Shown here piece after piece: positions 1 to 35,804 of a stretch of DNA of 35,804 nucleotides. The translations under genes and the position numbers were made by a program. Every line of letters begins with the position of its first letter. The first letter of the stretch is position 1. The notes beneath the pieces were generated by a model. It was not told the DNA's origin and searched no databases. It worked only from the letters and a program-made list of their open reading frames with translations. Source of the DNA: Bryobacteraceae bacterium CoA2 C42 (GTDB lineage: Bacteria; Acidobacteriota; Terriglobia; Bryobacterales; Bryobacteraceae); contig JAINDL010000154.1 in NCBI GenBank assembly GCA_019931245.1, positions 1-35,804 of the forward strand, read 5' to 3'.

Positions 1-444
1 CGTGCGCAGTTCGGTGATCTCCTCCTGCTGCCGCCGCAGCAGCACGTTCGCCTCCTCGATGGCGACGAGACGTTCGGCATGGCCGGCCCGCAGTTCGGTG
101 ATCTCCTCCTGCTGCCGGGCCAGCAGCACGTTCGCCTCCTTGATCGAAGCGAGGCGATCGGCATAGCCCGTGCGCAACTTCGATATCTCCTCCTCCATCC
201 GCTGTAACAACGTATTGGCTGCTTCGATAGCCACCAGCCGGGCGGCGTGCCCCTCCCGCAGTTCGGTGATCTCCCTTTGCTGCCGCCGCAATAGGACATT
301 CGCTTCCTCAATCGCTACCAACCGCGCCGCGTAACCAGTCCTTAGCTCGCCAATCTCCTTCTGCTGCTGCCGGAGCAATTGGTCCGCATTCTCAAGGGCC
401 GACCGGCGCGCATCGCTCTGGGTTCGAAGCTCCTCCAGCTCCCG
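1..444 (-). repeat. 84-bp in-frame tandem repeats encoding 28-residue coiled-coil units
   Basis: Within the large glycosyltransferase gene, five consecutive 84-bp units (361-444, 277-360, 193-276, 109-192, 25-108) and the start of a sixth (1-24) encode 28-residue repeats, each exactly four heptads. The consensus is EEITELRTGYAxRLVAIEEA followed by NVLLRRQQ. The unit nearest the N-terminus (361-444) is the most divergent; later ones are near-identical. Units 2 and 4 carry TGYA while 3 and 5 carry GHA, which suggests expansion by duplication of a two-unit block. Confidence 0.9.
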
Positions 445-3219
445 CGAAATCGTAGCGATCAACTCGAGGCGCTGATCCGCCGCCAACTGCGCCTCAGACC
501 ATCGTCTAGGCCAGATCTCCGCAATCGCACCCCAGTCCACTTCCAACGAGGATGCCGGCTGCGCTCCCGCCGGGCTCGGGATTCCCCCGGCGCGCGCCGG
601 GGACCCGCCTGCCGGTATCTCCCCCCCAACCCGAGCAACCCTCCCACCCTGATCCTCGGACCCGGCAACCGGCGTGTGCCCCGCCTGCGGCCTCTCGCTG
701 GCCGGGGACCAGTCTCGAGATGCCCCCAGACCCTCCCCCGCCGCCGCAACCCCCACCTCAGAGCTCTGCCCCTCCCCCTCTGGCGGCGCCGTGCCCCCGT
801 CCAGCCCGCCGCCCTCCCCCGCGGGCGCCAAACGCTCCCGTTCGGCAAGCCTCTTTGCGTAGAGGGTTTCCACCAGCGTCCTCCCCCGCGCCAGCCGATC
901 CGCCTGCACCTCCCGGTAGTGCCTCGCCGCCGAGGCCGCCAGCACCTGCAGCTCCGCCGATGCCGTCCCCGATGTCACCACCTGCGCCGGACCCGCCGGA
1001 TTCGCCTTGGCTAACTCCAGGCCTCGCACCACCGCATCAACCGTCACCCCGCCCAGGCAAATGGGTTTTCCAAACGCACAATCCCAGCCACAGCCAAAAC
1101 AAGCCAGCGGATGGACAACTCCCACCGCGCCCCGGCCCCACGGACGGTAGTGCGGCCACGTTCCCCCCCCAAAGACCACTACCCCCGGAGTCCCATACGC
1201 CTGCGCCAGGTGGGCCGGTCCCGTATCGTTGCCCACAAAGAATTTCGCGCCCGCCAGCAGTCCGGCCAGCAGCCCCAACTCAGCCACCGAACCGGCAAAG
1301 ACCGCCACCTTCGCCCCTCGTAGACGCAGGTCGTCCGCCAGCGCCTGCAGCGCCCCCCGCTCGCCCGCCTCTCCCGTGACCAGCACCGGCAGCGCAAACC
1401 CATCCGTCGACTGCTCCAGTGCCATGGCAAAAGACTCGGCCGGCCAACGCTTCACCAGCGTCGAAGGGGCTCCCAACGGAAAGCAGACCGCGTAACCGCC
1501 CAGCCCCAACCCCTGCTCGGCCAGAAAAGCCTCTGTTTGCTGCTGCTGCGCGGAACTCACGCTCCACCGTGGCGGAGCCCAGGCCCCCGCCCCCAACATC
1601 GCGGCCAGCTGGGAGTATCGCTCGCCCTCCGCCAACCCGGCATCCCACGCCGGACCGGAGAACTCCACCAGTTTCCGCCCGGCTGCGTCCAACAGCACGC
1701 GCAACAGACCCCGCGGCGTCGCAAGGCGCGTGCAGGCCAGATTCACCGGCGCTCCCCAGCGGCTAGCCAGATACCACGACAACCACGTCGGCTCGAGTTC
1801 AGCCGCTATCACAACGTCCGGCCGCCAGTCTCCCAACTCCTCTTCGAGCTGCCGCAAGGCAGCATCCAGGGCCGGACCGGGTTCGGCGTGGGCCGCCGGT
1901 TGCAAACCCACCGGCCTCACCCGGTCCGGAGGCGCGGGAAACAGTTCGGCTATCCCTGCGAACCCGGTCCGGCAAAATAGCTCCAGCGAGGCTTTCGGAT
2001 ACTTGCGCCGCAGCGCCCGGAAAAGCCCCGAGGCCAGAACCAGGTCGCCCAGCCCCCCCAGATGGATTACCGCCACCCGCTTCACCCCCGAACGGCGCTT
2101 CGGCTCCTCGGCCTCCTCCGCCAGATGCTCGGCAAGGAAGCTGAGCGCCTCGCCCGCTCTGTTGCTGTGCTGCTCCCGCCTCTTGGCCAATGCCCTCAGA
2201 CGGACGTCCCGGCGCGCCATCGCCAACTTGACGCTCGCAATCGTCGATTCCGCCGACCATCCCGCCGTCGGCAAGGCGAACTCGCGGGCCAGCCCCCTCA
2301 GCTTCGGGCCCCGGGGCAGACAAACCGGGATCGTCCCGGCCAGAATGGCCTGGATCGCCATGTGATACCGCTGCGAAAGCACCACACTGACCGGCCGCAA
2401 CAGGCTCACCATCTCCTGCGGCGTGAAATAGGCCGGAGGCACCTCCACCGAGGACTCCCGCATCAACGCACGAACCCCCGCCGCCGCCCCGGCGTCGAAG
2501 TCCGGCCCCGGACGGCTCTCGTTGTGCAAAAAAGCCACTTGATAGCCGGTCTCCTGCACGAGACGATCGAGAACCTCCGCAATCCGTTCCGTCCCGGCTC
2601 CCGCCATCGGCCCTGCATGGTGCACAAGGTTTACGGCCACCAGCGGCCGGTCCGCCGACACCCCCAGGCTTCGCCAAACCTCTTCGGCCCACCCATCCGT
2701 CTCCGTGCCAGGCGTGAACAGCCACGCCAAATCCGCCGCCACCCGGATCTTCTCCGGCGGCGTCCCCAGGTCCAGCAGCGCCTCGCGACACGCCTCCGAG
2801 CGAACGGTCCACGACCGAATCCCCGCGTAGTGCTTGGCAAACAGCTCCCGGGCCGCCGGCTGGAGCAGCCGGTCCACCCCCACGCCAATCGCATCCACCG
2901 GCAGGCCGCGCCGGATGAACTCGCTGATTTGCGGACCCACCGTCTCAAGCGGATACGTCAACCCCTCAAACTCGCTTACTGGCGTATCGCCGACAAGCAA
3001 CCCAGGCGCATCCGGCATCAGGGCCGGCAGCGGACGAACCGGATAGTAGCCGTGCGGCGCCGGGTAAGTCCCCCGGTACCGGCCGCCCTCCGGCAGCACC
3101 GGAACATCCAGAACCACATCACCCGGCAAGAGCTTCCAGAACTCCTGAGCCATCAGCTCATCGCCGATGTTACCCGACCCCACCCCGTTGCTGATCTGGA
3201 TTAGACGGATCCGTTTCAT
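1..3219 (-). CDS. Fused polysaccharide pyruvyl transferase / glycosyltransferase family 9 protein with C-terminal coiled-coil repeats (partial, runs off left edge)
   Basis: One reading frame is open from the ATG at 3219 to base 1 (1073 codons, no stop), so the C-terminus lies outside the window. Residues 1-365 look like a polysaccharide pyruvyl transferase: an N-terminal GSGNIGDELM and a late RYHMAIQAILAGTIPV block (from residue 284) are family hallmarks. Residues 380-720 form a GT9/heptosyltransferase-like domain, beginning VAVIHLGGLGDLVLASGL and ending with the nucleotide-sugar site FVGNDTGPAHLAQAYGTPG (661-679) and a Cys-rich HPLACFGCGWDCAFGKPIC stretch. A Gly/Pro/Ala-rich linker (about 795-893) leads to a coiled coil of 28-residue repeats. 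The probable role is cytoplasmic decoration of a surface polysaccharide, adding pyruvate ketals and a sugar. It follows gmd and a decayed epimerase remnant on the same strand. Substrates cannot be read from sequence. The fusion reads without a frameshift, so it is probably real. Confidence 0.85.
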   Translation of the reverse strand, partial: MKRIRLIQISNGVGSGNIGDELMAQEFWKLLPGDVVLDVPVLPEGGRYRGTYPAPHGYYPVRPLPALMPDAPGLLVGDTPVSEFEGLTYPLETVGPQISEFIRRGLPVDAIGVGVDRLLQPAARELFAKHYAGIRSWTVRSEACREALLDLGTPPEKIRVAADLAWLFTPGTETDGWAEEVWRSLGVSADRPLVAVNLVHHAGPMAGAGTERIAEVLDRLVQETGYQVAFLHNESRPGPDFDAGAAAGVRALMRESSVEVPPAYFTPQEMVSLLRPVSVVLSQRYHMAIQAILAGTIPVCLPRGPKLRGLAREFALPTAGWSAESTIASVKLAMARRDVRLRALAKRREQHSNRAGEALSFLAEHLAEEAEEPKRRSGVKRVAVIHLGGLGDLVLASGLFRALRRKYPKASLELFCRTGFAGIAELFPAPPDRVRPVGLQPAAHAEPGPALDAALRQLEEELGDWRPDVVIAAELEPTWLSWYLASRWGAPVNLACTRLATPRGLLRVLLDAAGRKLVEFSGPAWDAGLAEGERYSQLAAMLGAGAWAPPRWSVSSAQQQQTEAFLAEQGLGLGGYAVCFPLGAPSTLVKRWPAESFAMALEQSTDGFALPVLVTGEAGERGALQALADDLRLRGAKVAVFAGSVAELGLLAGLLAGAKFFVGNDTGPAHLAQAYGTPGVVVFGGGTWPHYRPWGRGAVGVVHPLACFGCGWDCAFGKPICLGGVTVDAVVRGLELAKANPAGPAQVVTSGTASAELQVLAASAARHYREVQADRLARGRTLVETLYAKRLAERERLAPAGEGGGLDGGTAPPEGEGQSSEVGVAAAGEGLGASRDWSPASERPQAGHTPVAGSEDQGGRVARVGGEIPAGGSPARAGGIPSPAGAQPASSLEVDWGAIAEIWPRRWSEAQLAADQRLELIATISRELEELRTQSDARRSALENADQLLRQQQKEIGELRTGYAARLVAIEEANVLLRRQQREITELREGHAARLVAIEAANTLLQRMEEEISKLRTGYADRLASIKEANVLLARQQEEITELRAGHAERLVAIEEANVLLRRQQEEITELRT

Positions 3220-3246
3220 GGCGAGGGGAACAACATTGTCCCCGGA

Positions 3247-3687
3247 TCAAACTCCCAGAGATAATTGCCGGTTCGCCTGAAACCAGGCAATCGTTACCGC
3301 CAGACCCGCTTTGAACGAAGTCTTCGCCCGGATAGCAACGTACTTCTCAGCCCGCGCCATCGCCGGACCGCGTCCCGGCTGCCCTTCCGTCTGGTTCGGA
3401 ATCCCCATACTGGCATCTTCGTACAAAAACCAACCCGGGTTCAACCGGTTGCCGCCGGTCCCGTCCACTGCCGTCGCGAAACCGAAAACCACCTGACGCC
3501 GGACACCGGCAAACAGCCCCCCAATGCCGACCCTTCCCGTCAGATCAGAATCGTTCCGGCCAGCCACGAATAGCGGTTGGCAGCACCCCGCCCTCCACTC
3601 GTCCTCCACAATTGAACCGGGCAAACTAACCCCGCCGCTGACCACACTCCGCTTCCTTCCCTGGTCAAGCACGCGCTGGCGTTCCAA
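3247..3687 (-). pseudogene. Decayed NAD-dependent epimerase / GDP-fucose-synthase-like remnant
   Basis: This 146-codon open frame lies between gmd and the pyruvyl transferase, on the same strand. Its last 45 residues resemble the C-terminus of GDP-L-fucose synthase and related short-chain epimerases: TEGQP, RAEKY and then AKTSFKAGLAVTIAWFQANR match the family's usual 'PDGQPRR...SRA...AKTSFEEGLxxTIxWY' ending. The upstream 100 residues show no Rossmann GxxGxxG, no catalytic YxxxK and no familiar core, so about two thirds of an expected 310-residue enzyme is missing or scrambled. A fucose synthase or reductase is the normal partner of gmd. I infer that the partner gene was lost here and only its tail remains. 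It could alternatively be a chance open frame with a short homologous tail. Confidence 0.5.
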
Positions 3688-3692
3688 CGGCT

Positions 3693-4715
3693 CTAACCGT
3701 GCAAACCAACGGCCGTGGCAATGCCGGCCCGGCGCGCTGCAATCGCTTCCATCTCAGCATCCACCATCAACTTCACCAACTCCCGAAATCCCGTCTGGTG
3801 CTCCCAGCCCATCTGCCGCCGCGCCTTCGAGGGGTCCGCAAGCAGCGCGTCCACCTCGGCCGGGCGAAGGTAGCGGGCGTCAAACTCCACGTACCTCTGC
3901 CACTCCAGATTCACATGCCCAAAGGCCTCTTCAACGAACTCCCGCACCGTATGGGTCTCGCCGGTGCCAATCACGTAGTCGTTCGGCTTCTCCTGCTGGA
4001 GCATCAGCCACATGGCTTCCACGTACTCTTTAGCAAATCCCCAATCCCGCTTGGAATCGAGGTTGCCGAGATACAGCTTGTCCTGCAGGTCGTTCTTGAT
4101 GTGAGCAACGGCACGCGCAATCTTGCGCGTTACAAACGTCTCCCCGCGCCGGGGCGATTCATGGTTGAACAGAATCCCGCTCACGGCAAACATGTCGTAA
4201 CTCTCGCGGTAGTTGATGGTCAGCCAGTGCGCATACAACTTCGCACAGGCGTAAGGGCTGCGCGGATGGAAAATAGTGCCTTCGTGCTGGGGCGGATCGG
4301 CGGCGCCAAACATCTCGCTCGACGACGCCTGGTAAAACCGGCATGTCTTGCTCAACCCTACCTGCTTGATGCCCTCGAGCAGTCGTACCGCGCCCATACC
4401 CGTGATATCCCCCGTGCTCTCAGGAATATCGAAGCTCACCCGCACGTGGCTCTGCGCCGCTAGATTATAGACCTCGTCCGGCTTGATCTCGTGCAGCAAC
4501 TTCCACAGGCTGCCCGTGTCCGACAAATCGCCAAAATGCAGAAAAAACCGATTACCATGTTCGTGAAGATCGGTGAAAATCCCGTCGACACGCCCAGTGT
4601 TGAAACTGCTCGACCGGCGCTTGATGCCATGTACCTCGTAACCCTTCCGGAGCAAAAACTCCGCTAAGTACGACCCATCCTGACCCGTAACGCCGGTAAT
4701 CAAAGCTCGTTTCAT
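3693..4715 (-). CDS. gmd: GDP-mannose 4,6-dehydratase
   Basis: Converts GDP-D-mannose to GDP-4-dehydro-6-deoxy-D-mannose, the precursor of GDP-fucose, GDP-rhamnose and related deoxysugars for surface polysaccharides; cytoplasmic. The protein starts [20 protein letters not shown], with the extended-SDR dinucleotide motif GVTGQDG. It has the family block [13 protein letters not shown], the catalytic SSSEMFG with [12 protein letters not shown] (the YxxxK pair), and GEFHTVREF-like residues near 260. The 340 residues match the family length. I chose the ATG at 4715 over an in-frame TTG at 4730 because family members begin directly at the first beta-strand. It diverges from the arsR zinc operon across a 106-bp spacer. 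The usual downstream reductase is decayed, so the product may be used by an enzyme encoded elsewhere. Confidence 0.95.
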
Positions 4716-4739
4716 AAGAAATCTTGACAAAAACCACTC

Positions 4740-4789
4740 TAGGATAACACAGCGACCGGCCGCCTTGACATCGGAACAGGGTTATCCTA
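4740..4789. promoter_or_regulatory. 9-bp inverted repeat spanning the gmd/arsR divergent promoter region
   Basis: TAGGATAAC at 4740-4748 and its exact reverse complement GTTATCCTA at 4781-4789 flank a 32-bp spacer that contains the arsR -35 box. Because it lies between two divergently transcribed genes, it could be a regulator site or symmetric promoter elements. No family-specific operator could be assigned. Confidence 0.4.
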
Positions 4790-4793
4790 ATCT
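4765..4793 (+). promoter_or_regulatory. Sigma-70-type promoter of the zinc operon
   Basis: A perfect TTGACA -35 box (4765-4770) is followed after exactly 17 bp by TAATCT (4788-4793), a weak -10 box matching 3 of 6 consensus positions. Transcription would begin near 4800, inside the palindromic operator. Confidence 0.6.
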
Positions 4794-4815
4794 AACAGTT
4801 GAACAGTTCATCAAG
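4794..4815 (+). promoter_or_regulatory. Probable ArsR/SmtB operator
   Basis: The perfect palindrome TGAACAGTTCA (4800-4810) sits over the predicted transcription start and is preceded by the related half-site AACAGT (4795-4800). The half-site TGAACA recurs in operators of zinc-sensing SmtB/ZiaR-type repressors. Placement between promoter and start codon fits autorepression by the first gene of the operon. Confidence 0.6.
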
Positions 4816-4821
4816 TGTTCC

Positions 4822-5229
4822 ATGTCAAAACTGATTGATCCAGCCTGCGCCCCGCACGACCACACCGCCCGCCCGACCGCCCCGCCGGTCCGCCCCGGCG
4901 CCATCGAGCGCGCCGCCGGCATCTTCCGCGCCATGGGCGATGCGCCGCGTCTGCGCCTGCTCACCATCCTCGGTCAGGGCGAGGCGTGCGTCACCGAGAT
5001 CGCCGCGGCCGAAGGTGAGGATCTATCCACTATCTCCCAGCGCCTGCGCGTCCTGCGCAACGAAGGCCTCGTCTCCCGGCGCCGCAACGGCAAACACATT
5101 CTCTACGGCCTCGCCGACCAACACGTCGCCGATCTCCTGTTCAACGCTCTCGCTCACGCCAGCGAAGGCCGGGCCGATCTATCCCGGTTCGCCTCTCTCG
5201 TTCCCGCAACCCCAACAAAAAAGGAGTAA
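4822..5229 (+). CDS. ArsR/SmtB-family zinc-sensing repressor
   Basis: A 135-residue winged-helix metalloregulator. The recognition region is GEDLSTISQRLRVLRNEGLV (about 65-84), followed by the wing RRRNGKHILYGL. The alpha-5 metal site of SmtB, Asp-x-His-(10)-His-(2)-Glu, is present with exact spacing at D99, H101, H112 and E115; an alpha-3 Cys (C56, in EACV) and N-terminal C9, H12 and H14 are also present. This predicts zinc-responsive derepression. The start at 4822 was chosen because the conserved domain needs nothing upstream and the longer frame would begin within the promoter. It is the first gene of a three-gene operon with the His-rich protein (6-bp gap) and the Fur-type regulator. Zinc is the likeliest ligand; another divalent metal is possible. 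Confidence 0.9.
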   Translation: MSKLIDPACAPHDHTARPTAPPVRPGAIERAAGIFRAMGDAPRLRLLTILGQGEACVTEIAAAEGEDLSTISQRLRVLRNEGLVSRRRNGKHILYGLADQHVADLLFNALAHASEGRADLSRFASLVPATPTKKE

Positions 5230-5235
5230 ACCACC

Positions 5236-5583
5236 ATGTCAAACTGCACCATCCATCCCGAACACACCCATCTGCACGAGGCCGGCTGCGGCCATACGGC
5301 CGTCCGCCACGACGACCACATCGACTATCTGCACGATGGTCATCTGCACCACCTCCACGATGGTCACGTCGACGAGCACAGCATTGCTCTGTCCCCGGTC
5401 AACCCGGCCCAGTGCACCCCGCAGCACGCCTGCGGAGCCCACGATGCCGCCCACGTCCACGGCGCCGGCTGCGGCCACGAAGCCGTCCCGCACGGCGACC
5501 ACATCGACTACCTCGTCAATGGACATCTCCATCACCCCCACGGCGCTCACTGCGACGACCACGGCCCCCTCGCCACCCTCTGA
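5236..5583 (+). CDS. Histidine-rich zinc-binding protein with two internal repeats
   Basis: A 115-residue protein with 27 His and 6 Cys and no signal peptide or membrane segment. Two roughly 37-residue repeats, about residues 12-48 and 73-109, share the pattern H-x-H-x-AGCGH-x-AV-x-H-x-DHIDYL-x-x-GHLHH. Such composition implies multi-site binding of zinc or a similar metal in the cytoplasm, as a buffer, store or chaperone. It lies between two metal-dependent regulators, which supports this role; the TAA of arsR ends 6 bp before its ATG. Genes of this kind are sometimes annotated as zinc transporter permease, but no transmembrane segment is present here. The function is inferred from composition and context only. 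Confidence 0.8.
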   Translation: MSNCTIHPEHTHLHEAGCGHTAVRHDDHIDYLHDGHLHHLHDGHVDEHSIALSPVNPAQCTPQHACGAHDAAHVHGAGCGHEAVPHGDHIDYLVNGHLHHPHGAHCDDHGPLATL

Positions 5584-5594
5584 GTCTCTGCCCC

Positions 5595-5993
5595 ATGCCC
5601 TCTCCAGAACCCGTTGTCAACCGCAACACCCGCCAGCGGCGCGCAATCCGCGATGCCTTCGTCACCGCCGACCGGCCCCTGAACCCGAACGAGGTTCTCG
5701 AACTCGCCGCCGCCGGCCACGAAGGCATCGGCATCGCCACCGTCTACCGCAACATCAAAAATCTCGTCGAGGAAGGCTGGCTGACCACCGTCGAACTCCC
5801 CGGCGAGTCGGCTCGCTACGAACTGGCCGGCAAGGCCCATCACCACCACTTTCACTGCCGACAATGCGGGAAGGTGTATGAACTCAGCGGCTGCCTGTCC
5901 GGGTTCAAGGCCATGGCGCCCGAAGGCTTTGAAGTGACCGGGCACGAGGTGCTGCTGTACGGAGTTTGCCGGTCCTGCGGCGAAGTCCGCTGA
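5595..5993 (+). CDS. Fur-family transcriptional regulator, Zur-like
   Basis: A 132-residue Fur-family protein. The N-terminal winged helix contains NTRQRRAIRDAF and GIGIATVYRNIKNLVEEGWL (residues 44-63; ATVYRN is the family signature). The dimerisation domain has a dense histidine cluster (HHHHFH, 82-87) followed by C88-x-x-C91 and a C-terminal C125-x-x-C128, the two CxxC pairs that hold the structural zinc. Zinc uptake regulation (Zur) is more likely than iron because of its operon partners. The start at 5595 gives a normal-length protein and lies 11 bp after the His-rich gene. An operon holding both an SmtB-type derepressor (active at low zinc) and a Zur-type corepressor-dependent protein would cover both ends of the zinc range. 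Confidence 0.85.
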   Translation: MPSPEPVVNRNTRQRRAIRDAFVTADRPLNPNEVLELAAAGHEGIGIATVYRNIKNLVEEGWLTTVELPGESARYELAGKAHHHHFHCRQCGKVYELSGCLSGFKAMAPEGFEVTGHEVLLYGVCRSCGEVR

Positions 5994-6021
5994 GGCCGGG
6001 GGGGCGACGGGCTCCCCGGCC
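5994..6021. terminator. Bidirectional hairpin between convergent zinc operon and msrA
   Basis: GGCCGGGG (5994-6001) and CCCCGGCC (6014-6021) form a perfect 8-bp GC stem with a 12-nt loop. It begins at the last base of the fur stop region and ends just before the msrA stop. There is no long T tract, so termination strength is uncertain. Confidence 0.5.
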
Positions 6022-6027
6022 ACTCTT

Positions 6028-6675
6028 CTAAGGCTTCAGCAGCGCCGGAAACTCCTTGCGCAGCTTGGCCACTTTGGGTGAGGAGTTCACCACCACGTAC
6101 GGATGATTGGGATTCCGCTTCACGAAGTCCTGGTGGTAATCCTCGGCCGGATAGAACGCCTTCAGCGGCGCCAGCTCAGTGACGATCTTGCCGCTGAACG
6201 CCTTAGCCTGCTCCAGTTGCGCGATGTAGCCCGCCGCCACCCGCTTCTCATCCTCATTGGCACAAAAGATCGCGGACCGATACTGTGGCCCGTAGTCCGG
6301 ACCCTGCCGGTTTAACTGCGTCGGGTCGTGGGCGACGGCAAAAAAGATTTGCAGAATCCGCCCGTAGGAGATCTTCGCCGGGTCATAGGTCACCTCAATC
6401 GACTCGGCGTGCTTCGTCCGGCCGGAGCCCACCATCTCGTACGTCGCCGAAGCCAGGTCCCCGCCCGAATAGCCGGACACTACCTTCTCCACCCCCGCCA
6501 CGGCCTCGAACACCGCCTCCGTGCACCAGAAACAGCCTCCGGCCAGCACGGCCTTCTGCCGGCCCTTCACCTTGCCCGGGTCGATGTCCTGCGCCGGCGC
6601 GGGCAGCGCCATCCGGGGCGCGGCGGAGCAACCAAGGCCCGCCAGCAGGGCAAGCGTCACCATCTGTCGAAACAT
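6028..6675 (-). CDS. msrA: Peptide-methionine (S)-S-oxide reductase MsrA, exported
   Basis: Repairs methionine-S-sulfoxide in proteins. The catalytic motif [11 protein letters not shown] is present, with nucleophile C48, and the substrate region VSGYSGG follows; the Asp/Tyr-containing [16 protein letters not shown] and [19 protein letters not shown] blocks are typical. A hydrophobic leader of about 16 residues ([11 protein letters not shown]) precedes it and suggests export. The Cys at 16 could be a lipidation site, but the lipobox is not ideal (Gly at -3). The protein is 215 residues. It lies 9 bp after msrB on the same strand and is probably cotranscribed with it. Confidence 0.95.
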
Positions 6676-6684
6676 GGAACCCTC

Positions 6685-7083
6685 CTATTCGTCGCCCGCC
6701 CGCTCCACAAAGCGCAGCGAGGCCGAATTCATACAGTAACGCAGGCCGGTCGGCCGCGGCCCGTCGGGAAACACGTGCCCCAAATGCGCCTCACACCGCG
6801 CGCAGACCACCTCGGTCCGGGTCATAAACAGCGACCGGTCCACGTGCTCGCCCACACTCTCCGGCGCCGCCGGCTGATAAAAACTCGGCCACCCCGTGCC
6901 CGAGTCGAACTTATGCCGCGAGTCAAACAGCGGCGCGTCGCAGCACACGCAGCGGTAGACTCCATCGCCCTTATGGGCGTTGTATTCGCCGGTAAAGGCC
7001 CGCTCGGTGCCCTTGCCGCGCGTCACTTCGTACTGCAGCGGCGTCAGCTGCCGCCGCCATTCTTCTTCCGTTTTGGTGATCAT
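6685..7083 (-). CDS. msrB: Peptide-methionine (R)-S-oxide reductase MsrB
   Basis: Repairs methionine-R-sulfoxide, complementing MsrA. Two CxxC pairs bind structural zinc (CVCC near residue 46 and CARC near 95). [10 protein letters not shown] and the catalytic [11 protein letters not shown] near the C-terminus are diagnostic. At 132 residues it is normal for a stand-alone MsrB. No signal peptide is visible, unlike the adjacent MsrA, so the pair may act in different compartments. Its ATG starts one base after the stop of the upstream small gene, which indicates translational coupling in a three-gene minus-strand operon. Confidence 0.95.
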
Positions 7084-7084
7084 G

Positions 7085-7525
7085 TTACTCCGTTAGCCGG
7101 ATGCGCCGGCCTGTTATCTTTGCCGCCTCGGCCACCAGCATTTCGTTGAGCGCCCGCCGAAACGCCGCATCGTCGCGGCGGACGGCGTCCCGCGTGCCGT
7201 CAAGCGCCCGGTAGTCGAACGAATAGAGATCGGTGAACGAACTGGCTTCGAGGCCATAGGCCGCGTTGAGCCGGTCGATGTTGTAGCCGTAGGTCTCCTT
7301 GAGAAACTCCACGTACTGCTGCTTACCCGGGGCTTCGTCCGGCAGGCGGCGAATGAGTTCGAGATGAGCTGCCGTGGCCCCGGTCCAGGTATACTCCACC
7401 TTGGCTTCGTTTCGTAAAACCGCTCGCGCCGCTCGCGCCCACGCCGGCAGCGTGTCGGCGGCAAAGGGGTCGGCCTCGGGCAGCGCCGGCAGCTGGATCA
7501 CCAGCGCCGCGACAAGGAGAAGCAT
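7085..7525 (-). CDS. Small exported protein of unknown function
   Basis: A 146-residue protein with a short hydrophobic N-terminus ([18 protein letters not shown]) that may be a signal peptide. The centre, [20 protein letters not shown] followed by [12 protein letters not shown], resembles a short motif seen in beta-galactosidase-like (GH42-type) proteins, where a helix ends in '(E/K)xYGxIxxLNxAYG'. The protein is far too small to be a glycosidase, and no catalytic residues can be named. It heads the msrB-msrA operon (stop one base before the msrB ATG). Its start codon abuts the start of the decayed tag gene on the other strand in a CATATG. Confidence 0.6.
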
Positions 7526-7936
7526 ATGGCTTTATCGTACTGCGCCGCCGTCCGCCTAGGCATGGACGCCCGGAACACCCGCTACCACGAGACCGAATAC
7601 GGCTTCCCGCTCGCCACCGCCGACGAGCACTTCGAACGCCCGATCCTCGAAATGAACCGGGCCGGCCTGTCCTGGCTCACCAGCCTCAAAGAGCGCGACG
7701 GCTTCCGCCGCGCCTACCGCCACATCCGCATCGACCCCGTCGCCGCCTACGGCGGTGCCGACTGCGCCGCTGGACCCGCCTCTTCAAACAGCCGGCGGCG
7801 AGATCGTCAACGAGTTCCTCACGAGCGCACAGGCCACAGCGAGTCCGTTGTGCCCGTTTTCCCCCCAAAAGCACCGGCTGTCTGCCCGGCGCCCACTACC
7901 CGGACTGCCCGGCCCATTACCAAATCACCGATTTAA
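7526..7936 (+). pseudogene. tag: Decayed DNA-3-methyladenine glycosylase I (tag)
   Basis: The first 75 codons are a good Tag N-terminus: YCAAVRLGMDARNTRYHETE, GFPLATADEHFE and RAGLSWLTSLKERDGFRRAY match the family's 'YHDxEWGxP' and 'GLSWxTxLxKR' blocks. After GADCA (about 7770) the frame degenerates. In another frame come WTRLFKQ (7772-7792) and, after a further shift, GGEIVNEFLTS (7794-7826) and finally PGAHYPDCPAHYQI (7889-7930), all pieces of the Tag C-terminal half. The middle of a 200-residue enzyme is missing and the rest is frameshifted. A good Shine-Dalgarno (AAGGAG at 7514-7519) is still present. The decay overlaps the end of the EamA gene. Confidence 0.75.
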
Positions 7937-8701
7937 CAGCCGCACGCCCACGATCACAATCGCGCCGCCGAGCAGCGTCGCCCCGCTCACCGCTTCGCCC
8001 AGAAACACCGAGCTCAAAATCACCCCGAACACCGGCACCAGGTTGATAAAGATCGAAGCCCGGCTCGGCCCGATCTGCCCGATGCCCTTGAGATAGAGCA
8101 GAAACGCCGCCGTCGTGCCGCCCCAACCGAGAAACGCCGCCGCCAGCCATACCCGCGGGCTCCACGGCGCCGCGGGAGACGGCTGCAGCGCCGCGTAGGC
8201 CACCAGCGCCGCCGTCCCCAGCCACGTCGAATAGGCCGTCGCCGCCACCGCCGGAATCTTCCCCGTCACCGTGCGGCCGAGCAGCGTGTAGATCACCCAC
8301 GAAACCGCACAGCCGAGAATCCACAAATCGCCCGTATTCAGCCCCTGGGCAAACAGCCGCCCCGGATCGCCCTGCGAAAGCACCAGCACCGCCCCGGATA
8401 AACTGACCAGCAGACCGGTCACCTTCAGCGGCGTCACCTTCTCGCCCCACACAAGCGCCGAGAACAGAAACACAAACATCGGCTGCATGGAGGCCACCAT
8501 CGACGCCCGCCCCGCCGGCACCGTCTGCAGCCCATTAAAAAAGCAGATGTTGTAGAAGAACACCCCGAACAGGCCCATCGCCGCCAGCCGCCCAAACAGC
8601 CCGGCCGTCAGCGCCGGCCACGGCCGATAGAACAGCAGCACCGCCAGCAGCCCCAGCGAGCCGAAGCCAAAGCGGCCCAGCGAGCCATGGACGGCCGGCA
8701 C
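7925..8701 (-). CDS. EamA-family (DMT) permease, start uncertain
   Basis: A ten-helix-type drug/metabolite transporter with two EamA repeats; the second contains the usual WGGTTAAFLLYLKGIGQIGP and ASIFINLVPVFGVILSSVFLGE. The substrate is unknown. The GTG at 8701 leaves out a typical first helix: the same frame remains open upstream and reads YWQLTLTALLWGTSWLCGRL (8716-8775), exactly the family's N-terminal pattern. However, no ATG, GTG or TTG is found in frame before the divergent CPBP gene at 8824. The real start is therefore a rare codon, or the gene has lost its start. The C-terminus overlaps the decayed tag gene by 12 bp. Confidence 0.8.
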   Translation of the reverse strand: MPAVHGSLGRFGFGSLGLLAVLLFYRPWPALTAGLFGRLAAMGLFGVFFYNICFFNGLQTVPAGRASMVASMQPMFVFLFSALVWGEKVTPLKVTGLLVSLSGAVLVLSQGDPGRLFAQGLNTGDLWILGCAVSWVIYTLLGRTVTGKIPAVAATAYSTWLGTAALVAYAALQPSPAAPWSPRVWLAAAFLGWGGTTAAFLLYLKGIGQIGPSRASIFINLVPVFGVILSSVFLGEAVSGATLLGGAIVIVGVRLLNR

Positions 8702-8823
8702 CCCTTCGGCCGCAATCAGCCGGCCGCAAAGCCAGGAGGTGCCCCAGAGCAGGGCGGTGAGAGTAAGTTGCCAGTAGGCACGCGCGTTCGAGATGCCTCT
8801 ATTATGGCCTCTAAGATGAAAGG

Positions 8824-9402
8824 ATGCAGTTTCGAAGTGTTGGTATCGGCGTAGCAGCGGCGTGGATGGCGCTCTTGGTGGCCACGGAGGCCGCCCGTTG
8901 GGCAGTCCATCCCATCGAACAGCAGTTGGCGCTGTCGCGCGCGCTCCTCCTGTTGTTCGCCACGGCCATGTTCTTCACCGGCGCCGGCGACTACGGCCTG
9001 CGCGCGCCAGGGCGCCTGCCGTGGATCTGGATGGTGCCGGTGAGCCTGCTGCTCGGCGCCAGCGTCGGGGTGGCCGGGGCCATCCCGGGACCATGGTGGC
9101 TCTGGGTCTTTATCGGCTTTGCCGACGAGGTCTTCGTCCGCGGCTGGCTGCAGGCGGCGCTGGCGCCCGTCCGGCAGAAGCTTGGCGCGTGGAGCCTCCC
9201 CGTGCTGGCGAGCGGCCTGTTCGCCGGGTCCATGTACCTGACGCTGATGAAGCAGCGAGCCCCGGGGCCGGCCATCCTGGCGCTCGTCGTCGGTTCGACG
9301 GCACTGGGGTTGGCCGCCGCCAGGCTGCGGGAGCAGTCCGGTAGCCTGGCGGGGCCGGTGGCGATGCACGCCCTGTTCGGGCTGGGCGTAGCGCTCGCTT
9401 AG
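8824..9402 (+). CDS. CPBP-family membrane protein with altered protease motifs
   Basis: A 192-residue polytopic membrane protein related to CPBP/type II CAAX prenyl-protease-like proteins. The first motif reads D101-E-V-F-V-R106 (family EExxxR). The second, LFAGSMYL, has F133 but Met137 where the family has His. The third, H182ALFG, keeps His but has Gly where Asn or Asp is usual. Two of the three motifs are therefore changed at catalytic positions, so proteolysis may be lost. Several hydrophobic segments fit the fold. It diverges from EamA and converges on the next gene with a 4-bp overlap. The family assignment is good; activity is doubtful. Confidence 0.7.
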   Translation: MQFRSVGIGVAAAWMALLVATEAARWAVHPIEQQLALSRALLLLFATAMFFTGAGDYGLRAPGRLPWIWMVPVSLLLGASVGVAGAIPGPWWLWVFIGFADEVFVRGWLQAALAPVRQKLGAWSLPVLASGLFAGSMYLTLMKQRAPGPAILALVVGSTALGLAAARLREQSGSLAGPVAMHALFGLGVALA

Positions 9403-10622
9403 CTGACCACGTAGTCCCAGCCAAAGCCGGGACGCTCGGGCGGACGCATGTAAATGCCTTCCGGTCCGCGGCTGATGTTGTAGGTCTCCTCGAACATCTG
9501 GTAGACCTCCTTCGGGCCGCCCGGCGCCGGCAGGAAGAGTTCGGACCACGGGGCGTTGATCTGCGAGAGCGTGAAGTGCGCGGCGCCGTTGAGCCCGCCG
9601 CCGTGCGGAATCACGGGGATGTCATGGGCCGCGGCCATCGCGCCAATGCGCCGCAGTTCGGTCAGGCCGCCGCACCAGTTGATATCGGGCTGCCAGATCG
9701 CGGCTCCGTTGTGCTCAAGCAGGTAGCGGAAGCCGTAGCGGCCGTACTCGTGCTCGCCCGTGGCGATGCGCGTCGATTTGATCTGCGCGTTCAGGCGGCC
9801 GAAGCCGGCGTAGTCGTGCGGCTGCAGCACCTCTTCCATCCAGTAAACGCGCTGGGACGCCATCATTTCGGCCATCTCAATCGTGTAGCGCTCGGTCCAG
9901 GCCATCCAGCAGTCGAGCATGATCTCGCCGTCCGGGCCCAGCGCTTTGCGGGCGCGTTCGACCAGCGCGAGGTTCGCCTTCATGCCGGCGCGGCCGTCAG
10001 CCGGCCCGTGGGGAATGGCAAGCTTGAGCTTGGTGTAGCCGAACTCGACGTGCTGCTCAATGTCGTTGCCGGTGCAGTAGGTGGGAATGCGGTCCTTGGC
10101 CTCGCCGCCGAGAAGCTTATAGACCGGCACGTTCAGCGCTTTGCCGACGATGTCCCACAGCGCGTTATCGACGCCGCTGATGGCGTTCATCGTCACGCCC
10201 ATGCGGCCGTAGTTCATGGTGGACCGCCAGCAGATATCCCAGTTCCGCTCGATGTCGAACGGGTCCCGGCCCAGGAGAAGCTTGGCGAGGTGATCAACGA
10301 CCACCGGTCCGCCGCCGGGTCCGCCGTTGCCGTAGCCGGTGATGCCCTTGTCGGTGGTGATCTCGACGGTAAAGCTCGGCACCTTGCCCGGGTTGGGGAA
10401 GAACAGCTCGCGACGGGCTTTGAATTCGGGGTAGATCGACATGGGGTTGGCGACCTCCACGTATTGGGTGCTCCAGGCGCCGGCGGCGGGTGTGTAGGCG
10501 GGAGGCTGCTTCCGCGGCTTCACATTCACAAGGCGGATGCCCGTAATCTTCAGCTTCGATTTCTCCTGGGCCCAGCTGAGCGCGGGCAGGGTGATGAGAG
10601 AGAGTAGGTCTCGGCGTCGCAT
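9399..10622 (-). CDS. Exported enolase-superfamily dehydratase, L-rhamnonate dehydratase-like
   Basis: A mandelate racemase/muconate lactonising-type enzyme of 407 residues. Family landmarks: GYTKLKLAIPHGPADGRAGM, with the KxK and the GPxDG insertion typical of L-rhamnonate dehydratase. The metal ligands are in MLDCWMAW, VYWMEEVLQP and ATGEHEYGRYG; the late PDINWCGGLTELRRIG and VIPHGGG supply the catalytic His. It begins MRRRDLLSLITLPALSWAQE, a twin-arginine-like signal, so it probably acts outside the cytoplasm, which is unusual for this family. The ATG at 10622 places that signal at the N-terminus. It lies 37 bp downstream of phnX on the same strand; a link to phosphonate use is not evident. 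The exact substrate is uncertain. Confidence 0.85.
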   Translation of the reverse strand: MRRRDLLSLITLPALSWAQEKSKLKITGIRLVNVKPRKQPPAYTPAAGAWSTQYVEVANPMSIYPEFKARRELFFPNPGKVPSFTVEITTDKGITGYGNGGPGGGPVVVDHLAKLLLGRDPFDIERNWDICWRSTMNYGRMGVTMNAISGVDNALWDIVGKALNVPVYKLLGGEAKDRIPTYCTGNDIEQHVEFGYTKLKLAIPHGPADGRAGMKANLALVERARKALGPDGEIMLDCWMAWTERYTIEMAEMMASQRVYWMEEVLQPHDYAGFGRLNAQIKSTRIATGEHEYGRYGFRYLLEHNGAAIWQPDINWCGGLTELRRIGAMAAAHDIPVIPHGGGLNGAAHFTLSQINAPWSELFLPAPGGPKEVYQMFEETYNISRGPEGIYMRPPERPGFGWDYVVS

Positions 10623-10659
10623 AGGTGGTGTGGAAGTGGACGCTACGACTCTACACAAT

Positions 10660-11466
10660 TCAGCGCGATTCCTCAATGCGGAGGGCGATGTCGTCGAGCA
10701 GCGGCAGGCAATCGCCGAGCCGTTCGGCCAGATAGTCGGGCCGGCCGCGCCGCAGCGTCTGTTCGGCTTCGAGCGTGCGCGCCGCCCGTTCGCCGTAGGA
10801 GAGCGCCGCGAACTCGGCCGCGGTGAGGCCCACCTCGTTCCCGCAACTCGTCAGGCCAATCGTCCACAGGCCCCCGTTGCGGCCTTCGGCGATATCGCTC
10901 GGCGTATCGCCAATCTTCACGCAGTGCGCCAGCGGATAGACATCGAGCAGCGCGGCATTGCGAAACACCATCCACGGGGCGGGCCGCCCGCCGCCGACCT
11001 CGTCGGGGGTAACGCTGGCATCCGGCGTGTAGCCTTCGCGGGCGGCGCGGCGCATGACGACATCGAGCATCTCGCGGGTGTAGCCGGTCGTCGAGCCGAT
11101 GCCAATCCCGCGGCGCCGGCACTCGGCAATGAACTCGACGACGCCTTCGATTACGCCCGAGTGGTGTTCGAGAATGTTCAACTGCCGCGGAATGAAGCTT
11201 TCAAACAGCGCCTGCACATCACTTTCGGCCGGCGGCTTGCCGTGGCGGCTCGCCCAGGCTTCGGCGACGCGGGGCAGGGAACAGATAGCGCGAATCTGGT
11301 CTTTTTTGAGCAGGCCCATCTGATGGCGCGCTTCGCGCCGTTCAAGCGGTACGCCGCGCAGCGCAAAGATCTCCTGCAGCACCACCACGGGCGCCAGGCA
11401 GCCGTGGTCTACGGTGGTGCCGGCCCAGTCGAGAATGACGGCGCAAATCGGGTAGCTGGTCTTCAT
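10660..11466 (-). CDS. phnX: Phosphonoacetaldehyde hydrolase (phosphonatase)
   Basis: Hydrolyses phosphonoacetaldehyde to acetaldehyde and phosphate, breaking a C-P bond; HAD superfamily, cytoplasmic. The N-terminal DWAGTTVDHG carries the nucleophile D13, with Ala rather than Asp two residues later as in PhnX. MGLLKKDQIRAI supplies the Schiff-base Lys (K54). GRPAPWMVFRNA and VKIGDTPSDIAEGRNGGLWT are the family's C-terminal HAD motifs. The length of 268 residues is typical. The start at 11466 is chosen because the longer upstream frame is Arg/Gly-rich and lacks homology. No PhnW transaminase is seen; the neighbouring FAD oxidoreductase may supply the aldehyde. The 277 bp separating it from that gene contain no convincing gene. 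Confidence 0.92.
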   Translation of the reverse strand: MKTSYPICAVILDWAGTTVDHGCLAPVVVLQEIFALRGVPLERREARHQMGLLKKDQIRAICSLPRVAEAWASRHGKPPAESDVQALFESFIPRQLNILEHHSGVIEGVVEFIAECRRRGIGIGSTTGYTREMLDVVMRRAAREGYTPDASVTPDEVGGGRPAPWMVFRNAALLDVYPLAHCVKIGDTPSDIAEGRNGGLWTIGLTSCGNEVGLTAAEFAALSYGERAARTLEAEQTLRRGRPDYLAERLGDCLPLLDDIALRIEESR

Positions 11467-11743
11467 CGAGTCTCCGAACGCCTCCGCCCGGCGGGGCCGG
11501 GAATCATGGCCTGCGATAAGGGTGCCCGGCGGGTCACGCCCCCGTCCCCCCCTCCCGGCGCACGGCCGCCGTAGCGTTGACCCGGACACCTCACCCGGGC
11601 CCGGCTAGGAACCACGGTCCACCGCGCGGCCCCGCCCCGCATCAGGCCATCCAACGCGCCCCCACGCCGTCGGCCGCGGCGCTGAAGCCGTTCCGGACGC
11701 CCGGCGCAATCACCCATCACCGACCGAGTCCGACCGGTCCGCC

Positions 11744-12871
11744 TCATCGGGCCAGCGTCTCCGCCGCCAGACCAAACGACAGCGTCATGCCGCTGCCGCC
11801 CGGCGCCGTGATCACCTCCACGCCGGGGGCCGGCGTAAAGCGACAGTAGGGCTGGTCCGGATGCTTGGCGTAGACGCCGTGCCAGCGCTGCGTGATGGTC
11901 TGGTCCGGGAAGCGGGCAAAGGTGGCCAGATAGCGCAGGACAAGATCGTCGAGTTCGGCCTTATCGAAGATATCGACGGCGAGGCCGTATTCGTGGGTGT
12001 CGCCAAGGGTGATCTCCCCGGCGGCGGTCTGCGAAACCAGCACGTGGATGCCCCACCGGTCGTACTCGGGTGTTTCGGCGGCGATGCGCGCCTTCAGCCG
12101 CGGCAGTGACGGGCACAGGCCGAAGGAACTGTAAAAGCGCAGCGTCAGGCCGGCGGCCAGCGACGGGCCCAGCTGCCATTGGTTGGGCTGCGCGGCGGTG
12201 CGCAGCATCTGCAGCTTGCAGCGCGTAATGCCGCTCGCGGCAAACAGGGCGGGGTAGAGCGTTTGGAAGTCGTCGCCGCCGCAGACGTAGACCGTCTCCA
12301 CCTCCCAGGTCTCTTCGCCTGCCCGCACGCGCGGCAGCTCGATGCTGGTGACCGCGGTGTTGTAGCGGAGCGTGACGCCGCACTGTTCTTCGAGAAAGCC
12401 GGGCAACGTGGCGATGGTCACCCGCGGATCGACGACGACCTCGGTGGGCGACCACAGGCCGCCGAGCAGCCCCTCCTGCACCACGGCCGGGCTGCGGGCG
12501 AGCACCTGCTCCGGGTTAAGCCAGGTGACCGCAAAGCCCTGCGCCGGGGCGAGCGCCGCGAACTCCTGCGCCACGGTGGCTTCGTCCTCGCGGTAGACGA
12601 CGTGCAGCGAGCCGGTGGGGTAGTGCGGCAGCCGGGCGGCGGCGATGACATCGAGCCAGTGCGCCCGGCTGGTCATGGCCATCTGGTGCATCCGGCCGGC
12701 GGGTTGGCCCATGGGCCACAGCATGCCGAAGTTGCGGATGGAAGCGCCCATGGCGCGCGGCGAGCGCTCAAACAGCACGACGCGACGGCCCGCCTTGGCC
12801 GCCTGATACGCATGGGCCAGGCCCAGAATGCCGCCGCCTACTACGGCAACGTCGGCGCGGGTTTGAGACAT
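11744..12871 (-). CDS. FAD-dependent oxidoreductase of the phosphonate-associated TIGR03364 type
   Basis: A DAAO-fold flavoenzyme of 375 residues. The FAD site DVAVVGGGILGLAHAYQAAK lies near the N-terminus (about 7-26), followed by GASIRNFGMLWPMGQ, CKLQMLRTAAQP and, at the C-terminus, RWHGVYAKHP and GGSGMTLSFGLA. These match the TIGR03364 family, which recurs next to phosphonatase genes. The likely reaction is oxidative deamination or dealkylation of 2-aminoethylphosphonate or an N-substituted form, giving phosphonoacetaldehyde for PhnX through an imine. The start at 12871 lies inside the transporter gene (31-bp overlap), so the two are translationally coupled. Family assignment is strong; the exact substrate is inferred from neighbours. 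Confidence 0.85.
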   Translation of the reverse strand: MSQTRADVAVVGGGILGLAHAYQAAKAGRRVVLFERSPRAMGASIRNFGMLWPMGQPAGRMHQMAMTSRAHWLDVIAAARLPHYPTGSLHVVYREDEATVAQEFAALAPAQGFAVTWLNPEQVLARSPAVVQEGLLGGLWSPTEVVVDPRVTIATLPGFLEEQCGVTLRYNTAVTSIELPRVRAGEETWEVETVYVCGGDDFQTLYPALFAASGITRCKLQMLRTAAQPNQWQLGPSLAAGLTLRFYSSFGLCPSLPRLKARIAAETPEYDRWGIHVLVSQTAAGEITLGDTHEYGLAVDIFDKAELDDLVLRYLATFARFPDQTITQRWHGVYAKHPDQPYCRFTPAPGVEVITAPGGSGMTLSFGLAAETLAR

Positions 12872-14106
12872 AATGCGGGATCTTCCTCCGGAACGCGATA
12901 GCTCCATTTCACCGTAAGCAGCAGCCCGCCCGCCACCGAAAGAACAAAAAACAGGCCAAACAGCGCATCCCACCCAAAGCGCTGCACCACGCCCGCCACG
13001 AGAAAGGGCGACAGAAACTGGCCGGTGGAGCCGGTGCCGTTGACAAAGCCCGCCGCCGTGGCCGCCGTCTCCCGCGTCGAAGAGTCCTGCACGGCCGCGC
13101 CGCCCAGCAGCGTGTCGGGGCCCAGGTTGAGCAGGCCGATCAAGGCGATGGCCGGCACGATGATCCAAGTACCCGTCAGGCCGGCCATCGTGGGCAGCAG
13201 ACAGGCGCAGCCCAGGCCCATCATCGCCAGCGCGCCTACCGGAAAGCGGCGCGCCTGAAACAACTTATCCGAGACGTAGCCGCTCAGCACCACCCCGGCG
13301 AACCCGCCCAACTCGAAAACCGAAGAGCTGTAGCCGGCCTCGGCCGGGCTGAAGCCGAGCCGCTCGGTGAGATAGACCGGTAGCCAGAATAGAAACGCAT
13401 AGCGCGTCATCTTCAGGCAGAAGTAGGCCCCGGCGATCACGCGGATGTTGCTGCTGCGGGCCACCTGAAGAAACTTGGCCAGGCTCTGCCGGGACTCGGC
13501 TCGGGTCTCGAGCGCCACCGGACCGTTGCGCACGAGCACCGCAAAGCCCACGGCCAGCAGCATCAGCAGCGCCCCGGGCAGCCACGCCCCGCGCTGCCAA
13601 CTGGGGAAAAACAGCAGGGAACTCGTGGCGGCGAACGTACCGAAGGTGGTGGCAAGAAACGCCCCGAGCGCATAGTTCGTGCACCACCAGCCCATCACCA
13701 CCCCGCGGTTGCGCGCCTCAAACCACGCCGACATGATCTTCAGCAGGCCGGACCAGCCGCAGGCCTGCGCCATGCCGTTGATCGCCTGCAGGGCGATGAT
13801 CGATGGTGTATCCGTGTGAAACGCCATGGCCACGCTCGAAGCCCCGGCCACCAGCATGCCGGCCGTCACCACGCGCCGGGGGCCGAAGCGGTCAGAGAGC
13901 GTTCCCATGACAAACTGGCTCAGCGAGTACATCAGACTGTAGCCGAAGATCGCGGTGGCGAGTTGGTCTTTCGTAATGCCGGTATGCTGCTGCAGCAGCG
14001 GCATCAGCACGCTGAAGTTCTTGCGGCAGAGATAGAAGCCGGCGTAGGCCACCCAGGTGACGGCAAAGATGCGGACGCGCCAGGACTGGATTGACCCGTT
14101 TGTCAT
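12841..14106 (-). CDS. MFS transporter, organophosphate:phosphate antiporter (OPA) type
   Basis: A 421-residue, twelve-helix major facilitator. YAGFYLCRKNFSVLMPLLQ near residue 20, the loop motif GTLSDRFGPRR (about 68-78), and GMAQACGWSGLLKIMSAWFE (about 115-134) match GlpT/UhpT-type carriers, which move phosphorylated compounds. Coupled by overlap to the phosphonate-type flavoenzyme, it is the best candidate for phosphonate uptake here, in place of the usual PhnCDE ABC importer. The ATG at 14106 was chosen over the adjacent TTG at 14109. Its start is only 40 bp from the divergent phosphodiesterase gene, so the promoter must be very compact or lie within that gene. Confidence 0.88.
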   Translation of the reverse strand: MTNGSIQSWRVRIFAVTWVAYAGFYLCRKNFSVLMPLLQQHTGITKDQLATAIFGYSLMYSLSQFVMGTLSDRFGPRRVVTAGMLVAGASSVAMAFHTDTPSIIALQAINGMAQACGWSGLLKIMSAWFEARNRGVVMGWWCTNYALGAFLATTFGTFAATSSLLFFPSWQRGAWLPGALLMLLAVGFAVLVRNGPVALETRAESRQSLAKFLQVARSSNIRVIAGAYFCLKMTRYAFLFWLPVYLTERLGFSPAEAGYSSSVFELGGFAGVVLSGYVSDKLFQARRFPVGALAMMGLGCACLLPTMAGLTGTWIIVPAIALIGLLNLGPDTLLGGAAVQDSSTRETAATAAGFVNGTGSTGQFLSPFLVAGVVQRFGWDALFGLFFVLSVAGGLLLTVKWSYRVPEEDPALCLKPAPTLP

Positions 14107-14146
14107 CAAATTTCGACTCTAACGCCCCCACATTTCGAGATGATGA

Positions 14147-15004
14147 ATGGGCATGAAGAATCTGCTGCTCCTCCTCTGCCTGGCCGCCGCAGCCGGCGCC
14201 GCGCCGAAACACGTGGTGATCATCGGCGTCGACGGCCTCAGCGCCGAAGTGCTGCGCGAAGCCGCCGCGCCCAACCTCAAACAGCTGATGACGCGCGGCG
14301 CGTGGACCCTCCACGCCCGCGGAGTGCTGCCCACGGTGTCGAGCCCCAACTGGATGTCCATCCTCGCCGGCGCCGGGCCGGAGCAGCACGGCGTCGATTC
14401 GAACGAATGGGAGCGGTTCCAGCACGCGATTGAGCCCATCTGCGCGGGGCCGGAGAAGATCTTCCCCACGTTGTTCAGCCAGTGGAAGGCGCAGCGCCCC
14501 GCGGCGCACCTGGCCGTCATTCACGATTGGCCGGGCTTCGGCCGGCTCGTCGAAAAAGGCTCCACCGCCGCAACGCGGCACGTCAAAGGTTCGCCGGCGG
14601 CGATGGCGGCGGCGATCGCTTATTGGCAGCAGCACAAGCCCGACCTGCTCTTCGTCCATCTCGACGACGTCGACCACGCCGGCCACGACAAGGGTTGGGA
14701 GTCGGCGGACTACCGGCGGGAGGTCGCCATCGTCGACGGTCTCATCGGGGAGATGCTCGCCGTGCTGCCGGCCGCGCAGACGCTGGTGGTGATTGTGGCC
14801 GACCACGGCGGCACCGGGACCAAACACGGCAACCCGGCCATGCGCGAACTGGAGGTGCCGTGGATCGTGGCCGGGCCGGGCGTGGCGCGGGGCCGGGAGT
14901 TGACCGGCCCGGTCTATTCGCTCGATACGGCGCCCACCGTGCTCGCGCTTCTGGGGCTACGGCCTCACCCCTGTTGGACGGGGCGCGCCGTGCCCGTCAA
15001 GTGA
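14147..15004 (+). CDS. Exported alkaline-phosphatase-superfamily phosphodiesterase/phosphohydrolase
   Basis: A 285-residue protein with a signal peptide (MGMKNLLLLLCLAAAAGAAP). The metal-binding residues of the type I phosphodiesterase/NPP family are visible: IIGVDGL (first Asp), PTVSSPNWMSILAGAGPEQHG (Thr nucleophile), VHLDDVDHAGHDKGW (Asp/His pair) and VADHGGTGTKHG (Asp-His). It should hydrolyse phosphate mono- or diesters, or possibly phosphonate esters, in the periplasm. It is shorter than classic NPPs. It starts divergently from the MFS gene, and its 3' end overlaps the PhnZ-like gene by 40 bp on the opposite strand. Its position inside the phosphonate cluster suggests extracellular release of phosphonates or phosphate; this is an inference. 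Confidence 0.8.
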   Translation: MGMKNLLLLLCLAAAAGAAPKHVVIIGVDGLSAEVLREAAAPNLKQLMTRGAWTLHARGVLPTVSSPNWMSILAGAGPEQHGVDSNEWERFQHAIEPICAGPEKIFPTLFSQWKAQRPAAHLAVIHDWPGFGRLVEKGSTAATRHVKGSPAAMAAAIAYWQQHKPDLLFVHLDDVDHAGHDKGWESADYRREVAIVDGLIGEMLAVLPAAQTLVVIVADHGGTGTKHGNPAMRELEVPWIVAGPGVARGRELTGPVYSLDTAPTVLALLGLRPHPCWTGRAVPVK

Positions 15005-15546
15005 CGGACAATCATGTCGCGGTAGGCGGCAATCGGGGTGACCGCCCGCCCCGGCTCCTTGGCCAGTTCGTCCCATTGGCGCAGACGCAGGCAGTCCTTC
15101 AGCTCCGGCGCCGCGCCGAAAGCCGCGGCCTCTTCCGGCGCCATCGGGCCGCCCTGGTGCTTCAGGGTTTCCGTGCTGGCGGGCGAGAGGCGCTTGGCGT
15201 AGTTGGCGTTGGTCGTCACCAGATACCGCTTGGCATCGACGTGGCCGCGGACCAGGGTGCGGAGCCGGGGCGAAAAGCCCCGTTCGGCGAGCCACTCCGC
15301 GCCCAGGTCGTCGTGGTTGATCACGCCGACCTCGCCGTGGCGAATCGCCCGCTCATCGCTGATGTTATGGCCGATGTCATGAAGCAGGGCGGCCAGGATC
15401 AGCTCCTCGTCCGCGTTGGCATCGCGCGCCGACTGGGCCGCCTGCAGCGCGTGCGCCAACTGCGATACGGCTTCGCCGTAGTAGTCGGCGTCGGCGGAAG
15501 CGGCCAGCAGGCTAATGATCTCGTCCGCGGTCTGTTCCGGCGTCAT
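14965..15546 (-). CDS. PhnZ-like HD-domain mixed-valent diiron oxygenase
   Basis: A 193-residue HD-domain protein of the phosphonate-operon HDIG family (TIGR03276/PhnZ). Known PhnZ cleaves the C-P bond of (R)-1-hydroxy-2-aminoethylphosphonate with O2, giving glycine and phosphate. All six PhnZ iron ligands are present with a constant offset of two residues: H32, H56, D57, H78, H102 and D159. The gating and substrate residues Y22, E25 and K106 are also present (in DADYYGEAVSQLAH, LLHDIGH, NHDDLGA, GHVDAKRYL, RQWDELAK). Substrate specificity inside the family varies, since trimethylated aminoethylphosphonate enzymes are related. No PhnY-type hydroxylase is seen nearby. It follows RidA by 4 bp. 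Confidence 0.88.
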   Translation of the reverse strand: MTPEQTADEIISLLAASADADYYGEAVSQLAHALQAAQSARDANADEELILAALLHDIGHNISDERAIRHGEVGVINHDDLGAEWLAERGFSPRLRTLVRGHVDAKRYLVTTNANYAKRLSPASTETLKHQGGPMAPEEAAAFGAAPELKDCLRLRQWDELAKEPGRAVTPIAAYRDMIVRHLTGTARPVQQG

Positions 15547-15550
15547 CGGT

Positions 15551-15937
15551 TCAGGCCAGCGGCTTGTACGCCACGCAGTCGATTTCGACGTGCATCGCCG
15601 GGTTGGGCATCACCGCCTGGACGGTGGTGCGGGCCGGCTTGGCGTCGCCGAAAAACTCGCCGTACACCTCGTTCATGGCGCTGAACTCGGCAACGTCCTT
15701 GAGGAACACCGAACACTTCACCACATCCGCCAGCGTGGCGCCGGCGCCGGCGAGGATCTTCTGGATGTTGGTGATGACGATGCGGGTCTCGTGGCGGACA
15801 TCGCCGATCTCGTACTGGCCGGTCTCGGTGTTAAACGGGCCCTGGCCGCTGACGTAGATAAAGTCACCGGCCCGGACCGCGTGGGAGTAGGGCCCGGCGG
15901 GCCGTGGCGCGCCGGGGATGTGAAAACGTTCGATCAT
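15551..15937 (-). CDS. RidA-family enamine/imine deaminase
   Basis: A 128-residue protein of the YjgF/YER057c/UK114 family. Family blocks are PAGPYSHAVRAGDFIYVSGQ near the N-terminus and PARTTVQAVMPNPAMHVEIDCVA at the C-terminus; the Arg of PART is the residue that binds the substrate carboxylate in RidA. It hydrolyses reactive 2-imino or enamine intermediates. Sitting 4 bp upstream of the PhnZ-like gene in a locus that also encodes an amine-oxidising flavoenzyme, it plausibly hydrolyses the imine formed from aminoethylphosphonate. That link is an inference. The RBS GGAGAG precedes the ATG, and the gene begins 12 bp after the NYN gene. Confidence 0.9.
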   Translation of the reverse strand: MIERFHIPGAPRPAGPYSHAVRAGDFIYVSGQGPFNTETGQYEIGDVRHETRIVITNIQKILAGAGATLADVVKCSVFLKDVAEFSAMNEVYGEFFGDAKPARTTVQAVMPNPAMHVEIDCVAYKPLA

Positions 15938-15949
15938 GAGACTCTCCGA

Positions 15950-17329
15950 TTACTCCACCGGTTTGCGGGCGCGCGGGCGGCGCACGCTGGAGGTGGCGGT
16001 CTTTTTGGCGGCGGTGGCGCCGGTCCGTTTCCGTGAGGTTCCGGCGCCGCGGCGGCCACCGGCGGGTTTGGCCTCCGCCGCGGGAGCGGCCTCTTCGGTC
16101 GCCGCAGCGTCGGCGGCCGGCTCTTCGGCCTCGGCGAGGCTAGCAGCGGTCGCGGCCCCGTTGGTGACTTCGGGCACGGGCTCCGGTTCGGGAGCCGGCG
16201 GGGCAAGCTCGGCGCCGAGGAAAACGGTCATCCCGCGCTGCTCATCCGGTTCCATGCGGACCATGAAGTTGTCCTGCGCGAAGTTCAGGAACTCATTGAA
16301 CTCCTGAAAGCCGTACTTCTTCGTGTCAAAGTCGGTGTGGATCTTGCTCATCCAGCCCGCCACCGTTTCGGCGCTCGCGCCGTCTTCCATGTCGAGCTTG
16401 TAGATGTCGAGCACCTGGCGGAGCAGCGGCAGGGCGTCGTCCTTCTTGTGGATCACGGCCCCGGTCGCGGCGGCGCCGCCCGAGAGCAGCTCGATCGTAT
16501 ACCGGCCCTCGGTGCCGTGCAGCTGGATGTAGCCGGCGCCTTTAATGCGGTCGATAAACTCGGAAAAGGCGCTGGCGCCGTAGGAGCGCTCGTTGAAGCT
16601 GGGGTCGAGCTGCTTCATCGTGCTCTTGAGCAGGCCCAGCTGCGGCTGCACACCTCGCCGTTGCAGCACGCTGAGAGCGCGTTCGACGAGCGGCATGGCC
16701 TGAGCTACTTCGAGCGGCTGAGGCCGGCCGCGCCGGTAACCGCCGCCTTGCTGCTGCGGCGGCTGCGCGGCGGGGGCGGGCGCTTCGGCCGCCGCGGCGC
16801 GCGCGGCCTGCTCTCTCTGGGGCGGCGGGGCGTACTTCCGCTCCGGGATCACCCGCACATCGTCCGTCAGCAGGCTCTCGTAGCTGATGAACTCGTGGCA
16901 GTTCTGCTGCAGAATGTTCGAGGTGAACGCCTTGCCGCCGACGATGTAGATCGTTTTGCCGTATGCCTTCAGCTTGTTGACGAGCGGGATAAAGTCGCTG
17001 TCGCCGCTGATGATGGCAAAAGCATTGACGTTGCGGTGGGTGAAGGCCATCTCGAGCGCATCGAGGGCGAGGTTGATATCCGCGCCGTTCTTGTCCCCGC
17101 GCGGCGAAGGTAGGCGCTGGACCATCTGCACGGCGTTTTCCGCCATCTGCCGGACCGCCGGCTCCTGCCGGCTCCAGTTGGCATAGGCAAATTTGGCGAC
17201 GATATCGCCGCGCTCCTTGAGCGCATCGAGGGGGAGCGACACGTCGAATTCGCGGCGCAACGTCGACTTCACGCCGATTTCGATGTTGTCATAATCCACG
17301 AATACGGCGATATTTTGGCGTTCTTGCAT
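15950..17329 (-). CDS. NYN-domain nuclease-like protein with two OST-HTH/LOTUS domains
   Basis: A 459-residue protein. Residues 5-155 form a NYN (LabA/DUF88, PIN-like) domain with the acidic motifs VFVDYDNIEIG, NGADINLALDAL and IISGDSDFIPLV that bind metal in this nuclease fold. Residues 212-282 and 298-372 are two OST-HTH/LOTUS domains, RNA-binding winged helices: VERALSVLQRRGVQPQLG to GRYTIEL, and LRQVLDIYKL to TVFLG. The last 85 residues are a disordered Ala/Glu then Lys/Arg-rich tail that could bind nucleic acid. The likely role is RNA turnover or regulation in the cytoplasm. The ATG at 17329 starts right at the NYN domain; the longer frame upstream is low-complexity. It heads the operon with ridA and the PhnZ-like gene. 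Confidence 0.88.
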   Translation of the reverse strand: MQERQNIAVFVDYDNIEIGVKSTLRREFDVSLPLDALKERGDIVAKFAYANWSRQEPAVRQMAENAVQMVQRLPSPRGDKNGADINLALDALEMAFTHRNVNAFAIISGDSDFIPLVNKLKAYGKTIYIVGGKAFTSNILQQNCHEFISYESLLTDDVRVIPERKYAPPPQREQAARAAAAEAPAPAAQPPQQQGGGYRRGRPQPLEVAQAMPLVERALSVLQRRGVQPQLGLLKSTMKQLDPSFNERSYGASAFSEFIDRIKGAGYIQLHGTEGRYTIELLSGGAAATGAVIHKKDDALPLLRQVLDIYKLDMEDGASAETVAGWMSKIHTDFDTKKYGFQEFNEFLNFAQDNFMVRMEPDEQRGMTVFLGAELAPPAPEPEPVPEVTNGAATAASLAEAEEPAADAAATEEAAPAAEAKPAGGRRGAGTSRKRTGATAAKKTATSSVRRPRARKPVE

Positions 17330-17738
17330 GTAGTTCTTAATCCTTGGAGCGGTGCGGGGCGCCAGCCTCTGGCCAGCTCCCAAGGCGCCGCCGTTGGGTT
17401 GCTTGTTCCTGTTGGCAGCTTCCGCGGGGGGCAGCGCCTCCACGTTTTCCGCTTTCTTGCTGTCCGGGGCCGGCAGATTCGTCCCTGGTTTCTCGCCGCC
17501 GGCTACCGCCGGCTTCAGGGTACACCAAGGCTGTTCTGGATTTCATCCGGCCGGGCCGCTAGTGAGAAGTATATCGCTTGTTAGGGGGTGCGCGAGACAG
17601 GGGGGCGGGAAACCCCCTGTCTCGCGGAAACTAAGGTCCCACCGCGGGCTGGTACCGGTAGTACAAACCGCCGAGTTTGCCATTCAGTTCTTCTCCTTAC
17701 AGTGAAATAAGGTTCGACGTCGTCTCCTGGAGTTCTTT
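17330..17738. other. 409-bp divergent intergenic region with a strong hairpin
   Basis: No convincing gene is seen between the NYN and GT2 start codons. It holds upstream signals of both genes: a possible RBS AAGGA about 12 nt before the NYN ATG, and GGAG 5 nt before the GT2 ATG. It also holds the long inverted repeat at 17591-17626. Confidence 0.6.
17591..17626. other. Perfect 14-bp stem-loop in a divergent intergenic region
   Basis: CGCGAGACAGGGGG (17591-17604) pairs perfectly with CCCCCTGTCTCGCG (17613-17626) around the 8-nt loop GCGGGAAA. It is too stable to be accidental. It has no T tract and lies between divergent genes, where terminators are not expected. It may be an interspersed hairpin repeat, a structured leader element for the GT2 gene, or a processing site. 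Confidence 0.75.
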
Positions 17739-18485
17739 ATGCCCAATGCCGTAGTCACGGTTCTCGTACCGTGCCGGAACAAGCTGTCCCGGCTACCCAG
17801 CCTGATCGCCCGCTTTGACGCCATGCGGGCCACTGGCCAGATTCCTCATTGGGAGGTGCTCTTCATCAACGACGGCTCGCAGGACGGCACCGGTCCTCTC
17901 CTCAATCAGCTGATGGATCGCTTTCACTGGATCCGTGTTGTCCATCACCGCCGGGCGCGCGGTCTCGGCCCCGCGTTGCGCGCCGGACTGCAGCGTTCGG
18001 AAGCCGCTGTTGTCTGCACCATGGAATGCGATGGAGCCTATGGCCCGGAGACGCTGCCGGGCATGGTCGCCCTGCTCGAGGACGGCGCCGATGTGGTCAC
18101 TGTCTCGGTGGGCGATCCCGCCGAAGGCTGCCTCCTGCGGAAATCGCTGCGGGATCTGACCAACGGAATCGCCGCCCGGCTCTACCGGATGCTCCTCGGA
18201 GGGCCGGCCCATGGCTACTGCTCCAACCACCGGGCCTACCGCGCCAGCGCACTGAAACGCATTTCGCTGCGCTCTCGCGGCGAGTCCGTAGTGGCGGAAA
18301 TCATGATCCGGTGTCTGCTCAAACGTCTCCGGGTTCGGGAGTTCCGCACGGCAGCCGAACCTGGCGAAACACCTGCCGCCGGCACGGATCTCCAGGCCGG
18401 AATCCTCGGCCACGCGGCCCTTCTGCAGATGAGCTGCCGCTGCCTCTTTGCCCGCACCCTCACGCAGTGGGTGGCGAGTATCTAG
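17739..18485 (+). CDS. Glycosyltransferase family 2, dolichol-phosphate-mannose-synthase-like
   Basis: A 248-residue GT-A fold transferase. The N-terminal VTVLVPCRNKLSRLPSLIAR and EVLFINDGSQDGT (first Asp of the nucleotide site) are followed by HRRARGLGPALRAGL, ECDGAYGPETLPGM (the region of the DxD motif, here Asp-Gly-Ala) and LLRKSLRDLTNG. This order matches DPM1-like bacterial GT2 enzymes, which transfer a sugar from a nucleotide donor to a polyprenyl-phosphate. No C-terminal membrane domain is present, so it is probably membrane-associated. The ATG at 17739 has a GGAG five bases upstream. The substrate is unknown. Confidence 0.85.
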   Translation: MPNAVVTVLVPCRNKLSRLPSLIARFDAMRATGQIPHWEVLFINDGSQDGTGPLLNQLMDRFHWIRVVHHRRARGLGPALRAGLQRSEAAVVCTMECDGAYGPETLPGMVALLEDGADVVTVSVGDPAEGCLLRKSLRDLTNGIAARLYRMLLGGPAHGYCSNHRAYRASALKRISLRSRGESVVAEIMIRCLLKRLRVREFRTAAEPGETPAAGTDLQAGILGHAALLQMSCRCLFARTLTQWVASI

Positions 18486-18531
18486 CCGTTGCGGCGGCCC
18501 CGGCAGGAACCAACCGGCGTAGACTGACAGG

Positions 18532-18831
18532 ATGCTCTCCCGTCGGCTTCTCTGTCTCAGCATCTTCGTCCGTAGCGCCGGAGCCCAGTTTCAGCCCCCC
18601 CAGACCCCGGTCACCTTCGACGGGACGCTGAAGGCTTACGACAGGAAATTCGTGATCGTCGAGACCGCTCCGGACCAGACGGTCCGCCTTGAGATCGACC
18701 GCAAAACGAAACTCGTCGACGCCCAGGGTAAGCCGCTCACCCGCCCGCCCGCCGAGGGAAGCCAGGTGGCCATCGACGGCCGTAAGCGGCTGAACGGGGT
18801 CTTGGTAGCCCTCACCATCAAGGTGCTGTAG
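18532..18831 (+). CDS. Small exported protein of unknown function
   Basis: A 99-residue protein with a signal peptide-like N-terminus (MLSRRLLCLSIFVRSAGAQ). The mature part (FDGTLKAYDRKFVIVETAPD, then VRLEIDRKTKLVD and GSQVAIDGRKRLNGVLVAL) has alternating beta-strand character and resembles small OB-like periplasmic proteins that read 'G.l...d...l.l........f.l...T'. No family was recognised with certainty. The last 17 codons and stop lie inside the first copy of the 210-bp tandem duplication, so a second copy of its 3' end sits at 18987-19041. Confidence 0.65.
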   Translation: MLSRRLLCLSIFVRSAGAQFQPPQTPVTFDGTLKAYDRKFVIVETAPDQTVRLEIDRKTKLVDAQGKPLTRPPAEGSQVAIDGRKRLNGVLVALTIKVL

Positions 18832-19208
18832 CTTCGAGTGTTCTCCGGCATCCTAAGCCACCACCTGTGCTGCCCCCTGCTGCAGCGCCCCTAGCAGATT
18901 GAGCAGATCGTCGGCCCGGAAGGGCTTGGCGAGAAAGTAATCCATGCCAGCCTCGAGGCACCGGTCCCGGTCTTCGGCCAACGCCCCGGCCGTAAGCGGC
19001 TGAACGGGGTCTTGGTAGCCCTCACCATCAAGGTGCTGTAGCTTCGAGCGTTCTCCGGCATCCTAAGCCACCACCTGTGCTGCCCCCTGCTGCAGCGCCC
19101 CTAGCAGATTGAGCAGGTCGTCGGCCCGGAAGGGCTTGGCGAGAAAGTAATCCATGCCAGCCTCGAGGCACCGGTCCCGGTCTTCGGCCAACGCCCCGGC
19201 CGTAAGCG
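18777..19208. repeat. 210-bp tandem duplication joining the 3' ends of two convergent genes
   Basis: Bases 18777-18986 and 18987-19196 are direct copies differing at two positions only (T18839/C19049 and A18907/G19117). The 12-bp CGGCCGTAAGCG occurs at the left edge, at the junction and at the right edge (18777, 18987, 19197), so the duplication probably arose by slippage or recombination between two short matches, one in the small exported gene and one in the kinase gene. Both genes remain intact. The extra DNA (18832-19062) holds a 46-codon relic of the kinase 3' end and a 17-codon relic of the small gene. Confidence 0.95.
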
Positions 19209-21078
19209 CCACGATCGGCACCCGCCCGGCGGACCCCTCCAGATCGCGAATCCGCCCGGCGGCGGTAAAGCCATCCATCACCGGCATGTGACAGTCCATC
19301 AGCACCACATCGAAGCCGCCCTTCCGTATCGCCTCAAGCGCCAGCGCCCCATTTTCGACCACCGAAAATGTGCACCCGGCCCGCTTGAGAATTCCGATCA
19401 CCACCTTCTGGTTGACGCGGTTGTCCTCGGCCAGCAACACGCGCATCCCCTGCAGCGTCGCTGCAATCGGCACAAACTCGCTCTGCCGCGCCAGGGCTCC
19501 CGGTCCCAACATGGCCGGCGCCGGCTGCCGCAGGGCTTCCACCGTATCGAGAAACTCCCGCTGCCGTACCGGCTGCCGGAGCCAGCCCGCGAAGCCCGCG
19601 CTTTCGGCCTCGCCTCCCACCCGCGGACTCGGATCCCGGCTCAGCAGCAGCCGCCGGGCTGCTCCGGCCCCGGCTGGTCCCGGCGCCAGGCGATCGGCGA
19701 TCCACAGCTCCGGATCCTGCGCGGCAACCACCGCCCCGTGCGCCACCAACCAGCGCTCCACCACCTCCCGCAGACGCGCCCCTGCAATGTCGCAACAGAC
19801 ACGCAGACCGCTGAGCCGCGGTACGAACTCCGGTCCGGACCCATCGATCGCCAGCCGCAGGGTGAACGTGAATACCGAGCCCACCCCGGGCAAGCTGTGC
19901 ACCCCAACCTCGCCGCCCATTGCGTTGACGATCTTCTTTGAAAGCGCCAGACCGAGACCCGTACCCCCGAACCGCCTTTGGGTCCCCGGCTCGGCCTGCT
20001 CGAACGGCTGAAACAGACGCCCGGCCTGCTCAGCCGTCATGCCGATGCCCGAGTCGGCCACCTCCACAACCAACTCACCAAATCCGTCGCCGGCCCCCCC
20101 CTTCACCCGGACTTCGACGAAGCCGTTCTCGGTAAACTTCAGGGCATTACCCACTAAATTCAAAAGCACCTGCCGCAGCCGCCCGGCGTCACCGAAGTAC
20201 CGTCGCGGCAGCGCGGGGGGAAAGTCAAACAAAAACTCCTGCACCTTGGTCCGCGCCATCGGCGCCAGCAGCTCCATGACCTCTTCAAACACTGTCGGCA
20301 GCTCAAAGCTCTCCCGCACCAGCTCCAGCTTCCCCGCCTCAATCCGGCTCAGATCCAGAATGTCGTTCAGTATCGTCAGCAACGCTTCGGCCGAGTGTTC
20401 AATGGTCGATGCCTGATCGCGCTGCTCGGAATTGAGCGGCGTCTCCAGGAGCAGCCGGGTCATGCCGAGAATCCCGTTCATCGGCGTCCGGATCTCGTGG
20501 CTCATATTGGCTAGAAACATGCTCTTCGCCGAGGCATTCGATTCGGCCGCCCGCCTCGCCCGCTCTAACTCCTGCTGCAGACGCACCCGCTCGGTTATGT
20601 CCCGCCCAATAGCCTGAATCCCCGTTTCAAAGCCCCGGTCCGCCAGGACCCGACAGCTTAACTCCAATGTCTTCCCTGCTCCGTCCTGACCGATGAACTC
20701 CCGCTCCACCCGCACCGTTTCGGAGTACCGCACCTGGTCAAGCACGTCAAAATACCAGCCCGGGTCATCGGTCGTGAACAGATCTTCAATGAACTGACTC
20801 TCCAGCCCCGTCCCGACCCGGTCGAGCAGCAACTCCGCCGCCCGGTTGGCCGCCACCAGACGTCCGTCCAGATTCGTCTGCAGAATCACGTCGCTTGCGT
20901 TCGCAAACAGCTCCCCGTAACGTTCCCGCAGATGCCGTTCGGATGCCAGCGAGTCCTGCAGCAGCTTGGTCTGCGAAAGCAAGTCGCGACGCAGACCCTG
21001 GTACGCCCGGACGCCGCCCACCAAAAGAATCACCACGACTCCGGCAATCACTATCCAGGCTGCGAGCGGCATCCCCAT
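19063..21078 (-). CDS. Membrane-bound hybrid sensor histidine kinase
   Basis: A 671-residue sensor. One transmembrane segment (about 7-24) is followed by a coiled region and a PAS domain (about 53-165, ending IQAIGRDITERVRLQQEL). HisKA comes next, with phospho-acceptor H194 in NMSHEIRTPMNGILGM. The ATPase has N box LLNLVGNALKFTENG, G1 ADSGIGM and G2 RRFGGTGLGLALSKKI (about 300-405). A degenerate receiver-like segment follows (about 425-535) without a clear phospho-acceptor. A full C-terminal receiver has VLLAEDNRVNQKVV and the phospho-Asp in VVLMDCHMPVMDGF. With only a PAS domain and no periplasmic domain, it probably senses a cytoplasmic or membrane signal. The ATG at 21078 is preferred to the adjacent TTG. 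The 3' end lies in the second copy of the 210-bp duplication. Confidence 0.93.
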   Translation of the reverse strand: MGMPLAAWIVIAGVVVILLVGGVRAYQGLRRDLLSQTKLLQDSLASERHLRERYGELFANASDVILQTNLDGRLVAANRAAELLLDRVGTGLESQFIEDLFTTDDPGWYFDVLDQVRYSETVRVEREFIGQDGAGKTLELSCRVLADRGFETGIQAIGRDITERVRLQQELERARRAAESNASAKSMFLANMSHEIRTPMNGILGMTRLLLETPLNSEQRDQASTIEHSAEALLTILNDILDLSRIEAGKLELVRESFELPTVFEEVMELLAPMARTKVQEFLFDFPPALPRRYFGDAGRLRQVLLNLVGNALKFTENGFVEVRVKGGAGDGFGELVVEVADSGIGMTAEQAGRLFQPFEQAEPGTQRRFGGTGLGLALSKKIVNAMGGEVGVHSLPGVGSVFTFTLRLAIDGSGPEFVPRLSGLRVCCDIAGARLREVVERWLVAHGAVVAAQDPELWIADRLAPGPAGAGAARRLLLSRDPSPRVGGEAESAGFAGWLRQPVRQREFLDTVEALRQPAPAMLGPGALARQSEFVPIAATLQGMRVLLAEDNRVNQKVVIGILKRAGCTFSVVENGALALEAIRKGGFDVVLMDCHMPVMDGFTAAGRIRDLEGSAGRVPIVALTAGALAEDRDRCLEAGMDYFLAKPFRADDLLNLLGALQQGAAQVVA

Positions 21079-21129
21079 CAATACAAGGGGTATCGGCCTA
21101 CTCAGCCTAAGTGTTAGCGAAAGAGAGGG

Positions 21130-21714
21130 CTACGGCTCCTTAACCTGGCTCACTTCACCGGAAAGCCGCGACGCCAGCGGACTCGTCTGTCCGGCGTACT
21201 TGTTGCCCGGCTTGGCCCGGTAGGGCACCGACACGGGCGTCGTCAACTGCTCAAACGTAAACGAACAGATTCGCATCCCCGGATAGAGCGCCACTGGTAC
21301 CCGCCCCAGATTCGACAGTTCAAGAGTCGCCTTGCCTGTCCAACCCGGGTCAAACAACCCCGCCGTGCCGTGCACGATAATGCCGATCCGGCCCAGGCTG
21401 GAACGCCCCTCGAGCCGCCCCAGCACATCATCGGCCAGCTCCAGACGCTCCTCGGTGATCGCCAAACAAAAATCCCGCGGCTGCAGGATGAATGGCTCGC
21501 CCGGCGGCACCACGATCGTCCGCATCATGTCCTGAATCGCGCCCCGGTCCCGCGGATCAATAAAAGCAAAACGGGAGTGCTCAAAAACACTGAACTCGTT
21601 TCCGAGACGGAAGTCCACCGAACAGGAACCGTACTGCTCCGGAGGAAGCTCCGGCTCGATCCGGATCTTCCCCTCCGCCAAGTAACGTTTAATATCAATG
21701 TCCGATAGGACCAT
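21130..21714 (-). CDS. dcd: dCTP deaminase
   Basis: Deaminates dCTP to dUTP for dTTP synthesis; cytoplasmic homotrimer. The protein (194 residues) starts MVLSDIDIKRYLAEGKIRIE. It contains YGSCSVDFRLGNEF, RLEGRSSLGRIGIIVHGTAG (catalytic Glu and RSS nucleotide-binding residues) and FDPGWTGKATLELSNLG, all diagnostic. Whether it is mono- or bifunctional (dCTP deaminase/dUTPase) cannot be decided. The ATG at 21714 was chosen because it gives the family's N-terminus; the longer frame would read through the tRNA. It starts 11 bp after the 3' end of tRNA-Ala, so the two may share a transcript. Confidence 0.95.
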   Translation of the reverse strand: MVLSDIDIKRYLAEGKIRIEPELPPEQYGSCSVDFRLGNEFSVFEHSRFAFIDPRDRGAIQDMMRTIVVPPGEPFILQPRDFCLAITEERLELADDVLGRLEGRSSLGRIGIIVHGTAGLFDPGWTGKATLELSNLGRVPVALYPGMRICSFTFEQLTTPVSVPYRAKPGNKYAGQTSPLASRLSGEVSQVKEP

Positions 21715-21725
21715 GGCGGAGATTT

Positions 21726-21801
21726 TGGTGGACGACATGGGACTCGAACCCACGACCCCCACGATGCGAACGTGGTGCTCTCCCAACTGAGCTAGTCGCC
21801 C
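21726..21801 (-). tRNA. tRNA-Ala (anticodon CGC)
   Basis: A 76-nt cloverleaf with CCA encoded. The acceptor stem GGGCGAC/GTCGTCC contains the G3-U70 pair that is the main alanine identity element. The D-arm is GCTC..GAGC, and the anticodon stem CCACG/CGTGG encloses TTCGCAT, giving anticodon CGC, which reads GCG. The T-arm is GTGGG-TTCGAGT-CCCAT. It lies on the minus strand immediately upstream of dcd. No integrase or duplicated 3' end was seen beside it. Confidence 0.97.
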
Positions 21802-21815
21802 ACGCGACTCCTTTC

Positions 21816-21821
21816 AGTATA
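21816..21821 (-). promoter_or_regulatory. Likely -10 element of the tRNA-Ala/dcd transcript
   Basis: TATACT on the minus strand (21821 to 21816) lies 14 bp before the tRNA 5' end, matching 5 of 6 consensus positions. No good -35 box is visible upstream. A 6-bp inverted repeat (ACGGAG 21826-21831, CTCCGT 21835-21840) sits just behind it. Confidence 0.4.
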
Positions 21822-21865
21822 CAAGACGGAGAGCCTCCGTGGGCACGCTACAATGAACTTTTCCG

Positions 21866-22531
21866 ATGTCTGAGAGTATCCTTCAAAAAATGCGCGCCGA
21901 ATGGGACGCCCGTGCCCGTGAAAATGCCCGGTACTACGTCAATACCGCCAACGAAAACTGGACCGACGACGAATTCTTTCAATCCGGCGAACGCACGGTG
22001 GCCGAAGAAATTCTCACCGACATGACCAACATCTGCCAGGGAAAACAACCCCAGGCCATGCGGGTACTCGAGATCGGCTGCGGCGCCGCCCGCGTCACCC
22101 GCGCCCTCGCCGGCCTGTTTGGAGAGGTCCACGCCGTCGACATCAGCCCCGAAATGGTCGCCCAGGCCCGGGCCGCCCTCTCCGGCTTCCCCCACGCCCA
22201 CGTCTACCAGAACAACGGCACCGACCTCGCCGTCGTCCCCACCGCCAACTTCGACTTCGCCTTCTCTACCATCGTGTTTCAACACATCCCCAGCCGCGAG
22301 GTCATTGAAAACTACGTCCGCGAAGTCTCCCGCCTCCTCCGCCCCGGCGCTCTGTTCAAGTTCCAGGTTCAGGGAGACGTTACCATCGAAATCACCCCCG
22401 ACGATACCTGGCTGGGCGTCCCCTTTTCGCCCGAACAGGCCGGCGCCATGGCCGAGCGCTGCGGTTTTGAAATGCGCTACAACCACGGCGCGGGCCAGCA
22501 ATACTATTGGCTTTGGTTTTTCAAGCGCTAA
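21866..22531 (+). CDS. Class I SAM-dependent methyltransferase
   Basis: A 221-residue methyltransferase. After a helical N-terminus with KMRAEWDARARENARYYV, motif I is VLEIGCGAARVTRALA (about 68-83), motif II is EVHAVDISPEMVAQAR, and motif IV is FDFAFSTIVFQHIPS. No substrate can be assigned. The N-terminal 'WDxRAxxNxRYYV' pattern is common in unassigned bacterial methyltransferases near polysaccharide genes. It is transcribed away from tRNA-Ala/dcd, and its last four bases overlap the convergent small gene. Confidence 0.88.
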   Translation: MSESILQKMRAEWDARARENARYYVNTANENWTDDEFFQSGERTVAEEILTDMTNICQGKQPQAMRVLEIGCGAARVTRALAGLFGEVHAVDISPEMVAQARAALSGFPHAHVYQNNGTDLAVVPTANFDFAFSTIVFQHIPSREVIENYVREVSRLLRPGALFKFQVQGDVTIEITPDDTWLGVPFSPEQAGAMAERCGFEMRYNHGAGQQYYWLWFFKR

Positions 22532-22734
22532 TCGGCTACCGATTCCCGACGGCTCTCCCAGTATTTCCGCATCCGTTCGGAAACCCGCCGCCTCTCTTCC
22601 TCATCCATCGACTTTCGCCCCCGCCGGCCGGCGGCCTTGGCCGGCGCGGGGCCCTGCCTCTCAAGCGCCGCAATGGCCTGCTCGATCCGCCGCTTCTCCT
22701 CGTACAACTCTTCAATTGCTCGGTATAAATCCAT
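22528..22734 (-). CDS. Small basic coiled-coil protein, unknown function
   Basis: A 68-residue protein starting MDLYRAIEELYEEKRRIEQA. The N-terminal half is an amphipathic helix; a short Pro/Ala/Gly-rich hinge follows, then a basic segment GRRGRKSMDEEERRRVSERM ending RKYWESRR. The second part resembles small Acidobacteriota proteins with a '(R)GR(K)SMxxEERxxVSERMRxYWxxRR' tail, possibly nucleic-acid binding. The ATG at 22734 was chosen; a GTG at 22749 would add five residues. Function unknown. Confidence 0.6.
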   Translation of the reverse strand: MDLYRAIEELYEEKRRIEQAIAALERQGPAPAKAAGRRGRKSMDEEERRRVSERMRKYWESRRESVAD

Positions 22735-22849
22735 CAGGGTCCACCGCACAGAAAGCGATTCCCCTGCAGAATAACCCGCCTGCTAAGAATTGTGATGAAC
22801 GAAAGGTACTTGTTTTCTCATCGACTTAGTACTAAACGGAGGGATATAT

Positions 22850-24031
22850 TCATCGCACCAGGAAGGGCCAAGCCGGAATTAACTTGTATCCGTAACGAGA
22901 CACCGCCACGTAGAAAACAGCGGCTACCACCCCTGCCAGCGACGCCACAATCACCAACACCGAAGCCCATGGGAAGCTCTCCTCGTTCCGGCGCAACTCC
23001 AGCAGATAGCTGGCGAAAACCCCAATAAAGTAGAGAAAAACCATCGGCACCGAGAAGATCATCAGATTGAAAATATCGGGCGTGGGCGTCACCACCGCCG
23101 CCAGGATCACGATGATCAGAATCGCGTACCGCGAATTGGCCAGCAGGAACTTCGCCGTCGTAATCCGCAGAAAGGTCAGGAAGAACACCGCTACCGGCAT
23201 CTCGAAAACCAGACCAATCCCCAGAGAGACGTTGACGAACAGGTCGAAATAATCCACCAGGTTGATCGCCGGTTCGACGTTGATATCCTTGCCCATCCCC
23301 AGCAAAAACTCAAGACCGAACCGGAAGGCAACGAAGTAGGCGAACAAACCGCCCAACACGAAAAGACCGGCCGTGCAGAGAATAAACGGCGCCGCAAAAC
23401 GCCGCTCTTTCTTGTACAAACCCGGGGAAATAAATGCCCACACTTGGTAAAGAATCCAGGGCGAAGATAAAAAGGTGGCCGTCAGCAGCGGCACTTTCAT
23501 CCAGATGACGGTGAAAGCATCGGTCGGGCTTAACTGCTTCAACGTCGGAGGATAACCTAGCCGCGCCAGCGCCTCGGCCGCCGGGTCGGAAATCGCTTTC
23601 CAGATCTCGTTGGCAAACAGCATCGCCAGCAGAAACGCCACCGCTACCCCACCCAACGCCTTAATCAACCGGCTCCGCAGCTCCTCGAGGTGCTCAAGAA
23701 AGCTCATCCGCAGCATCCCATCATCCTCTTCGTCCTCTTCATCGGGCGGAGAGGACGGCGGCGGCGGCGAACCGCTCCCGGAGCTCACCGGCGCCAGCGG
23801 GGCCGCCGCCGGCGTTACCGGATTGTGGTCCACCTGCGAATAGGGATCGTCGTAGGTATAGCCGTCGTAGTAGTGCGAATCGTGGTCAGCGTCGGTCGTC
23901 TGCTCGTGCGAGACGTAGGTGCCCTCGGAAGCCGGCGCGGCTTCGGCCGCCGGCTCCGCCCCCGCCGTCTGCGGGGTATCCGGCGCAAGTTCCCTGTCGG
24001 GGCCGCGCCCCTGCTGCTCTTCCGATGACAT
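22850..24031 (-). CDS. tatC: Sec-independent protein translocase TatC with a long acidic N-terminal extension
   Basis: Receptor and core subunit of the twin-arginine translocase for folded proteins. The six-helix TatC core runs from about residue 108 (MSFLEHLEELRSRLIKA, the conserved signal-binding N-terminus) to the end, including SPWILYQVWAFISPGLYKKE, FGLEFLL and AAVVTPTPDIFNLMIFSVPM. A 105-residue extension precedes it: low complexity, Asp/Glu/Pro/Ser-rich, with a Tyr-rich patch SHYYDGYTYDDPYSQ (about 52-66) and an acidic PDEEDEEDD run. The ATG at 24031 lies 16 bp after tatA, and no better start sits nearer the core, so the extension is probably real. At least two Tat-like substrates are encoded in the window. 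Confidence 0.95.
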   Translation of the reverse strand: MSSEEQQGRGPDRELAPDTPQTAGAEPAAEAAPASEGTYVSHEQTTDADHDSHYYDGYTYDDPYSQVDHNPVTPAAAPLAPVSSGSGSPPPPSSPPDEEDEEDDGMLRMSFLEHLEELRSRLIKALGGVAVAFLLAMLFANEIWKAISDPAAEALARLGYPPTLKQLSPTDAFTVIWMKVPLLTATFLSSPWILYQVWAFISPGLYKKERRFAAPFILCTAGLFVLGGLFAYFVAFRFGLEFLLGMGKDINVEPAINLVDYFDLFVNVSLGIGLVFEMPVAVFFLTFLRITTAKFLLANSRYAILIIVILAAVVTPTPDIFNLMIFSVPMVFLYFIGVFASYLLELRRNEESFPWASVLVIVASLAGVVAAVFYVAVSRYGYKLIPAWPFLVR

Positions 24032-24047
24032 AAAGTACGGTTTTAAG

Positions 24048-24518
24048 TTAGCTAGCCACTGAGTTCTGCGATACGGTGCCCTCGGCGGCCTTTACCACCA
24101 GCGGGGTCTCCGTGGCGGCTGCGGCGGCCGGTTCAGCCGGCGTCTCAACGACAGTGGTCTGTTCAGCGCCCTGAGGTGCGGATGCGCTTACCGTGGATGA
24201 AGAGGTTGCGGTGGATTCCGACAATTGCGGGGTCGATTCCCCGTAATCGTAATAAGAGGTGTCGTCGTAGTTCGTGATTTCGTTCTGGAACTCACGCGTT
24301 ACATCCCGGAGCTCGTTGAGCTCCTTCATCGATCCGTTATCCCGCTCCAAGGAGTTCATTTCACGCTCAAACGTCGAACGCAATTCCGTCGATGCCCGCC
24401 GGAATTCGCCCATCGCTCTCGCCACGGTCCTGCCCAGCTCCGGTAACTTTTTAGGACCGAAAACCAGCAGGGCCAGAATGAAGATCAGGATCATCTCCTG
24501 AGTGCCGAGCGAGCCCAT
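24048..24518 (-). CDS. Sec-independent protein translocase TatA/TatB with a Tyr-containing acidic tail
   Basis: A 156-residue TatA/TatB-family protein. The N-terminal membrane helix GTQEMILIFILALLVFGPKK and amphipathic helix LPELGRTVARAMGEFRRAST are diagnostic (FGPKKLPELGR). A charged helix of about 50 residues follows, then NYDDTSYYDYGE (about 82-93) and a Ser/Thr/Ala/Glu tail. It is longer than typical TatA and nearer TatB in size; which role it plays is undecided. A strong Shine-Dalgarno, AAAGGAGG (24531-24538), lies 12 bases from the ATG. It is followed by tatC after 16 bp. Confidence 0.92.
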   Translation of the reverse strand: MGSLGTQEMILIFILALLVFGPKKLPELGRTVARAMGEFRRASTELRSTFEREMNSLERDNGSMKELNELRDVTREFQNEITNYDDTSYYDYGESTPQLSESTATSSSTVSASAPQGAEQTTVVETPAEPAAAAATETPLVVKAAEGTVSQNSVAS

Positions 24519-24584
24519 CGATTGGTGTTACCTCCTTTGCAGAATGAGAATTCTGCTCCAATATAGCACACGGTCCCCAGGACG

Positions 24585-24612
24585 CCCGGCGCGGCCGCCC
24601 CGCCGCGCCGGG
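24585..24612 (-). terminator. GC-rich hairpin after the SDR gene
   Basis: CCCGGCGCGGC (24585-24595) and GCCGCGCCGGG (24602-24612) form a perfect 11-bp stem with a 6-nt loop. It starts 8 bp beyond the SDR stop codon, between that gene and the tatA promoter region. There is no T tract on the minus strand. It probably terminates or insulates the SDR transcript. Confidence 0.55.
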
Positions 24613-24619
24613 CCCGCTT

Positions 24620-25396
24620 TTACTGGTTCACGCCGCTCGCCAGGAAGCCCCCGTCCACCGCAATGCACTGGCCCGTAATGTAGCTCGCCGCCTCGGAAGC
24701 CAGCAGCAGCGCCGCCCCCAGCAACTCCTGCCGCTGCCCGAACCGCTTCATCGGCGTCCGCAGCAGAAACTCCTTGCCGCGCTCGGTGCCGTCCAGCAGC
24801 GCCGCGTTCAACTCCGTCCGGAACACCCCAGGCGCAATCGCGTTCACGTTGATGCCCTCTTTGGCCCACTCCACGGCCAACTGCCGCGTCATCTGCAGCA
24901 CGGCGGCCTTCGACGTCGCATAAGCGGTCACCTCGAGCAGCCCGACAAAGGAGCTGAGCGAAGCGATATTGATCACCCGCCCCGCTCCGTGCGCCTTCAG
25001 CGGCTCATAGAAACTCTGGCAGGCCCGCAGCGTACCCGTCACATTGACGTCCATCAGCCGGTTCCACTCGGCCTCCTCCACCGCCACGGTCTTTTTCCGG
25101 AACGTCATCCCGGCCACGTTCAGCAGAATGTCCACCCGCCCAAACCGCGCCAGCACCGCGTCCCGCAGCGCGTCAATCGACTCCCGCTTCTGCACATCGC
25201 AAACCTGCCGCAGCGTCAGCCCGCCCAGGGCCTCAATCTCGGCGCAAACCGCGTTCAGTTCGGCCTCCCGCCGCCCGGTCGGCACCACCGTCGCCCCGGC
25301 TTCGGCCAAACCCACCGCCAGCACCGCGCCGATACCCGACGTCCCGCCCATGACGACCGCCACGCGGCCCGTTAAATCCATGAAATTCTTTGCCAT
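24620..25396 (-). CDS. SDR-family NAD(P)-dependent oxidoreductase
   Basis: A classical short-chain dehydrogenase of 258 residues. The cofactor motif VVMGGTSGIGAVLAVGLAEA (about 14-33), LNVAGMTF (the NAG variant), NIASLSSFVG (catalytic Ser), YATSKAAV (YxxxK) and APGVFRTEL follow the family order. It resembles gluconate 5-dehydrogenase/KduD-type sugar-acid enzymes and 3-oxoacyl-ACP reductases; the two cannot be told apart here. Soluble, cytoplasmic. It diverges from the plus-strand run that starts at 25515 and is followed by a hairpin. Confidence 0.9.
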   Translation of the reverse strand: MAKNFMDLTGRVAVVMGGTSGIGAVLAVGLAEAGATVVPTGRREAELNAVCAEIEALGGLTLRQVCDVQKRESIDALRDAVLARFGRVDILLNVAGMTFRKKTVAVEEAEWNRLMDVNVTGTLRACQSFYEPLKAHGAGRVINIASLSSFVGLLEVTAYATSKAAVLQMTRQLAVEWAKEGINVNAIAPGVFRTELNAALLDGTERGKEFLLRTPMKRFGQRQELLGAALLLASEAASYITGQCIAVDGGFLASGVNQ

Positions 25397-25514
25397 AACT
25401 CATCCAGCAGTATAACCCCGGCCAGCCCCACACCCCCAGCCCGTCCTCTCTCCGCCGGCGGAACCCGAGTAAGAGAAGGGTTAAAGGTTGGTTCGGAAGG
25501 GACGATACATTGTT

Positions 25515-25979
25515 ATGTTTACTTCCCGAAGAAAGATGTTGTTACTATTTCCCGCGGCCGCGCCCGTGTTGGCCGCCGCCGTGCGGGGCGACGATGTCCG
25601 ATACGTAGGCGGAACAATTACTGAGATACCCCAGAACACCGAAGGCTCCCTGATGATTGATCAGCGCGTCGGCCTGAAGTTTCAAAGTAAGAAGGGTACG
25701 TTTGATGTCCCCTTCGATCGCGTCTCTTCGCTCGAATATGGCCAGAAGGCGGGCCGGCGCATCGGCGTCGCCATCATGATCAACCCCCTCTTTCTTCTCT
25801 CCAAAAAGCGGAAGCACTTTCTGACCATTGGTTATAAGGACAGCACGAACCTGCAGCAGGGAGTAGTCCTCGAATTAGCCAAGGAGCTGCCCTCTAAGGT
25901 AATTACCATTATCGAAGCACGCTCCGGCGTCAAATGCGAATACGAGTCCGAAGAGGCCAAGAAACACCTCCATGGTTGA
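25515..25979 (+). CDS. Exported protein of unknown function
   Basis: A 154-residue protein with an N-terminal signal (MFTSRRKMLLLFPAAAPVLA). The mature part begins DDVRYVGGTITEIPQNTEGS and has strands followed by FDVPFDRVSSLEYGQKAGRR, a hydrophobic IGVAIMINPLFLLSKKRKHF, and a C-terminal LAKELPSKVITIIEARSG. The pattern resembles the small bacterial proteins that read 'Y.GGT...l......g.l......l.f', which look like beta-barrel or PH-like domains. No family was recognised. The start at 25515 puts the signal at the front. Its 3' end overlaps the next gene by 8 bp, so the two are coupled. Confidence 0.65.
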   Translation: MFTSRRKMLLLFPAAAPVLAAAVRGDDVRYVGGTITEIPQNTEGSLMIDQRVGLKFQSKKGTFDVPFDRVSSLEYGQKAGRRIGVAIMINPLFLLSKKRKHFLTIGYKDSTNLQQGVVLELAKELPSKVITIIEARSGVKCEYESEEAKKHLHG

Positions 25980-26517
25980 GTTTCTTCTCGGGGCATGGTT
26001 CCTGCAGGCCGTTACCGGAACGGAAAGGCCTGCCGTCTGTGTGGAAAAAATCCGGGGCGAGGCGGTCCTTGGCGCTTTGGCCGAGGACGCTCTCGCCGCC
26101 GCTCTGTTGAGCACCCGGCGCGTCCGCCTCACCGAGAACTGCCAAAAGGCCGAGTACGTCCTCAAAGGGACCATTGTCGAGCGAACCGACTTGCGGTCGC
26201 GCAGCGAAGGCGAAGCCACCGGCATTGCCGCCGCAGGCGGATCCTACAACGCCGCCGGCGGCGGATTCGGCGCCATGGCCGCCGCGGGTCAGGAGGCGCT
26301 CGCCACCACCGAAACCAAACGCTCCGTCACCCTCATCGTCAAGCTCGTCCGCGCGGACGGCGAAATCCCGTTCGCCGGCACCCAGGACAGCGCGCCTTCA
26401 AAGAACCGCTCCGCCGTCAGCGAGGCCGCCGACCGACTCGCCCGCGAGATCGTCCGCGAACTCTTTCCGGCCCCGCCGCCCATTTCCCCGGAGGGCCGCT
26501 ACCAGAAGATCCAGTGA
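25972..26517 (+). CDS. Exported protein of unknown function, CsgG-like pattern
   Basis: A 181-residue protein that starts with a hydrophobic stretch (MVEFLLGAWFLQAVTG), probably a signal peptide. The sequence EDALAAALLSTRRVRLTENC, then AEYVLKGTIVER, a Gly/Ala-rich loop, and TKRSVTLIVKLVRADGEIPF resembles the layout of CsgG-like or lipoprotein components, in which a 'l...L......l.......A.yvl.G.v' block precedes strands. The similarity is weak and no function is assigned. It is translationally coupled to the upstream gene and lies 35 bp before the Gfo/Idh/MocA gene. Confidence 0.6.
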   Translation: MVEFLLGAWFLQAVTGTERPAVCVEKIRGEAVLGALAEDALAAALLSTRRVRLTENCQKAEYVLKGTIVERTDLRSRSEGEATGIAAAGGSYNAAGGGFGAMAAAGQEALATTETKRSVTLIVKLVRADGEIPFAGTQDSAPSKNRSAVSEAADRLAREIVRELFPAPPPISPEGRYQKIQ

Positions 26518-26552
26518 ACCGGTGGCCGAATGGCGGGTATATCCTGGTATCT

Positions 26553-27818
26553 ATGGAACAGAACCCCCGCCGCGACTTCCTGAAGTCCGGAGCCCTCCTT
26601 CTCGGCGCCCCCGCCGTCCTCTCCGCCATGCAAGGCTCGAAGGCCATCAAAGTCGGCCTCGTCGGTTGCGGCGGACGCGGCACCGGCGCCGCCGCGCAGG
26701 CGCTCAAAGCCGACGACTTTGCCAATCTCACCGCGGTGGCCGACGTGTTCCAGGACCGCATCGATGACTCGCTCGAACGCCTCAAGAAAATCCACGGCGA
26801 AAAGGTGCAGGTCGAAACGGCCAATATGTTCGTCGGCCTCGACGCCTACGAAAAGCTCATCAACTCCGACGTCGACGTCGTCCTCCTCGCCACCCCCCCC
26901 GGCTTCCGCCCCGCCCAGCTCCGCTACGCCATCGAAAAAGGCAAACACGTCTTCTGCGAAAAGCCCATGGCCGTGGACGTCCCCGGCATCCGCCACGTCA
27001 TGGAAACCTCGAAGATGGCCAAGGAGAAGAATCTCTCCCTCGTCGCCGGCTTCTGCTGGCGCTACTCCAACTACATCGTCGAAACCTTCAACCAGATCAA
27101 GAGCGGCGCCATCGGCGACATCGTCGCCTACTACGGCACCTACTACACCAACCCCGTTAAACCCATGCCCCCGGCCGACACCCGCCCCGCCGGCATGTCC
27201 GACGTCGAATGGCAGATCCGCAACTGGTACAACTTCCAGTGGCTCTGCGGCGATTCGCTCGTCGAACAGGCCATCCACACCGTCGACAAAGTCGCCTGGG
27301 CCTTCAACGATCAGCCCCCCGTCTCCTGCGTCGCCACCGGCGGCCGCCAGATTCCCGCCGAAGCCGGCAACATCTACGACCACTTCTCGGTCAACTACCT
27401 CTATCCCAACAATGTCCGCGCCTTCGTCTCCAACCGCCAGATGGAGGGCTGCTACAACGAAAACGCCGACTACATCATGGGCACCAAAGGCCAGGCCATC
27501 ATCGGCCGCGGGCCCAACCCCCGCATCGTCGGCGCCAACCCCTGGACCTTCTCCGGCCAGAAGTATGACATGTATCAGAAGGAGCACGACGACCTGTTCG
27601 CCGGCATCCGCAAAGGCGCGCCGCTCAACGACGGCGAACGCATGTGCACCTCCACCCTCCTCGGCATCATGGGCCGCATGGCCGCCTACACCGGCCAGCA
27701 GATCACCTGGGACCAGGTCATGAACTCCCAGCACCGCATCTTCCCCGACAAGGTCGAATGGGGCGGCACCGTCCAGAACGAACCCATGCCGCTGCCCGGC
27801 CGCACCAAGTTCGTCTAA
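26553..27818 (+). CDS. Tat-exported Gfo/Idh/MocA-family oxidoreductase
   Basis: A 421-residue NAD(P)-dependent sugar-type oxidoreductase. The N-terminus MEQNPRRDFLKSGALLLGAP is a twin-arginine signal (RRDFLK). The Rossmann motif is VGLVGCGGRGTGAAAQAL (about 36-53), and the EKP motif (HVFCEKPMAVDVPG, about 130) is the family's cofactor/substrate lysine. Later blocks NWYNFQWLCGDSLVEQAIHT and GTKGQAIIGRGP match the exported 'GFO_IDH_MocA, TAT-signal' type seen in Acidobacteriota and Planctomycetes. The start at 26553 places the Tat signal first; the longer open frame upstream overlaps the preceding gene in another frame. The stop overlaps the next ATG by one base. Confidence 0.9.
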   Translation: MEQNPRRDFLKSGALLLGAPAVLSAMQGSKAIKVGLVGCGGRGTGAAAQALKADDFANLTAVADVFQDRIDDSLERLKKIHGEKVQVETANMFVGLDAYEKLINSDVDVVLLATPPGFRPAQLRYAIEKGKHVFCEKPMAVDVPGIRHVMETSKMAKEKNLSLVAGFCWRYSNYIVETFNQIKSGAIGDIVAYYGTYYTNPVKPMPPADTRPAGMSDVEWQIRNWYNFQWLCGDSLVEQAIHTVDKVAWAFNDQPPVSCVATGGRQIPAEAGNIYDHFSVNYLYPNNVRAFVSNRQMEGCYNENADYIMGTKGQAIIGRGPNPRIVGANPWTFSGQKYDMYQKEHDDLFAGIRKGAPLNDGERMCTSTLLGIMGRMAAYTGQQITWDQVMNSQHRIFPDKVEWGGTVQNEPMPLPGRTKFV

Positions 27819-29038
27819 TGCGCCTCGCTCTCTTCCTCTTCCCGCTCCTGGCTGCGGCCCAAACGCCCGAATTCGGCCAGGTGCTCGAACAACAATGCCT
27901 CTCCTGCCACGGAGCCGAACGCGGCCTGTCCGGCCTCCGGCTCCACACCCGCGCCGCCGCCCTCAAAGGCGGCACGCGCGGCCCGGCCCTCGTCCCCGGC
28001 GATCCCGCCAAGTCGCTGCTGTACACCACCACCGAACTCACCCCCGGCACCGCCCTCGCCATGCCGCCGGGCGGCCAGCAGATTCCCGCCGGCCAGCGCG
28101 CCATCCTGAAAGCCTGGATCGCCGCCGGCGCCCCCTGGCCCGAAACCCTCACCCTGAAACTCCCGCAACCCAAGGTTAAGGACGATCAGGCCCTCGTCTC
28201 CCGCCTCCACCCGAAAATGGAGCAGGCCACCGAACTCAAGCCCTACCGCCGCACCATCCCCAACTCCACCGTCGAGTTTGAAATGGTGCCCGTCCCCGGC
28301 AACGGGAAGGTAGCGCCCTTCTGGATGGCGGCCCGCGAAGTCACCTGGGACGAGTACCGGCTCTTCATGTTCCAGAACCTAGCCAACGAAGCCCGCGGCG
28401 CGGACCCCGTTGTCGATGCCATCTCGCGCCCCACCAAGCCCTACGTCGAAATGTCGTTCGGCATGGGCATCAACGGCTTCCCGGCCATCTCGATGACCCA
28501 GCACGCCGCCAACAAGTACGCCCAGTGGCTCTCGGCCAAAACCGGCCAGTTCTACCGCCTGCCCACCGAAGCCGAATGGGAGTACGCCTGCCGCCTCGGC
28601 GAAACCGAAGCGACCCCCATCAACGAACGCTCCTGGTACACCGACAACGCCCCCGAAAAGTACGAACCGGTCGGCAAAAAGAAGCCCAACAAGCTCGGCA
28701 TCTACGACATGCTCGGCAACGTCGCCGAATGGACCCTCGACCAGTACGACGAAAAAGCCTACGGCAAGCCGCTGCCGCCCGAAGGCTACATCCCTTCCAC
28801 CAAGCCCTACCCGCACGTGGCCAAAGGTGGCGCCTGGTCCGACCCGGCCGAAAAGCTCGCCTGCGCAGAGCGCATCTGGTCGAGCCCCCAGTGGAAGATG
28901 CAGGATCCGCAGCTGCCCAAGTCCATCTGGTATCTCACCGACGCGCAGTTTCTCGGCTTCCGCCTCGTCCGTCCGTTGAAGGTGCCCAGTGCTGCGCAGA
29001 TGTTTCGTTATTGGAATAACGGCGTCGAGCGCGAGTAG
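27818..29038 (+). CDS. Cytochrome c (PSCyt1-type) / FGE-like (SUMF1) fusion protein, exported
   Basis: A 406-residue protein with a signal peptide (MRLALFLFPLLAAAQT). Residues about 16-115 form a planctomycete-type cytochrome c domain with the haem motif CLSCH (C27-L-S-C30-H31), followed by LRLHTRAAALKGG and LAMPPGGQQIPAGQRA. Residues about 150-395 form a formylglycine-generating-enzyme/SUMF1-like domain (RLPTEAEWEYACRLGETEAT, YDMLGNVAEWTLDQYD, VAKGGAWSD, FLGFRLVRPL). The position that holds the redox cysteine pair in true FGE has only one Cys (LACAERIW), so sulfatase activation is unlikely; a binding role is more likely. It overlaps both neighbours, by 1 and 50 bp, so it belongs to the operon. 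Confidence 0.88.
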   Translation: MRLALFLFPLLAAAQTPEFGQVLEQQCLSCHGAERGLSGLRLHTRAAALKGGTRGPALVPGDPAKSLLYTTTELTPGTALAMPPGGQQIPAGQRAILKAWIAAGAPWPETLTLKLPQPKVKDDQALVSRLHPKMEQATELKPYRRTIPNSTVEFEMVPVPGNGKVAPFWMAAREVTWDEYRLFMFQNLANEARGADPVVDAISRPTKPYVEMSFGMGINGFPAISMTQHAANKYAQWLSAKTGQFYRLPTEAEWEYACRLGETEATPINERSWYTDNAPEKYEPVGKKKPNKLGIYDMLGNVAEWTLDQYDEKAYGKPLPPEGYIPSTKPYPHVAKGGAWSDPAEKLACAERIWSSPQWKMQDPQLPKSIWYLTDAQFLGFRLVRPLKVPSAAQMFRYWNNGVERE

Positions 29039-29864
29039 CGCCGACCCGGCGCTCGAGCGCTTTGAAGCGGTGGAGCCGCACCTCGGCACCCTCGTCGGCA
29101 TCACGGCCTACGCCCGGAATGTCGACGAGGCCCGCGCCGCCTTCCGCCGCGCCTACGCACGGATTGCCGCCCTGAACGCCATCCTGTCGGACTATCTCCC
29201 CCACTCCGAACTCAACCAGCTCTCCACCACCCCCCGCCAAATCTCCCCCGAACTCGCCCTCGTCCTCCGCACCGCCCAGCAGGTCGCCCAGCGAACCCAA
29301 GGCGCCTTCGACGTTACCGCCGGCGCGCTGATCCGCCATTGGCGGCAGACCAAGACCTTCCCGCCCGCTAACCTGCCCTCTGGCTACCAGCATCTTCACC
29401 TCAAAGGCAACACGGCCTGGCTGGACGATCCCGGCATCCGTCTCGATGTCGGCGGCCTCGGCAAGGGCTACATCGCCGATGAAGCGCTCCGCGCGCTCGG
29501 CCTCCCTCGCGCCCTCATCGCCATCAGCGGCGACATCGTCTGCGGCGCCCCGCCACCCGGCGAGCGCGGCTGGCGCGTCCAGGCCGCCGGCCGCGTCTTC
29601 ACTCTCCAGCACGCCGCCGTCTCCACCGCCGGCGACGCCGAGCAGTACACCGTCCTCGACGGCCAACGCTACTCCCACATCCTCGATCCCCGCACCCGCC
29701 GTCCCCTGTCGACGCCCCGCCAAGTCACGGTCATCGCCCCCACCGGCCTCATCGCCGACGCCCTCGATACCGCCATCTGCGTCACGGGCGACCCCAGCCT
29801 CACCCGCCACTACCGAAAAGCCCGCGCTTTCCTCATCCGTCATCAGGAATTCAACCAATTCTGA
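28989..29864 (+). CDS. apbE: FAD:protein FMN transferase (ApbE)
   Basis: Transfers FMN from FAD to Thr/Ser of periplasmic redox proteins. The 291-residue protein starts with GTG at 28989 and has a leader-like N-terminus (MLRRCFVIGITASSASSADP). ApbE landmarks: MGT-like PHLGTLVGITAY, LSDYLPHSELNQLS, GAFDVTAGAL, IRLDVGGLGKGYIADEAL (FAD site), ALIAISGDIV, and HILDPRTRRPL with the metal-binding SxxxDALDTAIC region (LIADALDTAICV). It overlaps the cytochrome/FGE-like gene by 50 bp. No obvious flavinylated target (such as an FMN-bind domain) is encoded beside it. Confidence 0.9.
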   Translation: MLRRCFVIGITASSASSADPALERFEAVEPHLGTLVGITAYARNVDEARAAFRRAYARIAALNAILSDYLPHSELNQLSTTPRQISPELALVLRTAQQVAQRTQGAFDVTAGALIRHWRQTKTFPPANLPSGYQHLHLKGNTAWLDDPGIRLDVGGLGKGYIADEALRALGLPRALIAISGDIVCGAPPPGERGWRVQAAGRVFTLQHAAVSTAGDAEQYTVLDGQRYSHILDPRTRRPLSTPRQVTVIAPTGLIADALDTAICVTGDPSLTRHYRKARAFLIRHQEFNQF

Positions 29865-29898
29865 TCCTTCCTTAACCTTCGACCGCTATCGTCAGCGA

Positions 29899-32800
29899 AT
29901 GAATTCCTTGTCGAACCGTCTTCTCCTGTTCGCTCTCCTGCCTGCCGCACTCCTCGCCCAAGGCTCCGCCGGCTCGGTCACCGGAATTGTCCTCGACCCC
30001 TCCAGCGCCGCCGTCGCCAACGCCTCCATCCTCCTTAAGAACACCGCCACCAACGACGAGCTCCGCACCACCACCACCTCCGCCGGCGTCTTCGCCTTCC
30101 CCAGCGTCCGCATCGGCGCCTATTCCCTCGCCGTCGAAGCCCTCGGCTTCCGCCGCTCCCTCCTCGAAGACCTTCGCGTCGAGACCGCCTCGGTCACCCG
30201 CCTCAACGTCTCCCTCCAAGTCGGCGCTGTCACCGATAGCGTGTCAGTCACCGCCGACCTCCCCCTCCTCCAAACCGAAACCTCTTCTCTTGGCACCGTC
30301 GTAAACCGATCCCTCCTCGATAAGGTCCCCTTCCAACTCTCCGGCACCAATCGCGACGTCCTGTCCTTCGTCCGGCTCGTCCCCGGTGTCGGCGGCAACG
30401 TCGGCAACTTCAATGTCATCATCACCGGTGGCCGCCAGCACACCACCGAAGTCCTCGTCGACGGCGTCACCAACAACTACCGCGGCGGCATCGCCTCGCC
30501 CTTCTCCATCCGACCTTCCATGACCAGCGTCAGTGAGTTCCGCGTCGAAACCGCCATCGCCCCCGCCGAGTTCGGCCGCACCTCCTCCGGCGTCGTCATC
30601 ATGACCACCAAGTCCGGCACCAACGAATTCCACGGCAACGCCGAATTCCTCCTCCGCAACAACGTCTTCGACGCCCGCCGCTTCAACGCCCGCATCGCCG
30701 ACATCACCCGCCAAGGCGAAGGCGCCGTTAACCTCGGCGGCCCCGTGCTCATCCCGAAGCTTTACAACGGAAAAAACCGCACGTTCTTCTTCACCGATCT
30801 CACCGTCTTCCGCCGCATCAACCAACCCCAAGGCGTCACCCGCACCATCGCCACCGCCCCCATGCGGTTGGGCGACTTCAGCGCCTTCGCCCAGCCCATC
30901 TTCGATCCCGCCACCGGTGGCGCCGGCCAACCCCGCCTCCAGTTCCCCGGCAATCGCATCCCCACGGACCGCATCACCGCCTTCGCTCGCGCTTCCCTCG
31001 GCGCCATCCCCGCGCCCAACCTCCCCACCGCCGAAAACAACTTCGTCGGCGCCCAACGCAACATCGAAAAGATGACGGTCTTCCTCCTGAAGTTCGATCA
31101 CCGCTTCAACGACCGCCATATCCTCACCGCTTCCGGCCGCCCCTCCTGGAACGTGCGCGACAACTTCAACGGCCCGTATGCCGAACGCCTCGAAGGCTTC
31201 TTCGACAAACCATACGCCCCCCAGATCACCCTCAACCACGACTTCATCGTCCGTCCCAACCTCCTCAACAAAACCACCTTCGGCTACGTCAATTGGTTCA
31301 GCCTCTTCCTCCAAACGCCCGCCCTCTCCTACCAGGTCCCTGGCGCCTATGGCCCCGGCTTCCCGGCCCTCCGCTTCGCGGGCCAAGGCTTGTCCATGAT
31401 TGGCGAAAATGTCGACCGCACCGTCGGCTCCAATAACTTCAATCTCCAGAACGCCACCTCCTGGACCACCGGCCGCCATAACTTCAAGTTCGGCTTCCGC
31501 TACGACTGGCTCGAAGACAATACCCAAACCCTCGGCAATCAGAACGGTACCTACACCTTCTCGCCCTTCACCACCGGCCAACCCGGCACCGCAGCCACCG
31601 GCCACTCCTTCGCCTCGCTCCTCCTCGGAGCGCCCTCTACGGCCAACATGCAGTTTGGTCTCCCGCTGCTCGGCCGCTCCCAGTCCTACGCCTTCTACGC
31701 CCAGGACGATTGGAAGTTCTCGAACCGCCTGACCTTGAACCTCGGTCTCCGCTACGACATTCAGGTCCCGTTCTACGACCACAACGGCAACACCTCCAGC
31801 CTCGACCTCAACGCCCCGAACCCGGCCGCCGGCAACCTGCCCGGTATTGCAATCTTCAACGGCGAAGGCACTGGCCGATCCGGCTCCCGCAAGTTCATCA
31901 ACAACTTCTATGGCGGCTGGGGCCCCCGAGGCGGCATCTCTTACCAACTCCTGTCGAACACCGTCCTCCGCGCCGGCTTCGGTATCTTCTACGCGCCCCG
32001 CATCGTCAACGTAAATACCGAGGGTTTCTCCTCCAACGTCACGCTCTCCAGCCTTGATGGCGGCGCTACCCCCGCGTTCTACCTCGACCGGGGCTGGCCC
32101 GCCGGAGTCGCCGTCCAGCCCCCGTTCGTCAGTCCCACGCTCGTCAACAATCGTGCTGCTGGCTATGTCAACCCCGATGCGGTCAACGGCTCCGGCCGCC
32201 TCTCCCACACCAACCAGTTCCAGGTCAGCGTCCAGCATCGCATAAAGTCCGCCTCCCTCGAACTCGGCTGGGTCTCCACCCAAGCCCGCCATATCCCCAA
32301 CTCCACGCTCGAGAACCTCAACCAGGTGCCCTCCCGCTTCCTTGCGCTCGGTGATCTGTTGCGCCAGCCCATCGGCGCCGCCGCCGTCATCGCTGCCGGC
32401 TTTCGTCCGCCTTACCCCGGCTTCACCGGCACCCTGGCTCAATCCCTCCGCCCCTATCCGCAGTTCCAGGGCATCACCTACCGGGACTCTCCCTCCGGCA
32501 GCTCGTCCTATCACGCTCTGCTCTTCAAATACGAGCAGCGCTTCTCGAATGGCCTCGCTCTCCTCAGCTCCTACACCCGTTCGAAGTTCATCTCTGACGT
32601 GATCGGCACAGGCACGTTGCAGGACGTCGCCGACCGCCGCGTCGAACGCTCCGTCACCAACTCCGATATTCCCAACCGCTTCATCGGCAGCGTCGCCTAC
32701 GACCTTCCCTTTGGCCCTGGCAAAGCCTTCCTCACCAGCGGTCCCGCCTCGTGGATTCTCGGCGGCTGGTCACTTTCGGGCATCTTCACCTACGAAAGCG

Positions 32801-33243
32801 GCAACCCGCTCTCCATCACGATTCCCAACGGTCTGCCCATCTTCAATGGTGCCCTCCGCCCGAACCTGGTCGCCGGCGTCGACCCCATGCTCGCCACCAG
32901 CCACGATAATTTCAATCCTTTCAACGCCCTCAGTGGCGACCGCGGCGATCTTCAACTGAATCGGGCTGCGTTCGCCACCCCGGCGCCCTTCACGTTCGGA
33001 AACCTCGGCCCGGTCCTGCCCTACGTCCGCGGCTTCGGATTCGCGAACGAAGACATCTCCCTCGCCAAGCGTATCCGGATCAAAGAAAGCCAGTTCTTCG
33101 AGTTCCGTACCGACTGGTTCAACGCCCCCAACCGCCGCCAACTCACCAACCCCATCACGGACCTTACCAGCGTCAACTTCGGCCGCATCACCGGTCAGAA
33201 GTCGGCGCGTGTCATCCAGTTCGGCGTCCGCTACGCTTTCTAA
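29899..33243 (+). CDS. TonB-dependent receptor with N-terminal carboxypeptidase-regulatory-like domain (Oar-like)
   Basis: An outer-membrane protein of 1114 residues. A signal peptide (NRLLLFALLPAALLAQGSAG) leads into a carboxypeptidase-regulatory-like Ig domain (about 24-105: VTGIVLDPSSAAVANASILL to FAFPSVRIGAYSLAVEALGF). A plug domain follows (about 120-240, with GGRQHTTEVLVDGVTNNYRG), then a long beta-barrel ending in an aromatic residue (VIQFGVRYAF). These large Oar-type receptors are typical of Acidobacteriota, and their substrates are mostly unknown. It starts 34 bp after apbE and is followed after 6 bp by a secreted phosphoesterase, so the two may form a ligand-processing and uptake pair. 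The start at 29899 puts the signal peptide at the front. Confidence 0.95.
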   Translation: MNSLSNRLLLFALLPAALLAQGSAGSVTGIVLDPSSAAVANASILLKNTATNDELRTTTTSAGVFAFPSVRIGAYSLAVEALGFRRSLLEDLRVETASVTRLNVSLQVGAVTDSVSVTADLPLLQTETSSLGTVVNRSLLDKVPFQLSGTNRDVLSFVRLVPGVGGNVGNFNVIITGGRQHTTEVLVDGVTNNYRGGIASPFSIRPSMTSVSEFRVETAIAPAEFGRTSSGVVIMTTKSGTNEFHGNAEFLLRNNVFDARRFNARIADITRQGEGAVNLGGPVLIPKLYNGKNRTFFFTDLTVFRRINQPQGVTRTIATAPMRLGDFSAFAQPIFDPATGGAGQPRLQFPGNRIPTDRITAFARASLGAIPAPNLPTAENNFVGAQRNIEKMTVFLLKFDHRFNDRHILTASGRPSWNVRDNFNGPYAERLEGFFDKPYAPQITLNHDFIVRPNLLNKTTFGYVNWFSLFLQTPALSYQVPGAYGPGFPALRFAGQGLSMIGENVDRTVGSNNFNLQNATSWTTGRHNFKFGFRYDWLEDNTQTLGNQNGTYTFSPFTTGQPGTAATGHSFASLLLGAPSTANMQFGLPLLGRSQSYAFYAQDDWKFSNRLTLNLGLRYDIQVPFYDHNGNTSSLDLNAPNPAAGNLPGIAIFNGEGTGRSGSRKFINNFYGGWGPRGGISYQLLSNTVLRAGFGIFYAPRIVNVNTEGFSSNVTLSSLDGGATPAFYLDRGWPAGVAVQPPFVSPTLVNNRAAGYVNPDAVNGSGRLSHTNQFQVSVQHRIKSASLELGWVSTQARHIPNSTLENLNQVPSRFLALGDLLRQPIGAAAVIAAGFRPPYPGFTGTLAQSLRPYPQFQGITYRDSPSGSSSYHALLFKYEQRFSNGLALLSSYTRSKFISDVIGTGTLQDVADRRVERSVTNSDIPNRFIGSVAYDLPFGPGKAFLTSGPASWILGGWSLSGIFTYESGNPLSITIPNGLPIFNGALRPNLVAGVDPMLATSHDNFNPFNALSGDRGDLQLNRAAFATPAPFTFGNLGPVLPYVRGFGFANEDISLAKRIRIKESQFFEFRTDWFNAPNRRQLTNPITDLTSVNFGRITGQKSARVIQFGVRYAF

Positions 33244-33249
33244 GTCACC

Positions 33250-35514
33250 ATGCTTCTCACTCTCCTCCTGGCCGTCATCACCCTTCCCACCGGCTGGCGG
33301 CTCGATCCGGCCGGTGTCGAAATCCCCGTCGACACCTTCCCCGTCCACGCGCAACTCCTGCCCGGCAACCAGCACGCGCTGCTGTTCCACTCTGGCTTTA
33401 AGCCGCCGTCCCTCGCCGTGCTCCACCTCGCCTCCCGCAAGATCATCCACTCCCTGCCCCTCCCCGAAGCCGGCATCGACTTCGCCTTCCACCCCGCCAC
33501 CCGCCGCGCCTATGTCCCGCTCGGTCACGCCGCCGGGCTGGCCGTTGTCGCAGTCTCTCCCACCCATCAGCTCACCCTCGAAAAGACCATCCCGGCCCCC
33601 ACCGGCCACGTCTCCACCGTCGCCCACCGCGACGGGCTCGTGGCTCTCACTCACACCCTCGGCGATACCGTCGTCCTCGTCAATCTCACGACCGGCGCCG
33701 AAGCCCGCCGCCTCACTATTCCCCGTCCTACCCGCGCCCTCTTCCACCAGAACCACCTTTACGTCCTCAGCCACGAACCCGCCTCCCTCCACGTCATCAA
33801 TCTCCCCAACCTTACGCCCGTCACCACAGTCCCACTCTCCCGCGGCCCATCTTCGCTCGTCGTCCACAAAGACCGCCTCTACGTCACCGCCTCGCTTTCC
33901 AACCATCTCGATATCCTCTTGCTCGCCGACCCCGCCCATCCCAAGCCGGCTGAACGGCTCAACCTTGCTCCCTCCCCCACCTGGCCCGTCGGCCTCAGTC
34001 CCACCTCCGTCACCAGCGACCCCGCCACCAATCGCCTCTTCATCTCCTGCTCCGATGCCAACGCCATTGCGGTCTACGACGTTGCCCGCCGCAAGCTCTC
34101 CGGATACCTCCCCACCGCCTGGTACCCTACCTTCGCCCTCCCCCTCCCCAGCCGCGGCCTCCTCGTCCTCAACGGCAAAGGCGAACGTTCTTATCCCAAC
34201 CCCCAGGGACCCAACCCCACGGTGCACCGCACCATGACTCCCCAGCCGCCCTCCCCCATCCAGTACACGCCCCTCATCCAACTCGGCTCCGCCCGTCTCG
34301 TCACTAACCTCACCCCCGCCGCCGTCCAGAAGCACTCCGAGGCCTACGCCAAGCTGACGCCGGCCATCACCCCAGCCCCCGCCGGCCCCCTGCCGCCCAT
34401 CCGTCACGTCGTCTACATCATGAAGGAGAACCGTACTTACGATCAGGTTCTCGGCGATCTCCCCGCCGGCAACGGTGACCCCTCTCTCTGCCTCTTCCCG
34501 GAAAATATCACCCCCAACCATCACAAGCTCGCCCGCGAGTTCGTTCTCTTCGACAACTTCTACGTCAACGCCGACGTCTCGTCAGAAGGATGGATGTGGT
34601 CCTCGGCCGCCATCACCCCGCCGGCCTTCATGCGCGCTTGGCCCGCCGCCTACGCCGGCCGCACCCGCCCCGCGCCCAAGCCCATCAACGATACCCCCGG
34701 CGGCTTCCTTTGGACTTCGGCCCTGAAAGCCGGCGTCTCCTTCCGCAATTTCGGTTTCTTCGTCTCCAACCGCCCCGGCGCCAAACCGGGAGAGCCTATC
34801 GTCGCCAGCGTTTCGGACCCTGCGCTGCTTCCATATACCAACAGCCTCTACGGCGGCTACGACCCCGACTTTCCCGATGTCGCCCGCGCCCGCATCTTTA
34901 TCGAGGAGCTCGAACGCACCGGCTCCCTGCCGCAGCTGACGGTAATGGTGCTGCCCAACGATCACACCTGGGGCACCTCCCCCGGCAAGTTGACGCCGAA
35001 TGCCTCCATGGCCGACAACGATGTCGCGCTAGGCCGCATCGTCGAGGCCATCTCGAAGTCCCCTGCCTGGCCGCACACCGCAATCTTCGTTCTCGAGGAC
35101 GATGCCCAGAACGGTCCCGACCACGTCGACTCCCATCGTTCCCCCGCTTTCGTCATCAGCCCCTACACGCGCCGCGCCGCAGTCGACCACACGTTTTACA
35201 ACACCACTTCCATGCTCCGCACGATCGAGATGCTGCTGCAGCTCCCGCCGCTCACCCACTACGATGCTACGGCCACCGTCATGTTCCCGGCCTTTTCCTC
35301 CACTCCCGACCTTCGCCCCTACCTTGCGGAGGCTCCCCGCGTCTCCCTCGATACTAAGAACCCGCCCGGTACCGCCGCCTCGGCCCGCCTCGACTTCTCG
35401 GCGCCGGACCATGTCACAGATGACGTGCTTACCGCCCTTGTTTGGCAAACGCTCCGGGGCGTTCCCCCTCCGCCGCCTACCCGCGCCGCATTTCTTTCTT
35501 ATTCCCCTGACTGA
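33250..35514 (+). CDS. Exported YncE-like beta-propeller / phosphoesterase-family protein
   Basis: A 754-residue exported protein. After a short hydrophobic N-terminus (MLLTLLLAVITLPTGWRLDP), residues 20-330 form a beta-propeller of WD40/YncE-like repeats (blocks such as VLHLASRKIIHSLPLPEAG and IAVYDVARRKLSGYLPTAWY). Residues about 385-690 are a phosphoesterase of the phospholipase C/AcpA-like alkaline-phosphatase superfamily: VVYIMKENRTYDQVLGDL (catalytic block), FVLFDNFYVNADVSSEGWMW, VMVLPNDHTWG, and AIFVLEDDAQNGPDHVDSHR with metal ligands. The substrate is unknown. It lies 6 bp after the receptor, so the pair may act together in phosphate or phospholipid use. Confidence 0.88.
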   Translation: MLLTLLLAVITLPTGWRLDPAGVEIPVDTFPVHAQLLPGNQHALLFHSGFKPPSLAVLHLASRKIIHSLPLPEAGIDFAFHPATRRAYVPLGHAAGLAVVAVSPTHQLTLEKTIPAPTGHVSTVAHRDGLVALTHTLGDTVVLVNLTTGAEARRLTIPRPTRALFHQNHLYVLSHEPASLHVINLPNLTPVTTVPLSRGPSSLVVHKDRLYVTASLSNHLDILLLADPAHPKPAERLNLAPSPTWPVGLSPTSVTSDPATNRLFISCSDANAIAVYDVARRKLSGYLPTAWYPTFALPLPSRGLLVLNGKGERSYPNPQGPNPTVHRTMTPQPPSPIQYTPLIQLGSARLVTNLTPAAVQKHSEAYAKLTPAITPAPAGPLPPIRHVVYIMKENRTYDQVLGDLPAGNGDPSLCLFPENITPNHHKLAREFVLFDNFYVNADVSSEGWMWSSAAITPPAFMRAWPAAYAGRTRPAPKPINDTPGGFLWTSALKAGVSFRNFGFFVSNRPGAKPGEPIVASVSDPALLPYTNSLYGGYDPDFPDVARARIFIEELERTGSLPQLTVMVLPNDHTWGTSPGKLTPNASMADNDVALGRIVEAISKSPAWPHTAIFVLEDDAQNGPDHVDSHRSPAFVISPYTRRAAVDHTFYNTTSMLRTIEMLLQLPPLTHYDATATVMFPAFSSTPDLRPYLAEAPRVSLDTKNPPGTAASARLDFSAPDHVTDDVLTALVWQTLRGVPPPPPTRAAFLSYSPD

Positions 35515-35684
35515 ATTCACCCCGGTGAAACCAGCGGATTGCAGAAGATCCGCCCCGGTTCTATAGGAGATTCTTCATGACGGATCCAAAACCGGGATGA
35601 GCAGAACATGTGCCTGGTGCAGGTGATCAGAGAGAAGCGAGACTGCTAATACTACTGTGTTAGAACATGTGATACACTCTGGAC
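35515..35684 (+). other. Gene-free stretch with small hairpins and a truncated leader-like ORF before an insertion sequence
   Basis: Just after the phosphoesterase gene are short inverted repeats: GCGGAT (35534-35539) with ATCCGC (35548-35553), and CCCGGTT (35554-35560) with AACCGGG (35590-35596). A good Shine-Dalgarno (AGGAGA, 35565-35570) precedes an ATG at 35577 that encodes only MTDPKPG before a TGA. This may be the start of a gene cut off by the insertion sequence, or a leader peptide. The left end of the insertion sequence could not be located. Confidence 0.4.
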
Positions 35685-35804
35685 GTGGCCCCGCATCCTC
35701 CCCCCGCGCCAGGCCCACGTGAGCAGCGTCTTGCCGCCTACCTTCAGGGTCTGGCGCAAGCGGCAGGACACCGAGACCGGCATCAGCCCTTAACCAGCTA
35801 CTGC
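35685..35804 (+). CDS. IS701-like transposase, 5' end (runs off right edge)
   Basis: Forty codons are open to the window edge from a GTG at 35685. The end, REQRLAAYLQGLAQAAGHRD then RHQPLTSYC, matches the start of IS701-family DDE transposases, in which '(R)xxxYLxxLAxxxGHADRxxPLxxYCxGLLLPGERKSVEP' is expected; the diagnostic GLLLPGERKS would follow just outside the window. The first ten residues are Pro-rich. Inverted repeat ends were not identified. An earlier start is unlikely because upstream bases contain a stop close by. Confidence 0.65.
   Translation, partial: MAPHPPPAPGPREQRLAAYLQGLAQAAGHRDRHQPLTSYC

Follow-up and report, generated by a model that had tools for sequence, protein, structure and literature searches.

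What would two enzymes that cleave C-P bonds, the hydrolase PhnX and a PhnZ-like oxygenase, do side by side in an acidobacterial genome, and which of their neighbours belong with them? The question is raised by a locus in the 35,804-nucleotide stretch of Bryobacteraceae bacterium CoA2 C42 that was analysed here (contig JAINDL010000154.1; hereafter the window). As judged from its genes, the locus probably serves the scavenging of phosphate from AEP-type phosphonates, a flavoenzyme and PhnX forming one branch and an oxygenase for R-1-hydroxy-2-aminoethylphosphonate (R-HAEP) forming a separate one.

Gene content of the locus

Profile scores (Table 1) confirmed that PhnX, a TIGR03364 flavoenzyme, an OPA-like carrier, a PhnZ-like oxygenase and RidA are all encoded at 10660-15937, as described in the initial annotation. 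Its wider boundaries, 9399-15937, take in an enolase-superfamily protein outside the pathway core (9399-10622), the N-terminus of which looks twin-arginine-like by eye. This gene and an isochorismatase gene were rejected as pathway members, both being neighbours also in genus mates that have no cluster at the site. An NPP-type phosphodiesterase gene that sits among the cluster genes had been overlooked. For the MFS carrier, TIGR00881 was the top NCBIfam match, GlpT (161.9 bits) also staying under its cut-off, and a similar MFS gene adjoins the FAD gene in other genera too.

Table 1. Genes of the locus, with positions in the window and best profile evidence
Predicted product	Position	Strand	Evidence
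Enolase-superfamily protein, rhamnonate-dehydratase-like	9399-10622	-	PRK15440, 277.8 bits; cut-off of 393 not reached
PhnX, phosphonoacetaldehyde hydrolase	10660-11466	-	TIGR01422, 312.5 bits; cut-off 220
TIGR03364 FAD-dependent oxidoreductase, PbfD2-like	11744 to ~12871 (start codon placed from the reading frame)	-	414.8 bits; cut-off 285.1
OPA-type MFS carrier	12841-14109	-	TIGR00881 (PgtP subfamily), 207.1 bits; under the cut-off of 407.75
NPP-type phosphodiesterase	14147-15004	+	PF01663, 113 bits; threshold 23
PhnZ-like HD-domain diiron oxygenase (TIGR03276 kind)	14965-15546	-	203.5 bits; cut-off of 214.6 not reached
RidA (Rid family imine deaminase)	15551-15937	-	TIGR00004 (a Rid-family model, not restricted to RidA), 119.7 bits; cut-off 106.25

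Flavoenzyme and PhnX

The flavoenzyme passed the curated cut-off of its family and is the sole match above it in the genome. PhnX aligned with the solved phosphonoacetaldehyde hydrolase 2iof at 242 bits, including the DWAGTT and MGLLK stretches, which we take to be the catalytic Asp and Lys stretches of the enzyme. Enzymes of the PbfD kind oxidise M1AEP to PAA, PbfD2 also acts efficiently on AEP, and a phnX-pbfD2 cluster without phnW has already been published (PMC10590968). In the flavoenzyme tree, a quick reconstruction that carries a long-branch warning and whose rows include no characterised PbfD2, the window enzyme clustered with those of Acidobacteria and Planctomycetes; two Acinetobacter enzymes, which would represent PbfD1 and one of which is encoded beside phnW and phnX, were placed outside that group. 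Both this grouping and the match to the PbfD2-PhnX route (PMC10590968) support the earlier proposal that phosphonoacetaldehyde would be made by amine oxidation, in replacement of PhnW.

The genome-wide search, which covered PhnW, PbfA, PhnJ and PhnD, yielded no PhnW (best score 126.7, cut-off 400.8) and no PbfA (199.7, cut-off 525) above cut-off, no match to PhnJ and none above cut-off to PhnD. The check on phnW and pbfA elsewhere in the genome that the initial annotation had suggested thus revealed neither above cut-off. As to PhnY, also reported as absent from the locus, no 2-oxoglutarate hydroxylase (PhnY*) was found among the scanned genes of the locus; a single PhyH-family protein, matched by no NCBIfam model at E 1e-10, is encoded on a different contig of the genome (G000:C104:2981-3526).

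The PhnZ-like oxygenase

The HD protein, the single one of TIGR03276 type in the whole genome, scored 11 bits short of the family cut-off, and a 176-residue fragment of authentic PhnZ, at 190 bits, likewise remained under it. Identity amounted to 83 of 175 aligned residues with PhnZ (4mlm) and to 62 of 150 with TmpB (6npa). Of the ligand and substrate positions of PhnZ, twelve were compared and all are kept (Y24, E27, H34, H58, D59, H62, H80, H104, K108, S126, R158 and D161), the roles of H62, K108, S126 and R158 being assumed here. The PhnZ ligand set and the YxxE loop are described in the available part of PMC8177086. Positions 30 and 131 deviate from PhnZ among the 20 alignment columns inspected. 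The twelve positions are intact in 30 of the 31 loci with an HD gene, and the gene of the last one (L020) is split across two frames. The HD tree placed the window oxygenase in a clade with PhnZ and not with TmpB (support 96/91; 31 of the 57 rows), PhnZ itself being a long branch; six acidobacterial rows grouped with planctomycete ones, and the HD protein of one relative (L017), whose FAD enzyme is 62% identical to that of the window, grouped with TmpB. Because PhnZ and TmpB have identical residues at the twelve positions, the substrate is not fixed by sequence.

Across the order, HD and FAD genes occur together in 39 of 257 genomes, where 9.7 would be expected (HD in 48, FAD in 52), and by genus in 13 of 84 (18 with HD, 17 with FAD), in tests that ignore relatedness and on incomplete assemblies; FAD without HD was seen in 13/52 genomes and HD without FAD in 9/48. 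Fifty-six FAD loci were fetched, of which 31 carry an HD gene no more than 4.6 kb from the FAD gene and 29 carry both PhnX and HD; a PhnW query, run with no positive control, found no match in these 29 at E 1e-5. PbfA was present in three of the 56 loci and together with HD in none, which agrees with the published exclusion: in the accessible part of a study of 19,425 genomes, phnWX/phnWAY clusters contain PhnZ homologues, which never accompany PbfA and are linked to R-HAEP processing (PMC8154272). A published reading is thus at hand for the PhnZ-like enzyme, for which the initial annotation saw no evident substrate source.

The NPP-type phosphodiesterase

The NPP protein begins with a hydrophobic stretch that by eye resembles a signal sequence, and its best PDB chain was 2gsn, a phosphodiesterase-nucleotide pyrophosphatase (58 bits). 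PhnA is structurally NPP-like according to the part of PMC10574752 at hand; a PhnA-type phosphonoacetate hydrolase (TIGR02335) was rejected for the window protein, at 35 bits against 407.55. In 17 of 52 FAD genomes, from four genera, no more than about 1.3 kb separates the gene from the FAD gene (coordinates read by hand), and NPP is a more repeatable partner of the flavoenzyme than RidA. A strictly pathway-specific role was rejected, as all 19 genus genomes contain NPP and 39 of 68 NPP genomes lack a match to FAD at E 1e-40; the link therefore rests mainly on the position of NPP beside FAD. The enzyme may be a candidate for freeing aminophosphonates from esters, and nothing on AEP release by an NPP enzyme was found in the same part of PMC10574752.

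RidA and the genus comparison

RidA might be a dedicated part of the pathway that hydrolyses either the imine of the flavoenzyme, as the initial annotation had it, or some reactive product near the HD enzyme. Only 4 bases separate its gene from the HD gene downstream, the two are fused in frame in one relative (L009, one open frame), and it is present, under strong constraint, in all nine genus genomes that carry the cluster. The best PDB chain, 2dyy (120.7 bits), aligned the PAR arginine, and the consulted portion of PMC4433059 states that this arginine is essential, that RidA genes are found clustered with those for FAD-dependent amine oxidases and that RidA hydrolyses the imines produced by an amino acid oxidase. 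However, RidA is kept at the site in six of ten genus mates where MFS-FAD-PhnX was not seen, and there it is under purifying selection (within-clade dN/dS 0.02-0.10). In four of these six (G085, G086, G087 and G098) the search for FAD gave no match at E 1e-40, G085 being a 62% complete genome whose contig ends just beyond NPP. Moreover, RidA occurs in 8 of the 56 FAD loci, all eight from genus mates, the window genome holds 15 Rid-family matches, and spontaneous hydrolysis has been described for PbfD-type imines (PMC10590968). No literature treating the Rid family together with AEP and imine was found. RidA was thus rejected as a pathway marker, its proposed role as the imine hydrolase of the pathway is weakened and in our estimate unlikely, and the gene is probably an older neighbour that is not tied to the pathway.

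The oxygenase followed another course at the same site. Its gene is whole in eight and frame-split in one of the nine genus genomes with FAD and PhnX there, whereas the HD domain is decayed or gone in the six RidA-keeping mates, and three genus genomes without FAD and PhnX at the site show an aligned HD remnant without ligands. The comparison separates the two companions, RidA being kept where the phosphonate genes were not seen and the oxygenase domain not. It is a weak natural experiment, because G096, G099 and G100 carry FAD plus an HD elsewhere in the genome and G087 has, away from this site, an HD together with a PhnX-like gene.

Proposed function and alternatives

We propose that the OPA-like MFS carrier would import aminophosphonates and that the PbfD2-like flavoenzyme would use O2 to oxidise AEP and/or N-methyl-AEP, yielding phosphonoacetaldehyde and ammonia or methylamine in place of PhnW, after which PhnX would release acetaldehyde and phosphate. 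In a separate branch, the PhnZ-like oxygenase would turn environmental R-HAEP into glycine and phosphate and stand in for the PbfA of other hydrolytic clusters; fed from the environment in this way, it could do without a PhnY* hydroxylase. Release of such compounds from esters may fall to the NPP enzyme, which is probably exported, and RidA may aid imine hydrolysis without being pathway-specific. A membrane polysaccharide of a soil amoeba reportedly contains both AEP and R-HAEP. A rather unlikely extension would see the whole locus as devoted to the use of ester-bound aminophosphonates: NPP, once exported, would liberate AEP and R-HAEP from phosphonolipids or phosphonoglycans, the OPA carrier would swap them for phosphate, each compound would get its own C-P cleaving enzyme, and recruitment of RidA to the oxidative branch would be under way, as its fusion with PhnZ in one relative would show.

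The oxygenase might instead take over the product of a PhnY*-type hydroxylase encoded outside the locus, so that a complete oxidative AEP pathway would run alongside the hydrolytic route. The unlinked PhyH-family protein could be such a hydroxylase; its location on another contig and its failure to match NCBIfam models make this quite improbable, as does the finding that none of ten frames beside unlinked HD genes (eight loci) matched PhyH, two of the ten having no Pfam match whatsoever. Activity on another 1-hydroxyphosphonate, for example N-methylated HAEP or hydroxymethylphosphonate, is conceivable if unlikely: known HD relatives, among them TmpB and GmPhnZ, vary in substrate (PMC10574752, in the part available), but the window protein was rejected as TmpB or HMP oxygenase with 133.8 and 118.3 bits, far under the cut-off of 300, and of the two solved relatives compared PhnZ is the nearer. 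Glyphosate-like glycine derivatives, suggested as substrates of Achromobacter HpnW in the accessible part of PMC11203657 by in silico docking alone, are extremely improbable as substrates of the window FAD enzyme, given that assayed PbfC and PbfD left sarcosine unoxidised and took M1AEP, PbfD also taking AEP (PMC10590968).

Relation to known systems

The combination of genes had been regarded as unusual, but its core has been described before in other bacteria: besides the 29 FAD loci mentioned above and a Comamonas endophytica plasmid, HpnW/PbfD, PhnX and PhnHD have been published together for two Achromobacter strains (PMC11203657, as far as available). The hpnW-phnX-phnHD cluster of these strains contains the same three enzyme families with PhnW outside the cluster; it differs in having phnSTU transport genes and LysR where the window has an OPA-type MFS carrier, NPP and RidA, and phnW is carried elsewhere in the chromosome. 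On the Comamonas plasmid an HD oxygenase, a TIGR03364 flavoenzyme and phnX adjoin by annotation, with no phnW annotated within the 11 kb examined, as in the window; its transporter genes are in contrast of EamA type, and its flavoenzyme lies outside the tree group of the window enzyme.

The Mariniblastus fucicola-type pbfD2-phnX cluster shares a PbfD-kind flavoenzyme and PhnX without PhnW, to which the window adds the PhnZ-like gene, the OPA-type MFS carrier, NPP and RidA; the text of that paper, searched by term, gave no RidA or HD domain, and PhnZ only as the unrelated oxidative pathway (PMC10590968). Common to the window and the PhnY*-PhnZ oxidative pathway is an HD oxygenase that keeps the PhnZ positions and is nearest to PhnZ, whereas in the window PhnY* is not linked and the partner of the oxygenase is the hydrolytic PbfD-PhnX route. 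A hydrolytic context is shared with the phnWX/phnWAY clusters that contain phnZ and lack pbfA (PMC8154272, accessible part), the window having a flavoenzyme for PhnW.

The function of PhnHD in such clusters has been called a conundrum (PMC11203657). It becomes testable with R-HAEP because, in the genus comparison, RidA was kept and the oxygenase domain lost where phosphonate genes were not seen, with the caveat that four compared genomes have a second HD match elsewhere. With the window locus, the published flavoenzyme route for aminophosphonates and its pairing with a PhnZ-like oxygenase are extended to Acidobacteriota.

Composition of the locus

All genes named in the initial annotation were recovered, together with an overlooked NPP-type phosphodiesterase gene (NPP; see the table). 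The PhnZ-like HD-domain oxygenase (HD) remained below the TIGR03276 cut-off, and an authentic PhnZ fragment reaches only 190 on the same model.

Features of the window and of loci fetched from other genomes (L-numbers)
Feature	Locus	Coordinates	Strand	Remark
Methyladenine glycosylase	window	7526-7936	+	N-terminal part only (PF03352 positions 6-77 of 177); appears truncated or broken
Enolase-superfamily protein	window	9399-10622	-	
PhnX	window	10660-11466	-	above curated cut-off
TIGR03364 flavoenzyme (FAD)	window	11744 to about 12871	-	above curated cut-off
OPA-type MFS carrier	window	12841-14109	-	
NPP-type phosphodiesterase	window	14147-15004	+	between HD and MFS, overlapping HD end
PhnZ-like HD oxygenase	window	14965-15546	-	TIGR03276 203.5 (cut-off 214.6)
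RidA	window	15551-15937	-	above curated cut-off
Gene upstream of RidA	window	15950-17443	-	conserved MQERQNIAVFVDYDNIEIG stretch; near RidA in 15/15 RidA-bearing genus genomes here
RidA-HD single frame	L009	6906-7883	+	326 aa
Isochorismatase-HD remnant fusion	L195	4987-5982		
Isochorismatase-HD remnant fusion	L196	5000-5995		
Isochorismatase-HD remnant fusion	L198	4812-5807		
Isochorismatase-family gene	L013	11877-12410		slightly overlaps phnX end
Isochorismatase-family gene	L014	11874-12410		slightly overlaps phnX end
Isochorismatase-family gene	L015	10491-11027		slightly overlaps phnX end
Isochorismatase-family gene	L214	5866-6396		slightly overlaps phnX end
Rhodothermales locus	L032	893-13801		
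TIGR03364 gene	L218	5198-7113		Gloeocapsa plasmid

The gene combination had been considered unusual; however, the same core is already described in two Achromobacter strains, where hpnW (TIGR03364), phnX and phnHD (TIGR03276) are clustered and the roles of HpnW and PhnHD are termed a conundrum (available part of PMC11203657), and a Comamonas plasmid likewise carries an HD oxygenase gene, a TIGR03364 gene and phnX side by side. The core of the locus is thus an acidobacterial example of a published cluster type. The Achromobacter strains do possess phnW, but elsewhere in the chromosome (PMC11203657, same part). The initial annotation had left open phnW and pbfA outside the locus; neither PhnW nor PbfA was found above cut-off in the whole genome (6.07 Mb, completeness 97.7%), which encodes one PhyH protein away from the locus. 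Of the two best PhnW matches, one scores highest on an aspartate-glyoxylate aminotransferase model and the other contains a stop. Genome-wide searches for phosphonate genes covered PhnW, PbfA, PhnJ, PhnD, the TIGR03364 enzyme, HD and PhyH; PhnJ and PhnD gave no match. A single TIGR03364 protein exceeded the cut-off, and the genome encodes a single PhnZ-like HD protein. The nearest named relatives are Acidobacteriota MAGs, including one Candidatus Sulfopaludibacter. PhnJ occurs in 2 of 19 genus genomes, one of which (G095) also has this cluster.

Our analysis adds a genus comparison that parts HD from RidA, a recurrent NPP neighbour and a natural RidA-HD frame; none of these was met in the accessible parts of the cited literature, which is no proof that they are unpublished.

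The flavoenzyme

Conversion of N-methyl-2-aminoethylphosphonate (N-methyl-AEP) to phosphonoacetaldehyde (PAA) has been proven for PbfC and PbfD, with strong evidence for PbfB; AEP is also an efficient substrate of PbfD2, and pbfD genes outside PbfD1 lie mostly beside phnX alone (PMC10590968, in part). With the window flavoenzyme as query 56 loci were retrieved, 41 of them with PhnX; a PhnW query, run without positive control, had zero matches in these 56. A quick 59-row tree places the window enzyme with acidobacterial and planctomycete enzymes. Two Acinetobacter enzymes, one of which neighbours phnW and phnX, fall outside this group, as do those of Comamonas and Novosphingobium, which adjoin phnX; the Acinetobacter-Hymenobacter group carries a long-branch warning. 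From this tree grouping alone we infer a predicted PbfD2-like AEP/N-methyl-AEP oxidase.

Some FAD loci, mostly planctomycete (L037, L038, L040, L042, L044-L047, L050, L055-L057), share an alcohol dehydrogenase; the one scanned, from L042, scores 399.7 bits on TIGR03366 (cut-off 328.1) and the others resemble it. Many of these loci also have a membrane protein that is transporter-like by eye. The L218 TIGR03364 gene, with 52% identity to that of the window, neighbours a HAD hydrolase, PhnF, an AEP-type ABC transporter and a C-P-lyase-pathway gene.

The PhnZ-like oxygenase

The window HD is identical to PhnZ at 83 of 175 aligned positions and to TmpB at 62 of 150, and retains all 12 PhnZ positions checked for ligand or substrate roles. 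In a tree of 57 rows it falls with PhnZ in a 31-row clade (support 96/91) that excludes TmpB. Since planctomycete proteins and six acidobacterial rows form a separate group (94/84), and the HD of locus L017 pairs with TmpB, HD genes have probably been recruited to such clusters more than once.

Of the 56 FAD loci, 31 contain HD, and in 29 of those PhnX is present too; PbfA occurs in three, never together with HD. Among 257 genomes of the order, HD was matched in 48 (E 0.001; only weakly in G005, G053 and G231), FAD in 52 (E 1e-40) and both in 39, against 9.7 expected; by genus (84 genera) the numbers are 18, 17 and 13. Both comparisons leave relatedness out of account. By hand-read coordinates, the two genes lie within about 6 kb on one contig in 24 of the 39 genomes and on separate contigs in 15. 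In G047, G049 and G087 HD is near a PhnX-like gene (179-213 bits) with no FAD adjoining. The initial annotation saw no evident substrate source for this enzyme. PhnZ homologues were reported in 15 of 1,186 phnWX and 24 of 75 phnWAY clusters, always in the absence of PbfA, and were tied to R-1-hydroxy-2-aminoethylphosphonate (R-HAEP) (PMC8154272, in part); this reading also fits the window HD, which would be a separate branch for R-HAEP from the environment.

RidA in the genus

RidA had been proposed as the imine hydrolase of the pathway. Clustering of RidA genes with amine oxidases is known (PMC4433059, in part), the RidA-HD gap in the window is 4 bases, and all nine genus genomes bearing the cluster have RidA (dN/dS against seven relatives 0.00-0.07). 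In the closest relative, L009, RidA and HD form one uninterrupted frame, known from one MAG and possibly an assembly error. Against this role, RidA is kept and constrained in six of the ten genus mates in which MFS-FAD-PhnX was not seen at the site (G085, G086, G087, G096, G098, G100), lying near NPP with dN/dS 0.02-0.10 inside that clade, although dS is often above 1. It is absent near NPP in G088, G089 and G090, and the contig of G099 is cut at this site; the G085 contig (genome 62% complete) ends just past NPP, and therefore its site is only partly visible. No FAD match was found at E 1e-40 in G085, G086, G087 and G098, while FAD is located elsewhere in the genome in G096 and G100.

Ligand-bearing HD was seen at the site only with FAD and PhnX (eight whole and one frame-split, of nine); PhnX of G094 has an in-frame stop. 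RidA of these six genus mates adjoins an isochorismatase-family gene, fused in G087, G096 and G100 to an HD remnant lacking H34, H58, H80, H104 and D161. RidA is, at this site, independent of FAD and PhnX, unlike ligand-bearing HD. Since G087, G096, G099 and G100 have a second HD match elsewhere, redundancy may explain part of this contrast. On balance, RidA is more plausibly an older neighbour.

The L195, L196 and L198 fusions show pairwise dN/dS of 0.06-0.32 despite metal ligand loss; their HD part is possibly a non-catalytic domain with a new role. The isochorismatase-family gene at the phnX end of the relatives L013, L014, L015 and L214 was not found in the window.

NPP and the carrier

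In 17 of the 52 FAD genomes NPP is found no more than about 1.3 kb from FAD (coordinates by hand): nine of the window's genus and eight of three other genera (G047, G049, G053, G056, G058, G152, G153, G154). It is also present in 39 genomes of the order that have no FAD match, and therefore its function need not be phosphonate-specific; a candidate role would be the release of ester-bound aminophosphonates. In the Rhodothermales locus L032, a relative (469 bits), with its NPP-like domain in an 838-aa frame, accompanies PbfA and PhnA; the locus also has a PAA-dehydrogenase-like protein that scores 633.9 bits, slightly under the cut-off of 635.65, together with a TIGR03364 enzyme and an MFS gene similar to the OPA-type carrier of the window.
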